From positions 1,550,001 to 1,614,000 of the forward strand of contig NZ_CP024621.1 in the NCBI RefSeq assembly GCF_009846525.1: 64,000 nt of DNA, written 5' to 3'. Under the pieces are notes generated by a model, which worked only from the letters and a program-made list of their open reading frames with translations, searched no databases and was not told where the DNA came from. The stretch comes from Halomonas meridiana (lineage in GTDB: Bacteria > Pseudomonadota > Gammaproteobacteria > Pseudomonadales > Halomonadaceae). Every line of letters starts with the position of its first letter. Within the stretch, counting starts at the first letter, position 1. Made by a program: the position numbers and the translations under genes. Positions 1-64,000 of the stretch are shown piece after piece.

Positions 1-1107
1 GGCGCAGGCAGCCCGGCGGAAATCAACCTGCGCAAAGGCGATATTGCCAATATGGGGTTTGCCGAAGCCGCGGACTGCCCGGTGCTGCTGGTGGGCGATA
101 TTGACCGCGGTGGCGTGTTTGCTCAGCTGGTCGGAACGCTGGCGCTACTGAGTGACAGTGAACAGGCTCGCACCAAAGGTTTTATCATCAACCGTTTTCG
201 GGGCGATATTGCGCTGTTGGAACCAGGGCTTGAGTGGTTGGAAGCGCGCACCCAAAAGCCGGTGCTGGGCACGCTGCCGTATCTTCAAGGTCTGCTGCTG
301 GATGCCGAAGATAGCATCGGCACCGTGCAGGCTGAAAAAGCGAGCCAAACGCTCAAGGTCATCGTGCCCGCACTGCCGCGCATCAGTAACCACACCGATT
401 TCGACCCGCTGCGCCTGCATCCACAGGTATCGCTTAGCTTTATCGGCCCCGACCAGCCCATTCCCCCTGCTGATGTGATTGTACTTCCCGGCAGTAAAAG
501 CACCGCGAGCGATTTGGACTGGCTAAAGCGCCAGGGCTGGGACGCGACGATTACTCGCCACCTACGCTACGGCGGCAAAGTGCTGGGCATTTGCGGCGGC
601 TTTCAAATGCTGGGGGAGTGGGTGGATGACCCGGACGGGCTGGAGGGCGCGCCCGGAAAGACCGCCGGATTGGGGCTGTTACCGCTGACCACGCGCATGG
701 TGCCCGGCAAGCAGCTTCGCAACGTGAGCGGCGTGCTAATGGGGGAAGAAGCAAAGGTAGAGGGGTACGAGATTCATAACGGCGTTAGCGACGGCCCTGC
801 CCTGAGAAGGCCACTCTTCGACGTAGGCACCCACTTGGATGGGGCCATCAGCGAGGACGGCCAAGTGATGGGCACTTACCTACACGGCCTATTCGATCAC
901 CCAGAAGCCTGCCAAGCGTTACTCACCAAGCTTGGGCTAGCCAAGGCAGGCAGCGTCGATTACAACGCCCACCGCGAACAAGCCTTGGAGCGCTTGGCCG
1001 ATACGCTCGAAGAACATCTGGATATTGACGCGATCCTGGCGCTCATTGCGTCTTCAAGCGCTGCTAAACAGCCTCTTTGCCCCAGTGCTCTAACAGAAGA
1101 TCGATAA
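1..1107 (+). CDS. cobQ: Cobyric acid synthase, C-terminal 368 residues (5' end outside window)
   Basis: The protein amidates adenosylcobyrinic acid a,c-diamide at four side chains with glutamine and ATP, in cytosolic cobalamin synthesis. The reading frame is open from base 1 and opens with the family-typical [11 protein letters not shown], so the ATG at 52 is internal and the true start lies upstream. The N-terminal synthetase half ends in a [10 protein letters not shown] stretch. The C-terminal type-1 glutaminase half shows the nucleophile loop [10 protein letters not shown], a YEIHNG segment and the catalytic histidine in [11 protein letters not shown]. The last 44 bases overlap the convergent LysR gene, which leaves no room for a separate terminator. 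The assignment is firm. Confidence 0.95.
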
Positions 1108-1969
1108 ACAGCTGCGCCGTACTGGATAAGCTATGCGAGTTGCTGCGTACCAAGCCAATCGAGCGCTGAATGCGTGGCTCGGGTAAATCGCGAGAGCAGA
1201 GCGTGTCGTGGTCCGGGCCGGGCATGGTCATGCGCGGCAAAATAGCCACGCCAAGGCCCGACTCCACCAGTCCCAACGAAGTAGAGAGGTGCTGCACCTC
1301 GTAAAAGCTGTTGAGGTGGATGCCCTCTGCTGAAAGCGCGTTATCCAGTAGCGTGCGGTTGCCACTATCGCGGCTCACGGTGATGAGCCGCACATCCTCT
1401 AAATCGCTCCACTCAATCTGCTTTTTGCTGGCCAGCGGGTGGTCCGAGCGTAGTGCCAGTACAAACGGATCTCGCAGCAGCGGCGTAAAGCGCACCTCCG
1501 AGCTTTGTGCGCTGATCATGTTGATGCCGAAATCCGCCTCGCCATTAATGACTTTTTCCAGCCCCTCGTTAGCGCTGACATCCAAAATTCTGATGCGGAT
1601 GCCCGGCCACGCCTCGCTAAACACGCGAATGACACTAGGCAAAAAGTAGAAGGCCGCCGTGGGCAGGCAGGCAATCGTCACCGTGCCTTTTTGGTGGGTG
1701 ACGAGCTCCCGAATCCCTAAGATGGAGGACTCGTACTCCTCTAGCATGCGCCTGGCGCGGGGCAGAAAATCGGCCCCAACCGGCGTTAGCCGAGTACGCC
1801 GTGTGGTTCGCTCAAGTAGTTCAACTTCAAGGAGTTCTTCGAGTTTTTGGATGCGCCGAGTGAGCGCTGGCTGCGACAAATGCAGGCGTTGGGCCGCCTC
1901 ATGAAAGGTGCCCAATTCAGCGACCAAAATGAAGGCCTGGAGGTCAAGAAATTCGAGTCTATGCAGCAT
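1064..1969 (-). CDS. LysR-family transcriptional regulator
   Basis: This is a 301-residue LysR-type regulator. An N-terminal winged helix-turn-helix (about residues 5-64, with [20 protein letters not shown]) is followed by a periplasmic-binding-protein-like effector domain from about residue 93. It is transcribed divergently from the tautomerase-transporter operon that starts at 2118, with 148 bases between them. By LysR convention it probably controls that operon in response to a carboxylate, but this is inference. No clear Shine-Dalgarno sequence precedes the ATG. Its 3' end overlaps cobQ tail to tail. Confidence 0.9.
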
Positions 1970-2117
1970 AGGATTGTTGCGCTAAAAAGTTGGATTCATA
2001 ACCAAAACACATTAATGCACAAAGCGGATTTATAGCAATCCATATTTGCATTTGAGACATTAAACATTGGCTGACATTCTCCGTTCATACAGTCATCGCG
2101 AACTATGGCGGAGCGAT
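1970..2117. promoter_or_regulatory. Divergent promoter region, LysR / tautomerase operon
   Basis: This AT-rich intergenic segment separates the two divergent genes. It contains a short dyad, GCAA at 2035-2038 and TTGC at 2046-2049, 7 bases apart, which could be part of a LysR site. The dyad is short and no -35/-10 pair stands out, so only the regulatory role of the interval as a whole is reasonably likely. The Shine-Dalgarno GGCGGAG just before 2118 decides the start of the next gene. Confidence 0.35.
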
Positions 2118-3242
2118 ATGAACAGCATTCCTTGTGTCATTATGCGGGGCGGCACCTCTCGAGGCCCCTTTATTCGCATGAAAGATCTGCCCAGTAATCA
2201 GGCTCAGCAGGCTGATATTCTGCTTAGCCTGATGGGCTCCGGGCATGCGCTACAGATCGATGGTATTGGGGGCGGAGACCCGCTCACCAGCAAAGTGGCC
2301 ATTGTGGAGCGCTCGTCACACCCGGATGCCGACGTTGACTACCTGTTTGCTCAGGTGGACGTAGTGAACAAGCGCGTCGACTTTAACCCGAACTGCGGCA
2401 ACATGCTCTCTGCCGTTGGGCCCTACGCTATCGAAACAGGGTTGGTGGAACCGCAGGACGGGACGACCGTGGTGAAGGTGCATAACCTGAACACCCAGCG
2501 GCTGATTGAGTGTCATGTACCCACGCCGAGTAAGCAGGTGCAGTACGAAGGCAGCGTCACCATTAGCGGCGTTCCTGGCAGTGCGGCGGGTATTCAGCTT
2601 AGCTTTTTAGACATCATGGGCAGTAAAACGGGCCAGCTGTTACCCACGGGAAACGCCTGCGATGAGATCGAAGGTGTCGAAGTGAGCTGTATTGATGCCG
2701 CCACCCCCATTATGCTGCTGCGCGCGGAGTCGGTGGGGTTAACTGGCGATGAGTCACCTGCGGAGTTGGATAATAACGCGGCCTTGTTAACCCGCTTAGA
2801 AACCCTACGCCGTGAAGCAGGGCGACGGATGGGAATGGGCGATGTGAGCCAGAGCGTGCTGCCCAAGGTGGTGCTGATTTCAGAGGCTGAAGCGGCATCT
2901 CACACGCTGAATGTGCGTTATTTTGTGCCCCATCGCTGCCATAAAGCGATTGCCGTCACCGGGGCGATGGCTGTGGCGGCAGCGATTAACGTGCCCGGTT
3001 CGGTGGCCAATCACATGGCCGTAAGCACCCAGAAGCTTTCTGCCGGGCAACTGTTATCACAGATTACATTAGAGCATCCTTCTGGTTCTATTGAGCTAAC
3101 GGCGGAATATCGCCAGCAGAATGCTTTTGACCTAGCGCGCGTGTCGCTCATTCGAACGGCCCGCAAAATTATGAGCGGGCAAATTTTTTACGCGACCCCG
3201 CCAAAGGAAGTGGGGCATCACGCCATCGAAACCGTTGATTAA
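2118..3242 (+). CDS. PrpF-fold isomerase, 4-oxalomesaconate tautomerase-like
   Basis: This 374-residue protein belongs to the PrpF/GalD family of diaminopimelate-epimerase-fold isomerases. It has the family N-terminus IPCVIMRGGTSRG, the GIGGGDPLTSK loop and the DFNPNCGN motif with a conserved cysteine. GalD converts the keto and enol forms of oxalomesaconate in gallate breakdown, while PrpF isomerises 2-methyl-aconitate; which substrate applies here cannot be read from sequence. The start at 2118 is preferred over the ATG at 2067 because GGAG lies 4-5 bases upstream and the family begins at MNSIPCVI. The solute-binding protein and TctAB transporter genes follow, so the operon likely imports and processes a tricarboxylate or an aromatic-ring-derived acid. 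Confidence 0.82.
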   Translation: MNSIPCVIMRGGTSRGPFIRMKDLPSNQAQQADILLSLMGSGHALQIDGIGGGDPLTSKVAIVERSSHPDADVDYLFAQVDVVNKRVDFNPNCGNMLSAVGPYAIETGLVEPQDGTTVVKVHNLNTQRLIECHVPTPSKQVQYEGSVTISGVPGSAAGIQLSFLDIMGSKTGQLLPTGNACDEIEGVEVSCIDAATPIMLLRAESVGLTGDESPAELDNNAALLTRLETLRREAGRRMGMGDVSQSVLPKVVLISEAEAASHTLNVRYFVPHRCHKAIAVTGAMAVAAAINVPGSVANHMAVSTQKLSAGQLLSQITLEHPSGSIELTAEYRQQNAFDLARVSLIRTARKIMSGQIFYATPPKEVGHHAIETVD

Positions 3243-3294
3243 ATAACGCTACCACAATAACCAACCGACAATAATCAATAACAGGAGTATCGCC

Positions 3295-4401
3295 ATGACC
3301 ACCCTGAAGAACACTCCGTTTACAACGTTCAAGAAAGCGCTACTGGTCGTTGCTTGTTCCACGCTAGGCGCTATCAGCGTGAATGCTCACGCTGAGGATG
3401 TGAACGTGCCTGACACCATTCGCTGGACCATTCCCTTTGGTGTGGGCGGTGGAACCGACGTATGGGCGCGCTTCTTCACCACCTGGATGAGCGAGAATAT
3501 TCAAGGCAACCCGACGCTGGTGATTGATAACGTGCCCGGCGGCGGCTCTATCAATGGCAGCAATTTGTTTGCTATGCGAGCGGACTCGGATGGCAGCCAG
3601 TGGATCGGCACCTCTGCCTCCACTCAATACCCTGCCATGCTGCAAGACCGCCGGGTTCGTTATAGCTACGATGATTGGACGCCGATTCTAGCCACGCCCA
3701 CCGGCGGCGTGGTTTATGCCCAGCCTGGCCTAGGCGATAGCGCAGAGGAGGTGCTGAACACGGTAACTAACCAGCGCGTTAAGTTTGCCGTGCAGAGCCA
3801 TACCGGGCTAGAGCTACCAGTACTGATTGCGCTTGATTTGCTGGGGGCCGATGTGCAGGCCGTGTCGGGCATGCGTAGCCGTGGAGAAGGGCGGTTAGCC
3901 TTTGAGCGTGGCGAGGCTGATATCGACTTCCAAACCACTTCTGCCTATTTCAGCAGCGTAGAACCACTGGTTGAGAGCGGACGAGCGGTGCCGCTGTTTT
4001 CGCTAGGCGTGCTGAACGATAGCGGCGAGATCGTGCGTGACCCTGCCTTCCCTGATTTGCCGACCTTCAACGAAGTGTATGAAAGCCTGCATGGTGAAGC
4101 GCCCAGCGGCCCAGGTGCCGAGGCGTATCGTAAGTTTTTTGCTTCCGGGTTTACGCTGCAAAAATTGATTTTACTGCCAAACGATGCGCCAGAAGCGCTG
4201 ATTCAGGAGTATCGCGACGCGGCGCGCCGTTTTGTGGATACGGAAGCGTTCAAAGAAGCCGCCATGGCCCAGCTTGGCCCCTACACGCCGGTGGTCGGTG
4301 AGGTCGTCGAGCAACATCTGCAGGATGCCATGTCGCTGGATGATGCCACACGCCAGTGGCTGGTGGAGTGGCTGCTAGAGCAGCACGGCGCCCGTATTTA
4401 A
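3295..4401 (+). CDS. Periplasmic solute-binding protein, TctC/Bug family
   Basis: This is the 368-residue extracytoplasmic binding subunit of a tripartite tricarboxylate transporter. An N-terminal signal peptide runs to about residue 33 (cleavage near VNAHA-ED). The mature protein carries the Bug-family ligand-loop signatures IRWTIPFGVGGGTDVWARF and VIDNVPGGGSINGSN, which bind carboxylate groups in this family. AGGAG lies 8 bases before the ATG. The gene sits between the tautomerase and the membrane component, separated from the latter by a hairpin that may favour higher expression of the binding protein. The ligand is unknown. Confidence 0.9.
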   Translation: MTTLKNTPFTTFKKALLVVACSTLGAISVNAHAEDVNVPDTIRWTIPFGVGGGTDVWARFFTTWMSENIQGNPTLVIDNVPGGGSINGSNLFAMRADSDGSQWIGTSASTQYPAMLQDRRVRYSYDDWTPILATPTGGVVYAQPGLGDSAEEVLNTVTNQRVKFAVQSHTGLELPVLIALDLLGADVQAVSGMRSRGEGRLAFERGEADIDFQTTSAYFSSVEPLVESGRAVPLFSLGVLNDSGEIVRDPAFPDLPTFNEVYESLHGEAPSGPGAEAYRKFFASGFTLQKLILLPNDAPEALIQEYRDAARRFVDTEAFKEAAMAQLGPYTPVVGEVVEQHLQDAMSLDDATRQWLVEWLLEQHGARI

Positions 4402-4419
4402 CACGCCAGTTAACACTAA

Positions 4420-4445
4420 AAAGGCACGGCTGAGGCAGTGCCTTT
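4420..4445 (+). promoter_or_regulatory. Intercistronic hairpin between tctC-like and tctAB-like genes
   Basis: A perfect 8-bp inverted repeat (AAAGGCAC at 4420-4427, GTGCCTTT at 4438-4445) with a 10-base loop lies between the binding-protein and permease genes. No T-run follows, so it resembles a 3'-end stabiliser or partial attenuator rather than a full terminator. Such elements commonly raise binding-protein output over permease output. Confidence 0.55.
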
Positions 4446-4482
4446 GGGCTCCCTTAGATTAAACAACATAAGAGCCAAGACA

Positions 4483-6426
4483 ATGACAGATGTCTTATTT
4501 TCCAGTTTGGGGCAGTTGTTTACTGTTCCCCATATGCTGTACATGGTGATTGGTGTCCTCATCGGTCTAATTGTGGGCATCATTCCTGGGCTTGGTGGCA
4601 TTGCGGGTATGTCGCTGCTGTTGCCCTTTCTCTATGGAATGGAGCCGTCTGTAGCGCTGGGCATGCTCATGGGTCTAGTGGCGGTGATCCCCACGGGCGA
4701 TACGTTTGCCTCGGTACTGCTTGGTATCCCGGGCTCTAGCGCTTCCCAGGCCACCGTTGTGGACGGCTTTGCGCTGGCGAAAAAAGGGCAGGCGGCACGA
4801 GCGCTGTCTAGCGCGTTTTTGTCGTCAATGATCGGTGGGCTTATCGGTGCTCTAGTGCTGACCGCCTTTATCCTGATTGCACGGCCGGTCGTGCTTTCGT
4901 TCTCTTCCTCAGAGCTGTTTATGTTGACGCTGCTGGGGCTCTCCATGGTGGCGGTGCTGTCTGGTAAGGATGTTTTCAAAGGCATTGCTGCCTGCGGCGT
5001 TGGCTTACTGGTGGGTACCATTGGTATGGCACCCGCCACAGGGGAGTTCCGGCTGCCGTTTGAAATTGACTACCTCTACGATGGATTGCCGTTAGTGGTG
5101 GTGGGGTTAGGTATTTTTGCACTGCCAGAAATCATTGATTTATTAGTGAAACGCGGCGCAATTGCCGAGCAGCCCTGCCAATTGGGCAAAGGCTGGAAAG
5201 AGGGCGTTAAGGATGTGGCCAAGCGGCCTGGACTGGTAGCTCGCTGCGCGGGGATTGGCAGCTTGATGGGCACGGTTCCTGGCTTGGCGGGCTCCGTGGT
5301 GGATTGGCTCACCTACGGCCATGCGGTGCAGAGCGCTAAGGATAAATCACAATTCGGTAAAGGCGATATTCGCGGTGTGATTGCGCCGGAGTCGGCTAAC
5401 AACGCCTGTGCCTGCGGCGCGATGGTGCCCACGCTACTGTTTGGTATTCCTGGGTCTGGTACAGCGGCGGTGTTTTTAGGTGGTTTGCTACTGCTGGGCC
5501 TTCAGCCTGGGGTGAGTATGCTGGAGACGAACCTTGACCTGACGTACACCATTATTTGGTCGTTAGCCCTGGCGAATATCTTAGGCGCTGCGCTCTGTTT
5601 AGGTTTAGCGCGCCCGGTGGCGAGCTTAACGCGGGTGCCGTTCGTGATTTTAGCGCCGCTGATTACCATCTTGATTCTCTTTGCGGCCTACCAAGCAACG
5701 CGCTCGCTGGGGGATCTTTTTGCACTCGGTATCATTGGCGCGATTGGTGTGCTGTTCAAGCAGGCGAATTGGTCTCGTCCTGCCTTCTTGATTGGTTTTG
5801 TGCTCGCGCCTGGTGCCGAAGCGTACTTCTATCAAGCTGCCCAGTTTCAGGGGGCTGAGGCCTTTATGCGGCCTGGCGTGCTGATCATTGGTGCTCTGAT
5901 TGCGGCATCACTGCTACTCCCGCCTCTACGCAGCTACTTGAAAAAGCGCCGTCAAGCAAATGAACCCATGACCCATGAGCTTCAGGAGGAAGTGGCTCCG
6001 CTGGCACTGGGCGTGATCGATGTCGCGTTGCTGGGTAGCCTGTTAGCAGTGGCGGGGTACATGTGGTGGGCATTTGCGGACCTTTCCATGCTGGGCGGCA
6101 TTATGCCTAGGCTGGCGATTGCCATTATTGTCGCGGCGTGCGTGCTGGAAATTATCAGAACGGTCATCAAGCCGATGAAGTGGCAAACGCAGACATTGAG
6201 TCAGCAGTTGACTTGGGTCGCCGGTTTCTTCGCATTAATAGGCAGTGTGATGGTGCTGGGCTTCCTATTTGCCGCTGCGGTATTTTGCCTAGGGTTCTTG
6301 CTGGTGGTGGCACGGATGAAACCAGTTGCTGCCGTGGGGCTGGCGGCGGGCGTCACGCTATTTCTGATGGGGATGGCCAACCTGCTAACGCTGACCTATC
6401 CGACAGGAATGTTGGCGGGGCTGTAA
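4483..6426 (+). CDS. Tripartite tricarboxylate transporter permease, TctA-TctB fusion
   Basis: This 647-residue inner-membrane protein couples uptake of the bound carboxylate to an ion gradient. Residues 1-500 are TctA, with many hydrophobic helices and the paired conserved loops GLIVGIIPGLGG and TVPGLAGSVVDW, plus the PGSSASQATVVDG and PGSGTAAVFLGG segments. After a charged linker (about 500-520) the last 125 residues form four more hydrophobic helices, as in the small subunit TctB. TctA alone is usually about 500 residues, so this is a TctA-TctB fusion, and no separate tctB is present. The ATG at 4483 is chosen because AAGAG precedes it; a GTG at 4438 lies inside the hairpin and is less likely. 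Confidence 0.88.
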   Translation: MTDVLFSSLGQLFTVPHMLYMVIGVLIGLIVGIIPGLGGIAGMSLLLPFLYGMEPSVALGMLMGLVAVIPTGDTFASVLLGIPGSSASQATVVDGFALAKKGQAARALSSAFLSSMIGGLIGALVLTAFILIARPVVLSFSSSELFMLTLLGLSMVAVLSGKDVFKGIAACGVGLLVGTIGMAPATGEFRLPFEIDYLYDGLPLVVVGLGIFALPEIIDLLVKRGAIAEQPCQLGKGWKEGVKDVAKRPGLVARCAGIGSLMGTVPGLAGSVVDWLTYGHAVQSAKDKSQFGKGDIRGVIAPESANNACACGAMVPTLLFGIPGSGTAAVFLGGLLLLGLQPGVSMLETNLDLTYTIIWSLALANILGAALCLGLARPVASLTRVPFVILAPLITILILFAAYQATRSLGDLFALGIIGAIGVLFKQANWSRPAFLIGFVLAPGAEAYFYQAAQFQGAEAFMRPGVLIIGALIAASLLLPPLRSYLKKRRQANEPMTHELQEEVAPLALGVIDVALLGSLLAVAGYMWWAFADLSMLGGIMPRLAIAIIVAACVLEIIRTVIKPMKWQTQTLSQQLTWVAGFFALIGSVMVLGFLFAAAVFCLGFLLVVARMKPVAAVGLAAGVTLFLMGMANLLTLTYPTGMLAGL

Positions 6427-6449
6427 AACGGCGTGAGCTAAAGACGAAC

Positions 6450-6485
6450 ACACAAAAAGCCACTTAAGTGGCTTTTTGTGTTTAA
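6450..6485. terminator. Bidirectional intrinsic terminator
   Basis: A perfect 32-base palindrome (6450-6481), rich in A on the left arm and T on the right arm, lies between the convergent transporter and ridA genes. Both strands read as a GC-containing stem with a U-tract, so it can end transcription from either side. Confidence 0.9.
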
Positions 6486-6507
6486 GTGATAAACAAAACA
6501 GGAAGCG

Positions 6508-6897
6508 TTATTGCTTGGCGCGCTGCGCCATCAGCGTGATCTCCACGGTACTGCCACCGCAAATGTGGGGTGATTCAGTACAAGTTCGCGCTGGGTAGCG
6601 CCCTGGCTCAAAAAATTCGGCGTAGATGCTGTCTAGCGCATTGATCTGTTTTAGGTCAGTGAGGTGAACATCCACGCGAACCACGTCCGCAAGGCTGCCA
6701 CCTTCTTGCTCTAGCATGCGCGCGAGTTCGCGCATCACTAGGCGGGTCTCCTCTTTAACATCGCCCCGCGCCGCTTCCCCGTTGGAAAGATCGGCCACCG
6801 TCAGGCCAGAAATAAAGATATAGTGATCGTCAACCACCATATGACTACCCGGAAAGCTGGGTTTTGGCAGGGTAGGGTCGTTGATGAACTGTGTCAT
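6508..6897 (-). CDS. RidA/YjgF family reactive-enamine deaminase
   Basis: This 129-residue cytosolic protein belongs to the RidA superfamily, whose archetype hydrolyses the reactive enamine/imine products of PLP-dependent dehydratases. It shows the conserved ISGLTVAD strand, VRVDVHLTDL, the substrate-binding arginine in YPARTC and the C-terminal STVEITLMA. AAGGAG lies 6 bases before the ATG. It is a single gene facing the transporter operon. It may belong to a RidA subgroup other than RidA itself, as the ARTC context varies from the archetype. Confidence 0.85.
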   Translation of the reverse strand: MTQFINDPTLPKPSFPGSHMVVDDHYIFISGLTVADLSNGEAARGDVKEETRLVMRELARMLEQEGGSLADVVRVDVHLTDLKQINALDSIYAEFFEPGRYPARTCTESPHICGGSTVEITLMAQRAKQ

Positions 6898-7002
6898 GTG
6901 CGCTCCTTGGCAATAAAAAAATGCCTTGCCTTTACTGCGACTGCCTCAGGGCATTAGGGTTCAATGAATCACCAGACTGGTGTCATCACGCGCTTTGCTC
7001 TA

Positions 7003-7031
7003 CGCTGGCGGGCTTTTATAGCTCGCCAGCG
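7003..7031. repeat. Inverted repeat upstream of the GNAT-like orphan gene
   Basis: An 11-bp inverted repeat with one G-T wobble (7003-7013 and 7021-7031, loop TTTTATA) lies between the divergent ridA and the next gene. No T-run follows on either strand. It could be an operator or a leader-RNA hairpin; the function is unknown. Confidence 0.45.
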
Positions 7032-7084
7032 CTTGTTGTAACGTAGGGAAGTGGCGGGGTGAACGAACGTAACGAGAGAGCGTC

Positions 7085-7645
7085 ATGAAGGTAGTCCATG
7101 TAAGTCAGAGTGAGCCGCGCGATGCGTGTTTGGCCAAGCTATGCGCAGAGGTGTATGGCCAGCAGGCAGGCTTGACGCCGTTGGTGATCTTTACCGGCAC
7201 CAAAAATGTACTGTTTGCCCAAGAAGGCGCGAGGTTGTTGGCAGGGGTTGATGGCGAAGGACACCCTTTAGCGCTGGCGCTATTGGTGCTGGATGAAGCG
7301 GGCGAGGGCATGACCGTGACTCACGCCTGCGAGTTTGCAAAAGGTGCAAAAGCTCGTTTGCTGAGCGAGCTCAGTCTGAAGGCTCCGCTGCGCATCGATA
7401 CGCAGGATGAAAAAGCTAAAACGTTCTTTCAACAGTGCGGCTTCAAACGCTGGTTAGAAGCGGAAAATGGCCAGCACATCGGGCTGTCGACTCGCCACCC
7501 TGCTAACAGCATTGAGACGCTATCGCCTACGTTAGCCCTGGATGAGGCGCTGATTTTGCGCCGCTTCAAACACGATCCCGTGGCGTTCGCCCAAGCCAAA
7601 GAGGCCTTTTTAGCTGGGTTGAATCGCGTTCCCGTGTCGCTCTAG
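7085..7645 (+). CDS. Uncharacterised 186-residue protein, GNAT-like C-terminal half
   Basis: I do not recognise a named family. The protein is soluble, with no signal peptide. Residues about 60-150 have a pattern reminiscent of GNAT acetyltransferases, including a late segment AKTFFQQCGFKRW that resembles the typical A-x-x-FY-x-x-x-GF turn, but no clear acetyl-CoA-binding RxxGxG loop is visible. The gene stands alone between ridA and the cytochrome gene. AGAGAG precedes the ATG. Expression is plausible given normal codon use, but an enzymatic role is only a suggestion. Confidence 0.7.
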   Translation: MKVVHVSQSEPRDACLAKLCAEVYGQQAGLTPLVIFTGTKNVLFAQEGARLLAGVDGEGHPLALALLVLDEAGEGMTVTHACEFAKGAKARLLSELSLKAPLRIDTQDEKAKTFFQQCGFKRWLEAENGQHIGLSTRHPANSIETLSPTLALDEALILRRFKHDPVAFAQAKEAFLAGLNRVPVSL

Positions 7646-7758
7646 GGCAACGACGTGTTCCTTTTTTTGCAACAAATTTCCATGCTGTTGTCATGATCTG
7701 GTGAGCTGTGCTGGGTAAGATAGTGCCATGGTTCAACGTTTGTGAAGAGGAACAATAG

Positions 7759-8286
7759 ATGGCGCTAACAGTGATGGACAGCTCTACGCGTTATGGGTTG
7801 GTGAGTCGGGCATTGCATTGGGGAATGGCACTGCTGTTTGTGTGGCAATTTTGTAGCGCTGCCGCCAGGGTGTTTTTAGAAGATACGGCGATTGAAGGCT
7901 TCCTCTGGGGTACCCATAGCCAAGTGGGTGTTGTGTTAATGGCGCTCGTTGTGATTCGCGCTGTCTGGGCGGTAATGAATGCTTCAAGGCGTCCGCCAGC
8001 GGTGAGCGTGATGGCGAAGCTTGGCCACTTAGCGCTTTACGGGTTGATGATCGCCGTGCCTGTGATTGCACTGATTCGCCAGTACGGCTCGGGCCGTGCG
8101 CTGGATGTGTTGGGCATTAATCTGATGGCGGGCGGTGGCGAGCGCATCGAGTGGATGACTAACTTGGGCGGCTTGTTACACGGCGAGCTGGGTTGGGCGC
8201 TATTAGCCCTGGTGGTAGGCCATATCGCGATGGCGGTATTGCACCGCAGGCTGACCAACCACAGCATCATGACGCGTATGGCTTAG
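7759..8286 (+). CDS. Cytochrome b561 family membrane protein
   Basis: This 175-residue inner-membrane di-haem b cytochrome has four hydrophobic helices. Histidines suited to haem ligation occur in SRALHWGMAL (helix 1), WGTHSQVGVV (helix 2), KLGHLALYGL (helix 3) and GHIAMAVLHRR (helix 4). Bacterial members such as CybB oxidise quinol and pass electrons to oxygen or superoxide, acting at the membrane. AGAGGAAC precedes the ATG by about 6 bases. It is a single-gene unit with its own terminator. Confidence 0.9.
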   Translation: MALTVMDSSTRYGLVSRALHWGMALLFVWQFCSAAARVFLEDTAIEGFLWGTHSQVGVVLMALVVIRAVWAVMNASRRPPAVSVMAKLGHLALYGLMIAVPVIALIRQYGSGRALDVLGINLMAGGGERIEWMTNLGGLLHGELGWALLALVVGHIAMAVLHRRLTNHSIMTRMA

Positions 8287-8310
8287 CCATTTAGGCGTTG
8301 CAATATGCGC

Positions 8311-8342
8311 AACGGCGCACCCACTGGGTGCGCCGTTTTTGT
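8311..8342 (+). terminator. Intrinsic terminator of the cytochrome b561 gene
   Basis: A 12-bp perfect stem (8311-8322 and 8326-8337) with loop ACT is followed by a T-run. A GTTGCT-rich short repeat follows at about 8341-8365. Confidence 0.9.
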
Positions 8343-8377
8343 TGCTGCTGTTGCTACTGTTGCTGTCTAGGCCAACG

Positions 8378-9556
8378 CTACTTCGCCAATTCGCGCATAG
8401 CGGTTTCCAGCCCTTCCAGCGTCATCGGGTACATACGGTCGTCGATGAGTTCGCGGATCAACTGGGTGGAGTAGGTATACTCCCAAGCCCTGGGAGGCAT
8501 CGGGTTTAGCCAGGCTAAACGGGGGAATTTCTCGGCCAAGCGTTTTAGCCACACACCGCCGGCTTCGTCGTTAAAGTGCTCGACGCTGCCGCCGCGATGC
8601 GTGACCTCGTAAGGCGACATGGCGGCGTCGCCTACGATCACCACTTGGTAATCGGCGCCGTAGGTGTGCAGCACATCCATGGTAGGGATGCGTTCGTTGC
8701 CACGGCGCTGGTTGTTTCTCCACACGCCTTCATACAAGCAGTTATGGAAATAGAAATGCTCTAGGTGCTTGAACTCCGAGCGGGCCGCCGAGAATAGCTC
8801 TTCGCAGACGCGAATGTGGTCATCCATGGAGCCGCCGACGTCCAGAAACAGCAGCACCTTCACCGCGTTGTGGCGCTCTGGGCGCATCTGCACGTTGAGT
8901 AGCCCGGCATCCTTGGCGGTTTCTCGGATGGTGCTATCCACGTCGAACTCTTCTAACGCCCCTTGGCGGGCGAATTTGCGCAGTCGCCGCAGGGCCATTT
9001 TGATATTGCGGGTGCCCAGCTCCAGCGAGTCGTCGTAATCCCGAAAGCGCCGCTCATCCCACACCTTGGTAGCGCGGCGGTGGCGGGAGCCATCCTGCCC
9101 GATGCGAATGCCTTCTGGGTTGTAGCCGTAAGCGCCAAACGGGCTGGTGCCGCCGGTACCAATCCACTTATTGCCGCCCGCGTGGCGCTCTTTCTGCTCC
9201 TCCAGGCGTTTCTTAAAGGTCTCGATGAGTTCCTCTAAGCCACCGAGAGACTCGATCTTGGCCTTCTCTTCATCGGTGAGCTGTTTTTCGAACTCGCGGC
9301 GCAGCCACTCATCGGGAATCAGCGCTTCGATGGCGGCGTCCATGTCCTCAAGGCCCTTAAACCAAGCGGCAAAGGCGCGATCGAAGCGGTCAAAGTGGCG
9401 CTCATCTTTGACCATGACCGTGCGCGCTACCTGGTAAAACGTTTCCATATCGGCAAATACCACGCCGCGTTCTACCACGGCGTGAAGGTCCAACAGCTCC
9501 CGCAGTGAAACGGGGACACCCGCGCGCTTGAGGGTTTCAAATAAGCCGATAAACAT
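8378..9556 (-). CDS. VWA-domain protein, CoxE-like
   Basis: This 392-residue cytosolic protein has a helical N-terminal region (1-160), a linker with an RHRRATKVWDERRFRDYDD segment, and a C-terminal von Willebrand A domain from about residue 215. The metal-ion-dependent adhesion site begins LFLDVGGSMDDH, a DxGxS match, and a later aspartate lies in VIVGDAAMSP. It forms an operon with the MoxR ATPase just upstream (3 bases apart). MoxR-VWA pairs are thought to work as chaperones that insert or remodel metal centres or complexes. The client here is unknown. No carbon monoxide dehydrogenase genes are present in the window. Confidence 0.85.
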   Translation of the reverse strand: MFIGLFETLKRAGVPVSLRELLDLHAVVERGVVFADMETFYQVARTVMVKDERHFDRFDRAFAAWFKGLEDMDAAIEALIPDEWLRREFEKQLTDEEKAKIESLGGLEELIETFKKRLEEQKERHAGGNKWIGTGGTSPFGAYGYNPEGIRIGQDGSRHRRATKVWDERRFRDYDDSLELGTRNIKMALRRLRKFARQGALEEFDVDSTIRETAKDAGLLNVQMRPERHNAVKVLLFLDVGGSMDDHIRVCEELFSAARSEFKHLEHFYFHNCLYEGVWRNNQRRGNERIPTMDVLHTYGADYQVVIVGDAAMSPYEVTHRGGSVEHFNDEAGGVWLKRLAEKFPRLAWLNPMPPRAWEYTYSTQLIRELIDDRMYPMTLEGLETAMRELAK

Positions 9557-9559
9557 GGC

Positions 9560-10414
9560 TTAGCGCCCGCTGTTCTTCTGGCGACGCATCATAAAGGCCA
9601 GGCGTTCAAGCAGGTGGGTATCCTGCTCGTTTTTGACCAGCGCACCAGCCATGGGCGGTAGTGCCTTGGCGGGGTCACGATGGTAGAGCGCTTCCTGGGC
9701 TAGCTCGTCGGCCATCAGCAGTTTGAGCCAATCGACCAGCTCTGAGGTGGAGGGCTTCTTCTTGAGGCCAGGTGCGCTGCGCAGGTCAAAGAAGACTTCC
9801 AGCGCCTCGCTGACCAGTTTCGGGGCAATGTCGGGAAAGTGAACATCGACGATGGCCTGCATGGTTTCGCGATCGGGGAACTCGATGTAGTGAAAAAAGC
9901 AGCGGCGCAAAAAGGCATCCGGCAGCTCTTTTTCATTGTTAGAGGTGATGACGATAATAGGGCGCTTTTCGGCGCGGATGGTTTCGCCGGTTTCGTAAAC
10001 GTGAAACTCCATGCGATCCAGCTCTTGGAGCAGGTCGTTGGGGAATTCTATGTCTGCTTTGTCGATCTCATCGATCAGAAGCACCACCCGCTCATCGGCG
10101 CTAAAAGCTTCCCACAATTTGCCGGGCTTGATGTAGTTAGCGACGTTCTCGACGCCCTCTACGCCCAATTGGGAATCGCGCAGGCGGCTCACTGCATCGT
10201 ACTCGTAAAGCCCCTGAGCGGCTTTGGTGCTGGATTTGATGTGCCAAGTGATCAGCCGAGTGCCAAGGGCGTCTGCCAGCTCTTCGGCCAGGAGCGTCTT
10301 GCCGGTGCCGGGTTCGCCTTTGATGAGTAGCGGACGCTCGAGCATCACGGCAGCATTCACCGCCTGCTTGAGCGCATGGGTTGCGATATACGAAGAGGTG
10401 GAGTCAAACGCCAT
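9560..10414 (-). CDS. MoxR-family AAA+ ATPase
   Basis: This 284-residue cytosolic ATPase has Walker A GEPGTGKTLLAEEL, Walker B VVLLIDEIDKAD, sensor 1 ITSNNEKELPDAFLRRC with the arginine finger, and a C-terminal lid. It is expected to act with the VWA protein encoded immediately downstream. The start at 10414 is preferred over one at 10462 because GAGG lies about 8 bases upstream and family members begin near this point. The AcoR-like gene sits upstream on the same strand, 91 bases away, and is functionally unrelated as far as can be seen. Confidence 0.9.
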   Translation of the reverse strand: MAFDSTSSYIATHALKQAVNAAVMLERPLLIKGEPGTGKTLLAEELADALGTRLITWHIKSSTKAAQGLYEYDAVSRLRDSQLGVEGVENVANYIKPGKLWEAFSADERVVLLIDEIDKADIEFPNDLLQELDRMEFHVYETGETIRAEKRPIIVITSNNEKELPDAFLRRCFFHYIEFPDRETMQAIVDVHFPDIAPKLVSEALEVFFDLRSAPGLKKKPSTSELVDWLKLLMADELAQEALYHRDPAKALPPMAGALVKNEQDTHLLERLAFMMRRQKNSGR

Positions 10415-10504
10415 AGTGGGCCTCGGCTTGTCGTAAGCGTGGTGAACATCAGATTCAAACAAGTGTACGTGAGGCTGGCCGCCCAGGCCAAGCGCCGTCC
10501 GCTG

Positions 10505-12478
10505 TCAGGCCTTGTTCGGCGGCACGATGCCCTGGCGCTGCATTTGCCGATATATCGTTGGCCGTGATACCCCCTGCTCGCGGGCCACGGCGCTAATGTT
10601 CCATTGGTGTTGCTGCAGCTGAATGAGGAGTTGGCTATCGGCGGCCTCGTTTTCAGGCGCGGTGATGGCTGGCGAGTGGGTAATGCGCTGGCTAAGGCAC
10701 TGTTCAGGCAGGTCGTAAACGGTGATTTCATCGCTCTCGGCGGTGGCGAGTGCAAACGCCAGCGCGTTTTTAAGCTGACGAATATTGCCGGGCCAGGCGT
10801 AGGCGAGTAGGGCGCTGATGGCGTCGGCCCGCAGCCGAGGGGCGGAGCTTCCGCCGCGTTCGCCCACCACATCGCTAAAGACTTGGCGAATCACGTAGAG
10901 CTTGTCGGCGCGTTCGCGCAGCGGTGGTAAGCGCAGTTGGGCACCGTTCAAGCGGTAGTAGAGATCTTCCCGAAACTCCCCCCGCGCGATCATGGTATCG
11001 ATATGGCGGTGGGTGGCGGTAATCACCCGGATGTCGATTTTTTCCGGTTTATTGGCGCCTAGTGGCATGACCTCACGCTCGGCGAGTACGCGCAGCAGGC
11101 GGGTTTGTAGCGCCAGTGGCATATCGCCGATCTCGTCTAAAAACAGCGTTCCGCCATGGGCCTGAGGGATCAGCCCGCGCATACCTTTTGCTCGCCCGCC
11201 GGTAAACGCGCCGGGCTCGTAGCCGAATAACTCGCTCTCGATCAGCGCTTCGGGAATCGCCGCACAGTTCACCGCGATGAATGGGCCTTTGGCGCGGTTG
11301 CCGCTATCGTGCAGTGCGCGGGCAACCACCTCTTTGCCGGTGCCGGTTTCGCCGCTGATCAACACGTTGACACTGGCCTCGTTGCGCAGCCGTTCAGCCA
11401 ATTTTTGTAGCTTACGTATCGCAGGGTCGTCGGCGCCCAGTCGTTCTAGCGGCGTTGGCAGGGACGATGCGGGCTTGTCGCGGGATACGCTCCGCGGCCT
11501 ACGCGGCTCTAGCAGGCTAATAAAGTAGATGGCATTGCTGGCGCGGGCGCGAAATGCCCGCAACTGGTCGTTGGTCGCGCTGTTGATGCTGAGCACATCG
11601 GCAATCTCGCACTCGAAGAGCTCGCTAAGCATGGGGGCGTGTTGTGCAGACCACGGCGGCCAACGGCGTTGGTGTTCCTCCATCAGTTCACGGCCTACGG
11701 CGTTGGCGGCAATCACTTGGCCGTTCTCTTCTATCGCGATCAGCCCCCGCCCATTCACGTGTACGAACTCTCGCGAGGTATCCAGGCGCACCATCAAGCA
11801 GTCGCGGTAGCGCTGCAGGAAATAGGCGTCTTCGATCATGCGGGCGTAGAGCGTGACCAGCGAGAGGCTGAAGTTCTGGCTCTCATGCTGGGCAGGCGAC
11901 TGCAGCGCGGAGATATCCAGCACGGCCATGACGTTGCCGTGGGGGTCGGCGATAGGGGCAGCCGTGCAGGTCAGCGAAATATGCGTGGCGTCGAAGTGCT
12001 CCTGACGGTGGCAAATGATCGCTTGGCGGTCGTGTAGGCAAGTGCCGACCGCGCAGGTGCCCGCAAAGCGCTCGTCCCAATCCGCCCCTAAATAGAGGCC
12101 CGCTTTGCGCAGCTGCTGGTCTTGATGGGGGTTGCCGCGAAACTCCACGGTAATGCCGCGGTGGTCGGTAAGCAGCAGCACGTAGCCGAGCTGGGCGATT
12201 TGCCCGTATAGCTGCTCGACCCCGGCGCGGGCGACGTGCAGCAGCTCATCGACGGATTCCCGGTGCTCGATCAAGGTTTGCTGGGGCACCACCCGGGCAG
12301 GGCGTGGTTGCGTAGGGTCGAGCCGGTATTCGTTCAGACAGCGCAGCCAAGAGCGGCGGATGGTGGCCTGCGCCGGTAGCTGCGGTGCGTCCACGCCTTC
12401 ACCGAGCTGGAAGATGTGCTCGATATGCTGGCGCTGCACGGAGGCCAAGCGTGTCGGTGGTAGTGATGGCGTCGGCAT
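10505..12478 (-). CDS. Sigma-54-dependent activator, AcoR-like
   Basis: This 657-residue enhancer-binding protein has an N-terminal GAF-type sensor region (about 75-320), a central AAA+ domain (about 345-570) and a C-terminal Fis-type helix-turn-helix ([20 protein letters not shown]). Walker A is GETGTGKEV and Walker B is [12 protein letters not shown]. The sigma-54 contact loop reads GAFTGG instead of the usual GAFTGA. AcoR proteins sense acetoin or related diols and activate catabolic operons. This gene is divergent from the monooxygenase and butanediol dehydrogenase genes, whose promoter matches sigma-54, so it is their likely activator. Confidence 0.9.
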
Positions 12479-12566
12479 GGCGAATCCATACAGAATTATT
12501 GTTGTACCTCCAGACTATGCGCTTTGTCGTGCGTGTCAACGAGGCGGTGTTACGCCGTTAGTCGTG

Positions 12567-12582
12567 CGTTACACCTGTAACG
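12567..12582. promoter_or_regulatory. Candidate activator site, 16-bp palindrome
   Basis: A perfect dyad, CGTTACA-CC-TGTAACG, lies about 110 bases upstream of the -24/-12 promoter, the usual distance for an enhancer bound by a sigma-54 activator. A second, looser dyad (ACAC-GAG-GTGT, 12591-12601) lies just downstream. The AcoR-like protein encoded alongside is the likely ligand, by inference. Confidence 0.55.
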
Positions 12583-12692
12583 TTAGCCGTACACGAGGTG
12601 TGACAAGTGTACAGGTGGTGCGTTGGTGGATAGCAAGCCGAAAATCTTTTTTGTTTAAATTTTTCAATTGCTTATTGATTATTTTGCACATT

Positions 12693-12708
12693 TGGCACGG
12701 CGGGTGCT
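12693..12708 (+). promoter_or_regulatory. Sigma-54 (-24/-12) promoter
   Basis: TGGCAC at 12693-12698 and GTGCT at 12704-12708 place GG and GC exactly 10 bases apart, as sigma-54 requires. The match to TGGCAC-N5-TTGCA has two mismatches, both in the -12 half. The preceding 50 bases are strongly AT-rich, suiting IHF-assisted looping. The predicted start of transcription is near 12720, about 46 bases before the first ATG. Confidence 0.8.
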
Positions 12709-12765
12709 TAGGGTTGAGTGTCTTATCGACAGTTCAACAATAACAACGACCTTGGAGTACCCGCG

Positions 12766-14587
12766 ATGACTCACACAGAGGTAAGAACCCCATCCAGCGC
12801 TACCAGCACCGTCAACGCATGGCTGCATGAGTTTGATGAAGCGCTGCAGGCACGGGATAGTCAGCGCGTGCTGACGCTATTCAACGACGAGTGCTACTGG
12901 CGCGATTTTCTGGCGTTTACCTGGAATCTAAAAACGTGCGAAGGCAAGGAGGAAATCCAGGCCATGCTCGATGCCACGCTGGCCCGCACGCGGCCTTCTC
13001 AGTGGCAGCTCGATGGGGAGGCCAGCGAAAACGGCGATACCATCGAGGCGTGGTTCACGTTCAAAACGGCCATTGCCAGCGGCAAAGGCTACCTGCGTTT
13101 GAAGAACGGCAAGTGTTGGACACTGCTCACTACTCACTACCATGCAGGCGTTGAACGACTTCCCCGAACCGCGCAATCACCATCGCCCCAAAGGGGCCGA
13201 ACATGGTGCCAACAAACAGCGTGAAACCTGGCTGGAAGCCCGTGAACGTGAGGAAGCCGAGCTTGGTTACACGCGCCAGCCCTACTGCGTGATCATTGGT
13301 GGTGGCCAGGGCGGTATTGGCTTGGGGGCGCGGCTGAAACAGATGGGCGTGCCCACGATCATCATCGAGCGCAACGAGCGCGCGGGGGACTCTTGGCGCA
13401 AGCGCTATAAATCTCTCTGCTTGCACGACCCGGTATGGTACGACCACCTGCCTTACATCCCCTTCCCAGAAAACTGGCCGGTGTTTGCCCCGAAAGACAA
13501 AGTGGGCGATTGGCTGGAAATGTACACGAAAGTGATGGAGCTCAATTATTGGAGTTCCACTGAGTGTCAGAATGCACGCTTCGATGACGCCGCAGGTGAG
13601 TGGATCGTGAACGTGAAGCGCAATGGCGAAGAGATCACGCTACGTCCGAAACAGCTGGTGATGGCTACCGGGATGTCGGGGATGCCCAACGTGCCCAAGT
13701 TTGCAGGCGCGGAGAGCTTCGAGGGCGAGCAGCAGCACTCCAGCCAGCACCCAGGGCCGGATGCCTACGCCGGTAAAAAATGCGTGATCGTGGGCTCGAA
13801 TAACTCGGCTCACGATATTGCTGCCGCGCTCTGGGAGCATGATGCCGATGTCACCATGCTTCAGCGCTCCTCGACCCATATCGTCAAGTCGGACTCATTG
13901 ATGGAAGAAGTGCTGGGGCCGCTTTACTCGGAGGAGGCCGTCGCGGGCGGGTTGACCCACGAAAAAGCAGACCTACTGTTTGCCTCGATTCCTTACAAGG
14001 TGTTGCCCGATTTTCAACGTCCGGCGTTCGATGCCATCAAACGGCGGGATGCTGAATTTAACCAAAAGCTCGAAGACGCGGGCTTCATGCTCGACTTCGG
14101 TGACGATGAGTCTGGCCTGTTTTTGAAGTACCTGCGCCGTGGCTCGGGCTATTACATCGATGTGGGGGCCTGCGATCTGGTCGCCAATGGCGATATCAAG
14201 CTGCGCAGCGGTGTGGGTATCGAGCGGATCAATCCGCGCTCGATCACGCTCACCGACGGCAGCGAATTGGACGCTGATCTGATCGTCTACGCCACCGGCT
14301 ATGGCTCGATGAATGGGTGGGCGGCTCGACTGATTTCTCAAGAGGTAGCGGACAAGGTGGGCAAATGTTGGGGATTAGGCTCTGACACCACCAAAGACCC
14401 CGGCCCGTGGGAAGGGGAGCTGCGCAATATGTGGAAGCCCACCCAACAAGAGGCGCTGTGGTTCCACGGTGGCAACCTGCACCAGTCCCGGCACTACTCT
14501 CACTATTTGGCGCTGCAGTTGAAGGCGCGTATGGAAGGACTAGATACCCCCGTCTATGGGCTGCAGCCGGTTCACCATGTGTCTTAA
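12766..14587 (+). pseudogene. NTF2-like/flavin monooxygenase fusion gene, frameshifted
   Basis: Two overlapping frames encode the halves of one recognisable protein. The first (ATG 12766, TTGGAG upstream) gives an NTF2-like domain ending KCWTLLTT, then 30 out-of-frame residues to a stop at 13224. The second (ATG 13142 to 14587, 481 residues) begins MQALNDF and carries the FAD-binding VIIGGGQGGIGLG, an NADPH-binding VIVGSNNSAHD and ATGYGS near the end, typical of FMO/Baeyer-Villiger-like monooxygenases. Family members I know of carry both parts in one chain. Deleting one copy of a 7-bp tandem repeat at 13126-13139 joins the frames exactly into 604 residues. The second half could still be made by re-initiation, although no ribosome site is evident. 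Confidence 0.8.
13126..13139 (+). repeat. 7-bp tandem duplication causing the frameshift
   Basis: CTCACTA occurs twice in direct succession (13126-13132, 13133-13139), followed by CCATG. With one copy the frame reads T-L-L-T-T-M-Q-A-L through the junction. With two copies the frame shifts by one. The unit length, not divisible by three, makes replication slippage able to switch the gene off or back on. Confidence 0.9.
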
Positions 14588-14618
14588 AAGCCATGTGTCT
14601 TAACAGAAAGGGCAACCT

Positions 14619-15695
14619 ATGAGCCAGTCAACGGATCAATCACAGATGCAGGCCGCGGTGTGGTATGCGGCGAAAGATTTGCGCGTCGAACAGGTGCCGG
14701 TGCCGACCATCGATGACCCCCATGCGGTGAAAGTGAAAGTCGCCGCCTGCGGTATTTGCGGCAGCGATTTACACGAGTATGCCGCCGGGCCGATTTTTAT
14801 TCCGGTAGGCAAACCGCACCCCATTAGCGGCGGCCAGGCACCGATCATTATGGGCCATGAGTTCGCAGGCGAAGTGGTCGAGGTTGGTGAGAAAGTGACT
14901 CGGGTGAAGGTAGGCGACCGCGTGGCCATTGAGCCGATCCTCTCGCCTAATAAAGATGGCGCTTATCAGATGGAGCGCTACAACCTGACGCCGCTACTCG
15001 GCTTTCACGGCCTTTCCGGCGGTGGCGGCGGATTCTCTGAGTTCACCGTGATGGGTGAGCACATGGTGCACAAACTGCCGGATGACCTTAGCTTCGAGCA
15101 GGGGGCGCTGGTCGAGCCTGCGGCGGTCGCGCTGCATGCAGTACGCCAGAGCAGCCTCAAAGCCGGGGATAGTGCCGTGGTGTTTGGTGCTGGGCCGATT
15201 GGCTTGATGACCATCGAAGCGCTCAAAGCCGCCGGGGCTGCACAGATTTATGCGGTCGAAGTCGCGCCTTCTCGTAAAGCCAAAGCCGAAGTGCTGGGCG
15301 CCATCGTCGTCGACCCACAGCAAGAAAACGCGGTGGAAAAACTGCACGCTTTGAGCGGCGGCGGGGTGGACGTGGCCTTCGAAGTGACCGGCATTCCCGC
15401 CGTGCTAAATCAAGCGCTGCACAGCACCCACGAGGGCGGCGAAGTGGTGGTGGTGAGTATTTGGGAGTCAGAGGCCAGTTTTCAGCCTAATGACTTGGTG
15501 ATCAAAGAGCGCACCATGAAAGGCATTATTGCCTATCGCCATGTGTACCCAGCGGTGATGGCATTGATGCAGCGGGGCTACTTCCGCGCCGAGGATATGG
15601 TCACTCAACGCATTCCGCTGGCGGATATCGTGGAGGAGGGCTTCGAGGCGCTGTTGAACGATAAGGCGCAAGTCAAAATCATCGTTACGCCTTAA
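14619..15695 (+). CDS. 2,3-butanediol dehydrogenase, zinc MDR family
   Basis: This 358-residue medium-chain dehydrogenase interconverts 2,3-butanediol and acetoin with NAD. The catalytic-zinc motif CGICGSDLHEY and GHEFAGEVVEVG are present, with the conserved acid in LVEPAAVALHAV and the Rossmann VFGAGPIGLMTIEAL. The structural-zinc lobe (about 108-125) has no cysteines. From memory the B. subtilis BdhA enzyme also lacks them, so this is likely a family trait. AAAGGG precedes the ATG. It follows the broken monooxygenase by 31 bases and probably shares its sigma-54 promoter, consistent with AcoR-type control by acetoin or diols. Confidence 0.9.
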   Translation: MSQSTDQSQMQAAVWYAAKDLRVEQVPVPTIDDPHAVKVKVAACGICGSDLHEYAAGPIFIPVGKPHPISGGQAPIIMGHEFAGEVVEVGEKVTRVKVGDRVAIEPILSPNKDGAYQMERYNLTPLLGFHGLSGGGGGFSEFTVMGEHMVHKLPDDLSFEQGALVEPAAVALHAVRQSSLKAGDSAVVFGAGPIGLMTIEALKAAGAAQIYAVEVAPSRKAKAEVLGAIVVDPQQENAVEKLHALSGGGVDVAFEVTGIPAVLNQALHSTHEGGEVVVVSIWESEASFQPNDLVIKERTMKGIIAYRHVYPAVMALMQRGYFRAEDMVTQRIPLADIVEEGFEALLNDKAQVKIIVTP

Positions 15696-15716
15696 TCCAA
15701 CGTGGAGTTGCCATGT

Positions 15717-15743
15717 AAAGGCCATCCTTCGATGGCCTTTTTT
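15717..15743 (+). terminator. Intrinsic terminator after the butanediol dehydrogenase
   Basis: A 10-bp perfect stem (15717-15726, 15731-15740) with tetraloop CTTC ends in a run of six T. It closes the sigma-54 operon. Confidence 0.93.
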
Positions 15744-15769
15744 GATGCGGCACCTTTGCGCGCAGGCCG

Positions 15770-16534
15770 CTATTCGGCATAGATCATTTTGCGTGTCATG
15801 CCGCCGTCGACGACGAAATTCTGGCCGGTAATAAAACCAGACTCTTTAGAGAGCAGAAAGTGAGTGAGTGAAGCGATGTCTTCGGGGGTACCCACGCGGC
15901 CAGCCGGGTGTTGTTCGCGATCGATATCCCGGTGCTCCACCGACTGCTGTCGGCTGGGTTTTTGCCAGTCGCCCACTTCGATCCAGCCGGGGCTGATAGC
16001 GTTGACGCGAACATCAGGCCCCAGGCTGACCGCCAGCGCATGCGTCAAGGCGACGATGCCGCCTTTGCTGGCGGCGTAGGCTTCAGTGTCCGGCTCGGAT
16101 TGGATGGCGCGTGACGAAGCCATCAACACCATGCTGCCGCCGTGAGGACGTAAGTAGGCAGCGCCATGTTTGGCACACAAAAAGGCACCGGTGAGATTGG
16201 TGTCCAAGTAGGCCTGCCATGTCTCTAGCGAAAGCTGCTCCACCGGGCCATGAAAAGGGTCGGCAATGCCGGCGTTATGCACGATACCGTTTAGCTGCCC
16301 AAAGTGGTTGACACTTTTTTCGAGGCTGGCCATCACCTGGGCTTCATCGCTGACATCCGCTGTGAGAGTCAGCAGTTGCGACGGATGAGGCAGCCTTTGC
16401 GCAGCGGCGTCGAGGGCTTCGCCATCAATATCGGTAATGACGACACGGTGTCCCTTGGCCAAAAGGGTATGGGCAATGCCCAGACCGATGCCTTGGGCGC
16501 CACCGGTAACGTAGTAGGTGCAGGGTGAGGTCAT
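15770..16534 (-). CDS. Short-chain dehydrogenase/reductase
   Basis: This 254-residue cytosolic NAD(P)-dependent oxidoreductase has the cofactor motif TGGAQGIGLG, an HNAGIAD segment and the catalytic S-Y-K set (MASS, then YAASK). The C-terminal segment GQNFVVDGGMTRKMIY matches classical SDRs. The ATG at 16534 is chosen because the Rossmann strand starts 8 residues later; the upstream frame to 16633 adds a non-homologous extension. It faces the butanediol dehydrogenase and could act on a related carbonyl or alcohol, but the substrate cannot be named. Confidence 0.88.
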   Translation of the reverse strand: MTSPCTYYVTGGAQGIGLGIAHTLLAKGHRVVITDIDGEALDAAAQRLPHPSQLLTLTADVSDEAQVMASLEKSVNHFGQLNGIVHNAGIADPFHGPVEQLSLETWQAYLDTNLTGAFLCAKHGAAYLRPHGGSMVLMASSRAIQSEPDTEAYAASKGGIVALTHALAVSLGPDVRVNAISPGWIEVGDWQKPSRQQSVEHRDIDREQHPAGRVGTPEDIASLTHFLLSKESGFITGQNFVVDGGMTRKMIYAE

Positions 16535-16711
16535 GAGTGCGTTTCCAAAGTGGTTGAGTCGTAACCGGCTGCGAGTAGTGCAAATGTAAAATATCGATAC
16601 AGCCAGCGACAGCACCCACATTAAGGCATACATTGACAGTAACTAAACGATCTTAGCGGCGCTATGCCCGATGGATAATATTGGCGGTTAGACACCTTTG
16701 AGGTTTCTGTC

Positions 16712-18445
16712 ATGGTGGAGAGTGAACGAGCGCGGCTGCTGGCGTTACATAGTTTAGCCATTTTGGATACTCCGCCAGAGGAGCGCTTCGATCGGATCAC
16801 CCGATTGGCTACTTCCATTTTTGACGTGGACATTGCGTTAGTGTCATTGGTCGATGAGGAGCGCCAGTGGTTCAAGTCACGTCAGGGCATTTCGCTGACG
16901 CAGACCTGCAGAAAGGAGTCTTTTTGCGCGCACGCCATTCAAGGAGAGAGCATCTTCGAGATAGAAGATGCCAGCCAAGATTCCCGCTTTGCTGACAATG
17001 TGCTGGTCACCGCCCGTCGCGGCATTCGCTTCTATGCAGGCGTGCCGCTGACCACTGCCAACGGCTTTCGAGTAGGCACCTTGTGTATCATCCACCCCGA
17101 GCCGCGCCGTTTGAGCCCTTCCCAGCGTCAGGTGTTGACCGACTTGGCGGCGTGCGTAGAAGATGAAATCAATCGAATTGGGCTGGAAAATGAGCTTACC
17201 AGGGTCAACGACGTTAAACGACAGTTGGCTGACGATGAATCTCGCCAGCGTTCACTGGTGGACGCATTGGCCGCACTTAACGATATCAGCACCTCTAATC
17301 ATTTAGGTATCGATAGGCAATTTCAGGAAGCGTTGGCGTTGGGCTGTCGCTATCTCAATCTTCAAATTGGCATCATTAGCCGTATCCATAGAGGGGTATT
17401 CGAAGTCGTCGCCGTCACGGCGCCGAAGGATGTCACGCTGGCGGCCGGCCAGTGCTTGCCCTTGGCCAATACCTACTGTGACATGACGCTAAAAACCAGC
17501 GGTCTATTGGCCGTTCACGATACGACCGAGAGCGATCTTAGGCATCATCCGTGTTACGACACCTTCGGCCTCAAAGCGTATATGGGATCGTCGATTCAAC
17601 TGGGTGATCAGCTCTTTGGAACGGTGAGCTTCTCTTCCGCCGATCCTCGCCAGCACCGTTTTGCTGAAACCGACACACTCTTCATCAAGCTATTGAGCCG
17701 TTGGATTGGCTCGGCGTTAGATCGGCAGCGAGTCGATGCACTGAAGAGCGAGTTCGTTTCCACGGTGAGCCATGAACTTCGTACCCCACTCACGGCCATG
17801 GCCGGCGGGTTGAAGCTAGTGCTGGGCGGTGCTACTGGAGAGCTACCCGAGAGCACCCACAAGATGCTCTCCATGGCATTGAAAAACGGCGAGCGGCTGT
17901 CTCTGTTGATCAATGATCTTTTGGATATCGAAAAACTCTTGGCGGGGCAGCTCAATGTTATTTGCCAGCCAAGAGAACTAGGAGAACTGCTCAAGGCTGC
18001 GCTACTTGAAAACCAGCCTTATGCCGATCAGCATGGCGTTGCTTTACGGTTGGAAACGCTATCGAAAGACCGTTTTATTAACGTCGATGTATTGCGCTTT
18101 CAGCAGGTCATGGCCAACTTACTCTCTAATGCTGCAAAGTTCTCTCGGCTTAACAGTGACGTCGTTATATATTGTGACGAGTTTGATAAAGAGATACGCA
18201 TCAACGTAAAGGATAGCGGGTGCGGAATACCTGAGGCGTTTAGGGGACGGATTTTCCAAAAATTTTCGCAAGCAGATGCGAGTGATCGACGCGTTAAAGG
18301 AGGAACGGGTTTGGGGCTTTCAATTAGTAAGGCGATGACCGAACAAATGGGGGGCACTATCGGTTTTCAATCCACAGAGGGAGAAGGTAGTACGTTTTAC
18401 ATAACTTTCCCTTATGCGGAGGTGCCTACGCGTGTTCGGCACTGA
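16712..18445 (+). CDS. Soluble sensor histidine kinase with two GAF domains
   Basis: This 577-residue kinase has no membrane segment. GAF domain 1 spans about 20-155, a short coiled-coil linker follows, GAF domain 2 spans about 190-335, and HisKA holds the phospho-acceptor His354 in STVSHELRTP. The ATP-binding domain has the N box (VMANLLSNAAKFS), G1 (KDSGCGIP) and G2 (GGTGLGLSIS). There is no receiver. It is the first gene of a four-gene overlapping signalling operon, so phosphate probably passes to the receivers or Hpt encoded downstream. Its kinase core closely resembles that of the next gene, suggesting duplication. TGAGG lies 9 bases before the ATG. Confidence 0.9.
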   Translation: MVESERARLLALHSLAILDTPPEERFDRITRLATSIFDVDIALVSLVDEERQWFKSRQGISLTQTCRKESFCAHAIQGESIFEIEDASQDSRFADNVLVTARRGIRFYAGVPLTTANGFRVGTLCIIHPEPRRLSPSQRQVLTDLAACVEDEINRIGLENELTRVNDVKRQLADDESRQRSLVDALAALNDISTSNHLGIDRQFQEALALGCRYLNLQIGIISRIHRGVFEVVAVTAPKDVTLAAGQCLPLANTYCDMTLKTSGLLAVHDTTESDLRHHPCYDTFGLKAYMGSSIQLGDQLFGTVSFSSADPRQHRFAETDTLFIKLLSRWIGSALDRQRVDALKSEFVSTVSHELRTPLTAMAGGLKLVLGGATGELPESTHKMLSMALKNGERLSLLINDLLDIEKLLAGQLNVICQPRELGELLKAALLENQPYADQHGVALRLETLSKDRFINVDVLRFQQVMANLLSNAAKFSRLNSDVVIYCDEFDKEIRINVKDSGCGIPEAFRGRIFQKFSQADASDRRVKGGTGLGLSISKAMTEQMGGTIGFQSTEGEGSTFYITFPYAEVPTRVRH

Positions 18446-21400
18446 ACGAATCGGACGCTTCAATGGGGCTCCTTGGTATCTAGGTATTCTGTTTGCGTGT
18501 CTGCTCGTCGCTGGCGTGGCGGGCAATATGCTACAGCTTTCGGTACTGTTTAACGTTTTTTTCGTATTTGGCTCGGTGGCTGTCATGCTAGCCGTTGCTT
18601 GGCTGGGGACATGGCCAGCGGTACTGATTGGGGTCGCCTCAGGCGTTTATACTTATGTCTTTTGGGAAAATCCCGTCACCGTCATGGTGTTCATCCTAGA
18701 GGCGCTCGTGGTCTCTTGGCTTTACCACCATAAAGTCAAAAACTTGATCATTGCTGCACTGATCTTTTGGACGGCGATCGCCGCCCCGATCGACTTTCTA
18801 TTATTGCCTTTGTGGTTAGGATGGAGCCAAGAGCTAACGCTGCTGGTGTATTTAAAACAAGCCATTAACGGTGTTTTCAACGCGGTCATCGCTAGCGCGA
18901 TCATTATTGTTTGTGGGCTATCTCAACGGTCTTGGCTGCCGACGGCAGGGGCTTTATTAAGGCTCAAACATCTGCTGTTTTGTGCCCTATTGTCGGTCAC
19001 ATTGATGACGGGTATTCCGCTGATTCTGTACGAAGGCCATGCCATGCGTCAGGGGCAAGAAAACTTTGTCAACCAAACGCTCAATGCCATGGGCAACGAG
19101 CTGGTGGGGCGTTTGTCGGAACCCGGAGCCGATCAGCGTTTCGTTTACCATATTGGTCGAGTAAGGGCAGATAGCAACGTCAATATTGGACTACTCGATG
19201 CAGAGGGTGAGCTGCTGGCACAGGTAGGTCATCTCAACTCACTAACGCTGGCATCTGGAGATGAACTCATCGATCTAGACGAGCGCATGCGTATGTGGCT
19301 TCCAGGCAATTTGGATAACCCGGCCGTTCGCTTTTCTCAGGGGTTTTATACACTACAGTTACCTGCCCGCGGCGTAGGAGGTGTCGATCACGTATTGTTA
19401 GAGACGCCGGCACTGCCTACCGTGCGTGCCATGGAAGCTTATCGGACCGTTTTGTTTGCCATGTTAGCGGCAGTATTGATCTTTGGCATCGTGGCGGCTG
19501 AACTCTTGAGCCGTATGATTACTCAGCCGCTAACCCGTCTCGGCAAAAAAGGGCGGACGCTGAGCGATTCGATTGCCAAAGGCAAAACGCCCAAACTTCC
19601 CGACAGTCGCATCGTCGAGTTCCAACAGCTATCTAATTTATTGGGTGCAATGAGCGCGGAACTCAGCGATGCGTTCAAACGCCTTCGCCATACGCAGAGC
19701 AATTTAGAGCGCGAGGTCGATCAACGCACCAGAGCACTCGCCAGTAGCAATGATTTGCTGAGCTCGGTGCTCGATGCTGCCGTGGATTTTGCCATTATCG
19801 CCATGGATACCCAGGGAGTGATCAAGCTGTTCAACAAAGGTGCTGAAGACCTTTTGGGATATCAGGCGAGCGAGGTCATCGGAGTGCAAACTCCTATGCT
19901 GTTTCACGATGCCGATGAAGTCGAACAGCGGCTCCTCGAACTGAGCCAGAGTGCAGGCCATACCTTGATGCCCTTGGAGGTGTTTACCCACCGGGCTGCC
20001 CTGGAAAAGCGCGATGTCAACGAGTGGACCTATCTGACCCGCGCGGGCGATCGTGTGCCCATCAAGCTGGTGGTGACCGCTATTAAAGATCAGCAAGGCA
20101 CGATTACCGGTTACTTGGGCATCGCCGAAGATATTTCTGAATCGAAGCGCGTCGAGCAAATGAAAAACGAGTTTGTCTCGACCGTGAGTCATGAGCTGCG
20201 TACGCCGCTTACGTCCATTTCGGGAGCGCTGGGTATGGTCGCTGCCGGGGCGCTTGGCAGCGTGCCGGATACCGTCATGCGTATGGTCAACATCGCGCAT
20301 AAAAATAGTCAGCGGCTCACCCACTTGATCAACGATCTGCTCGATATCGAAAAAATAGCCGCCGGTAAACTGGCGTTCGATATGCAGTGGCAGTCGCTAC
20401 AGCGTTTACTGGAGAGTGCCATCGAGGAGAATCGCCACTATCGCCATGAGCGGCAGGTGACGTTGACGCTGGATAATCCTCATTCGGATACACAGGTGCG
20501 TGTCGATGGTCAGCGGCTTCGTCAGGTCATGGCGAACTTGCTCTCCAATGCCGTGAAGTTTTCGCCGGAGGGAGGGGAAGTCCAAATCAGTGTCGATAAG
20601 CAAGACCATAAGATTACGGTGACCGTCAAAGACGATGGGCCAGGAATTCCTGACCACTTCAAAGGCCATATTTTTAGTAAGTTCGCACAAGTCGATGCCT
20701 CCGACTCGCGAGCGAAAGGGGGAACGGGGCTGGGTTTGGCGATTACGCGCGAGCTAATCGAGCACATGGAAGGTGAGATGGGCTTCGATTCAGAAGAGGG
20801 CAAGGGTAGCTGTTTCTGGTTCTCCCTGCCTCTTCATCCTTCGGATACCCTTAGTGATTCGCGGGGCGCTGACGCGGGCCGAGTGCTGGTGATCGAGGAT
20901 GATCCTTCCGTCGTGCGTGTTCTGTTTGAAACATTGGCTCAAGCCGGTTTCGAAGTGGACTCTGCCTTGAACGGTGCCATGGCGCTGGAGAAACTGGCCA
21001 ACCAACGCTATGACGCCATCACCGTCGATATTGGGCTACCCGACATGAGCGGTTTCGATGTGATTCATGCGCTGCGACAGCAGCGGGCGTCGAAGCATAC
21101 TCCCGTTATGGTGGTGACGGGGAGCATGGAGCGAGGAAGTGTCGCTTTGGAAGGTCATTTAGAGGACATCGCCTGGTTGGCAAAACCCATTCAGACTGAA
21201 CAACTGCTAGCACTACTCAGCGAGCAGTTGCAGACTCATCAAGAGCGCTTGAGGCTGCTGCATATCGAGGATGACCCCGACCTCCATGCGGTCATACGCG
21301 CCATGCTGGATGCGCATGAAGAGTGTGATCACGCGGTGAGCGTGGCCATGGCACGTCGCCACTTAGCCTATCGACGCTACGATGCCATTATTTTGGATAT

Positions 21401-21614
21401 TGGTCTGCCTGACGGCGAAGGTTGGGATTTACTAGAGCAGATTCGTGAAGAGCAGCCCCACGCGCGAATCATTATCCTATCTGGGCAGTCCATCAGTGAA
21501 GCAGATCAACATCGTGTCGAGACGGTGTTCTTGAAATCGCGCATTAGTCCGACAGAGTTGCTCGAGGCAATTCAACAACGAACCCAACTGGTCCAGATGG
21601 TGGATAACGAATGA
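18432..21614 (+). CDS. Membrane hybrid histidine kinase, HAMP-PAS-HisKA-HATPase-REC-REC
   Basis: This 1060-residue inner-membrane kinase starts with a multi-helix hydrophobic module (about 8-175), then a helix, a periplasmic part (about 205-330), a further helix and HAMP (about 355-410). A PAS domain (about 440-560) precedes HisKA with His587 in STVSHELRTP and an ATPase with GGTGLGLAIT. Two receivers follow, with acceptors in TVDIGLPDMSG and ILDIGLPDGEG. The GTG at 18432 has GGAGG 9 bases upstream and overlaps the previous gene by 14 bases; the ATG at 18414 has no ribosome site. It likely feeds the phosphorelay ending in the cyclase two genes on. Confidence 0.9.
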   Translation: MFGTERIGRFNGAPWYLGILFACLLVAGVAGNMLQLSVLFNVFFVFGSVAVMLAVAWLGTWPAVLIGVASGVYTYVFWENPVTVMVFILEALVVSWLYHHKVKNLIIAALIFWTAIAAPIDFLLLPLWLGWSQELTLLVYLKQAINGVFNAVIASAIIIVCGLSQRSWLPTAGALLRLKHLLFCALLSVTLMTGIPLILYEGHAMRQGQENFVNQTLNAMGNELVGRLSEPGADQRFVYHIGRVRADSNVNIGLLDAEGELLAQVGHLNSLTLASGDELIDLDERMRMWLPGNLDNPAVRFSQGFYTLQLPARGVGGVDHVLLETPALPTVRAMEAYRTVLFAMLAAVLIFGIVAAELLSRMITQPLTRLGKKGRTLSDSIAKGKTPKLPDSRIVEFQQLSNLLGAMSAELSDAFKRLRHTQSNLEREVDQRTRALASSNDLLSSVLDAAVDFAIIAMDTQGVIKLFNKGAEDLLGYQASEVIGVQTPMLFHDADEVEQRLLELSQSAGHTLMPLEVFTHRAALEKRDVNEWTYLTRAGDRVPIKLVVTAIKDQQGTITGYLGIAEDISESKRVEQMKNEFVSTVSHELRTPLTSISGALGMVAAGALGSVPDTVMRMVNIAHKNSQRLTHLINDLLDIEKIAAGKLAFDMQWQSLQRLLESAIEENRHYRHERQVTLTLDNPHSDTQVRVDGQRLRQVMANLLSNAVKFSPEGGEVQISVDKQDHKITVTVKDDGPGIPDHFKGHIFSKFAQVDASDSRAKGGTGLGLAITRELIEHMEGEMGFDSEEGKGSCFWFSLPLHPSDTLSDSRGADAGRVLVIEDDPSVVRVLFETLAQAGFEVDSALNGAMALEKLANQRYDAITVDIGLPDMSGFDVIHALRQQRASKHTPVMVVTGSMERGSVALEGHLEDIAWLAKPIQTEQLLALLSEQLQTHQERLRLLHIEDDPDLHAVIRAMLDAHEECDHAVSVAMARRHLAYRRYDAIILDIGLPDGEGWDLLEQIREEQPHARIIILSGQSISEADQHRVETVFLKSRISPTELLEAIQQRTQLVQMVDNE

Positions 21615-22003
21615 GCAGCTTAGAGCGTATTTTGTATGTAGAAGATGATCCTGATATCCAAACGGTAGCGACACTTGCTCTCGAAGTCGTCGGTGGTTTT
21701 AACGTCAAAGTCTGTGCTTCAGGGGAGCAGGCATTGGAAGAAGCCGAAGCGTTCGCCCCAGACATGATTCTACTCGATGTCATGATGCCTGGTATGGATG
21801 GGCCATCGACTCTAGCGGCGTTGCGTCAACGCTCGAGTCTCGAGAAAGTGCCCATCGCGTTCATGACCGCCAAAGTACAACCCCACGAGGTGGATCAACT
21901 CATCGCACTCGGTGCCGAAAGCGTGATTGCCAAACCGTTCGATCCCATGACCCTGGCTAATCAAGTTCGCACTCTTTGGGAGCAGGCGTGTGGCAAATCA
22001 TGA
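21611..22003 (+). CDS. Single-domain response regulator (CheY-like)
   Basis: This 130-residue stand-alone receiver has acidic pocket residues in YVEDD, phospho-acceptor Asp56 in LLDVMMPGMDG, the switch threonine in AFMTAK and the lysine in IAKPFDP. It has no output domain, so it acts as a phosphate shuttle or by protein contact. It overlaps the hybrid kinase by ATGA and the cyclase gene by 14 bases, implying translational coupling within the operon. Confidence 0.9.
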   Translation: MSSLERILYVEDDPDIQTVATLALEVVGGFNVKVCASGEQALEEAEAFAPDMILLDVMMPGMDGPSTLAALRQRSSLEKVPIAFMTAKVQPHEVDQLIALGAESVIAKPFDPMTLANQVRTLWEQACGKS

Positions 22004-23654
22004 TCAACAGTCGCTAGAGCACAAACTGGCACTGCTCAAACAAACCTATCAGCATAATCTGCAAGCCGAATTGGCATCGTTGTGCAGTGTGCTCACGCGT
22101 TTGCAGCAAACGTTACGTGCTCAGCTAATGGTCACCACCGAAGCCCCGTCCAGTGGCGACCCACAAGCCCCTCGGGATACGTTGACCGATGTCTACCATC
22201 GACTACACAAACTGGCAGGGTCGGCAGGGACGTTTGGTTTCGATACGATCGGCAGCCAAGCACGGCTGTTGGAAAATGGCCTTAAGCGCTGGCTGGAGGA
22301 GAGCGATCAAGCCATCGATCTTCAGCTCGTCAACGTGGTGAGTAGCCAATTACAGTCGATGCAAATCGAGCTCGTGCCTAGTTTGCAGCAGACGCCTAGC
22401 GTTGATGGGCCTCAAGAAATCAACGGCACATCCGCTAAGATTTGGCTGATCGAAGAAGATGACGAGCTCGGTAAGCATATCCGTGAACAGTTGATGAACT
22501 TCAGTTATGACGTCCGTCTTTTCGACTCTGTGCCAGAGGCGTGCCAAGCGATCGCCAAACAGTCTCCCGATATTTTGATCGTAGACGCCATGGCAGGCGT
22601 GGGACACCTTGCACCGTTGCAAGCGCTCTCTTGCCCACTACTTTTCATCAGCGACTGTGACTCCTTCGATGCACGTATGCGAGCGGCACAGTTAAATGCG
22701 CATGGCTATTTTTTGAAGCCACTGAACATACCGCAATTGGTGAACCGTCTGGAGCAGCTTCTTCAAGAGCGTCAATCGCCACCCGCTCGTATTCTCGTTG
22801 TGGACGACGACCAACAGCTGGCGGCTTATTACCAGCTCGTGCTAGAAGCCGCGGGGATGGAAGTGCGCATCCTCGACAATCCCCGCCATATCATCGATCA
22901 ACTCGCCTCGTTTAGACCCGAGCTCTTACTGATGGATGTGCACATGCCGGATTACGATGGCCCTGATTTAGCGTCAGTGGTTCGGCAGTATGACGAGTGG
23001 AGTAGTCTGCCCATCGTCTTCTTATCGGCAGAGATGGACTTAGGTAAGCAGGTAGATGCGCTCAGCCACGGAGCCGATGACTTCCTCACCAAGCCCATTC
23101 TCGCTGCGCAGCTGGTAGCCTCGATTCGTGTGCGCGTGGCCCGCTCACGCACACTGTCGGCGCTGCTCAATAAAGACAGTCTGACCGGGCTGCTCAAGCA
23201 TGCCAGCATTAAAAGTGCCGCGATCAACGAGATATGTCGTGGCTTCCGACAGCACTATTCGGTGGTGGTCGCCATGGTGGACATCGACCATTTCAAATCG
23301 GTGAACGATACCTATGGCCATGCCACAGGGGACGTCGTTATTGCGTCGGTTGCGACGCTGCTGCGTCAGCGCCTACGCCAAACCGATATGATTGGCCGGT
23401 ATGGGGGCGAGGAGTTTTTAGTGGTGCTGCCACACTGCAGCGCAGAGGACGGTCGGAAGCGCTTGGAAGACATTCGCCAATACTTTTCTCGCCTGCGCTT
23501 TAACCAAGGGGAGCAGGAGTTTGCGTGCACGCTCTCGGCGGGTATGGTCTGTAGTACCGACGTATCAGAGGACAACAGAGACCGACTCTTGGTCTTAGCA
23601 GATGAAGCGCTTTACCGAGCCAAGCGCGGCGGCCGCAATCAAGTTAGCCAGTAA
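21990..23654 (+). CDS. Hpt-REC-REC-GGDEF diguanylate cyclase
   Basis: This 554-residue soluble output protein has an N-terminal Hpt domain (about 1-125) with His73 in LHKLAGSAGTFG, then a receiver (about 150-260) with aspartate in LIVDAMAG, a second receiver (about 265-385) with LLMDVHMPDYDG, and a GGDEF domain (about 395-554). The active site GGEEF is at 472-476 and the inhibitory RxxD (R463-D466) lies five residues before it, so active c-di-GMP synthesis with product feedback is expected. The start is GTG 21990 with GGGAG 7 bases upstream. The Hpt, unusual at the head of a cyclase, can receive phosphate from the hybrid kinase receivers. Confidence 0.92.
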   Translation: MANHDQQSLEHKLALLKQTYQHNLQAELASLCSVLTRLQQTLRAQLMVTTEAPSSGDPQAPRDTLTDVYHRLHKLAGSAGTFGFDTIGSQARLLENGLKRWLEESDQAIDLQLVNVVSSQLQSMQIELVPSLQQTPSVDGPQEINGTSAKIWLIEEDDELGKHIREQLMNFSYDVRLFDSVPEACQAIAKQSPDILIVDAMAGVGHLAPLQALSCPLLFISDCDSFDARMRAAQLNAHGYFLKPLNIPQLVNRLEQLLQERQSPPARILVVDDDQQLAAYYQLVLEAAGMEVRILDNPRHIIDQLASFRPELLLMDVHMPDYDGPDLASVVRQYDEWSSLPIVFLSAEMDLGKQVDALSHGADDFLTKPILAAQLVASIRVRVARSRTLSALLNKDSLTGLLKHASIKSAAINEICRGFRQHYSVVVAMVDIDHFKSVNDTYGHATGDVVIASVATLLRQRLRQTDMIGRYGGEEFLVVLPHCSAEDGRKRLEDIRQYFSRLRFNQGEQEFACTLSAGMVCSTDVSEDNRDRLLVLADEALYRAKRGGRNQVSQ

Positions 23655-23709
23655 CGCTAGTTGCTGGTGGCGGTTGAGTGATTCGTTATGAAGCAATGCA
23701 GCAAAAAAT

Positions 23710-23731
23710 GCGCGCCGTTGGTGCGCTTTTT
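23710..23731 (+). terminator. Intrinsic terminator of the signalling operon
   Basis: A GC-rich 7-bp stem (23710-23716, 23720-23726, one G-T wobble) with loop GTT sits between six A and five T. Confidence 0.88.
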
Positions 23732-23810
23732 CATGGAGTAAAAAGAGAAAGGGCGCTTTTGGCACTCATTTATTTAGCAAGATTATGTTTTTTAAAGGAA
23801 ATTATTTTAT

Positions 23811-23825
23811 TGGCACACAGCTCGC
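23811..23825 (+). promoter_or_regulatory. Candidate sigma-54 promoter in an apparently gene-free gap
   Basis: TGGCAC at 23811-23816 and TCGC at 23822-23825 have GG and GC exactly 10 bases apart. One base in the -12 tetrad differs from TTGC. The upstream 60 bases are strongly AT-rich. The predicted start is near 23837. This is a single match found by eye, so chance is possible. Confidence 0.4.
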
Positions 23826-23836
23826 AATATAAAAGG

Positions 23837-23984
23837 TAACTCGCAAATGAATAGAGTCATTAAGGTCTCGATGCAACCGGCACTCAATGCTCTCCCTTCT
23901 TTGCAACGTTGCCGCGGCGCTGCCCGGCAATACACCGAGTGAGCTGGCGTGCTCCACCTGGGTCCCCTTCGGGGGACTTTTTTT
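23837..23984 (+). ncRNA. Candidate small RNA (or small-ORF transcript)
   Basis: This is an unassigned 148-base segment that ends in a very strong terminator and follows a possible -24/-12 promoter. It contains an internal hairpin, TTGCCG paired with CGGCAA, around 23909-23930. It also holds a 31-codon frame, ATG 23847 to stop 23942 (MNRVIKVSMQPALNALPS...), with AAAGG about 10 bases upstream. That ribosome site would lie before the predicted transcript start, so either the promoter or the peptide is wrong. No homologue is known to me. Confidence 0.35.
23962..23984 (+). terminator. Orphan intrinsic terminator with UUCG tetraloop
   Basis: GTCCCC (23962-23967), loop TTCG and GGGGAC (23972-23977) are followed by seven T. 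The C(UUCG)G loop is exceptionally stable. The preceding operon already has its own terminator at 23710-23731, so this one must end another transcript. Confidence 0.9.
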
Positions 23985-24044
23985 ATGCTCGTTTGTCAAG
24001 CGCGATAGTTAACAAAAGCTATCAGAGCCAGAAAACCTATAATA

Positions 24045-24062
24045 AAATTTCACATGAAATTT
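24045..24062. promoter_or_regulatory. 18-bp palindromic operator candidate
   Basis: A perfect dyad, AAATTTCA-CA-TGAAATTT, overlaps the first two bases of the -35 hexamer of the OmpW-like gene. The position suits a repressor, or an activator contacting the polymerase. The binding protein is unknown. Confidence 0.5.
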
Positions 24063-24089
24063 GGAAACGGTGTTCTTATACTATATATT
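24061..24089 (+). promoter_or_regulatory. Sigma-70-type promoter of the OmpW-like gene
   Basis: TTGGAA (24061-24066) and TATATT (24084-24089) are 17 bases apart. The predicted transcript start near 24096 leaves a leader of about 55 bases. Confidence 0.6.
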
Positions 24090-24150
24090 GTATAGGTTAG
24101 CTGGCGTTGACCAGCATCAATCCCAAGCAAGATGCAAGAGGATGACCCTG

Positions 24151-24759
24151 ATGAGCAAAATGAAATTGATCACCGCCGCTATCGTGTCTGCCAGTGCCGT
24201 CATGGCGAGCCAAGCCGTCATGGCCTACGAAGCAGGCGATGTGTTTGTTCGCGGCGGTGTTGCCCAAACGGATACGGGCTCAGGTAACGGCAATGTTGGC
24301 GGTGCGGACCTCAACGTACAAAGCGCACGTGGGTTTACTTATGGTGCGGGCTACCTGTTCAGCGACAAATTTGGCGTCGAACTCAACAGCTCTGAAAAAT
24401 TCGAGCATGACCTGAACACGACACCGGGCGGCAGCGCAGGTAGCGTCGACCGTCTGCCGGTGAACCTGCTGGTCAACTACTACCCGATGGGTGGTTTGGA
24501 CTCGAAAGTTCAGCCTTACGTAGGTCTTGGTTTGAACTACACGAGTTTTTCCAGCGAGCCATCCGGCTTGAGCATCGACGAGAGCTACGGCGCCATCGGC
24601 CAAGCGGGTGTGGATTTGGCAGTGACGGATAACGTCATGCTGAACGGCTATGTTAGCTACGCGGACGTAAGCGCCGACATCAATGCGGCTGGCGCCACCG
24701 TTGGCGAAGTCGATATCGAGCCAGTGACGATCGGCGGCGGTATTACTTACCGTTTCTAA
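24151..24759 (+). CDS. OmpW family outer-membrane beta-barrel protein
   Basis: This 202-residue protein has a signal peptide (MSKMKLITAAIVSASAVMASQAVMA, cleaved near residue 25) and a small eight-strand barrel ending in the aromatic-terminated strand GGGITYRF, as outer-membrane insertion requires. The mature start YEAGDVFVRGG and the VNLLVNYYPMGG and PYVGLGLNYT strands fit OmpW, which forms channels for small hydrophobic molecules. The ATG at 24151 is chosen because GAGG lies 9 bases upstream; the ATG at 24142 has its purine tract directly abutting it. It is a single gene with its own terminator. Confidence 0.9.
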   Translation: MSKMKLITAAIVSASAVMASQAVMAYEAGDVFVRGGVAQTDTGSGNGNVGGADLNVQSARGFTYGAGYLFSDKFGVELNSSEKFEHDLNTTPGGSAGSVDRLPVNLLVNYYPMGGLDSKVQPYVGLGLNYTSFSSEPSGLSIDESYGAIGQAGVDLAVTDNVMLNGYVSYADVSADINAAGATVGEVDIEPVTIGGGITYRF

Positions 24760-24777
24760 CCCAACCCGATACATATA

Positions 24778-24810
24778 CGCCCGGCTTACACGCGTAAGCC
24801 GGGCGTTTTT
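24778..24810 (+). terminator. Intrinsic terminator of the OmpW-like gene
   Basis: A perfect 12-bp stem (24778-24789, 24794-24805) with loop ACGC is followed by five T. It also separates this unit from the convergent pepQ gene. Confidence 0.95.
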
Positions 24811-24827
24811 ATTGGGCAAGAGAATGA

Positions 24828-26126
24828 CTATAACGTCAAGTTCTCAGATCCGCCTTCTGTCACTAGGATATTATCCTCGATGCGTATGCCTCCGCACACG
24901 GCGAGCCGGTCGACCAGCGTCCAGTCGATGGGGTGGGGCTTTTTACGCAGTGGTGCCAGCAACATGGGAATGAAATAGAGGCCTGGCTCGATGGTGATGA
25001 CCATACCGGCTTGCAGCGTACGGGTGAGACGCAGGGCTGGATGGGTGTCAGGTGCTGGCGATGGGCTCCCGTCTGGCTGCCTCAATCCGGCCACATCGTG
25101 TACCTGAATCCCTAATGAGTGGCCCAGTCCATGCGGGCAAAAGGCGCGGGTAACACCGGTTTCCACGGCGCTCTCTGCGCTGCCCTGATACAGTCCGTGC
25201 GAGATCAATATGTCGGCTAGGCCTCGGTGCATCTGCTCATGTAGCGTTAGAAACTCGATGCCAGGAACGATGTGGGTGATGAGTTCATCTTTCAGACCGT
25301 GCATGGCGCTGATTAACTCGCCAAATTCGCTGGGTGCATCCGGGCCTGCATAGGTACGGGTAATGTCCGCACAGTAGCCGCGAAAACGACGGCCCGCATC
25401 GACTAGCAGGCTATAACGCCGTTTGGGGGCTGACAGGTCATAGCGCTGATAGTGTAAGACCCCGGCATGCTCATTTAGACCGATAATGTTTTGATAGGGA
25501 ACGTCCGACTCTCGCTGTCGGCTGGCCCCTAAATAGGCGAGCTGCACATCCAGTTCGGCCGACGCACCGATAAAAGCAGCATTAGCCGCTTGGTGGCCCG
25601 CAATTGCTAGTCGATTGGCTTCGCGCAGGCAAGCCACTTCGTAGGCGGACTTGACCATGCGCAACTCATCGAGTTCGCGTACCAAGCCTTCGGGATGAAG
25701 TGCGGCGACATTGGCGAGGGGTGTCGTGCTCGCGAGCTCCTTCAGATCGCCGATCACGGCAGCGTGTCCGGTGAGCGGCGGGGTGATTTTATCGCTACAT
25801 AAATGTACGTCGAACTCCGCCACCCAGGGTTCTTCAGGCAGCTGAGTCGGTAAGTGCCAAAAATCGGCAGGCGCGTACAGATAAAGCTGGGGGCGCTGAT
25901 GGGGCTGAATCACCAGCCAGCTGTGCTGAACATCGGCCATCCCCACCCAATGAATGAAATGGCCATAGGACTGAAAGCTGGTGGCATGGTCATCAGCGAA
26001 GTGGTTGTTCGCATGGCCGCTGTATATCGCCAAACTATCCAGATTATGCGCCGCCATGCGCGCTTGATAAGCATGATTCAGTGCTTGGATGTGGTCGCGC
26101 TGCAGTTGATAGAGGGTTGCTGACAT
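24828..26126 (-). CDS. pepQ: Xaa-Pro dipeptidase
   Basis: This 432-residue cytosolic M24B metallopeptidase hydrolyses Xaa-Pro dipeptides (and some organophosphates in related enzymes). The dinuclear-metal ligands are visible: aspartates in LLVDAGRRFRGYCADITRTY, histidine in FCPHGLGHSLGIQVHD, and glutamates in MVITIEPGLYF and GGIRIEDNIL. Length matches E. coli PepQ (443). AAAGGAC precedes the ATG. It lies next to a LysR gene and the dipeptide transporter genes on the same strand, so it likely processes imported proline peptides. Confidence 0.94.
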   Translation of the reverse strand: MSATLYQLQRDHIQALNHAYQARMAAHNLDSLAIYSGHANNHFADDHATSFQSYGHFIHWVGMADVQHSWLVIQPHQRPQLYLYAPADFWHLPTQLPEEPWVAEFDVHLCSDKITPPLTGHAAVIGDLKELASTTPLANVAALHPEGLVRELDELRMVKSAYEVACLREANRLAIAGHQAANAAFIGASAELDVQLAYLGASRQRESDVPYQNIIGLNEHAGVLHYQRYDLSAPKRRYSLLVDAGRRFRGYCADITRTYAGPDAPSEFGELISAMHGLKDELITHIVPGIEFLTLHEQMHRGLADILISHGLYQGSAESAVETGVTRAFCPHGLGHSLGIQVHDVAGLRQPDGSPSPAPDTHPALRLTRTLQAGMVITIEPGLYFIPMLLAPLRKKPHPIDWTLVDRLAVCGGIRIEDNILVTEGGSENLTL

Positions 26127-26138
26127 ATAAACGTCCTT

Positions 26139-27050
26139 TCAAAGTCGGGGCGGTGAGAGCTGGCCCCACAAACTATCGAGTTCGGCATGGTGCTGGCTTT
26201 GGTGACGATACAACCGCAGCTCCATGGGTACGTCCCAGCGGCTGTCGCCCGCCCTGACCAAGGTGCCGTCAGCTAGCTCTGCGGCCACATTGCGCTCGGG
26301 TAGCCAGCTCATGCCATACCCCAGCAGCACCAGTTCTTTGATACCCGCTGCATAGAGGTTTTCGCTCTGTGCCGTTAAGTACGTGCTTTGCGGCAACCGT
26401 GCCAAATGTGCTTTGACAGCCGAGCCGAGTAGCCCACGTTTGGGGTAGGCCAGCCAGGGCACTGGCTGCTGGCGAGCGCCAGGCAGTAGTGCACACGGCG
26501 ACCCGTCGTTTTTACGCCCGGTCACGGGAATTAGCCGTTCATGCCCAATGACTCGATAGGTGCAGGCGCTAGTGTCGATATCCAGATCGCAGCGTCCAAC
26601 GGGCCAATAGCAAATCGCTAGATCGCACTCTGCCCGAGCCAGCGCCTGAAAGTAGTCGCTGGCCACCCAGCCCGTCGCGCGAAGGTAGGGCTGAATGCGC
26701 TCCTGCCAGCCGCTGCTGGCTAACCATTCCGGTAGAAAATGCGCCAGCAGACTTTGCGGTGCGGCTACCATGATTCGCCGCTGCTGACCGGCGCTAATTT
26801 CACGAACGCGGTCGCGTGTCAAACGCACCCGGTCGGTGACCTGTTCGCAGAGCGTCAAGAACTCTTCACCCGCAGGCGTCAACGACAGCGGTAACGTTTG
26901 TCGGTTGATCAACGTGACGCCCATTTCCTCTTCGAGCAGTTTGATCCGCCTTGAAAAGGTAGGCTGCGTGACGTGTTGTTCGTCGGCGGCGCGGGAGAAG
27001 TGTCGCGTTCTGGCCAGGGCAATGAAGTCTTCTAGCCAGCGAATTTCCAT
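26139..27050 (-). CDS. LysR-family regulator, HypT/YjiE-like
   Basis: This 303-residue regulator has an N-terminal winged helix (MEIRWLEDFIALARTRHFSRAADEQHVTQPTFSRR) and a LysR effector domain. The opening residues and the late segment LLGYGMSWLPERNV resemble the E. coli hypochlorite-responsive regulator HypT as I recall it, but the key residues of that protein were not compared. It lies 12 bases upstream of pepQ and downstream of dppF, all on the same strand. It may control the peptide genes. GAGG precedes the ATG by 9 bases. Confidence 0.85.
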   Translation of the reverse strand: MEIRWLEDFIALARTRHFSRAADEQHVTQPTFSRRIKLLEEEMGVTLINRQTLPLSLTPAGEEFLTLCEQVTDRVRLTRDRVREISAGQQRRIMVAAPQSLLAHFLPEWLASSGWQERIQPYLRATGWVASDYFQALARAECDLAICYWPVGRCDLDIDTSACTYRVIGHERLIPVTGRKNDGSPCALLPGARQQPVPWLAYPKRGLLGSAVKAHLARLPQSTYLTAQSENLYAAGIKELVLLGYGMSWLPERNVAAELADGTLVRAGDSRWDVPMELRLYRHQSQHHAELDSLWGQLSPPRL

Positions 27051-27099
27051 GCCTTACCTCGCAAAACGACCAAGCGTATGGCGCTTGAAGGGGCCGCGC

Positions 27100-28161
27100 T
27101 CATAGGCGGCCTTCCTCAACAGCGTGACACGCTACGCGGGTGCCGTCATCCTGGGTTATCAAAGCAGGTATTTCTTGCTTGCAGCGGGCGTTAGCATGGG
27201 GACAACGACCATGGAAAACGCAGCCGCTGGGTAAGTTGACCGGTGTCGGCACTTCACCCGACAGGCGAATATGCTGAGGGCGGTCGTCCTCCAAGCGGGG
27301 AATGGCCGACAGCAATGCCTGGGTATAGGGGTGGCGAGGCTTGGCAAACAGCGTGGCGGTCGTGGCGACTTCACATACGGTGCCCAGATACATCACGGCC
27401 ACCCGTGTCCCAAAGTGCTCGACCACCGCCAGATCGTGGGTAATGAACAGATAGGTCAGGTTGCGATCCCGCTGGGCATCCATCAGCAGGTTGAGCACCT
27501 GTGCTTGGATAGAGACGTCCAGCGCTGAAATGGGCTCATCGGCGACGATGAATTCGGGATCGACGGCCAGCGCACGTGCAATGGCAATTCGCTGACGCTG
27601 ACCGCCAGAAAACTCGTGGCCAAAGCGCTTGCCCCAATCGGGGTCGATACCCACCGAACGCATCACCTCCTCGACTTTATCGAGGATCTGCTGGCGGTTC
27701 CAGTCGGGATGGTGAAGCCGCAGTGGCTCTTCCAGCGTCTGCTGAATGGTCATGCGTGGGTTCAGCGACGCGTAAGGGTTCTGGAAGATCATCTGCATGC
27801 GCTTGCGGTAGGGCAGGAGCTGCTTCGAGCTGAGATCGTCGATGCGCTGGCCGTCGTAGCGAATTTCACCCTCTGACGGAGAAATCAGCCCCATGACCGT
27901 GCGCGCCACGGTGGACTTACCGCAGCCAGATTCACCCACCACGCAGAGCGCTTCGCCGCGCTTGATGTCCAGATTGACGCCGTTAATGGCGTGGACATAC
28001 TCCTGATGGCGAATCAGCTTGCCGCCTTTGAAGCGTAGCTGCTCCAGAAAATCACCGGAGAGTGAGAAACGCTTTTTAAGACCGCGAATTTGCAGTAGCG
28101 AGTCGTTGCTCGCTTCGTTTTGGGTCGGCATGGTCGCGATCGTTTCCGCCTGGGCGTTCAT
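27100..28161 (-). CDS. dppF: Dipeptide/oligopeptide ABC transporter ATPase
   Basis: This 353-residue cytosolic ATPase is the second of the pair that powers peptide import. Walker A is GESGCGKSTVART, the ABC signature is EFSGGQRQRIAIARAL, and Walker B is EFIVADEPISALD. A C-terminal oligopeptide-family extension holds the cysteine set CVFHGRCPHANARC, which in relatives binds an Fe-S cluster. The start overlaps the stop of the preceding dppD by four bases (ATGA). Confidence 0.92.
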   Translation of the reverse strand: MNAQAETIATMPTQNEASNDSLLQIRGLKKRFSLSGDFLEQLRFKGGKLIRHQEYVHAINGVNLDIKRGEALCVVGESGCGKSTVARTVMGLISPSEGEIRYDGQRIDDLSSKQLLPYRKRMQMIFQNPYASLNPRMTIQQTLEEPLRLHHPDWNRQQILDKVEEVMRSVGIDPDWGKRFGHEFSGGQRQRIAIARALAVDPEFIVADEPISALDVSIQAQVLNLLMDAQRDRNLTYLFITHDLAVVEHFGTRVAVMYLGTVCEVATTATLFAKPRHPYTQALLSAIPRLEDDRPQHIRLSGEVPTPVNLPSGCVFHGRCPHANARCKQEIPALITQDDGTRVACHAVEEGRL

Positions 28162-29174
28162 AAGCTCTCCTCCTTCAAGCGGCGATCTTCCAACATTTCC
28201 GCCACCATGTGGCAGGCCACGCGACAGTTGCCAGACTCGACGAAATCGGGGACTTGCTGGGTGCAGGCCGGCCGGGGGAGCCCGTCGGCGCGGTTGATAA
28301 AGTCACAGCGGGGATGGAACGCACAGCCGCTGGGCAAATTAGAGAGTGACGGCATACTGCCACGAATCTGGTTGAGTTTTTCACCCGGCGTCGCCATTTG
28401 CGGAAGTGCATTGATCAAGCCTTGGGTGTAAGGATGTTGCGGGTCGTTGATGATTTCCCGCGTAGGGCCCTGCTCGATGACGCGGCCAGCGTACATCACC
28501 AGCATACGCTGGGTCACTTGGCTTACCACGCCCAGATCGTGAGTGATCAAAATCAAGCCCACGTTGTGCTGTTCGCATAGCTCCAGCAGCAGCGCCATGA
28601 TTTCGGCTTGAATCGTCACGTCCAGTGCCGTGGTGGGTTCGTCGGCAATGATGATGTCCGGGTCGAGTAGCAGGGCAATGGCGATGATGATGCGCTGGCG
28701 CATCCCGCCGGAAAGCTCGTGGGGATACTGATCCAAGCGCTTTTCGGGAGAGGGGATCTGCACCTGGCGTAGTTTGTCCAGGGCGATGGCCCGGGCTTCT
28801 TTGGTGGAGATGCGGCGGTGGGCCTTCAAGCACTCCACCATCTGTTCGCCGATGGAGAGCACTGGATTCAGTGTCATCATCGGGTCTTGGAAGATCATCG
28901 AAATGCGGTTGCCGCGCACTTTGCGCAGGCCTCGCTCCGACATGCTGTTGAGCTCTTTGCCTTCGAACGTGATGCTTCCGCCCGCAATGAAACCGGGTTT
29001 GGCGATCAAATTCAGCAACGAGAAGGCGGCGACGGATTTACCCGCGCCCGATTCGCCGACGATACCCAGGCGCTCGCCGCGCTCGAGAGTGAAGTTGACG
29101 TCGCGCAGGGCGCGTACTTCGCCCTGGCGCAGGGCAAAGCGGACGTCGAGTTGAGAGACTTCAAGAAGTGCCAT
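28158..29174 (-). CDS. dppD: Dipeptide/oligopeptide ABC transporter ATPase
   Basis: This 338-residue partner ATPase has Walker [16 protein letters not shown], signature [17 protein letters not shown], Walker [14 protein letters not shown] and the C-terminal cysteine motif [21 protein letters not shown]. Together with dppF it forms the heterodimeric motor. TGAGGA precedes the ATG. It lies 7 bases after dppC and overlaps dppF. Confidence 0.93.
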
Positions 29175-29181
29175 GGTGTCC

Positions 29182-30126
29182 TCAGCCTTTGTAGAGTCGT
29201 GGGTTCATGACATCGCGCAGCCAGTCGCCCAGAAGATTGATCGACAGCACCAGCACGACCAGCACCGCACCGGGGATCAGCGTGATCCACCAAGAGCCTG
29301 ACTGAATGTAGTCAAAGCCTGCTTTGATCAGCGACCCAAGTGAAGGGTGAGTTTCCGGCATGCCCAGCCCTAAAAACGACAGCGCTGCTTCAGAAATGAT
29401 GGCGTTAGCAATTTGCACCGTCGAAATGACGAAGATCGGTGACAGCGTATTGGGCAGCACGTGACGGAACATGATGCGCTTGCTGCGCAGGCCCATGACG
29501 CGGGCGGCGTCGACGTACTCTTTGTTTTTCTCGGCGAGTACCGAGGCGCGCACCGTGCGCGCGTACTGGGGCCACTCGGCCAAGCCGATGATCAAAATCA
29601 GCATCAGCACGGCGTACTGGCTGTAGAAAGCACTGCCCAAGGTGGCTTTCACCACGGCCCCCACGACGATGGCTACCATCAGTGTCGAGAACGAGAGCTG
29701 GATATCCGCCAGACGCATCAGGAAGGCGTCGACGCGGCCGCCCAAATAGCCTGCCATCAGCCCGAAGGTCACCCCCAACAGCGCTTGCAGCGCCACGGCG
29801 CCAAAGCCGATCAGCAGCGATACCCGCGTGCCGTAAAGGATGATCGAAAGCAGGTCCCGGCCCTGAGCATCGGTGCCCAGGGTGTACATCGGGTCGGCGC
29901 CATCGATCCAGAAGGGAGGTAGCTCGGAGGCAAGAATGTCTATCTGTGACAAGTCATAAGGGTCGGTAGGTGCCAGTAACGGTGCCGAAAACGCCGTCAC
30001 GACCAAGCAAACGAACACGGCAAGGCAGAGCTGTGCCGTGCGGTCGCGCTTGAAGCTGTACCACAAAAAGGAGTCGCGCAGGCGCTCCCAGCGGCTTGGT
30101 GCGGGGGTAGAAGTGGACGTTGTCAT
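29182..30126 (-). CDS. dppC: Dipeptide ABC transporter permease
   Basis: This 314-residue inner-membrane permease has an N-terminal cytoplasmic tail, a first helix (about 30-52), a periplasmic loop with YTLGTDAQGRDLLS and a BPD-transport core of about five helices. The ATPase-docking EAA loop reads EYVDAARVMGLRSKRIMFRHVLPN. It overlaps dppB by ATGA, showing translational coupling. Confidence 0.93.
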   Translation of the reverse strand: MTTSTSTPAPSRWERLRDSFLWYSFKRDRTAQLCLAVFVCLVVTAFSAPLLAPTDPYDLSQIDILASELPPFWIDGADPMYTLGTDAQGRDLLSIILYGTRVSLLIGFGAVALQALLGVTFGLMAGYLGGRVDAFLMRLADIQLSFSTLMVAIVVGAVVKATLGSAFYSQYAVLMLILIIGLAEWPQYARTVRASVLAEKNKEYVDAARVMGLRSKRIMFRHVLPNTLSPIFVISTVQIANAIISEAALSFLGLGMPETHPSLGSLIKAGFDYIQSGSWWITLIPGAVLVVLVLSINLLGDWLRDVMNPRLYKG

Positions 30127-31172
30127 GCGGGCTTACCAGTCAGTTTTACGGTGGGGTTCACGAAGCCGTAGATCAGGTCCACGATGGTGTTCGTAACCAC
30201 GAAAATGACGCCGACAATCATCAGGTAGGTCACGATGAGCGGAATGTCGGCACGGTTGATGGCGTCGAGGAACATCAGCCCCATGCCCGGCCATTGGAAA
30301 ACGGTTTCGGTCAAAATGGTGTAGGCCACCATGGTACCGATTTGCACGCCGCCCACGGTAATCACCGGCAGCATGGTGTTTTTCAGCGCGTGCACGAAAT
30401 AGACCCGACGCATGGAGATTCCTTTGGCTCGGGCATACTTCACGTACTCGGACTGCAGCACTTCCATCATTTCTGCGCGAATCAAACGTATGAACAGCGG
30501 CAGCATGATCGACGCCAGCGACACGGCGGGCAGCACCAAGTGCTTCAATCCGTCCCAGGTCACTAGGTTGGTATCCCAGTGGCCCACGACGTGCACCAAA
30601 TCATAGCCACGGCCAAACGACGGCATATTGCCCTCGGTCGATAATACACCGTTGAGCCAAGCGCCCCAGGCCGTGCTTTCGGGGAACAGCGAGACGGTGA
30701 TGCCAATCGAAAAAATTTGAATCAACACGATGGCGGTCAAGAAGACCGGGATCGAAATGCCGATGATCGATGCGCCCATGAAAAATCGGGAGATGGGCGA
30801 GCGCGGTTTGATCGCGCTATACACGCCAATGGGCACCGACAGCAGCACGATGATTAGCGTGGCGGCAAAGACCAGCTCAAGGGTAGCGGGCAGGTGCCGA
30901 GCAATCACTTCCAGCGCCGGTTCGCGGTAGAAATAGGAGTCGCCAAAATCCCCTTGAACGGCATTTTTGGCAAAGCGCACGTATTGAACTAGGAAGGGGT
31001 CGTTGAGCCCCAACCGTTCACGAATGGCTTCGCGCTCACTTTCGGGGACCGACTGTCCGACCATCTGCTGTACAGGGTCACCCAGGTTATCCTGGATGGC
31101 GAAGGCCAGTACACTGATGACAAACATCACCAATATTGCGTGCATCAGCCGCTTGATTAAAAAAGCAATCAT
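30123..31172 (-). CDS. dppB: Dipeptide ABC transporter permease
   Basis: This 349-residue permease starts with a helix (MIAFLIKRLMHAILVMFVIS), a periplasmic segment and a BPD-transport core, with the EAA loop EYVKYARAKGISMRRVYFVHALKN. The ATG at 31172 is preferred over a GTG at 31184 because AGGTGG lies 8 bases upstream and the family begins at the first helix. It follows the binding-protein gene after a hairpin. Confidence 0.92.
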   Translation of the reverse strand: MIAFLIKRLMHAILVMFVISVLAFAIQDNLGDPVQQMVGQSVPESEREAIRERLGLNDPFLVQYVRFAKNAVQGDFGDSYFYREPALEVIARHLPATLELVFAATLIIVLLSVPIGVYSAIKPRSPISRFFMGASIIGISIPVFLTAIVLIQIFSIGITVSLFPESTAWGAWLNGVLSTEGNMPSFGRGYDLVHVVGHWDTNLVTWDGLKHLVLPAVSLASIMLPLFIRLIRAEMMEVLQSEYVKYARAKGISMRRVYFVHALKNTMLPVITVGGVQIGTMVAYTILTETVFQWPGMGLMFLDAINRADIPLIVTYLMIVGVIFVVTNTIVDLIYGFVNPTVKLTGKPA

Positions 31173-31240
31173 GGCGTACGCCACCTATGTAGGTTAATCA
31201 GAGACGCGCCGCATGCGGGCCGTGGCGGCCCAACGAAAAC

Positions 31241-31273
31241 GCTTCGCCCTCCAGCATGACTGGAGAGCGAAGC
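31241..31273 (-). promoter_or_regulatory. Intercistronic hairpin between dppA and dppB
   Basis: A 14-bp inverted repeat with one mismatch (31241-31254, 31260-31273) and a 5-base loop lies just downstream of dppA. It lacks a T-run on the transcribed strand. It probably protects the dppA mRNA or partly attenuates the genes beyond it. Confidence 0.6.
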
Positions 31274-31306
31274 ATCCTTGCGCGGGTGTTCGGTTCAGCG
31301 TGGGGC

Positions 31307-32878
31307 TTAGCGTTCGATCACCAAGTCACCCAGGTAGGGGAAGTCCAGTGCGCTAACGACCGGCTCAACGTCGACGCCTTCCGCTGCCGCGTAGGCCAAG
31401 TTTTGCCAGTGCAGCATGACGAAACCAACGTCTTCATACAGCATGGCTTCGGCTTCACGCAGCATGTCGTTGCGTTTCTCGAGATCGGTTTCGCCGTCGG
31501 CTTCCGTCACCAGCGCGTCGATCTCTTCATTGCAGTAGCTGCCATAGTTGTACTGGCCAGCACCGCTCTCTTCATCGATACAGAACGAGAGATACTGGAA
31601 GAAGTTAGCAGTATCTTCGGTATCGGCGTGCCAACCGATCATGGCGATGTCGGACTGGCGGGTGTCGTACTCGGGCCAGTACTGGGCCAGCGGCATGGTA
31701 CGCAGGTTCACCGTAATGTTGATACGCGCCAACATGTTGGCCACCGCCTGAGCGATTTGCGCATCGTTCACGTAGCGGTTGTTGGGCGCGATCATATCGA
31801 CGCTGAAACCCTCTTCGTAGCCCGCTTCGGCCATCAACGCTTGGGCGCGTTCTAGATCGTAGCGCGGAACGAGATCCGGATTGTGGCCCGAGTAACCTTC
31901 AGGAGAGAACTGGCCAGCCGGTGTGGCGAATCCGCGCATCAGGCGGTCGGCGATACCTTCCTGATTGATGGCGAGGTCGACGGCTTGGCGAACACGAGCA
32001 TCCTGAAAGGCCTCGACACGCTCTTCGTTGAGCTGGAAGCCAATGATACGGGTGCCGGGCACTTCGACCAATTCGACACCGTCGGCTTCACGCACACGAT
32101 CCAAGTCGTTGGGCGGAACGGCATCGATGAAGTCCACGCCACCGGAGAGGAGGGCCGCTACGCGGGAGGCGTTTTCAGCGATCGGCGTCAAAATGATTTC
32201 AGAAACGTTGCCTTCGCTTTCGGTATCCCAGTAATCCTCAAAACGTTTGAAGTCGACGCGGACACCCTGGCGGCGGTCGGTGACGATGAACGGGCCGGTG
32301 CCTGATACGTTACGTGAAGCGAAGGAGTTCCCCGCTTTGACGATCTCGGCTTTGTCGTTACCCTCTTCGGTTTCGCCCGTGTAGAACTCGCTATCCATCG
32401 GGAAAATGTAGGTAGCAAGGTTCAACAGCAGCGGATAGGGCTCAGACGTGGTGATTTCGACGGTATAGTCGTCGATGGCTTCTGCGCTAGCCACCGGATC
32501 AAAAATGGCGCGGTAATCCGGGCTCTCTTTCAGACGCTCAATGGTCCATACGACGTCTTTCGCTGTGAAAGGGTTACCGGAATGGAAAGTAACGCCTTCG
32601 CGCAGGGTCATGCGCATGGTGGTGTCGTCTACCTGCTCCCATTCGGTGGCCAGGCGCGGCTCGAATTGGAAGTCTTTGGTCCAGCGTACCAGCGGGTCGA
32701 AAGCGAGGTGCGAAAAACGCAATACGCCTCCGGAGAGCTGCTCGTGCAGGTCCAAGGTTTCAGGGTCAGCAGAGTAACCAATACGCAGGGTTTCTGCGCT
32801 TGCCGTCATCGGCAACATGGCGGTTGCTGCTACGGTTGCACCAATCACAGAGGCCAGTAGTGTCTTCTTGAGCGTCAT
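31307..32878 (-). CDS. dppA: Periplasmic dipeptide/oligopeptide-binding protein
   Basis: This 523-residue family-5 solute-binding protein has a signal peptide (MTLKKTLLASVIGATVAATAMLPMTASA) cleaved near residue 28. The mature protein begins ETLRIGYSADPETLDLHE, with the family motif LREGVTFHSGNPFTAKDVVWTIERL and FSPEGYSGHNPDLVPRYDLERAQALMAEAG. The start at 32878 is chosen because GGGAA precedes it; another ATG lies at 32890. It is the first gene of dppABCDF. Related proteins also bind other substrates, so the peptide ligand is inferred from the neighbouring pepQ. Confidence 0.9.
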   Translation of the reverse strand: MTLKKTLLASVIGATVAATAMLPMTASAETLRIGYSADPETLDLHEQLSGGVLRFSHLAFDPLVRWTKDFQFEPRLATEWEQVDDTTMRMTLREGVTFHSGNPFTAKDVVWTIERLKESPDYRAIFDPVASAEAIDDYTVEITTSEPYPLLLNLATYIFPMDSEFYTGETEEGNDKAEIVKAGNSFASRNVSGTGPFIVTDRRQGVRVDFKRFEDYWDTESEGNVSEIILTPIAENASRVAALLSGGVDFIDAVPPNDLDRVREADGVELVEVPGTRIIGFQLNEERVEAFQDARVRQAVDLAINQEGIADRLMRGFATPAGQFSPEGYSGHNPDLVPRYDLERAQALMAEAGYEEGFSVDMIAPNNRYVNDAQIAQAVANMLARINITVNLRTMPLAQYWPEYDTRQSDIAMIGWHADTEDTANFFQYLSFCIDEESGAGQYNYGSYCNEEIDALVTEADGETDLEKRNDMLREAEAMLYEDVGFVMLHWQNLAYAAAEGVDVEPVVSALDFPYLGDLVIER

Positions 32879-33154
32879 CTTTGTTCCCATGTATGTTGTT
32901 TATTGTTCGCTTTGCTGGACATGTCGCAGACGCATCAATGACCAGCAAAACAGACACGGTCAGCTCGTAAGCTATGCTGACAACATAGAGAGAGGTCATA
33001 GCGTCATACAATCGAAATAATGACTGGCCTCATTCATCTGATAAATGATGAGGCTAACGACGCACGTTGTAGACCAGGGTGTTAGACAAAAGTCGATGCG
33101 TGCCAGTGCTTTGGCTGGCTAGCCTCGAACAGACCACAGAAGGTGTCGTAGGCG
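32879..33154. promoter_or_regulatory. Divergent region upstream of dppA and the secreted orphan
   Basis: This gene-free interval of 276 bases contains a hairpin-forming inverted repeat, GCCTCAT (33027-33033) and ATGAGGC (33048-33054), extended by 3 bp past a bulged T. No T-run follows on either strand, so an operator or a leader structure is more likely than a terminator. I see no convincing -35/-10 pair. Confidence 0.4.
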
Positions 33155-33667
33155 ATGTTCAAACAAGGGGTTGGCTGGCTACTCGCCAGTGCATTAACGG
33201 GCGGTGCGCTGTTAGCAGGCGCTGACGAGTCGGCGAATATAGTCGGGACATTGGACGGTGACAAGCGTGCTTGGTTCGTATTACGACAAAGTGACGATTC
33301 CAATGCGACGTTCATGGATGTCGGCGACCAGCGACAAGTCGAGGTCACCGGTTTCGTCGACCCGCTGGAGTGGGATGCCCAAGAGGCGCTGGTTCTGAGT
33401 TTCGTACTGGAGGGGGATGAACTCGTCTCGGCCAAGGTCATGCAGCTCATTGGACCCACGGCCATACCACCCCTTTACACCTCGGAAGGAGGCAATATTC
33501 ATGTGTCATTGAACCACGTGGAGCAGCAAGGGCGCGAGTTACACCTGCAAGGCAAGATTCACGGCGTTTTAGCGCTTCAACACGACGCTGAGACACCTCC
33601 CAGCATATCGGAGGGCATCGATATTCGCGTTAACTTCGAGCTGGTCGCACAAAGGGTGGAGTTCTAA
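33155..33667 (+). CDS. Secreted protein of unknown function
   Basis: The protein has 170 residues and I recognise no family. It begins with a short hydrophobic signal-like segment (MFKQGVGWLLASALTGGALLAGA), then a soluble, acidic, beta-rich body. A segment VTGFVDPLEWDAQEALVLSF and a late HGVLALQHD stretch have no motif I can assign. An AGG lies 3 bases before the ATG and AAGGTG further upstream, so the start is not certain. It sits alone between the divergent dppA and the convergent glutaredoxin-like gene. Periplasmic location is the only supported statement. Confidence 0.65.
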   Translation: MFKQGVGWLLASALTGGALLAGADESANIVGTLDGDKRAWFVLRQSDDSNATFMDVGDQRQVEVTGFVDPLEWDAQEALVLSFVLEGDELVSAKVMQLIGPTAIPPLYTSEGGNIHVSLNHVEQQGRELHLQGKIHGVLALQHDAETPPSISEGIDIRVNFELVAQRVEF

Positions 33668-33673
33668 AAGTCG

Positions 33674-34066
33674 TTAGTGACTCGCAAAGCGCTGATGTAG
33701 CCAGCGGTTGATCTCATCCGATTCATAGAGCCACGTCGCTTGCCCGTCATCGTGATCGATTTTAAGGCAGGGGACTTTGACTTTGCCGCCGCCTACCAGC
33801 AGCGCCTGTTTGTGGTCGGGGTCCAGCTGGGCATCCCGCAGCTCGATGTTGAGCCCCAGGCGCGCCATCTCTTTACGCACTTTGATACAAAATGGGCACG
33901 TTCGAAACTGATAGAGCGCGAGTTTCTGGCATTCGGCATCGACGCGTGCTTGCTCTTCTGGAGAGCGCTCCACGGCGGAAGGGGTCGATAGCTTCTCTGA
34001 GATCAGCATGACCGGCGCCAGCAAGATGCGAACACCTCTAAAAAAGTAGCGAATCAATACACGCAT
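33674..34066 (-). CDS. Membrane-anchored glutaredoxin-like protein
   Basis: This 130-residue protein has an N-terminal basic and hydrophobic stretch (MRVLIRYFFRGVRILLAPVMLI) that can anchor it at the membrane, a linker, and a thioredoxin-fold domain with the dithiol motif CPFC in FRTCPFCIKVRKEM, the cis-proline in KVKVPCLKI and the YESDEINRWL helix of glutaredoxin/GST N-terminal domains. It is likely a thiol-disulfide or glutathione-dependent reductase. The start at 34066 has AGGAG upstream. It is convergent with the secreted orphan. Confidence 0.85.
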   Translation of the reverse strand: MRVLIRYFFRGVRILLAPVMLISEKLSTPSAVERSPEEQARVDAECQKLALYQFRTCPFCIKVRKEMARLGLNIELRDAQLDPDHKQALLVGGGKVKVPCLKIDHDDGQATWLYESDEINRWLHQRFASH

Positions 34067-34305
34067 GATGGACTCCTGTTCTGCCCTATGGGTCACGGTG
34101 CAGGGCTGTCAATGTAAATGGCGAACAATAGGTGGGCGCATCCTGCAATAAATCGTCTCCATTGTCACTTTCTCGGCCGTTTGCCCCCTCTCTTCTTGCG
34201 AACAAGGTGAGCATCATCGCGTGGCGTGCTAATCTCAGCGCTCGCTGATTGGTAGGTTCGGTAAGTTCAATCGTTTGAAATGGTTAGGAAGGGAGCGCTT
34301 GGCCC

Positions 34306-35691
34306 ATGCGTCTGCACATTATCGGTATCTGTGGCACCTTTATGGGGAGCCTTGCACTACTCGCGCGGGAATTGGGCCATGAGGTGAGCGGCTCCGATGC
34401 CAATGTGTATCCACCGATGAGCACGCAGCTCGCGGAGGCGGGCATTACCCTGATGGAAGGCTATCGTGAGGAGAATCTGTCGGATGCCATCGACATGGTG
34501 GTGGTGGGTAATGCGCTTTCGCGAGGGAACCCCGAGGTCGAGGCGCTGCTCGATAGTGGCTTGCGCTACACCTCCGGTGCGCAGTGGTTGGCCGAGCATG
34601 TGCTTCCAGGACGACAAGTGATTGCCGTGGCGGGCACTCACGGTAAGACGACCACCGCAAGCTTATTGGCGTGGCTACTGGAAAGCGGAGGCCTATCGCC
34701 CGGCTTTCTGATTGGTGGCGTGCCGCGCAACTTTGGTGTTTCCGCTCGTTTGGGCGCGCCTGAGGCTCCCTTCGTGGTGGAGGCCGACGAATACGATACG
34801 GCCTTTTTCGACAAGCGCTCCAAATTCGTGCACTACCGCCCGCATATCGCAGTGATGAACAATCTCGAGTTCGATCACGCCGACATTTTTCCAGACTTAG
34901 CCGCCATCGAGCGACAGTTTCATCATTTAGTCCGCATCGTACCTCGCAAAGGGCAGTTGCTGGTCGCCGATCAACAGCCTGCGTTGGAACGGGTGCTCTC
35001 TATGGGCACTTGGTCGCCGGTGTTCCGTTTTGGCACCGACGCCAGCAGCCAATGGCAGCTTCGCTTGGAGCGTCCCGATGCCAGCCGTTTCCAGGTGCTG
35101 CATGTCAGCGACCAGGGCGAGGAGGATGGTGTCGTCGAGTGGACGCTCACTGGTGAATACAACGCGCGTAACGCCTTGGCGGCGCTGGCCGCTGCGCGCC
35201 TGTGCGGGGTGCAGTTAGCGCGCGCCTGTGCCGCGTTGGCACGTTTTCAAACGCCCCGTCGCCGCCAGGAGCTCCGAGGAGAGGTCAACGGTATTCAGGT
35301 CATCGATGATTTTGCTCACCATCCCACGGCGATTGCTGCCACGCTGGAGGGCTTGCGCGCCGCCACGACCAAGGGCCGCCTACTGGCGGTGATCGAGCCG
35401 CGTTCCAACACCATGCGCTTAGGCGCGCTGCGTGAGCGATTGATTGATAGCGTTGCCGAGGCGGATGCGGTGTTTTGGTTTCAGCCCAGCAACGTGGCTT
35501 GGTCAATGGAGTCGCTCGTCGAGGCTCAGGGGGAGCGCGCCGCACTGTTTGATGACATCGAGGCGCTGGTGGAGGCCGTGGTCACACAAGCGTCACCGCT
35601 AGATCGTATCGTGGTGATGTCCAACGGTGGCTTTGAAGGGGTACATGAGCGTTTATTGAACGCATTGACCAAGCGGGAGCTAGAAAAGTGA
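34306..35691 (+). CDS. mpl: UDP-N-acetylmuramate:L-alanyl-gamma-D-glutamyl-meso-diaminopimelate ligase
   Basis: This 461-residue cytosolic Mur-ligase recycles the murein tripeptide by attaching it to UDP-MurNAc. It opens MRLHIIGICGTFMGSLALLAREL, and the ATP-binding loop is AVAGTHGKTTTASLL. The central-domain metal and carbamyl-lysine region includes VVEADEYDTAFFDKRSKF, and a third-domain motif DDFAHHPTAI is present. Length equals E. coli Mpl (457). It overlaps ubiX by 4 bases, and the mpl-ubiX pairing is common in gammaproteobacteria. Confidence 0.96.
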   Translation: MRLHIIGICGTFMGSLALLARELGHEVSGSDANVYPPMSTQLAEAGITLMEGYREENLSDAIDMVVVGNALSRGNPEVEALLDSGLRYTSGAQWLAEHVLPGRQVIAVAGTHGKTTTASLLAWLLESGGLSPGFLIGGVPRNFGVSARLGAPEAPFVVEADEYDTAFFDKRSKFVHYRPHIAVMNNLEFDHADIFPDLAAIERQFHHLVRIVPRKGQLLVADQQPALERVLSMGTWSPVFRFGTDASSQWQLRLERPDASRFQVLHVSDQGEEDGVVEWTLTGEYNARNALAALAAARLCGVQLARACAALARFQTPRRRQELRGEVNGIQVIDDFAHHPTAIAATLEGLRAATTKGRLLAVIEPRSNTMRLGALRERLIDSVAEADAVFWFQPSNVAWSMESLVEAQGERAALFDDIEALVEAVVTQASPLDRIVVMSNGGFEGVHERLLNALTKRELEK

Positions 35692-36356
35692 CGACGACGT
35701 TCAAGCCACCGGTCACCGTTGCCCTTACCGGGGCGTCAGGTGCTCAATACGGTCTGAGATTGATCGATGTGTTGGTGAAGGCTGGGCACGAAGTATGGGT
35801 CATGATTTCCAAAGCAGCCCATATGGTGATCGCCACGGAAACCGATGTGTCCCTTCCGGCTCAGCCGCAGCGTTTGGTCGAGGCGCTGACTGAACGCAGC
35901 GGTGCGCAGCCTGGGCAGATCCGTTGTTTCGGTCGCGAGGATTGGATGGCACCGGTGGCGTCTGGGTCGGGCGCACCGTCGGCCATGGTCGTTTGCCCCT
36001 GCTCAACAGGCACATTGTCGGCAGTGGCCACCGGCGCGAGTAACAACTTGATCGAGCGGGCGGCGGACGTCGCCATCAAAGAGCGTCGCACGCTGGTCAT
36101 GGTGCCGCGCGAAAGCCCTTTTTCGCCGATTCACTTAGAGCACATGTTGGCGCTGAGTCGCCTGGGGGTAGTAATTCTGCCCGCCGCGCCGGGGTTCTAT
36201 CATCGTCCCCAGCGCCTGGAAGATTTGATCGACTTCATCGTGGCGCGCATTCTCAATCAGTTGGGGATCGCGCATACGCTGATGCCGCGCTGGGGCGAAG
36301 AGCAACACGTTGCGGCCACCTCACGCGATGCGCAAAACAAGGACGGTTCGTCATGA
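35688..36356 (+). CDS. ubiX: Flavin prenyltransferase
   Basis: This 222-residue enzyme makes prenylated FMN, the cofactor of the UbiD decarboxylase in ubiquinone synthesis. The FMN-binding TGASGAQYGLRL, VVCPCSTGTLSAVATGASNNLIERAADV and the MVPRESPFSPIHLEHML segment are diagnostic. The GTG start overlaps the mpl stop (GTGA), with GGGAG about 8 bases upstream. It overlaps the following exporter gene by ATGA. Confidence 0.96.
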   Translation: MTTTFKPPVTVALTGASGAQYGLRLIDVLVKAGHEVWVMISKAAHMVIATETDVSLPAQPQRLVEALTERSGAQPGQIRCFGREDWMAPVASGSGAPSAMVVCPCSTGTLSAVATGASNNLIERAADVAIKERRTLVMVPRESPFSPIHLEHMLALSRLGVVILPAAPGFYHRPQRLEDLIDFIVARILNQLGIAHTLMPRWGEEQHVAATSRDAQNKDGSS

Positions 36357-36976
36357 TGTCATGGGCGACGCTCTCGGTCTTCGTACCGACGTTTCTCTTC
36401 GTCTCGTTAACACCAGGCATGTGCATGACACTGGCCATGGTGTTGGGCATGACGCAAGGCGTCAAGCGCACTCTGTGGATGATGATCGGGGAGCTTATCG
36501 GCGTCGGTTTCGTAGCGGCGGCGGCGGGGGCGGGCGTCGCTGCGTTGATGCTGCGCCAGCCCGAATTATTCATCGCCTTCAAGTGGGTGGGCGGTGCCTA
36601 TTTGGCTTATTTGGGCATCATGATGTGGCGCTCACGTGGGCGGATGGCCATTCCTAGCGAGCTGGATACGGGGCCCGCGGCGGGGCGTCTTCAGTTAGCG
36701 ACTCAGGGGCTGGTCACCGCGGTGGCCAATCCCAAGGGGTGGGCATTTTTCATGGTGCTGTTGCCCCCCTTTTTGGACGGCAGCAGGCCTTTGGCTCCGC
36801 AGTTGAGCCTGTTGATCGCGGTAATTCTGACCATCGAATTTGCCAGCATGCTGGTGTATGCCACTGGTGGGAAAACGCTACGTAAGGTGCTAGGCAAAAG
36901 TGGTAATGTCAGGCTATTAAACCGTATTGCGGGTACGTTGATGATCGGTGTAGGTCTTTGGCTAGCGCTTGGTTGA
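36353..36976 (+). CDS. LysE/RhtB family amino-acid exporter
   Basis: This 207-residue inner-membrane protein has about six helices. The N-terminal FVPTFLFVSLTPGMCMTLAMVLGMTQG and the AVANPKGWAFFMVLLPPF segment are characteristic of the family, which exports amino acids or homoserine lactones. Its ATG overlaps the ubiX stop, so it is translationally coupled. It ends 10 bases before the convergent DedA-PAP2 gene with no terminator between. The substrate is unknown. Confidence 0.9.
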   Translation: MMSWATLSVFVPTFLFVSLTPGMCMTLAMVLGMTQGVKRTLWMMIGELIGVGFVAAAAGAGVAALMLRQPELFIAFKWVGGAYLAYLGIMMWRSRGRMAIPSELDTGPAAGRLQLATQGLVTAVANPKGWAFFMVLLPPFLDGSRPLAPQLSLLIAVILTIEFASMLVYATGGKTLRKVLGKSGNVRLLNRIAGTLMIGVGLWLALG

Positions 36977-36986
36977 GCGTAACGCC

Positions 36987-38396
36987 TCAGACGGGCGGAA
37001 AGAACGCTACGCGTACGCTCAATAGCACGAGTGGCCCCAGCAACAGCGCTGCCCAGGGCAGCGCTGGCAGCGGTGGCCGATAGCGGCGCTGCCAGTTGAT
37101 TTGAACCACGGCGCACACGACCAATCCCAGCAATGCACCGCCGATGAGATCACTCAGCCAGTGAACGCCCAGCACCAAGCGTGACAGCGCCATCGGCAGC
37201 GCCGTTACCATGGCTAGCCAATAAACCCACATGCGCCTTTGTCGAGGCAGTCGCGATGCAGCGAAAGCGGCGAATAGGCCAACGACGACGACCCAGGTCG
37301 ATGTATGCGCGCTGGGGTAGGAGAACGACCCGGTCAGATACTCCGGTGTGTCGGGCCTGGGTCTTGCAAAAACGGCCTTACCCAAGGTATTGAGCGCGCC
37401 GATGCCTCCCAATGCCAGCGCTCCATGGGTCAGTAAATCCCACCGTTTGATCCAGACGAGCCAGCCGAACCAAGGGAGCGTCAGCGCGACGATTCCAGCC
37501 TTGTCACCTATTTTGGCGAGCACCAGGCTGGTCGCCGTCAGCCAGTCGGTGTCGAGCCAAGCGAAGAGCCGCTGTGCCTGAAGGTCGATCATCAGTGGCT
37601 CGGGGTGCTTCAGCACCAGCAGTGTCCACGCGCATGCCAAGGTGAGCGCGAGGAGCGATAAGAACAGCGACGCCAAGGGCACCTCGCCACTACGGCTCAT
37701 GGCTAGCCAGGGGCGCCGTATGGCGGGTACGCGCCGAGCCAGCCGAGCGATGAAGAAATACACACGGCCATCACGTCCCACCTGAGCCCGCCCCCATGAG
37801 AACACGATAGCGAGCCCCACGATGCTGGCGGCCATGACAAAAAGGGCCATCTCCACGTTAGCAGGAAGGTCGAGCCGTTGCTGCCAGGTGTGGCCCAGCA
37901 AGTAGCCTGGCAGCAGATAGGCCGGAGCCCAGAGTGCAGCCGACGTGATGTTGGCCAGTAGAAAAGTTCGCGTTGGCATGTGCATCATGCCAGCAACAAG
38001 CGGAATGATAGGGCGCACCGGGCCGACGAAACGGCCAATGAACACCGAGTAAACGCCGTAATGCTCGAAGAAGCGCGCTCCTCGGCCCAGCCACTCTGGA
38101 TGTTGCGATAGCGGCCAGCGTGTCAGCACACGCTCGCTGTAACGCGCGCCCAGTAAGTAGCTCAAGCCGTCGCCAAGTACGGCCCCGATGAAAGCCGCGC
38201 CGATTAGCCAAGGGAGGGCAATCATCTGATGCCCTGCCATCGACGCGGCCGCCGTGATCAGTACGACGCCTGGCACGAGTAATCCCACCAGCGCGAGAGA
38301 TTCAATCAGCGCAATGCCCAGTACCAGAAGTAATAGCGCCGTCGGCGAAAGCGAAAGAGAAAGTAGCGTGTCAGCAGTCGGCAAGAGTGAATCCAT
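36987..38396 (-). CDS. DedA-PAP2 fusion membrane phosphatase
   Basis: This 469-residue inner-membrane protein joins a DedA/SNARE-associated domain (about 1-190, with EHYGVYSVFIGRFVGPVRP) to a type-2 phosphatidic-acid phosphatase domain (about 255-440). The phosphatase signatures are K-x6-RP (KAVFARPRP), a second motif reading PSAH rather than PSGH, and SR-x5-H-x3-D (SRLVLGVHWLSD). Proteins of this layout probably recycle undecaprenyl pyrophosphate or lipid phosphates. The start at 38396 is chosen because the family begins with this helix; the frame extends to 38591 but reads through the neighbouring gene. Confidence 0.88.
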   Translation of the reverse strand: MDSLLPTADTLLSLSLSPTALLLLVLGIALIESLALVGLLVPGVVLITAAASMAGHQMIALPWLIGAAFIGAVLGDGLSYLLGARYSERVLTRWPLSQHPEWLGRGARFFEHYGVYSVFIGRFVGPVRPIIPLVAGMMHMPTRTFLLANITSAALWAPAYLLPGYLLGHTWQQRLDLPANVEMALFVMAASIVGLAIVFSWGRAQVGRDGRVYFFIARLARRVPAIRRPWLAMSRSGEVPLASLFLSLLALTLACAWTLLVLKHPEPLMIDLQAQRLFAWLDTDWLTATSLVLAKIGDKAGIVALTLPWFGWLVWIKRWDLLTHGALALGGIGALNTLGKAVFARPRPDTPEYLTGSFSYPSAHTSTWVVVVGLFAAFAASRLPRQRRMWVYWLAMVTALPMALSRLVLGVHWLSDLIGGALLGLVVCAVVQINWQRRYRPPLPALPWAALLLGPLVLLSVRVAFFPPV

Positions 38397-38412
38397 CCAC
38401 AAAACAAGAAAA

Positions 38413-39339
38413 CTAGACGTTGGCCATCGCGTCGGCGCGTGCTTCCAGTCGCTGTATGTAGCGCTCGAAGCTCTCTTTGCGTAGCGGCAGGCAGGTGGCG
38501 ATGCGGACTTCCAGCTGTCCGGTCTCGACCAGTACGCAGTGTGACAGCGACCGCTGCAGCCGTTCACGCACGAGCAGCGCGCCGCTCTCACTGGTATCTG
38601 GCAGCACCAGCCAAAACGTAGCGCTGCCTGCGCGGCCCAGTATGTCGTGGTCTCGGCAGCGACTGTTGACCTCCTGACACAGCGCGGCTAACAGTGCCGT
38701 TTGGGCCCGCTGGCCAAACTGCTCTCCGGCCATGTCCAATTGCGGGAGGTGGAGCACCAAGACGGCCAAGCGTTTGTTCAACATGGCAGCACGCTGGAAT
38801 TCGTTGTTCAAGCGCTCTTTTAACGTGTCGACATGGTAGGCGTTGCAGTCACTGTCATTGGGGTCCGTGGCGCGAAGCAATGCGCGACGTCGGGCGTGTT
38901 CCCAAGGAGGCAGCGCAAGCAGCAGGGCCAAGACGACAACACCTAGCGAAAGTGGTATGACGCCGACCGGCGCCAGCCACCACCAGGCGATCAAGCTCGC
39001 CGTGTTGACCGCCAGCGCACTCCATAAAGGAAGCAGCAAAAACGTCGCAGCCATCGGTAATCCCCACCACAGTGAGGACGTTTCCACGTTGGCATTCACC
39101 GCGCTCAGCACGACGACGTAGGTGCTGATCAGCAGTACCAAGCGAGGCAGCGCCGGCTGAGTGCCCTGGCCCACGTGCATTAACAGGCACGCTAATAGCA
39201 AGAGAGACACGAACAGAGGCACCAGCAACTCGCGGTAGCTACCCATGGCATAGAGCCATAGCGTATAGGCGACCATCGCGATAATGCTAGTACCGTAAGC
39301 CAAGGTCATGAGACGTTTTGGGGAAAAGATGGTATTCAT
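38413..39339 (-). CDS. Membrane protein with a degenerate GGDEF domain
   Basis: This 308-residue protein has five or six helices (about 10-145) and a C-terminal domain (about 155-300) that follows the diguanylate cyclase pattern: LKERLNNEFQRAAMLNKRLAVLVLHLPQLD, then RDHDILGRAGSATFWLVLP where the active loop should be. The GGDEF signature reads AGSAT, so catalysis is not expected. An RDHD preceding the loop resembles the product-binding RxxD inhibitory site, so it could be a c-di-GMP sensor. It overlaps the next upstream membrane gene by ATGA. Confidence 0.75.
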   Translation of the reverse strand: MNTIFSPKRLMTLAYGTSIIAMVAYTLWLYAMGSYRELLVPLFVSLLLLACLLMHVGQGTQPALPRLVLLISTYVVVLSAVNANVETSSLWWGLPMAATFLLLPLWSALAVNTASLIAWWWLAPVGVIPLSLGVVVLALLLALPPWEHARRRALLRATDPNDSDCNAYHVDTLKERLNNEFQRAAMLNKRLAVLVLHLPQLDMAGEQFGQRAQTALLAALCQEVNSRCRDHDILGRAGSATFWLVLPDTSESGALLVRERLQRSLSHCVLVETGQLEVRIATCLPLRKESFERYIQRLEARADAMANV

Positions 39340-40190
39340 GCCACCTCACGTAGGTGGGATGCTGGAAAGTGGCTCAACTCGTCGAGCGTCAACGAGGCAA
39401 GCTCGATGTCCATCAGGGGGGTGTGTTGCGTGAGCACGTTATCAGGCAGGGCGGCTACTAATAGCGTCCGGCGGCTGGCAGCTTCTCCTGGGGTTTTGGA
39501 GAGCATCAAGGTAGCCAGCGTCGTGCTGTTGAGACGGTAGACGTTCTCGAAATCGTAGGTAAGTTCGCATAGTTTTTGTGCCACCGGCCAAAGCTGGCGT
39601 CTTCTTACCCGAACGATGAGTACGTCGGCATGAATGGCTTCACGCTCGGAGCGGGTCTGTTCGCGTATCAAGTCTCGCAACAACTGCTCGCCAGCCCACA
39701 GATTCAAACCGGGTATGAGGCGTAACCGCTGACGAATGACGCCATTGATCGTCAGCAGTTGGTGGGTGCGCGACATGGCCAGCAGCAGTAGGATGCTCAA
39801 GGAGAGTGTCATCAACAGCCATTCGGGGAGCGGGATATGAGGCATCAGCACGAGGCAACTGACCAGCGCAGCGCCACCGTTGAAAATGGCCGCCCAACGA
39901 TCCTGGGGTAGCATGAACACGGCCCCCCAAGCCCAAATGAGTAGCGCATGTCGGTCTGGTGCGGAGGCGATGAGTCCCAGCAGAAGCGTGCCTGCGAGCA
40001 TTTGCCAGGGCAAACCTCGGGAGCGGCGATGGCTAAAATCCAAGATCAAGGCGGTGATCAAGAGCCAGCCGATGGAGAGCCACATCATGACTGCCGCTGC
40101 AGGTTCCGCGCTGGGTATCCAGAGCGATAAAGCGACGGCCGCGGCAAGTAGATTAGCCCTCAATAGGCTGATTTTGTATTTGCTTTGCAT
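39336..40190 (-). CDS. Membrane protein with a strongly decayed GGDEF-like domain
   Basis: This 284-residue protein has about five helices (8-145), followed by a cytosolic domain. The stretch RLIPGLNLWAGEQLLRDLIREQTRSEREAIHADVLIVRVRR and FENVYRLNSTTLATLMLS parallels the equivalent parts of the next gene, with NSTTL at the GGDEF position and no RxxD. The resemblance is faint and inferred from layout and coupling. The gene overlaps the following GGDEF-like gene by four bases. A paired receptor complex is plausible. Confidence 0.6.
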   Translation of the reverse strand: MQSKYKISLLRANLLAAAVALSLWIPSAEPAAAVMMWLSIGWLLITALILDFSHRRSRGLPWQMLAGTLLLGLIASAPDRHALLIWAWGAVFMLPQDRWAAIFNGGAALVSCLVLMPHIPLPEWLLMTLSLSILLLLAMSRTHQLLTINGVIRQRLRLIPGLNLWAGEQLLRDLIREQTRSEREAIHADVLIVRVRRRQLWPVAQKLCELTYDFENVYRLNSTTLATLMLSKTPGEAASRRTLLVAALPDNVLTQHTPLMDIELASLTLDELSHFPASHLREVA

Positions 40191-40275
40191 GGTGGCTTAC
40201 TATTTACCTGATGGCGAATGGCCCAGTGGCCCGTAGCATAACGCATTGCTTGGCCTCGTCCTTGGAATCACTCAG

Positions 40276-40319
40276 TATAATGTTCATTGGCAATACGACA
40301 CGCCTCACTTCATTGGCAA
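40276..40319 (+). promoter_or_regulatory. proA promoter element and 11-bp direct repeat
   Basis: A perfect -10 hexamer TATAAT is at 40276-40281; no good -35 is seen 16-18 bases upstream. The leader then has TTCATTGGCAA twice (40283-40293, 40309-40319), 26 bases apart, which may be a regulator site or a remnant duplication. Confidence 0.45.
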
Positions 40320-40342
40320 CGCTCACGACATAGGGAGATCGC

Positions 40343-41650
40343 ATGCGCGGTTCAGATACATTCCAACAAGACGCCCAACACCATCTGGCAGCCGGGGATG
40401 TACCCGCGTACATGCAACAGCTAGGACAAAGCGCCCGAGCCGCCGCCAGCGCCCTGCGTCGCGCTGATACGCACGTCAAGAATCAAGCATTGGCCGCCAT
40501 GGCCAAACGTGTCGATGCGGCGCGCAGCGATATTTTACAGGCCAATGCTCAAGACATGCAGCGTGGACGGGAGAATGGACTGGATAACGCGCTGCTGGAT
40601 CGTTTGGCGCTCAATGACCAGCGCATCGACGCGATGATCGAGGGCCTGCGTCAAGTGGCGGCCTTACCAGACCCGGTCGGCGAGATAGATGGGATGAGCT
40701 ATCGGCCCAGCGGTATTCAGGTGGGGAAAATGCGGGTGCCGTTGGGGGTGATCGGTATCATTTACGAGTCGCGCCCTAACGTGACCATCGAAGCGGCCAG
40801 CCTCTGCCTGAAATCGGGCAATGCCTGTGTGCTGCGTGGCGGCTCCGAGGCAAGCGCTTCCAACGCAGCGCTGAGCCGCTGCCTACAAGCAGGGTTGGCC
40901 GATGCAGGGCTACCCGCAGGCAGCGTGCAAGTCGTGGCGACCACGGACCGTGCGGCCGTCGGCGAGATGATCAGCATGCCGGCCTATATCGACGTGATCA
41001 TTCCCCGTGGCGGCAAGTCGCTGATCGAACGTATTTCCCGCGATGCCAAGGTGCCGGTCATCAAGCATTTGGACGGCGTGTGTCATGTCTACATCGATAC
41101 GACGGCGGACCCCGCCAAGGCACTGGCGATTGCGGTCAATGCCAAAACCCATCGCTACGGCACGTGCAACACCATGGAGACGCTGTTGGTGGACGCGCCG
41201 GTGGCGGATATCCTGCTACCTGAACTCGCCCGCGCGTATGCCGAACACGAGGTCGAACTGCGTGGCTGTGAGCGCACCCGTGCGCTGCTGCCCCAGGCGC
41301 TCGAAGCCACCGACGCGGATTGGCAGGCAGAGTACCTGGCCCCCATCTTGGCGATCAAGGTGGTGGACGGCATCGAGGAAGCCATCGAACATATCGAGCG
41401 CTACGGCTCGCACCATACCGACGCTATCGTGACGCAGGACTATTCCCTGGCAAGACGCTTCATGGCAGAAGTGGATTCGAGCTCGGTGATCGTGAATGCC
41501 TCTACTCGCTTTGCCGATGGCTTCGAATACGGTCTGGGTGCCGAAATCGGTATTTCTACCGACAAGCTTCATGCCCGGGGGCCGGTAGGGCTGGAAGGAC
41601 TGACGACACAGAAATACATCGTGTTGGGCGATGGTCAGGTTAGGCAATGA
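40343..41650 (+). CDS. proA: Glutamate-5-semialdehyde dehydrogenase
   Basis: This 435-residue cytosolic enzyme reduces gamma-glutamyl phosphate with NADPH in proline synthesis. The aldehyde-dehydrogenase fold carries the active-site cysteine in [14 protein letters not shown], the [17 protein letters not shown] segment and the HTDAIVTQ region. AGGGAGATCGC precedes the ATG. It overlaps nadD by ATGA. Proline supply matters for osmotic tolerance in a halophile, which is inference. Confidence 0.96.
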
Positions 41651-42321
41651 GTGAGACGCCACACCACCCGCAGCCTCCGCGGGTGGGCATGATGGGGGGA
41701 ACGTTCGACCCGGTTCATCATGGCCACCTGCGCAGCGCGCTGGAAGTGCGAGAGGCGCTAGGCCTGGATACGCTGCACATGGTGCCTGCACCGCAACCGC
41801 CCCTGCGCGATACCCCTCAAGTGTCGCCAGCCCAACGTTTGGCGCTCTTGCAAGCGGGCATCGGCGACGCCCCAGGGATCGTGGCGGATGATCGTGAGCT
41901 TCACCGAGATGGCCCCTCCTACAGTGTCGATACCCTGGCCGAGCTTCGCCAACAGTATGGCGATGCGGTGCCGCTGGTCATGGTGATTGGCTACGACGCC
42001 TTTTTACGCCTGGCGCACTGGGATCGCCCAGAGCAGGTATTTTCATTGGCGCATTTGGTGGTCATTGCGCGTCCAGGCTATCAATCGCCATGGCCGTCGG
42101 CGCTGACGGAACTGGTCGGCGATCGTGAAGTCAGTAGTGTCAGCGAATTGATGGCGCGCACGCGGGGCGGCGTTTTACGGTTAGAACTGCCGTCGCTGAT
42201 GGCGATTTCGGCCACTTACATACGCCAACGGTTGAAAGAGGGAAAAAGCGTGCGTTATCTGGTGCCTGAGGCGGTGGAGCAGGCGATTTTTCACGAGCGT
42301 CTTTATCAATCCGATGAATAG
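41647..42321 (+). CDS. nadD: Nicotinate-nucleotide adenylyltransferase
   Basis: This 224-residue enzyme transfers AMP to nicotinate mononucleotide in NAD synthesis. The nucleotidyl-transferase signatures [13 protein letters not shown] and [10 protein letters not shown] (with the usual second S replaced by A) are present. Length matches E. coli NadD (213). It overlaps proA by four bases; the proA-nadD-rsfS-rlmH order is typical for this lineage. Confidence 0.95.
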
Positions 42322-42437
42322 CGCTGGCAGTCGTGAAAGAAGCCGTTACAATGGCCCGCTTGCAGGCTGATGCCACGTAAAAGTCCAACGTTAGTCACGA
42401 TACTCTCTATCACCACAAGGGGTTGCCTTTAGGAGTC

Positions 42438-42824
42438 ATGCACATCGATACACTGAAAAATCTAGCGATTGACGCGCTAGAAGAGCTGAAAGCACGCGAT
42501 ATCACGCAACTCGACGTTGCGAAACTCACCGAAGTGACCGACCTGATGCTCATCGCCAGCGGCACTTCTACCCGTCACGTGGCTGCCCTGGCGCAGAACG
42601 TGGTCGAAAAAGCCAAAGCGTCCGGTCTTCATCCTCGCGGCGTAGAAGGCGGTGACAATGCCGATTGGGTCTTGGTCGATTTGGACGACATCGTCGTACA
42701 TATCATGCTGCCTGAAGCCCGTGCGCTGTATGATCTCGAGCGTCTTTGGGCCGACTTGCCCAGCGATGCTGGCGCCATCGGCGAATCGCTCAAACAGTTC
42801 GAAGAGCGAGCCACGATGTCATGA
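42438..42824 (+). CDS. rsfS: Ribosome silencing factor RsfS
   Basis: This 128-residue protein binds uL14 on the 50S subunit and blocks subunit joining when nutrients are short. The family pattern is clear: DALEELKARDITQLDV, MLIASGTSTRHV, GVEGGDNADWVLVDLDDIVVHIM and LYDLERLWAD. The ATG at 42438 (MHIDTLKNLAID) fits the family start. A TTG at 42423 with AAGGGG before it is the alternative, adding five residues. It overlaps rlmH by ATGA. Confidence 0.93.
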   Translation: MHIDTLKNLAIDALEELKARDITQLDVAKLTEVTDLMLIASGTSTRHVAALAQNVVEKAKASGLHPRGVEGGDNADWVLVDLDDIVVHIMLPEARALYDLERLWADLPSDAGAIGESLKQFEERATMS

Positions 42825-43288
42825 GGATTCGGCTGTTAGCGGTGGGTACCAAAATGCCAGCGTGGGTAGAGCAGGGCGTTGAGACCTACCGCAAGCGGCT
42901 TCCTCGGGATTTCACCTTAGAGGTCGAAGAGATCCCATTGGGTCAGCGCGGCAAAAATGCCGATATCGCCAAAGCGCGTGCGCAAGAGGCGCAGCGTATC
43001 CGCGAAAAGCTGCGGGGGGATGAAATCGTCGTTGCACTGGAAGTCAAAGGGAAGCCTTGGACCACCGAGCAGCTCGCTCAAGAGTCAGATGCTTGGCGCA
43101 TGGAAGGGCGAGATGTCGTACTGCTCGTCGGTGGCCCCGACGGTTTGGAACCTTCGCTGTCTGCCATGGCGGACAAAGCGTGGTCCCTCTCGCCCCTGAC
43201 GCTGCCTCATCCGCTCGTTCGAATCATGCTGGCAGAGCAGCTTTATCGTGCCTGGACACTCTTGGTGGGACATCCCTATCACCGATAG
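42821..43288 (+). CDS. rlmH: 23S rRNA pseudouridine(1915)-N3 methyltransferase
   Basis: This 155-residue SPOUT methyltransferase modifies position 1915 of 23S rRNA in assembled ribosomes. The knot motifs are VVLLVGGPDGLEPS and the C-terminal LPHPLVRIMLAEQLYRAW...GHPYHR. Length equals E. coli RlmH (155). The start overlaps rsfS, coupling two ribosome-related genes. Confidence 0.97.
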   Translation: MRIRLLAVGTKMPAWVEQGVETYRKRLPRDFTLEVEEIPLGQRGKNADIAKARAQEAQRIREKLRGDEIVVALEVKGKPWTTEQLAQESDAWRMEGRDVVLLVGGPDGLEPSLSAMADKAWSLSPLTLPHPLVRIMLAEQLYRAWTLLVGHPYHR

Positions 43289-43372
43289 GCGCTACGCGCC
43301 GCTGGAACCTAGGTTGCGTTTACTCCCCACTGGGGCCGCCGCTTTTATTGTTTGTGAGAGTCATCTGTTGCC

Positions 43373-45280
43373 ATGCCCCAGCGCCGTGACACGCTAAAAA
43401 ATCCCGAGCAAGAGCTGCGTATTTTCCGTGTCCGGGCGCTGCTTGCCGTGTTGGTGGTGGTAGTGCTCACCAGCCTGTTGGTCAGTCGGCTAGGCTATCT
43501 GCAAATCGTGCAGCACGACCTCTACAGCACCCGCTCTGAAAAGAACCGCGTGCGAGTCGAGCCTTTGCCACCCAATCGCGGGCTCATTTATGACCGTAAC
43601 GGCGTGCTGCTGGCGGAAAATCGCCCCACCTACAATCTGACCCTAGTGCGTGAGCGGGTCGACGACCTAGACGACACTCTCGCTCTGCTGGTGGATCTTC
43701 TCGAACTGCCCGACGAAGAGATCGAGGCATTCCAGGTGCGTTCCCGCCAGCGCCAGCGCCCCTTCCAGCCTGCGCTACTGATGAGCGACCTGAGCGAAGA
43801 GCAGATCGCTCGGCTGGCCGTCAATCGCCACCGTCTTCCCGGTGTCGAAGTAGAAGCGCAGCTGCTGCGCTATTACCCCGATTCAGAAGTCATGGCTCAT
43901 GCGTTGGGATACGTTGGGCGTATCAATGCTGACGAGCTGCAGGAGCTCGATCCAGGCCGCTATGCCGGCACCCACTTCATTGGTAAAACCGGCGTCGAGC
44001 GTTTCTACGAGACCGAGCTACACGGCGAAGCGGGGCTGCGCAAGGTCGAAACCAACGCGCGTGGGCGCGTGCTGCGCGAGCTTGGCCGTACCGATCCAGT
44101 GCCTGGCGCCAACCTGACACTGACCCTCGATCGCTCCTTACAAATGCTCGCCTACGAGCTGTTGGACGGTCGGCGTGGTTCCATCGTGGCCATCGTGCCC
44201 GATACCGGTGAGATTTTGGCCATGGTGTCGACCCCCGGGTTCGACAGCAACCAGTTCGTTACCGGCATCGATGTGGCCTCTTATCTGGCGCTGCAGGAAG
44301 ACATCGACCTGCCGCTGTTCAACCGGGCCATTCGCGGCCACTATCCGCCGGGGTCGACCATCAAGCCGTTCTTGGCATTGGCGGGGTTAGTGGAGGGCGT
44401 GATCACCCCCGACAGCACCATCAACGACCCTGGTTACTATCAACTGCCCAACGACTCGCGCCGTTACCGCAACTGGCTACGCTGGGGGCACGGTCGGGTG
44501 GATATGGAGCGCTCCATTGCGGTCTCCAACAACACCTACTACTACACGCTGGCGCACGACCTGGGCATCGATAAGCTTCACGAGCAGATGACCAACTTTG
44601 GTTTTGGTCAGCGCGTGGCTCACGACGTGCAAGGGGAGAGCACGGGACTGATGCCCTCGCGGGACTGGAAAAGAGCACGCTTCAACCAGCCGTGGTACCC
44701 CGGCGAAACGCTGTCGGTGGGTATCGGTCAGGGGTATTGGCAGGTCACACCGCTTCAATTGGCCAGCGCCACTGCGGCGCTGGCCAACCGCGGGCACTGG
44801 GTGAAGCCGCGCCTGGCACTGCGCATTGGCGATGAGCCCATGCCCGAGGAGCTTCCCGATACGCTGCCCGATATCGAGCTTGCCAACGATAACTGGTGGG
44901 ATCGGGTGTATAGCGGTATGGAGAAAGTGCTCAGCGGTAGCGAAGGCACCGCACGCCGAACCGGCGTGGGTTTGGAGTACCGTATGGGGGGCAAGTCGGG
45001 AACGGCCCAGGTGTTTTCCCTGGGGCAGGACCAGCGCTATAACGCCGAAGAGCTGGAAGAGCGACTGCGCGATCACGCCCTGTTCATGGCCTTCGCCCCC
45101 ATCGACGATCCGCAGATTGCGGTGTCGGTCATCGTCGAGAACGCAGGGGGCGGGAGTACCCATGCCGCGCATTTGGCGCGGGCGATGACCGATGCGTGGC
45201 TACTCGAAGAGGATGCCCCCGAGGTCGATGACGTCAAAGAGGTGCTCGAAGAAGATACTGCCAATGTGGAGGGTAACTAG
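43373..45280 (+). CDS. mrdA: Penicillin-binding protein 2 (elongasome transpeptidase)
   Basis: This 635-residue inner-membrane transpeptidase cross-links peptidoglycan during rod elongation. One N-terminal helix (about 22-42) anchors a pedestal domain and a transpeptidase domain. The active-site motifs are Ser328-Thr-Ile-Lys331 (GSTIKPF), SNN in IAVSNNTYY and KSGTAQ near 542. The E. coli nucleophile is Ser330. It is followed 2 bases later by rodA. Confidence 0.97.
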   Translation: MPQRRDTLKNPEQELRIFRVRALLAVLVVVVLTSLLVSRLGYLQIVQHDLYSTRSEKNRVRVEPLPPNRGLIYDRNGVLLAENRPTYNLTLVRERVDDLDDTLALLVDLLELPDEEIEAFQVRSRQRQRPFQPALLMSDLSEEQIARLAVNRHRLPGVEVEAQLLRYYPDSEVMAHALGYVGRINADELQELDPGRYAGTHFIGKTGVERFYETELHGEAGLRKVETNARGRVLRELGRTDPVPGANLTLTLDRSLQMLAYELLDGRRGSIVAIVPDTGEILAMVSTPGFDSNQFVTGIDVASYLALQEDIDLPLFNRAIRGHYPPGSTIKPFLALAGLVEGVITPDSTINDPGYYQLPNDSRRYRNWLRWGHGRVDMERSIAVSNNTYYYTLAHDLGIDKLHEQMTNFGFGQRVAHDVQGESTGLMPSRDWKRARFNQPWYPGETLSVGIGQGYWQVTPLQLASATAALANRGHWVKPRLALRIGDEPMPEELPDTLPDIELANDNWWDRVYSGMEKVLSGSEGTARRTGVGLEYRMGGKSGTAQVFSLGQDQRYNAEELEERLRDHALFMAFAPIDDPQIAVSVIVENAGGGSTHAAHLARAMTDAWLLEEDAPEVDDVKEVLEEDTANVEGN

Positions 45281-45282
45281 CG

Positions 45283-46443
45283 ATGCCTTGGCAACTGATT
45301 ACCCGTTCCCTGCGGCGCTATCCGACGCGTCCGCCCGATAGCGGTATCGCTCGGCGTAAAAGTATCTGGGAACGCATCCATCTCGACCCATGGTTGCTCG
45401 GCATGCTGCTGGTGCTCATGGGGGGCGGCCTTCTGGTGCTCTACAGCGCTTCGGGGCAGCGACTCGATACCGTCATCGCTCAGGCCATGCGCTTTGGTGT
45501 CGCCCTTGCGGGTATGGTCATCATTGCGCAGTTCTCCCCGTCGACGTTTTTACGCTGGGCACCGCTGGCGTACGGCGTGGGGCTCGCCATGCTATTGGCC
45601 GTGGAAATTGCCGGTGATGTTGGCATGGGGGCCAAGCGCTGGCTGGAAATTCCAGGCGTCATCCGTTTTCAGCCCTCTGAAATGATGAAGTTGGGCGTGC
45701 CGCTGATGGTGGCGGCCTACTTGAACCGCTGCCAGTTGCCTCCTCGGCTTCGCGATATCGTCGTGTGTGCGGTGATCATCGGCGTGCCGGTCGTGCTCAC
45801 GGCGATTCAGCCTGACCTTGGCACGTCGCTGTTGGTGGCCAGTGCGGCGTTGATCGTGGTGCTGCTTGCCGGGCTGTCCTGGAAATTGATTGGGTTAGTG
45901 GCTGCGCTGGGCGCGGCGGGCCTGCCGGTACTGTGGATGAACATGCACAACTATCAGCGGCAGCGGGTGCTCACGTTTTTGGACCCCGATAGCGACCCGC
46001 TCGGTTCCGGGTGGAACATCATTCAGTCCACCACGGCCATCGGCAGTGGCGGGTTGTGGGGGAAGGGGTGGTTGGAAGGTACCCAATCCCAGCTCGAGTT
46101 TTTGCCGGAGCGGCATACCGATTTCATCATTGCCGTGCTGGGCGAAGAGTTTGGTCTAGTCGGCATGCTGGTACTGCTGGCACTGTACGTGATGATCGTG
46201 GGGCGCGGGCTGTGGCTGGCGGCATCGTCTCAGGACACGTTTGGGCGTCTGTTTGCAGGTAGTATTATTCTGACGTTTTTTATCTATGTCTTTGTCAATG
46301 TGGGCATGGTGAGCGGTATTCTGCCCGTGGTGGGCGTGCCGCTGCCGCTGGTCAGTTATGGCGGCACCTCCAGCGTGACCTTGTTAGCGGGGTTCGGTAT
46401 TCTCATGTCCATACACGCCCATCGGCGGTTACTGCCACGTTAA
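45283..46443 (+). CDS. rodA: Peptidoglycan glycosyltransferase RodA
   Basis: This 386-residue SEDS-family polymerase has about ten helices and works in complex with PBP2. Conserved features include GAKRWLEIPGVIRFQPSEMMKL, the DLGTSLLV segment, PERHTDFIIAVLGEEFG and LPLVSYGGTSS. It is translationally linked to mrdA by a 2-base gap. Confidence 0.97.
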   Translation: MPWQLITRSLRRYPTRPPDSGIARRKSIWERIHLDPWLLGMLLVLMGGGLLVLYSASGQRLDTVIAQAMRFGVALAGMVIIAQFSPSTFLRWAPLAYGVGLAMLLAVEIAGDVGMGAKRWLEIPGVIRFQPSEMMKLGVPLMVAAYLNRCQLPPRLRDIVVCAVIIGVPVVLTAIQPDLGTSLLVASAALIVVLLAGLSWKLIGLVAALGAAGLPVLWMNMHNYQRQRVLTFLDPDSDPLGSGWNIIQSTTAIGSGGLWGKGWLEGTQSQLEFLPERHTDFIIAVLGEEFGLVGMLVLLALYVMIVGRGLWLAASSQDTFGRLFAGSIILTFFIYVFVNVGMVSGILPVVGVPLPLVSYGGTSSVTLLAGFGILMSIHAHRRLLPR

Positions 46444-46487
46444 CGACATCAACCGTGGCGGTACGAATTCACAGGAGTGGTGAGTCA

Positions 46488-47513
46488 ATGAACAGGGCGC
46501 GAAGTCAAGCGGGTGGCTATGCCATTGCCATGCTAGTAGCGTGTTCGGTCCCTGCGGCATTTGCAGAGGAAGCAGTCAGTTTCGACCCTCGGCAACACCC
46601 GCAGACCCAGCCGTTGGTCGAGGAACTGACCGAGCAGGGAGTGCCAAAGGAGTGGCTCGAGCAAGCGCTGACTCAGGCAAGCTATCGCCAAGAGGTGCTG
46701 GACGCCATGGCGGGGGCGGCAGAGCGTCGGCTGCGCTGGTTCGAGTATCGCGATATCTTTCTGACCGAGCAGCGTATCGTCGAAGGGGCCGCGTTCATGC
46801 AGACGCATGCCGACGCATTGGCGCGTGCCGAGGCCGACTACGGCGTGCCGCCGGAGGTCATTACCGCCATCATCGGCGTGGAGACCTACTATGGTCGCCA
46901 TAAAGGGCGCCATAAGGTGCTGGATTCCCTCGCCACGCTGGCCTTCCATCACCCGGCGAGGGGGGATTTCTTTCGTGGCGAACTCGCCGCATTCTTGACG
47001 ATTGCCTACCAGCAAGAGGTAGAGCCAAGCTCGCTCTACGGCTCCTACGCCGGTGCCATGGGCTATCCCCAGTTCATTCCTACCAGCTATCAGGCGTATG
47101 CCGTCGATTTCGACGGTGACGACAAACGCGATTTGTGGAATAACCCCGTGGATGCGATTGGCAGTGTCGCCAACTACTTTGCTGAGCACGGTTGGCAACG
47201 GGGAGGGGCGATTTATCATGAGGCCAAAGGGCCTGAGACGCGCCCCGACGCACTCCGCTTTAACCAAACGGTGCGCCCGGATACCACGGTTGCCGAAGCC
47301 GCCGAGCAAGGCGTCGTGACGGAGGCGTCCCTATCGCCCGACACGCCGGTGATCCCATTGGTGCTAGAGTATGCCGATGGGCAGGAGCGCTATCGACTAG
47401 GCGAGACCAACTTCTACGTCATTACTCGCTATAACCACAGCCACCTCTACGCCATGGCGGTAGCCGAGTTGGCAGAGGCCATCAAGCAGCAAGCCGAGGC
47501 TGAGCATGATTAA
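46488..47513 (+). CDS. mltB: Lytic murein transglycosylase B
   Basis: This 341-residue periplasmic enzyme cleaves glycan strands to 1,6-anhydro-muropeptides. A signal peptide (MNRARSQAGGYAIAMLVACSVPAAFA) ends near residue 26. The catalytic glutamate is in AIIGVETYYGRHKG, with the GAMGYPQFIPTSYQAYAVDFD region following. There is no lipobox, so it is soluble or loosely attached, unlike E. coli MltB. The ATG at 46488 has AGGAG 10 bases upstream. It overlaps rlpA by 8 bases. Confidence 0.94.
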   Translation: MNRARSQAGGYAIAMLVACSVPAAFAEEAVSFDPRQHPQTQPLVEELTEQGVPKEWLEQALTQASYRQEVLDAMAGAAERRLRWFEYRDIFLTEQRIVEGAAFMQTHADALARAEADYGVPPEVITAIIGVETYYGRHKGRHKVLDSLATLAFHHPARGDFFRGELAAFLTIAYQQEVEPSSLYGSYAGAMGYPQFIPTSYQAYAVDFDGDDKRDLWNNPVDAIGSVANYFAEHGWQRGGAIYHEAKGPETRPDALRFNQTVRPDTTVAEAAEQGVVTEASLSPDTPVIPLVLEYADGQERYRLGETNFYVITRYNHSHLYAMAVAELAEAIKQQAEAEHD

Positions 47514-48471
47514 ACTGCGAATCGATGTGCGACTTTTGAGCGGCTCGCTGCTGGTGGCGGCCTTGGTCAGCGGCTGCGCCAGTTCCTCCTCTCCGCAGCG
47601 GGTGGCGGGGGAAGCTGGGGGCGCAAGCCCGGCGCCCGCTACTCCCGCTCCCGCCAGCGGTGAGCGCTACGCCATGACCGGCGACGCTTACCCGGTAGCC
47701 CCGCCAGACGTGAGTACCGTGCCCGATGCCGAACCGCGTATCGAAGCCCCTTCTCGGGCGGGCAACCGGTCGACCTACGAAGTGTGGGGCGAAACCTATC
47801 ACGTGCTCCCCGATTCGCGCGGCTACGCGCGCCAGGGAACGGCCTCCTGGTACGGTGAAAAATTCCACGGCTACGCCACGTCCAACGGTGAGATCTACGA
47901 CATGTACAAAATGTCGGCAGCGCACCGTTCGCTGCCGCTGCCGACCTTTGCCAGAGTAACGAGTTTGAACAACGGTCGTTCCGTGATCGTTCGCGTCAAT
48001 GATCGTGGTCCGTTCCATAGCGACCGTGAAATCGATCTCTCCTATGCGGCGGCGGCTCGTCTGGGTATTCTCGATAACGGGACGGGGCCTGTCCGCGTCG
48101 AAGCGATCGACCCCGCCCAGTGGCTGGCGGAGCGTGGTCGTGGTGGTAGCGCTACGCCCTCTCAAACGGCACCGGCGGCGCCTGCCGTTGCCGCGCGGAC
48201 GCCTGCGCCATCGGCTCGTCCCGCTGCAGCGACAGCACCCGAGCCAAGCAGTGGCGATGCCATCTATTTACAGATTGCCGCGTTAGGCAGTGCCGAAGGG
48301 GCACAACAGCTTCAACAGCGGCTCTCGGGTGAGCTTCCCCATGGCGTTCGCGTGAAAAGCGATGCCGATGTTCACCGCGTACAGGTGGGGCCAGTGAGCC
48401 CCCAGCAAGAGACACAGGCCCGCGAAGAACTCCGTCGTGCAGGCTTTCCTCAAGTATTTGTCGTGAGATAA
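47506..48471 (+). CDS. rlpA: Septal lytic transglycosylase RlpA, SPOR lipoprotein
   Basis: This 321-residue outer-membrane lipoprotein has a lipobox LVSGC with Cys24, a proline/alanine-rich linker, a double-psi beta barrel (about 105-200, with GTASWYGEKFHGYATSNGE and VRVNDRGPF, the catalytic region) and a C-terminal SPOR domain (about 248-321) that binds denuded septal glycan. The alanine/proline linker between them is about 40 residues. It lies in the classical mltB-rlpA-dacA order. Confidence 0.95.
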   Translation: MIKLRIDVRLLSGSLLVAALVSGCASSSSPQRVAGEAGGASPAPATPAPASGERYAMTGDAYPVAPPDVSTVPDAEPRIEAPSRAGNRSTYEVWGETYHVLPDSRGYARQGTASWYGEKFHGYATSNGEIYDMYKMSAAHRSLPLPTFARVTSLNNGRSVIVRVNDRGPFHSDREIDLSYAAAARLGILDNGTGPVRVEAIDPAQWLAERGRGGSATPSQTAPAAPAVAARTPAPSARPAAATAPEPSSGDAIYLQIAALGSAEGAQQLQQRLSGELPHGVRVKSDADVHRVQVGPVSPQQETQAREELRRAGFPQVFVVR

Positions 48472-48539
48472 TAGCTCTCAACATGTGCCCAAGTGGCGTG
48501 CTATGCGCCGCCATATTCTTTGTCAGTGAGAAGTGTGTG

Positions 48540-49739
48540 ATGAATGTATTGATGTCAATCCGCCGTACCGCCAAGCTCTGCCTCTTCGCGGCCATGACGG
48601 CTGTCATATCCCCTGCAATGGCGCAGGTGATTCCTCAGCCGCAAACGATCATTCCCGCGCCGCCGCAGCTTGCCGCGAGTTCGTGGATTTTGATGGATGC
48701 CAACAGCGGGCGTATTTTGGCAGAGCATAACTCTGATGAGCGTCTACCGCCGGCGAGCTTGACCAAACTGATGACGGCCTATCTGGTTGAGCGCGAGCTG
48801 GACCGTGGCACCATCAATCTGACCGACATGGTCAACATCAGTGAAAATGCCTGGCGCACCGGCGGCTCCAAGATGTTCATCGAAGTGGGTGACCGCGTAT
48901 CGGTGGATAACCTGCTACACGGCATCATCATCGTCTCGGGTAACGATGCCAGCGTGGCCATGGCAGAGCACCTGGCGGGCGGTGAAGCGCCGTTTGCCGA
49001 CCTGATGAATCAGCACGCCACCCGGCTTGGCATGAATGACACTAATTTCATGAATGCCACCGGCTTGCCCCATGAGAACCACTACTCGACTGCCCATGAC
49101 ATGGCACGCCTGTCTCGCCATATCATCAACGACTATCCCGAACATTACGCGATTTACTCTCAGCGCAATTTCTCGTTCGGGGGAATCGATCAGCCGAACC
49201 GCAACCGCCTGCTGTGGCGCGACCCGTCCGTGGACGGCTTGAAAACCGGCTGGACCACCGAGGCAGGCTACTGTCTGGTCTCTTCGGCACAGCGGGATGG
49301 CATGCGCCTGATCTCTGTCGTGATGGGCACCAATTCCGATGAAGCGCGAGCCCAGGAGTCGCAAAAGCTGCTGAGCTACGGCTTTCGCTTCTACGAAACC
49401 ATGAAACTGTATGAGCGTGGTGCCGTGCTGGCAACGCCACGCGTATGGGGCGGTGACATCAACGAACTGCGTGTGGGCGTGGATGAAGAAGTCTTCATGA
49501 CGCTGCCCCGGAATCGTAACGAGGAGCTGCGCGCTCGCCTGAACCTGGATGCGGACATTCACGCACCCGTGGCCGTGGGTGATGACGTCGGCACCCTGGA
49601 AGTTTACCTGGGCGAAGAGATGGTGGGTGAGCGCCAGCTGGTCGCGCTGGAAAATATCGAAGAGGGCGGGTTGTTCAAGCGTCTGTTCGATCAAGTGCAG
49701 CGCTTCTTCAGTAACTTGATCAGCAATTTCACCAGCTAA
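48540..49739 (+). CDS. dacA: D-alanyl-D-alanine carboxypeptidase (PBP5/6)
   Basis: This 399-residue periplasmic enzyme removes the terminal D-Ala from peptidoglycan stems. A signal peptide ends near residue 28 (AMA-Q). The active-site motifs are SLTK (Ser73, Lys76), SGN in IIVSGNDAS and KTG in DGLKTGWTTEAGYC. A beta-rich C-terminal domain leads to an amphipathic membrane helix (GGLFKRLFDQVQRFFSNLIS). GAGAAG precedes the ATG at 48540. An alternative start at 48552 would shorten the signal peptide. Confidence 0.95.
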   Translation: MNVLMSIRRTAKLCLFAAMTAVISPAMAQVIPQPQTIIPAPPQLAASSWILMDANSGRILAEHNSDERLPPASLTKLMTAYLVERELDRGTINLTDMVNISENAWRTGGSKMFIEVGDRVSVDNLLHGIIIVSGNDASVAMAEHLAGGEAPFADLMNQHATRLGMNDTNFMNATGLPHENHYSTAHDMARLSRHIINDYPEHYAIYSQRNFSFGGIDQPNRNRLLWRDPSVDGLKTGWTTEAGYCLVSSAQRDGMRLISVVMGTNSDEARAQESQKLLSYGFRFYETMKLYERGAVLATPRVWGGDINELRVGVDEEVFMTLPRNRNEELRARLNLDADIHAPVAVGDDVGTLEVYLGEEMVGERQLVALENIEEGGLFKRLFDQVQRFFSNLISNFTS

Positions 49740-49752
49740 ATTGCCGGTGGCG

Positions 49753-49807
49753 GGCCCAGCCTCGACGCAATACACCTTGTATTGTGAGGGGCTGGGCCTT
49801 ATTTATT
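49753..49807 (+). terminator. Long hairpin terminator between dacA and ybeD
   Basis: A 9-bp GC-rich stem (49753-49761, 49790-49798) encloses a second 7-bp stem (49768-49774, 49778-49784). A T-rich tail (TTATTTATT) follows. It separates the murein genes from the lipoate genes, fully or in part. Confidence 0.75.
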
Positions 49808-49848
49808 GGGATTAGCTCAACGATTCACTTATTTCCAAAAGGCCAGTT

Positions 49849-50160
49849 ATGAAAAAAGGTGCCAAGCAAGGGCTCCGTGATTTACGCCAGCCCGCGGCCA
49901 CAGAGCCACCGAAAATCACGTTTCCCTGTGATTACCCGTTAAAGGTCGTCGGCGATGCCGCCGACGATTTCCCAGCCGCCGTTTGTCAGGTCATCGTGCG
50001 TCACGCCCCGGACTTCGATGAAACCACGCTGGAAGTCGTGGACAGTCGTAATGGACGTTTCCAGTCCGTGCGGGTGACGATCGTGGCGACGGGTGAGCAG
50101 CAGTTAAGTCAACTGTTCGACGACCTGAAAGCCACTGGCCGCGTGCACATGGTGGTGTAA
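49849..50160 (+). CDS. ybeD: YbeD-like DUF493 protein
   Basis: This 103-residue cytosolic protein has the conserved [22 protein letters not shown] and [14 protein letters not shown] pattern of DUF493, with an ACT-like ferredoxin fold. The E. coli YbeD protein (87 residues) lies in the same dacA-ybeD-lipB order. The function is not settled; a link with lipoate metabolism is suggested only by position. AAAGG lies 7 bases before the ATG and lipB follows after 2 bases. Confidence 0.92.
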
Positions 50161-50162
50161 TC

Positions 50163-50813
50163 ATGAACCACGACGCCCCGATCGCGCTGCATCGCCTCGG
50201 CCATCGCTCGTATCTGCCGGTATGGGAAGCCATGCGGAAACTCACCGATACCCGCGACGAACACACGGTGGATCAATTTTGGCTGGTCGAGCATGATCCC
50301 GTGTTTACCCAGGGGCAAGCTGGCAAGCCGGAACACCTGTTGATGCCAGGCGATATCCCGGTGGTGAAGACCGACCGTGGCGGGCAAGTGACCTATCACG
50401 GCCCGGGCCAAGTAGTGCTCTATCCGCTGCTGGATGTACGGCGGGGCAAGATCGGCGTGCGCGATTTGGTCACGGCGCTCGAGAATGCCGTGATCGATGT
50501 ACTAGAAGCGCACGGTGTACGCGGTTGGGCCAAGCCCGATGCACCGGGGGTCTATGTGGACACGGCGCTGGGGGAGGCCAAAATTGCCTCGCTCGGCCTG
50601 CGTATTCGTCGTGGGGCCAGCTATCACGGCGTCGCGCTGAACGTCGACGGCGATCTGTCGCCGTTTGCGCGTATCAATCCCTGTGGTTATGCGGGGATGC
50701 AGGTGACCCGCCTTGCCGATGTAGCCGAGCTTTCGTCCGACAAAGACGTTGGCGAGCAGTTAGCCTACGCCCTGGCAGCGCGACTGAAGCGCACCTTGGT
50801 GAGCCCGTCGTAG
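50163..50813 (+). CDS. lipB: Octanoyl-ACP:protein octanoyltransferase
   Basis: This 216-residue enzyme moves octanoate from acyl carrier protein to lipoyl domains of 2-oxoacid dehydrogenases. The conserved [17 protein letters not shown], the catalytic lysine in [12 protein letters not shown] and the cysteine in [13 protein letters not shown] are all present. Length matches E. coli LipB (213). It is convergent with lipA, an arrangement that differs from many enterics. Confidence 0.97.
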
Positions 50814-50859
50814 TACGCAGGGGCGGTGTTTTTCGGTAGGAGTGTCTTGCGAAAGAGAG

Positions 50860-50890
50860 ACGCCTGCATGGAGGCCCATGCAGGCGTTTT
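50860..50890 (+). terminator. Intrinsic terminator of lipB
   Basis: A perfect 11-bp stem (50860-50870, 50877-50887) with a 6-base loop is followed by four T on the + strand. On the opposite strand the tail is only pyrimidine-rich. Confidence 0.85.
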
Positions 50891-50896
50891 AGCAGG

Positions 50897-51949
50897 CTAG
50901 CCGACGTTGAAGGCAGGAATGCGATTGCTGTCGGGCTCTTGGCCCGGTACGGCTGCTGGCGCGGCAAGGCCAAGGTTGTTCTTTTCGAACACGCGGTCTG
51001 CTCGGTAGCTAGAGCGTACCAGCGGACCAGACGGCACTTCCATAAAGCCTTTTTCCAGGCCCAGTACCCGGTAGCGTTCAAACTCTTCCGGGCTGACCCA
51101 GCGCTCGACCGCTAAGTGGTTTTTGGTGGGGCGAAGGTATTGGCCTAATGTCACGATGTCCACGCCAATGTCGCGCAAATCATCAAAGGTCTGCAGGATC
51201 TCTTCGTCCGTTTCACCCAGCCCCAGCATCAAGCTGGTTTTGGTGATGATGTCGGGGCGGTACTGTTTGGCGTGGGCCAATACGTCCAGCGTTTTGCGGT
51301 AGCCAGCGCGCGGGTCGCGCACTTTGCTGGTCAGCCGCTCTACAGTCTCGACGTTTTGCGCAAATACTTCGAGGCCAGAATCCACCACGCGCTCGATGGC
51401 GGCTTTGTCGCCGTCGAAATCCGGCGTGAGGGCTTCCACGACTACCTCGGGCGTACGTGCCTTGATGGCGCGGATGCAGTTGGCGTAGTGAGTGGCACCG
51501 CCGTCATCGAGATCATCACGGTCGACGGACGTCAGCACGATGTAACGCAGGCCCATCAGTTCCACGGATTTTGCGGTGTTTTCCGGCTCTTCGTGGTCCA
51601 GCCAGCCTTTTGGGTTGCCGGTGTCCACCGCGCAGAAGCGGCAGGCTCGCGTACACACGGACCCCATCAGCATGATGGTGGCGGTGCCATTGCTCCAGCA
51701 CTCGCCCATGTTGGGGCAGTGGGACTCGGCGCACACGGTGCTCAATCGGTGGGTGGCCACGTTCTTCTTAACGGCTTCGAAACGCTCGCCGCCGGGGATT
51801 TGCGCGCGCAGCCACTTGGGCTTGCGCTCGAGTGAGGGGGCTTCGGCCTGCGCTTTGCGCTGCTTCATGCCATCTTTAATCACCGTCATGCCGTGTTCGT
51901 TACGGAATTTTTCGCCGCTGGGCACGCGCTGGGAAGGGGTGTTGCTCAT
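50897..51949 (-). CDS. lipA: Lipoyl synthase
   Basis: This 350-residue radical-SAM enzyme inserts two sulfurs into octanoyl chains. The auxiliary cluster motif is C-x4-C-x5-C ([12 protein letters not shown]), the SAM cluster motif is C-x3-C-x2-C (CTRACRFC), and the C-terminal RSSY serine ligand is present. The start at 51949 fits the family; the frame extends upstream to 51994 without a ribosome site. The 180 bases upstream are AT-rich near 52085-52115 and probably hold its promoter. Confidence 0.96.
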
Positions 51950-52129
51950 AGGAGAGAGCCTCTCTACTGTGCGGCTGGCAAAGGGAACCATCACGCGACG
52001 TACGCTGCAAACGAGGTTTGTCTAACGGGGTCGCTCGGCAACTGCTTGCCATGCCCTGAGTAACGCTAACTGATACGTAGGTTGTAGATAATGTAACATA
52101 TCTGGCAATCAACAAGACACCGCCAACCA

Positions 52130-53128
52130 CTACTCATCATGCGCCAGCGAGAGGGCGGGCAGACAAGAAACGCCATGGCTGGGGAGCGGACTGCCGGGGG
52201 CCTGAAAGTGGCGCTGGAACTCGCTCAAATGCTCACGGACGAAGCGCAGAAAAAGCTCGGCCACCGGGGTGGGAAAGTAATCCCGGCGATAGACCGTGCA
52301 CCAGGCGCGACGGATTGGAAAGTGCGGCAGTGACAGCGTCGCCAGCAAGCCTTGCTCCAGTTCGCGCTGCACGGCCAAACGGGGTAGCACAGCGACGCCC
52401 AAGTGCGCCATGACGCCTTGTTTGATCGCCTCGTTAGTGCCCAGCTCGATACGGTGTGCCAGCCCCACTTCTTGATCCACGGCTAGCTGCTCAAAGGCAC
52501 TGCGCACCCCCGACCCCGGCTCTCGCATTAGTACGAAGTGGCGCGCGAAATCCGCCAGCGTTGGCTGTGTCATGCGCAGCAGCGGGTGCTCGGGCCATAC
52601 TACCGCTACCAATTCGTTTTCGAGAATCGGCATGACCACCAGATTGTCGTCTTCCGGCACCATGGCCATGATGACGACATCGTCCTGCTGCTCGGCCAGC
52701 CGCTCGAGGGCTTGGCTACGATTGCAGACCTTAAGACGCAGCTGCACGTCCGGGTAGCGGGCACGAAATTTTGCCAGCAGGTAGGGCACGACGTATTGCG
52801 CGGAGGAGACCGCTGCGATGTTCAACTTGCCGCTGATTTTGCCGTTAATATCCGACAGACTCATCTGCAGTCGAGAGAGCTGGCCAAAGATTTCCCGCGT
52901 CGAGAGAGCGAGCGTATCCGCGGCAGGGAGCGCGTGAAGCGTTTTGCCTGCGTACTTGAACAGCGGCTGGCCCAGGGCTTGCTCGAGCTGGCGGATCTGC
53001 GCACTCACGGCGGGTTGGGTCAACCCTAACTGCTCGGCTGCTCGGGAGTAAGAGCGCTGACGATAAACCGCTTGGAACACCTGTAGCTGGCGGAACGTTA
53101 AGCGGTTGAGCAGCGTAGGGGATGACAT
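52130..53128 (-). CDS. LysR-family regulator, CbbR-like
   Basis: This 332-residue regulator has a winged helix (TFRQLQVFQAVYRQRSYSRAAEQLGLTQPAVSAQ) and an effector domain beginning GKLNIAAVSSAQYVVPYLLAKF. The N-terminal and effector motifs resemble the CbbR/RbcR subgroup. No Calvin-cycle genes are in the window, so it may control something else, most likely the divergent DUF3141-type gene. The ATG at 53128 follows GAGG by 5 bases; a GTG at 53134 is the alternative. Confidence 0.88.
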   Translation of the reverse strand: MSSPTLLNRLTFRQLQVFQAVYRQRSYSRAAEQLGLTQPAVSAQIRQLEQALGQPLFKYAGKTLHALPAADTLALSTREIFGQLSRLQMSLSDINGKISGKLNIAAVSSAQYVVPYLLAKFRARYPDVQLRLKVCNRSQALERLAEQQDDVVIMAMVPEDDNLVVMPILENELVAVVWPEHPLLRMTQPTLADFARHFVLMREPGSGVRSAFEQLAVDQEVGLAHRIELGTNEAIKQGVMAHLGVAVLPRLAVQRELEQGLLATLSLPHFPIRRAWCTVYRRDYFPTPVAELFLRFVREHLSEFQRHFQAPGSPLPSHGVSCLPALSLAHDE

Positions 53129-53410
53129 AACCACCTCGGGTAAACTTTCTCGATCATGCGATGCGCGATCGCTGGCAGTGCCGATGCGGCTGCAAGCGTG
53201 GCTTCATTGGCGAAATGCTATCACTGATTCAACGCTACCGCCTTGAAAGCTTGGCGGTATATAAATACGGCAGTGGCGGCATTCATGAGAGGCCCATCGT
53301 AAAAGCGGCTGGTAATCATCGACGTTAGGCAAGGAGTGGCCTAAACTATATTGCATTGCAGCATCATGGCTTCGGGCTTGGTGCCAGGCACCAACCCAAC
53401 GGGAGACTCT
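53129..53410. promoter_or_regulatory. Divergent region, LysR / DUF3141-type gene
   Basis: This gene-free interval of 282 bases is AT-rich around 53258-53268 and 53345-53355. I see no convincing promoter pair or long palindrome. A direct TTGCATTGCAGCAT stretch (53351-53364) is a short repeat of TGCA units. GGGAG at 53400-53404 is the ribosome site of the next gene. Confidence 0.3.
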
Positions 53411-55795
53411 ATGAACTTTCTCGCAAACCCTCTACTGACGTCGACATCGAGCGGTGACGCCCTTGCAAGCATGATGGACCCCTTCGGGTTCGGGCGTGCC
53501 GCCATGAATTACTGGCGCGACAGTGTCGAGCGTAACATCCTTTACTGGGATGTCATGCGTGAACGCGGTAATCAATACCTAGCGCACATGGAGCAAACCA
53601 AACCCAATGTGCTGGGGTTTGAGACAGAAGTGTTGATGGATGGGCGTACGCTGCCCAACCCGACGAACTATGAGCTGCTACGCGTTCTGCCGCCCAATGA
53701 TACCCACATCGAACCGGGTAAACGGCCCTTCGTCGTCGTCGATCCTCGCGCTGGCCATGGGCCGGGCATCGGTGGGTTCAAGCCCGATAGCGAGCTGGGT
53801 GTCGCTCTCAGAGCGGGGCACCCCTGCTACTTCATCGGCTTTTTGCCGTTTCCCGAGCCCGGCCAAACCGTCGAGGACGTGGTCGAGGCGGAAGTGGCGT
53901 TTTTACGCCATGTGATCGAACTGCATCCAGAAACCACCGAGAAGCCCATGGTGGTTGGTAACTGTCAGGCGGGTTGGCAGATCATGATGGCCGCCGCGCT
54001 AGAACCGGATGTGTTCGGTCCGATTCTGATTGCCGGTGCGCCGCTCTCTTACTGGGCTGGCGAGCATGGTAAAGCGCCTATGCGCTACACCGGTGGTATG
54101 ACAGGCGGTAGCTGGGTCACGGCGCTGACCAGTGATATCGGCAACGGCCTGTTCGATGGTGCCTGGCTGGTACAGAACTTCGAGCGTCTTAACCCCGCCA
54201 ATACCTATTGGAAAAAGCAGTACCATCTGTATGCCAACGTGGATACCGAAACCAAGCGCTACCTGGAGTTCGAGCGCTGGTGGGGCGGCCATGTGGTATT
54301 GGGCGGCGAAGAGATTCAGTACATTGTCGATAACCTGTTTGTCGGCAACCGCCTCTCGACGGCGCAGCTGGTCACCCGGGATGGCCGTCGCATCGATCTG
54401 CGCAACGTGCGCTCGCCAGTAGTGGTGTTCTGCTCCCGTGGTGACGACATTACCCCGCCCCCTCAGGCCCTGGGCTGGATCCGTGATCTCTACGAAGGCG
54501 AGGAGGATATCGTCGCCAACGAGCAGACAATCATCTACTGCCTGCACGATACCACCGGCCACCTGGGTATTTTCGTCTCTGGCAGCGTATCGCGCAAAGA
54601 GCACTCCGAGTTCACGGCGAATATGGATTACATCGACGTGATGCCACCGGGGCTGTACGAAACGACCATCTCCCATGCCAGCGAGCGCACGGATGCCGAG
54701 CTGATTGAGCGGGACTACCTGTTGGAGTTCTCACCGCGCAATTTCGCAGAGTTGGACCAGGAGGTTATGCACAAGCCGGAGGACGATCGCCGCTTTGCCA
54801 CGGTGGCTCGGATCTCTGAAATCAACCTGGGCCTCTACCGTCTGTATCTGCAGCCCTGGTTGCAAGCCGTGATGACCCCTGAGGCCGCCCGCTGGATTCG
54901 GCGTATGCACCCCATCCGCCTGGGCTACAAGCTGCTGTCCGATCGCAACCCGCTCACGGTGCCGCTGCCCGTCATGGCAGATTACGTTCGCCGCCACCGT
55001 CAGCCGGTCGAACAGCACAATATGTTCAAGGCGCTGGAGACCATGGCGTCGGATCAGATCGTCGCGAGCCTGGACGCGTGGCGGGACCTACGCGACAGTA
55101 CGACAGAACGCCTGTTCATGGATATTTACGGCCAGCCGCTGTTGCAAGCCGCTGTCGGCTTGTATGGCGATGCCCATGTGCATCGCCGCCGCCCGGGCGC
55201 AGAGCCAGAGCATCGCCGTTTTATCGAAAATCGACAAAACGAGCTGCGTCACAAGATTGCTCAAGGTGGCCCGGCTGAAGCGGTTATGCGCTCCGTCATA
55301 TATGTCTTAGGTGGCGCTCCGGCCACTGACGAGCGTAACTTCAAGCGGCTACGCGCGTCTCGTGCGGAGCTTGAACCGAGCACGTCTCTCAGTGAATTCA
55401 AGCGTCTTGTGCGCGAGCAGTTCTTCATTTTGAAACTGGACCGTGAACAGGCGCTGGCCTCGCTGCCGACGCTGCTGAAAGGCCAAAGCAGTGAGCGTAT
55501 CGACGGCTATCTGAAGCACCTCGAGCACGTGTTTGCTGCCAGTGGCGAGCTATCGGAGCATGCCGCCGAGCGGTTCGCACAGGTAACGTCGTTATTCGAC
55601 AAGGCGCGCCCCAAAGCCGTGGCTGCCCCCGCAGCCAAGGCACCCGCTAAGGCGGAGAACGCTTCGGCGGGCAGCGCCGACATCAGCGATGCGACGCCCG
55701 CAGCCGCTGCGCCGAACCAGGCCAGCGACACGGCCGCTAAAACGCCCGCCCGTCGCGCGGCAGGCCAGCGCCGAGGCACCCCGCGCAAGCGATAA
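53411..55795 (+). CDS. DUF3141-type alpha/beta hydrolase, PHA-synthase-like
   Basis: This large protein has 794 residues. It shows an alpha/beta-hydrolase core (about 60-400) with a nucleophile box GNCQAGW (Cys185), an aspartate in CSRGDDITPP (345/346) and a histidine in TTGHLGIF (His384). The cysteine box with this spacing recalls polyhydroxyalkanoate synthases (GxCxGG) rather than lipases. A helical region follows (about 430-720), then a low-complexity Ala/Lys/Pro/Arg tail of about 65 residues ending GTPRKR, like polymer- or DNA-binding tails of granule proteins. DUF3141 is uncharacterised as far as I know. The ATG at 53411 follows GGGAG by 6 bases. Confidence 0.75.
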   Translation: MNFLANPLLTSTSSGDALASMMDPFGFGRAAMNYWRDSVERNILYWDVMRERGNQYLAHMEQTKPNVLGFETEVLMDGRTLPNPTNYELLRVLPPNDTHIEPGKRPFVVVDPRAGHGPGIGGFKPDSELGVALRAGHPCYFIGFLPFPEPGQTVEDVVEAEVAFLRHVIELHPETTEKPMVVGNCQAGWQIMMAAALEPDVFGPILIAGAPLSYWAGEHGKAPMRYTGGMTGGSWVTALTSDIGNGLFDGAWLVQNFERLNPANTYWKKQYHLYANVDTETKRYLEFERWWGGHVVLGGEEIQYIVDNLFVGNRLSTAQLVTRDGRRIDLRNVRSPVVVFCSRGDDITPPPQALGWIRDLYEGEEDIVANEQTIIYCLHDTTGHLGIFVSGSVSRKEHSEFTANMDYIDVMPPGLYETTISHASERTDAELIERDYLLEFSPRNFAELDQEVMHKPEDDRRFATVARISEINLGLYRLYLQPWLQAVMTPEAARWIRRMHPIRLGYKLLSDRNPLTVPLPVMADYVRRHRQPVEQHNMFKALETMASDQIVASLDAWRDLRDSTTERLFMDIYGQPLLQAAVGLYGDAHVHRRRPGAEPEHRRFIENRQNELRHKIAQGGPAEAVMRSVIYVLGGAPATDERNFKRLRASRAELEPSTSLSEFKRLVREQFFILKLDREQALASLPTLLKGQSSERIDGYLKHLEHVFAASGELSEHAAERFAQVTSLFDKARPKAVAAPAAKAPAKAENASAGSADISDATPAAAAPNQASDTAAKTPARRAAGQRRGTPRKR

Positions 55796-55815
55796 AGGGT
55801 TTGCCTGAAAGAACC

Positions 55816-55847
55816 ACGCCCCCACCACCGAGTGGGGGTGTTTTTTT
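55816..55847 (+). terminator. Intrinsic terminator of the DUF3141-type gene
   Basis: A 10-bp stem (outer G-T wobble, inner CCCCCAC with GTGGGGG at 55819-55838) with loop CACCGA is followed by seven T. Confidence 0.93.
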
Positions 55848-56118
55848 ATAGGAGGCGGCTATTTGGGTTGCCGAGTGGCAAGCGGCAGTCTAGTGTCTAG
55901 CTACCCCTTGGTAAAAACAGGCACCCCACCTGGCGAGTGTCATTCACTGACGTCGCGCAGCATAAGCCATGCTTCTCTTGATCAGGTTGCTACTGGCGCT
56001 TCATCAAGGGCTGGGGTAGGGTAGGCGCATTTTTCTCATGGTCGCCACGTCACCGTGGTGGCAGTAACGTATTCAAAGCATGGGCGATAGCGCCTGGGCA
56101 ATAGGAAAGTGGAGCACT
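55848..56118 (+). promoter_or_regulatory. topA upstream region
   Basis: These 271 bases hold no gene I can support. A G-rich run at 56008-56025 (GGG, GGGG, GGG, GG spaced by two bases) could form a G-quadruplex on the + strand. I see no clear -35/-10 pair. GTGGAG lies 5 bases before the topA ATG. Confidence 0.35.
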
Positions 56119-58746
56119 ATGGGCAAGTCACTGGTCATCGTCGAATCGCCTGCGAAAGCGAAGACGATCAATAAGTATCTCGGCAACGATTTCATCGTCA
56201 AGTCGAGCGTAGGTCACATCCGTGACCTGCCGACCAGCGGCTCAGGTAAGGCAGCCTCCGACCCTAAGGAGCGCGCTCGCCAAGCCGCGGCAACGCGTAA
56301 GATGTCGGCGGAAGAGAAGGCAGAGTATAAAAAGCGCAAGGCCCACGACCAGTTGATTCGGCGCATGGGTATCGACCCCGATAATGGCTGGGAAGCCCAC
56401 TACGAGGTGCTGCCCGGTAAAGAGAAAGTCGTCGCCGAGCTCAAAAAGCTCGCCGAAAAAGCCGATGCCGTCTACCTTGCGACGGATTTGGACCGCGAAG
56501 GGGAAGCCATTGCGTGGCACCTTCGCGAGACCATTGGGGGCGACGACAGCCGCTACAAGCGCGTGGTGTTCAATGAGATCACCAAAAATGCCATTCAGGA
56601 CGCCTTCAAAGCCCCAGGTGCGCTGAACCTGCCCCGCGTAGAGGCCCAGCAAGCACGCCGCTTTCTCGACCGCGTCGTGGGCTTCATGCTCTCCCCCTTA
56701 TTGTGGGCAAAAATCGCTCGTGGGCTGTCCGCCGGGCGCGTACAGTCGGTGGCAGTTCGCCTGATCGTCGAGCGCGAGCGCGAGATTCGTGCGTTCATTC
56801 CCGAGGAGTTCTGGGATGTCCACGCGGATCTCGTCTCTCCTGACGGTGAGCTAGTGCGGTTTGCTCTGGCAAGGCAGGATGGCAAGCCGTTCCGCCCGAC
56901 CTCCGAAAAAGAGACCATGGAGCGCATCGCGCAGCTGCGCAAAGCCAAGCTGTCGATCACCTCGCGAGAGGACAAACCGACCAGTTCCAAGCCCACCGCG
57001 CCGTTCATCACCTCGACGCTTCAGCAGGCGGCCAGTGGTCGGTTAGGGTTTTCGGTGAAGAAAACCATGACCATGGCCCAGCGTCTCTACGAAGCGGGCT
57101 ACATCACCTATATGCGTACCGACTCCACCAACCTCTCGAAAGATGCGGTGGAGAGCGTTCGTTCGTTTATTGGTGATGAGTATGGGGCGCGCTATCTGCC
57201 CGAGTCGCCCAACCGTTACAGCAGCAAAGAGAGTGCCCAGGAGGCCCACGAGGCCATCCGCCCCTCAAGCGTCGAACGCAAAGCGTCTGACCTCTCTGGG
57301 ATGGAGCGCGACGCAGAACGCCTTTACGAGCTTATTTGGCGACAATTCGTTGCGTGTCAGATGACGCCTGCCGAATACCTGTCCAGCACGCTCAGCGTGG
57401 AAGTGGATGGCTACGAGCTGCGCGCCAAAGGCCGCGTGCTGAAATTCGACGGTTATACACGGGTGATGAAGCCCACCGGCAAAAACGAAGATCAGAGCCT
57501 GCCCGATCTGCCAACCGGCACGAGCATGCGTCTTGAAGCCCTCGACCCACAGCAGCACTTCACCAAGCCGCCGGCGCGGTATACCGAAGCCAGCCTGGTC
57601 AAAGAGCTAGAGAAGCAGGGCATTGGGCGTCCTTCCACGTACGCGTCGATCATCTCGACCATTCAAGACCGTGGCTATGTAAAGCTGGAGAGCCGCCGCT
57701 TCTACGCCGAGAAACTCGGTGACATCGTTACCGAGCGGCTGAAAGAGTCTTTCCCTGACCTGATGGATTACTCCTTTACCGCGCGGATGGAAGACAGCCT
57801 CGATGAAGTGGCCGAAGGCGAACGCAACTGGCAGGCGCTGCTCGATGCGTTCTACGACGAGTTCCGCATGGAGTTGATGAAGGCCGAGAGCGAGGAGGGC
57901 ATGCGCCCCAACCAGCCGGTGCCTACGGATATCGACTGCCCGAGCTGTGGGCGAAAAATGCAGATCCGTACCGCCTCGACCGGCGTCTTCCTAGGGTGCA
58001 GCGGCTACAATTTGCCGCCCAAAGAGCGCTGCAAGACCACTATCGACCTGATTCCTGGTGAGGAAGCCGTCGCGGAAGACGCGGGCGAAGAGGCCGAAAC
58101 CGATGCGCTACGCGCTAAGCGTCGCTGCCCGAAATGCGGCACGGCCATGGATAACTACCTGATCGATGAAACCCGTAAGCTGCACATCTGTGGTAACAGC
58201 CCAGATTGCGATGGCTATGAGATCGAAAGCGGTAAGTTCAAGATCAAAGGCTACGACGGTCCGCTCATCGAGTGTGATAAGTGCGGCGCCGACATGCAGC
58301 TTAAATCGGGTCGCTTCGGCAAGTACTTTGGCTGTACCAACAGCGAGTGTAAAAATACCCGCAAACTGTTGCGCAGTGGTGAGGTCGCGCCGCCGAAGAT
58401 GGACCCGATCCCGATGCCTGAACTGGCCTGCCAAAAGGTGGAAGATCACTACGTGCTGCGCGATGGGGCAAGCGGTCTGTTTCTAGCGGCGAGCAAGTTC
58501 CCCAAAAATCGTGAGACGCGTCCGCCGTTGGTCAAGGAGCTCAAGGCACATGCCGATGAGCTACCAGAGAAGTATCACTTTATTCTTAAAGCGCCGAGCG
58601 AAGATCCGGATGGTCGTCCAGCGCAAATTCGCTATTCGCGTAAAAACAAAGAGCAGTACGTGATGACCGATGAAGAGGGTAAAGCAACCGGCTGGAAAGC
58701 GACCTTCGAAGGTGGCAAATGGCACGTGGAGGATAAGCGTAAGTGA
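56119..58746 (+). CDS. topA: DNA topoisomerase I
   Basis: This 875-residue type IA topoisomerase relaxes negative supercoils. The TOPRIM domain is at the N-terminus ([19 protein letters not shown], then [13 protein letters not shown]), the active-site tyrosine is Tyr331 in [13 protein letters not shown], and three C-terminal zinc ribbons (CPSCG, CPKCG, CDKCG) follow. The last about 100 residues are a basic tail. An earlier ATG at 56080 is rejected because TGGAG precedes 56119 and the family starts MGKSLVIVE. The stop overlaps the next GTG. Confidence 0.97.
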
Positions 58747-59204
58747 CCCCTCGTTCCCGTACTAATCAATTACTGTATCAGGCCGAACTGCTGGTCGGCC
58801 TGCCGGTGGGCGATGACGAGCATAGTCCCGCTCGGCAGATGGCCATCGAGGAGAGCGCGCTGTCTCTGTTCGAACTAGCCCTGGGTTCACTGCTCAAAGA
58901 GGTGACCGAGCACGCCCGGTTGACGAACCATGACTGGCGAGCGTTGCTCGCCAGTGATGGCCCTGACGTGGCCGAGCTTCAGCGTCTTCGGGATGCGATG
59001 CACCAGCCCGAAAGCTGGCTTCATTGGCTGGTGGGGCAGCTAGACAAGCTGCACAGCAACGAAGGTGCTGCACGCCGTAGCGTGCAAAACCCCGCCATGA
59101 TTGCCGTAGGCAGCCAGCGTTCGTTGGCGGAGCAGCTGATGGATAACCTGGCCGCCGCCAAGCGAGAGATCGCCTCTCTGCGTGAGACGAGCGAGGAGTG
59201 GTAG
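58743..59204 (+). CDS. Small helical protein downstream of topA, DUF6586-like
   Basis: This 153-residue, mostly helical, soluble protein overlaps the topA stop (GTGA), so it is co-translated. Features: [11 protein letters not shown] at the start, a central [11 protein letters not shown] and a C-terminal amphipathic helix [17 protein letters not shown]. Similar proteins follow topA in pseudomonads as I recall, under the label DUF6586; the match was not searched. No catalytic motif is visible. Coupling to topA suggests a role linked to topoisomerase expression or activity, but this is inference. Confidence 0.75.
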
Positions 59205-59317
59205 TCAGACGGTAGCCGTCGCGGGTGGACGTGCGCCGCGTCGTGGATAGTCATGCCAGACGTTGAAATGTGCCGATTCGCCACCACGTTGTTAAGACAA
59301 CGACAGAGGAGACACGG

Positions 59318-59782
59318 ATGCGCTACAACCAAGTGAAGGATCTCATCGAGTGGGCCGCAGGCTATCACGCCCGCATGGCCCGTCAGTACAGCGATGCCGC
59401 CAGTCAAGCGGAACACGAGCGGCTAGCGATGGCGCTGAACTATCTTGCGGATAGCGAGCTGAAAATGAAAACGGGGCTAGAAGCGCTGTTTCATGACGGC
59501 ACCGACCACCGGGAAGTGTTGGATACCTGGTTCGATGATTCCGGCGACTTTCCCCAGCCCCCCGAGCTGGATGCGCTTGCCGAGCAGAGCGTGGCGGGTT
59601 CCATCGATGAGCTGACCGAAACGGCAGTGGAGGCTCACCGTAAGCTGCAGAGCCTTTATGAACATCGAGCGTCGCGGGCCAAAATCGAGCCCGAGGAGAC
59701 GTTTTTCAACGCGCTAGCGCAGGGCCATAACGCCGAAGCCCGCAAGCTCGTCGCCAGTATGCAAGAGTTCGACGATCTTTAG
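59318..59782 (+). CDS. Helical protein of unknown function, ferritin-like pattern
   Basis: This 154-residue soluble protein is built of long helices. The first half (LIEWAAGYHARMARQYSDAASQAEHERLAMALNYLADSELKMKTGLEALF) has regularly spaced His and Glu that resemble a ferritin or rubrerythrin-like bundle, but a paired ExxH set is not clear. The start at 59318 has GAGGAG upstream. It lies 113 bases after the previous gene, and a terminator-like hairpin lies downstream. The function is unknown. Confidence 0.75.
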   Translation: MRYNQVKDLIEWAAGYHARMARQYSDAASQAEHERLAMALNYLADSELKMKTGLEALFHDGTDHREVLDTWFDDSGDFPQPPELDALAEQSVAGSIDELTETAVEAHRKLQSLYEHRASRAKIEPEETFFNALAQGHNAEARKLVASMQEFDDL

Positions 59783-59870
59783 GCGGCATAGAGGCGTGCG
59801 AGCCAGTCTCTTCGTTAGACTTTCGTGAAGAGATAGCGGCGGTTCTCAACGCAGATTGCTCACTAAGACG

Positions 59871-59900
59871 CTGACAATGGCGGCGTCTATGGGGTATAAC
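59871..59900 (+). promoter_or_regulatory. Candidate sigma-70 promoter of the Tat-type L,D-transpeptidase
   Basis: CTGACA (59871-59876) and TATAAC (59895-59900) are 18 bases apart. The predicted start near 59907 lies before the terminator-like hairpin and about 50 bases before the gene. Confidence 0.5.
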
Positions 59901-59921
59901 AGCCGTCATTAACGCATTGTC

Positions 59922-59947
59922 GGTCAGCACCGCTGGCCCGTTTTTTT
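59922..59947 (+). terminator. Terminator-like hairpin in the L,D-transpeptidase leader
   Basis: A 7-bp stem (59922-59928, 59932-59938; one wobble) with loop ACC is followed two bases later by seven T. The T-run ends 10 bases before the ATG of the next gene, so it either ends the upstream transcript or attenuates this one. Confidence 0.75.
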
Positions 59948-59957
59948 GAGAGCCATA

Positions 59958-60590
59958 ATGATGCCTGTGAACCGCCGCCGATTTTTAGCGATGGCCCTGG
60001 GCTGGCCTGTTGCGGCCAGCGCCGCGACCACCAGCGCTGTGAACGATTACGCGCCACCCGACTTGGTGGCCACGTTGCTCGCACGGGCGCCGGTGCCACG
60101 CCACAGCAACGAGCTGTGGGTGCTGATCGACGACAAAGAGGCAACGCTGAGCATCTTCCGAGGCAATGCTCTCGTCGAGCGATTTGCCCCCATTTCACTC
60201 GGGCGTGGCGGTGCCAAAACCCAGCGCGTACGGGGAGATAACGTCACGCCGCTGGGAGAATTCAGGATTAACCGATTTAATTACGAAAGCCAGTGGCATA
60301 TCTTCATCGGTATCGATTATCCTACGCCACCTCACGCGCGTATGGCGCTTGAAGCCGGTATCTACTCCCAAGCGGACTATGAGGCCTACTTCGATCACTA
60401 TCGGCGTTATGGCTCGCCCCCGCAAAATACGGCGCTGGGCGGGGCCATTGGCATTCACGGGATCGGCGGCGGTGATCCGGAGATTCATGGCAACTTCCAC
60501 TGGACCCAAGGGTGCGTGGCAGTGACCAATGAAGAGATCGAGCGAGTGGCCGAGCTAGTTGATGTTGGCACTCGCGTGGTGATCCGCTAG
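59958..60590 (+). CDS. Tat-exported L,D-transpeptidase (YkuD domain)
   Basis: This 210-residue protein has a signal peptide with a consecutive-arginine motif (MMPVNRRRFLAMALGWPVAASAA), which fits Tat export. The YkuD catalytic domain (about 45-210) holds HGIGGGDPEIHGNFHWTQGCVAV, with the catalytic Cys and His. L,D-transpeptidases form 3-3 cross-links or attach lipoproteins to peptidoglycan. The ATG at 59958 (or 59961) follows a weak GAG; the TTG at 59946 lies in the T-run. The major lipoprotein gene follows. Confidence 0.88.
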   Translation: MMPVNRRRFLAMALGWPVAASAATTSAVNDYAPPDLVATLLARAPVPRHSNELWVLIDDKEATLSIFRGNALVERFAPISLGRGGAKTQRVRGDNVTPLGEFRINRFNYESQWHIFIGIDYPTPPHARMALEAGIYSQADYEAYFDHYRRYGSPPQNTALGGAIGIHGIGGGDPEIHGNFHWTQGCVAVTNEEIERVAELVDVGTRVVIR

Positions 60591-60680
60591 GCTTGTGTTG
60601 TTGAAGGAAGTTCTAGGTTTTGAACACGTGGCTATAGACAACCGCTGTGGTCTATTATAAAACAGCGTTTGACTTGCGTG

Positions 60681-60702
60681 CCCTGGTACGTAACCCTGGT
60701 AC
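60681..60702 (+). repeat. 9-bp direct repeat upstream of the lipoprotein gene
   Basis: CCCTGGTAC occurs at 60681-60689 and 60694-60702, 13 bases apart. It sits in the 224-base gap before the lipoprotein gene. The rest of that gap (60591-60814) has AT-rich stretches but no promoter I can assign with confidence. Factor binding is possible. Confidence 0.5.
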
Positions 60703-60814
60703 AAGTCGCTGTAACGAACCTGCACCGCAGGTAGACAAATTTAAGCTAACCTTTTAGCCTTATTTTTTGTCATACCCTTAACGTAGTACCCAAGGAAGAC
60801 TCAAGGAGAACACT

Positions 60815-61078
60815 ATGACTCTGAAGACTGCTCTGAAGATGACTGCCGCTGCCGCTTCTCTGGCAATCCTGGCTGGCTGTGCTTCTACCAGCGCTCTGGA
60901 AGAAGTTCGCATGACTGCTGAATCTGCACAAGCTGACGCTGCAGAAGCTCGCAGCATGGCTTCACAGGCTCTGAACACTGCAAACCAAGCTCAGCGCGAC
61001 GCGCAAGCTGCTCTGCAGATGTCTGAGCAGAACCGTGAAGAAATGAACCGCATGTTCCAGCGTTCCATGCAGAAGTAA
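60815..61078 (+). CDS. Major outer-membrane lipoprotein (Lpp/OprI-like)
   Basis: This 87-residue precursor has a lipobox LAGC (Cys22) and a 66-residue mature heptad-repeat coiled coil rich in Ala, ending RSMQK. The terminal lysine is the site where Braun-type lipoprotein is linked to peptidoglycan. Codon use is strongly biased and the ribosome site AAGGAGA is strong, as expected for a very abundant protein. It is closest to the OprI type. Two L,D-transpeptidase genes flank it. The gene has two downstream hairpins. Confidence 0.93.
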   Translation: MTLKTALKMTAAAASLAILAGCASTSALEEVRMTAESAQADAAEARSMASQALNTANQAQRDAQAALQMSEQNREEMNRMFQRSMQK

Positions 61079-61088
61079 TTCTGCTTGG

Positions 61089-61117
61089 ACCACCGGACAT
61101 GATGTATGTTCGGTGGT
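61089..61117 (+). promoter_or_regulatory. 3'-UTR hairpin of the lipoprotein mRNA
   Basis: A 12-bp stem with one wobble (61089-61100, 61106-61117) and loop GATGT lies between the stop and the terminator. It may protect the mRNA. Confidence 0.6.
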
Positions 61118-61131
61118 TGCTGTAGATGTGA

Positions 61132-61157
61132 AAAACCCCGCCTCGGCGGGGTTTTTT
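61132..61157 (+). terminator. Intrinsic terminator of the lipoprotein gene
   Basis: CCCCGC (61136-61141), loop CTCG and GCGGGG (61146-61151) are extended by A-T pairs and followed by six T. It also separates the convergent transpeptidase gene. Confidence 0.95.
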
Positions 61158-61177
61158 GTTGGCTAGCATTTGCCTTG

Positions 61178-62314
61178 TCAGGCATCGCCTTCCACGCGGA
61201 CGGTAGTGGAAAGCTCAACGCCCTTCAAAATGCCTTCCAGCTGTTGCGTGGGTTGCGGTTCGGGTTCCGGCTCGGGAGCAGGCGCCTGGGGGCCGTACAG
61301 CGCCACGAAACGACCATCCGGCGCTTCTACCGCACGCTTGACCTGCTCGTAGTCGATCTCTGCTTGTTCGTCGGCAAGCTCGCTAACGCGCTCGATGGCA
61401 TTGAGCAATGGCTCGAAATCACCGACGTTCTCTTCGAGTTGCGGATACGACTGCACGAACAGTGTGCCGTCAGCCGCCCAGCCCGCTTTGAACGGCGCAT
61501 CCATCAGGTTGACCTGAGTGCCGCTAGGCAGGCGCTCGTAGAGTGATTCGATATCTTCAGGATACATACGAATGCAGCCGCGGCTGACGCGCATACCCAC
61601 GCCATCAGGACGGTTGGTGCCGTGAATCAAGTAGCTCGGCATGGCCAGCAGGATGGCATGGCGGCCAAGCGGGTTGTCGGGCCCCGGTGGAACGATAGAG
61701 GGGGCGGGCTCGCCGCGCTCGGCAGCTTCACGACGCATCGAGGCGGGCGGTGCCCAGGCGGGATCTTTGACCTTGACCGTGGTCCGCGTGATGCCCACGG
61801 GCGTGGCGAACTCTTCCCGTCCAACGCTCACCGGATAGGTTTCGACGATGCCGGGTTTATCGGCCGGGTAGTAGTAAAGACGCAGCTCGGAGAGATTGAC
61901 CACCACGCCCTCGCGGGGGGCGGGGGGCAGAATGTAGCGCGCAGGAATCACCACCTCGGTGCCTTCACCCGGTACCCACAGGCTGACGTCTGGATTCGCC
62001 ATGCGAATCTCTTCGTAGCCGATGTTATGGCGACGGGCAATGTCGATCAGCGTGTCTTCTGGATTCTCGACAGTGACAGTGTAGTACTCGCCGATAATGT
62101 CGCCCTGTTCGGGTAGACGGAAGTGGCCGCGGGGCAGCTGTTCCTGGGCATTGGCAACCTGCTCGGCACTAGCGGCGGCATCATCGGTGATCGCCACCGC
62201 AGTCTCGGCCTGTTCGGCCGATGGCTGTGCATAGACGGGGCCCACAAGGCTCGCTGCTAGCAATACTGCCAGGCTAGTGGGGCCCCAACGGGTAATGTTG
62301 TTACGAATGTTCAT
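61178..62314 (-). CDS. L,D-transpeptidase with LysM-like domain (ErfK/YbiS type)
   Basis: This 378-residue periplasmic protein has a signal peptide (cleaved near residue 29, VYA-Q), a LysM-like domain (about 76-125, YTVTVENPEDTLIDIARRHNIG), a YkuD domain (about 135-270) with HGTNRPDGVGMRVSRGCIRM, and a C-terminal extension ending in a Pro/Glu-rich stretch (PAPEPEPEPQPTQQ). In E. coli, ErfK, YbiS and YcfS attach Braun lipoprotein to peptidoglycan. Its position opposite the lipoprotein gene supports that role. The upstream 62315-62412 bases show nothing distinctive. Confidence 0.9.
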   Translation of the reverse strand: MNIRNNITRWGPTSLAVLLAASLVGPVYAQPSAEQAETAVAITDDAAASAEQVANAQEQLPRGHFRLPEQGDIIGEYYTVTVENPEDTLIDIARRHNIGYEEIRMANPDVSLWVPGEGTEVVIPARYILPPAPREGVVVNLSELRLYYYPADKPGIVETYPVSVGREEFATPVGITRTTVKVKDPAWAPPASMRREAAERGEPAPSIVPPGPDNPLGRHAILLAMPSYLIHGTNRPDGVGMRVSRGCIRMYPEDIESLYERLPSGTQVNLMDAPFKAGWAADGTLFVQSYPQLEENVGDFEPLLNAIERVSELADEQAEIDYEQVKRAVEAPDGRFVALYGPQAPAPEPEPEPQPTQQLEGILKGVELSTTVRVEGDA

Positions 62315-62412
62315 GGTCGATCCTAATCAATGTATGCACTGCTGGTACGCATGGTAATGGGCAGCGATGCGTTGCCGATGTGTGCTGCTTAGGTATAAGT
62401 TTGCCCCAAGGT

Positions 62413-64000
62413 TCACGCCGCCGCTACTTTTTGATTGAGGGTCGTCAACAGCGCTTCGATCTTTTCGAAACGCTGTTCGACCGATTCCATTGGAAATTCA
62501 AATCGTAAGGTGTCGGAACCATCCAAGCGGTAGTGCTGGGGGGATTTCTGGATCAGAGTGACCAGCGTCAGCGGGTCTACTTGGGTACTGCTATTGAAGA
62601 TCACTCGGCCACGCTGCTCGCCCGCCTCGATACGAGCGACGCCAAGCTGTTCAGCCCGGTGGCGTAGCTTGGTTTGACGTATCAAGTTCTTCAACGGCTG
62701 AGGCAGCAAGCCGAAGCGGTCGATCAGCTCCACCTGAAGCTCTTTCAGCTCGGCATCGGACTGGGTGTTGGCAATGCGCTTGTACATGACCAGGCGCTGC
62801 TGCACGTCGTGCAAGTAATCATCGGGGATCAGGGCGGGCAAATTCAGGCTAATCTCGACGCCGGTATTGAAGGGGGCGTCGATGTTGGGCGTTTTGCCTG
62901 CGCGTATCGCTTTCACCGCGCGGTCCAGCATCTCCATATAAAGGGTGTAGCCGATGGTTTCCATCTGGCCACTCTGCTCATCGCCCAACAGCTCCCCTGC
63001 GCCGCGAATCTCCATGTCGTGGCTCGCCAGGGTGAAGCCTGCGCCGAGATCGTCGGAGGCGCTGATGGCTTCCAGGCGTTTGACCGCGTCCCGGGTCATG
63101 GCTTTAGGCGGCGGAGTCAGCAAGTAAGCGTAAGCCTGATGGTGGCTGCGCCCCACACGGCCGCGCAGCTGGTGTAGCTGCGCCAAACCAAATTTATCCG
63201 CCCGTTCGATCAAAATGGTATTGGCGCTGGGAACGTCGATGCCCGTTTCGATGATGGTCGAGCACACCAGCACGTTGAAGCGGCGGTGGTAAAAATCGGA
63301 CATCACGCGCTCCAGGCTGCGCTCCGGTAGCTGGCCGTGGGCGACGGCGACACGGGCTTCCGGCACCAGCTCGCGAATCTGTTCGGCGGCGTTTTCGATG
63401 GTTTTGACTTCGTTGTGCAAAAAGTACACCTGACCGCCACGCAGAATTTCCCGCAGCAGTGCCTCTTTGATGACGCTGCTGTCCCGCTGCTGTACGAAGG
63501 TTTTGACCGATAGGCGCCGAGCCGGTGGGGTGGCGATGATGGAAAGATCGCGGATGCCGCTCATGGCCATGTTGAGCGTGCGCGGAATCGGCGTGGCCGT
63601 CAGCGTGAGAATGTCGATTTCCGCGCGCAGAGTTTTGAGCTTCTCTTTCTGGGCAACGCCGAAACGGTGCTCTTCGTCGATAATCAGCAGGCCCATTTTG
63701 GGCAGCTCGACGCTTTTCGACAGCAGCTTGTGGGTGCCGATGACGATGTCGGTCTGGCCGCTTTTGATGCCGTCTAGAGTCTGCGTCATCTCCTTGCCGC
63801 CGGTGAAGCGCGAGATCAGGCTAATATTGACGGCGGTATCGGCGAAGCGATCACGGAAGTTCTCGAAGTGTTGCCGCGCCAACAGGGTCGTCGGTACGAG
63901 CACCACGACCTGCCGACCCGATTGAACGGCGAGGAAGGCCGCGCGCATGGCCACTTCGGTTTTGCCAAACCCCACATCGCCGCACACGACGCGATCCATC
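62413..64000 (-). CDS. mfd: Transcription-repair coupling factor, C-terminal part (5' end outside window)
   Basis: The visible 528 residues are the RecG-like translocase and C-terminal domain of Mfd, which removes stalled RNA polymerase and recruits UvrA. Walker A is GDVGFGKTEVA, Walker B is LLIIDEEHRFG, and ATPIPRTLNMAMSGIRDLS, the TRG-like GRVGRSHHQAYAYLL and the C-terminal domain are intact. The frame continues past the window edge, so the Met at 63999 is internal. Confidence 0.95.
   Translation of the reverse strand, partial: MDRVVCGDVGFGKTEVAMRAAFLAVQSGRQVVVLVPTTLLARQHFENFRDRFADTAVNISLISRFTGGKEMTQTLDGIKSGQTDIVIGTHKLLSKSVELPKMGLLIIDEEHRFGVAQKEKLKTLRAEIDILTLTATPIPRTLNMAMSGIRDLSIIATPPARRLSVKTFVQQRDSSVIKEALLREILRGGQVYFLHNEVKTIENAAEQIRELVPEARVAVAHGQLPERSLERVMSDFYHRRFNVLVCSTIIETGIDVPSANTILIERADKFGLAQLHQLRGRVGRSHHQAYAYLLTPPPKAMTRDAVKRLEAISASDDLGAGFTLASHDMEIRGAGELLGDEQSGQMETIGYTLYMEMLDRAVKAIRAGKTPNIDAPFNTGVEISLNLPALIPDDYLHDVQQRLVMYKRIANTQSDAELKELQVELIDRFGLLPQPLKNLIRQTKLRHRAEQLGVARIEAGEQRGRVIFNSSTQVDPLTLVTLIQKSPQHYRLDGSDTLRFEFPMESVEQRFEKIEALLTTLNQKVAAA

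Follow-up and report, generated by a model that had tools for sequence, protein, structure and literature searches.

A flavin monooxygenase gene of Halomonas meridiana is split into two reading frames by a perfect 7-bp tandem duplication, which comparison with related genomes indicates is private to this genome and young. We consider it likely that the duplication is a recent slippage mutation in a dispensable gene and that it caused loss of function. The gene lies on the plus strand of a 64,000-nucleotide stretch of contig NZ_CP024621.1, which was analysed as a whole (the window; positions are counted from its first letter). Most likely this is an ordinary, recent loss of function rather than a switch built into the locus, and the two open reading frames would be best annotated as one disrupted type II flavin monooxygenase (FMO) gene instead of a pair of genes or a phase-variable switch.

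The heptamer CTCACTA is present in two perfect tandem copies at positions 13126-13139 on the plus strand, forming CTCACTACTCACTA, which occurs only once on the plus strand of the 64-kb window. The nearest relative, G033 (loci L002 and L113), has a single copy at this site. The earlier note had described both the exact repeat and a net gain of one base, and these observations hold in the sequence: the additional 7-bp copy shifts the frame by +1 between the frame beginning at ATG 12766 and that of 13142-14587. Frame 0 (12766-13224, plus strand) encodes a SnoaL/NTF2-like N-terminal domain (Pfam PF12680, 2.6e-06; match to PDB 8ACS) and, on the frame map, departs from the family sequence after KCWTLLTT, then runs through 29 out-of-frame residues to a stop that ends at 13224. 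Open after 13102 and ending at 14587, the +1 frame has ATG 13142 as its earliest start codon; from this ATG (13142-14587, plus strand) it encodes a flavin monooxygenase domain of 481 amino acids that contains the Rossmann folds for FAD and NAD(P)H (Pfam Pyr_redox_3, 7.8e-23; FMO-like, 3.4e-16). The two frames overlap at 13103-13224, and the ORF starting at ATG 13142 shares 83 nt with the upstream frame. A fused product of 604 residues had been predicted for the sequence lacking one copy, and this agrees with both the frame arithmetic and G033, in which a 123-codon N-terminal match joins a 481-codon match without a break.

Judged by homology, the disrupted gene is a type II FMO in which a SnoaL/NTF2-like domain is fused to a flavin monooxygenase. 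Its nearest solved relative is JsFMO of Janthinobacterium svalbardensis (PDB 8ACS), which shares the domain order, SnoaL-like and then monooxygenase. JsFMO is one chain, with 618 residues in the PDB entry, and the relatives of the gene likewise carry both domains in order in a single frame, whereas in the window the two domains are found in different frames. Residues 2-481 of the monooxygenase frame (480 of its 481 residues) align with 8ACS chain positions 139-618 at an E-value of 1.6e-259, and residues 17-123 of the N-terminal frame align with chain positions 29-137 at 7.1e-25. The monooxygenase frame is also matched by PDB entries 4c5o, 4a9w and 4usq, which we take to belong to the short type II FMO group. 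In the downstream frame, H95, D96 and Y337 are aligned to 8ACS chain positions 232, 233 and 474, corresponding to the active-site residues His-216, Asp-217 and Tyr-458 of JsFMO; the 16-residue offset between the 8ACS chain and the published numbering was deduced from these three residues and fits all of them. In the published numbering, the duplication maps near residue 121/122, where the SnoaL domain ends, just before the long inter-domain loop (126-150) of the JsFMO structure, which is described in the available part of the JsFMO paper (PMC10028610). As stated in the same part of that paper, the N-terminal domain of JsFMO has no contact with the active site and the role of this type of domain is unclear (PMC10028610). 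JsFMO is also credited there with the FMO motif FxGxxxHxxx[YF][KR] (PMC10028610). The strict motif is absent from the window frame, in which FEGEQQHSSQHP retains FxGxxxH and carries HP at the final two positions, a pattern shared by the aligned 8ACS chain. The ancestral product is predicted to have been of the Baeyer-Villiger-active type II FMO kind, enzymes of the JsFMO group being ketone oxidisers that accept both NADH and NADPH. NCBIfam assigned no family above cut-off to the monooxygenase and no family at all to the N-terminal frame. Short type II FMOs without an N-terminal extension exist, and in the available text SMFMO, CFMO and PSFMO are placed in a separate, naturally short clade (PMC10028610), whereas the shortness of the window ORF would result from mutation.

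To place the split gene among its homologs, we compared it with 100 distinct relatives, made up of the best 30 matches of a genus search (L001-L030) and the best 80 of 586 confirmed loci (L031-L110) after removal of nine duplicate records shared by the two sets; they represent the nearest relatives, not all. In all 100, a single open frame spans the site and no tandem copy is present. The single-chain family that the earlier note had expected a homolog comparison to confirm is thereby borne out, and the contrary situation, in which the halves would be encoded separately in most relatives, was encountered in 0 of these 100 best-match relatives; we accordingly rejected the idea that the halves are normally separate genes. 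Across the full set of 110 fetched loci, the reading frame leading up to the homologous codon is open for 90 codons or more in 109, and the window alone is closed. The heptamer itself is found at the homologous site in one of the 100 best-match relatives (G033) and is missing from the other 99. Named relatives belong to Halomonas/Vreelandella and, further off, to Marinobacter, Janthinobacterium, rhizobia, Paraburkholderia and others.

The genus search covered 82 genomes, 52 of which have an orthologue (at least 85% identity), and 50 of these 52 carry it as one frame of at least 603 codons (numbers counted from the genus-search rows). The two exceptions are the window's genome and G068. The latter (L157, reverse strand), which is outside the set of 100 relatives, has one frame through the duplication site, and its orthologous monooxygenase gene carries an independent frameshift of a single base close to the 3' end. 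In G006 the orthologue is reduced to a 32-codon match, and among the remaining 29 genomes 13 have distant matches and 16 have none. Judged by the G068 frameshift, the G006 remnant and these 29 genomes with a distant match or none, the gene is dispensable in the genus.

Comparison with G033 bears on the age of the duplication. Over about 1.84 kb (12856-14699), the two genomes differ by two substitutions (13352 and 14060) and the duplication, and the 7-bp insertion is the sole gap across the gene. The 481 C-terminal codons contain two differences, both of them non-synonymous. The window from 1 to 50720 is 6.8% diverged from G033, and a 464-kb region has a median divergence of 12.4% with gaps counted (1,583 overlapping 1,500-bp windows, of which 0.8% have a divergence of 0.5% or less). 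The 12856-14699 tract was most likely shared with G033 very recently, probably via recombination, and the duplication would have arisen later. Low divergence from G033 was also observed elsewhere, at 17501-19500 and around 25751-29500. As in recent pseudogenes, the frame is broken relative to a conserved intact orthologue with few other changes. Since there has been little time for decay, the otherwise undamaged state of both halves is uninformative on function.

In about 420 kb aligned with G033, the CTCACTA duplication is the sole perfect tandem indel of at least 5 bp in either direction, and one 4-bp tandem indel runs in the opposite direction. A genome rich in such duplications was rejected on this basis, with one in about 420 kb aligned. 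By number alone the CTCACTA pair is not statistically odd: two perfect 7-bp tandem pairs were observed in the window against 3.4 expected from 20 mononucleotide shuffles. It is taken as more than chance because none of the 100 distinct relatives carries a tandem copy and because it is the only tandem indel of this size class relative to G033. The other perfect 7-bp pair of the window, ACCCATG twice at 5964-5977, lies inside the open tctA frame and is therefore not disruptive.

From these comparisons we infer that slippage caused the duplication, that enzyme activity was lost and that the gene is turning into a pseudogene. At the site, the unduplicated sequence of G033 carries the tetramer CACT twice, with a spacing of exactly 7 bp. 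A replication step-back of 7 bp would copy CTCACTA twice, and the CACT tetramers could allow the strands to re-pair, although a step-back between them would also require extension of a mismatched end to yield the observed duplication. Translation from ATG 12766 would then exit the frame after KCWTLLTT and halt at 13224, giving no monooxygenase domain from the normal start. ATG 13142 has no Shine-Dalgarno sequence: the duplex energy with the anti-Shine-Dalgarno is -5.9 at ATG 12766 and +2.2 at ATG 13142, and a value as poor or poorer is found at 3 of 1146 plus-strand ATGs, ATG 13142 included. A poor Shine-Dalgarno alone is no bar to start use, since two annotated starts of the window are likewise weak by this measure (+1.5 at 18414 and +0.4 at 16633). 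The Met encoded by ATG 13142 is an internal residue in relatives and is replaced by Leu or Ala in some, and ATG 13142 was rejected as a conserved start because its codon is internal, is not always Met and has no Shine-Dalgarno. The duplication thus most likely abolishes the enzyme. The locus shares with recent frameshift pseudogenes a private young indel in a dispensable gene, and the frameshift of G068 is an independent case in the same gene; we see no essential difference from such pseudogenes, the break here happening to sit at a domain boundary. Short, 7-bp or microhomology-mediated tandem duplication in a comparable bacterial enzyme gene was not found among the literature matches listed.

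A sequencing or assembly error, with one copy and an intact gene on the true chromosome, is an unlikely alternative. Within the 464-kb region, 5 of 341 matched G033 ORFs are split by frame in the window's genome (this gene included) versus 2 of 347 in the reverse comparison, as tallied from a simple longest-ORF list and not from curated annotation. The other four splits are single-base gaps, three in runs of about six G and one beside GGGG, and resemble homopolymer miscalls. These four genes lie outside the window, at L117:7323-8803, L122:18458-19560, L131:8242-10025 and L132:14635-15632, and their products are a PAS_2-domain protein, an ABC transporter ATPase, a gamma-glutamyltranspeptidase and cytochrome bd subunit II. 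Loss would be odd in such genes, for example in that of cytochrome bd subunit II. One-base gaps in runs of 6-7 G number three in the window's genome versus one in G033, but in runs of at least 5 G they are balanced (three versus three), so that no general bias emerges, both tallies including alignment noise. The pattern suggests that some base-level errors are present in the assembly of the window's genome. However, a perfect 7-bp duplication is unlike a homopolymer miscall, and a real mutation is favoured over an error because the duplication differs in kind from the other splits and is unique in size between the two genomes.

The earlier note had offered a choice between a very recent pseudogene and a reversible switch; the recent disruption of a one-chain gene stands, whereas the switch fares poorly with two copies, none of the 100 best-match relatives carrying the repeat and a metabolic enzyme as product. 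That the locus is a phase-variable contingency locus, in which slipped-strand mispairing gains or loses the second copy and turns the enzyme off or on, appears very unlikely to us. The unit, at 7 bp not divisible by three, sits in two copies inside the coding frame, as a contingency locus would have it, and both halves are otherwise undamaged. However, the repeat has only two copies, and no maintained repeat with variable copy number was seen among the 100 distinct best-match relatives, none of which has the tandem copy and 99 of which lack the heptamer at the site. The Haemophilus hmw genes reportedly carry multi-copy 7-bp promoter repeats; the 7-bp tandem unit is shared, but in hmw many copies lie outside the coding frame of an adhesin gene, while in the window two copies lie inside an enzyme gene. 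Reversible frameshift silencing is also said to occur in M. tuberculosis. For pneumococcal capsule genes, the accessible part of PMC4022640 cites tandem duplications that arise spontaneously, together with phase variation; there, too, a tandem duplication breaks an ORF and is exactly excisable in principle, but phase variation was reported for those genes and none was found at the window locus among relatives. For insertions of up to 9 bp, the same portion of that paper gives an expected excision of at most about 1e-5 (PMC4022640). Excision by slippage should be possible for any short tandem duplication, though rare. Low reversion is thus expected here, and the undamaged halves are explained by youth alone.

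A further reading, to which we give only a slight chance, is gene fission, with the SnoaL domain and the monooxygenase domain now being two overlapping working genes. With the break just ahead of the inter-domain loop, both parts could still function, and the positions of His-216, Asp-217 and Tyr-458 all fall in the downstream frame. The existence of naturally short type II FMOs and an N-terminal domain apart from the active site, both from the available JsFMO text (PMC10028610), would also fit. Against fission stand the missing Shine-Dalgarno at ATG 13142, its 83-nt overlap with the upstream frame and the internal position of its Met in relatives. Because the duplication sits at the SnoaL-monooxygenase seam and is reversible in principle, a domain-level switch or incipient gene fission can also be conceived. 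It is similarly improbable that the locus alternates between producing the enzyme as one chain and producing its domains apart, the SnoaL-like domain on its own and perhaps a monooxygenase resembling the short type II FMOs; if true, such a switch or incipient fission would reveal the role of the puzzling N-terminal domain. Least credible is a +1 ribosomal frameshift restoring the full-length product: the frames overlap, frame 0 reads CCC and then C after the duplication, and such proline codons can slip, but relatives need no frameshift and a slip at CCC C would give the linker some residues from the wrong frame.

If the mutation is real, the strain offers a naturally split version of a protein with an N-terminal domain whose role is described as unclear in the available JsFMO text (PMC10028610), and it is a natural test of enzyme loss in a probably sigma-54-controlled alcohol/ketone gene cluster. 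Opposite the monooxygenase gene lies a divergent gene for a sigma-54-dependent activator (10505-12478, minus strand) with Sigma54_activat and Fis-type HTH domains (Pfam PF00158, 8.1e-65; PF02954, 9.9e-06). A predicted -24/-12 type promoter-like site, TGGCACGGCGGGTGCT, was matched by a regular expression at 12693-12708 on the plus strand. A similar upstream site was found by regular expression in 57 of 101 distinct loci, the window included, and in all 36 nearest loci (L001-L030, L037-L039 and L043-L045). The sigma-54 setting proposed by the earlier note is thus supported by a conserved promoter-like site upstream and an activator gene opposite, and the monooxygenase gene is probably sigma-54-controlled. 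An activator match (E-value of 1e-20 or less) is present in the fetched DNA of 69 of the 80 named loci (best 80 of 586), though in more distant loci the matches are often only 31-47% identical and may represent another sigma-54 activator. Downstream, a zinc-dependent alcohol/polyol dehydrogenase (14619-15695, plus strand; Pfam ADH_N and ADH_zinc_N) is probably in the same operon as the monooxygenase, and a role of the gene in the use of secondary alcohols and ketones may be envisaged. Of the 15 nearest named loci (L031-L045), 13 have a dehydrogenase homolog immediately after the monooxygenase gene, as do 3 of the next 14 (L046-L059); in another 16 loci the only homolog is 36-41% identical and located upstream of the monooxygenase.
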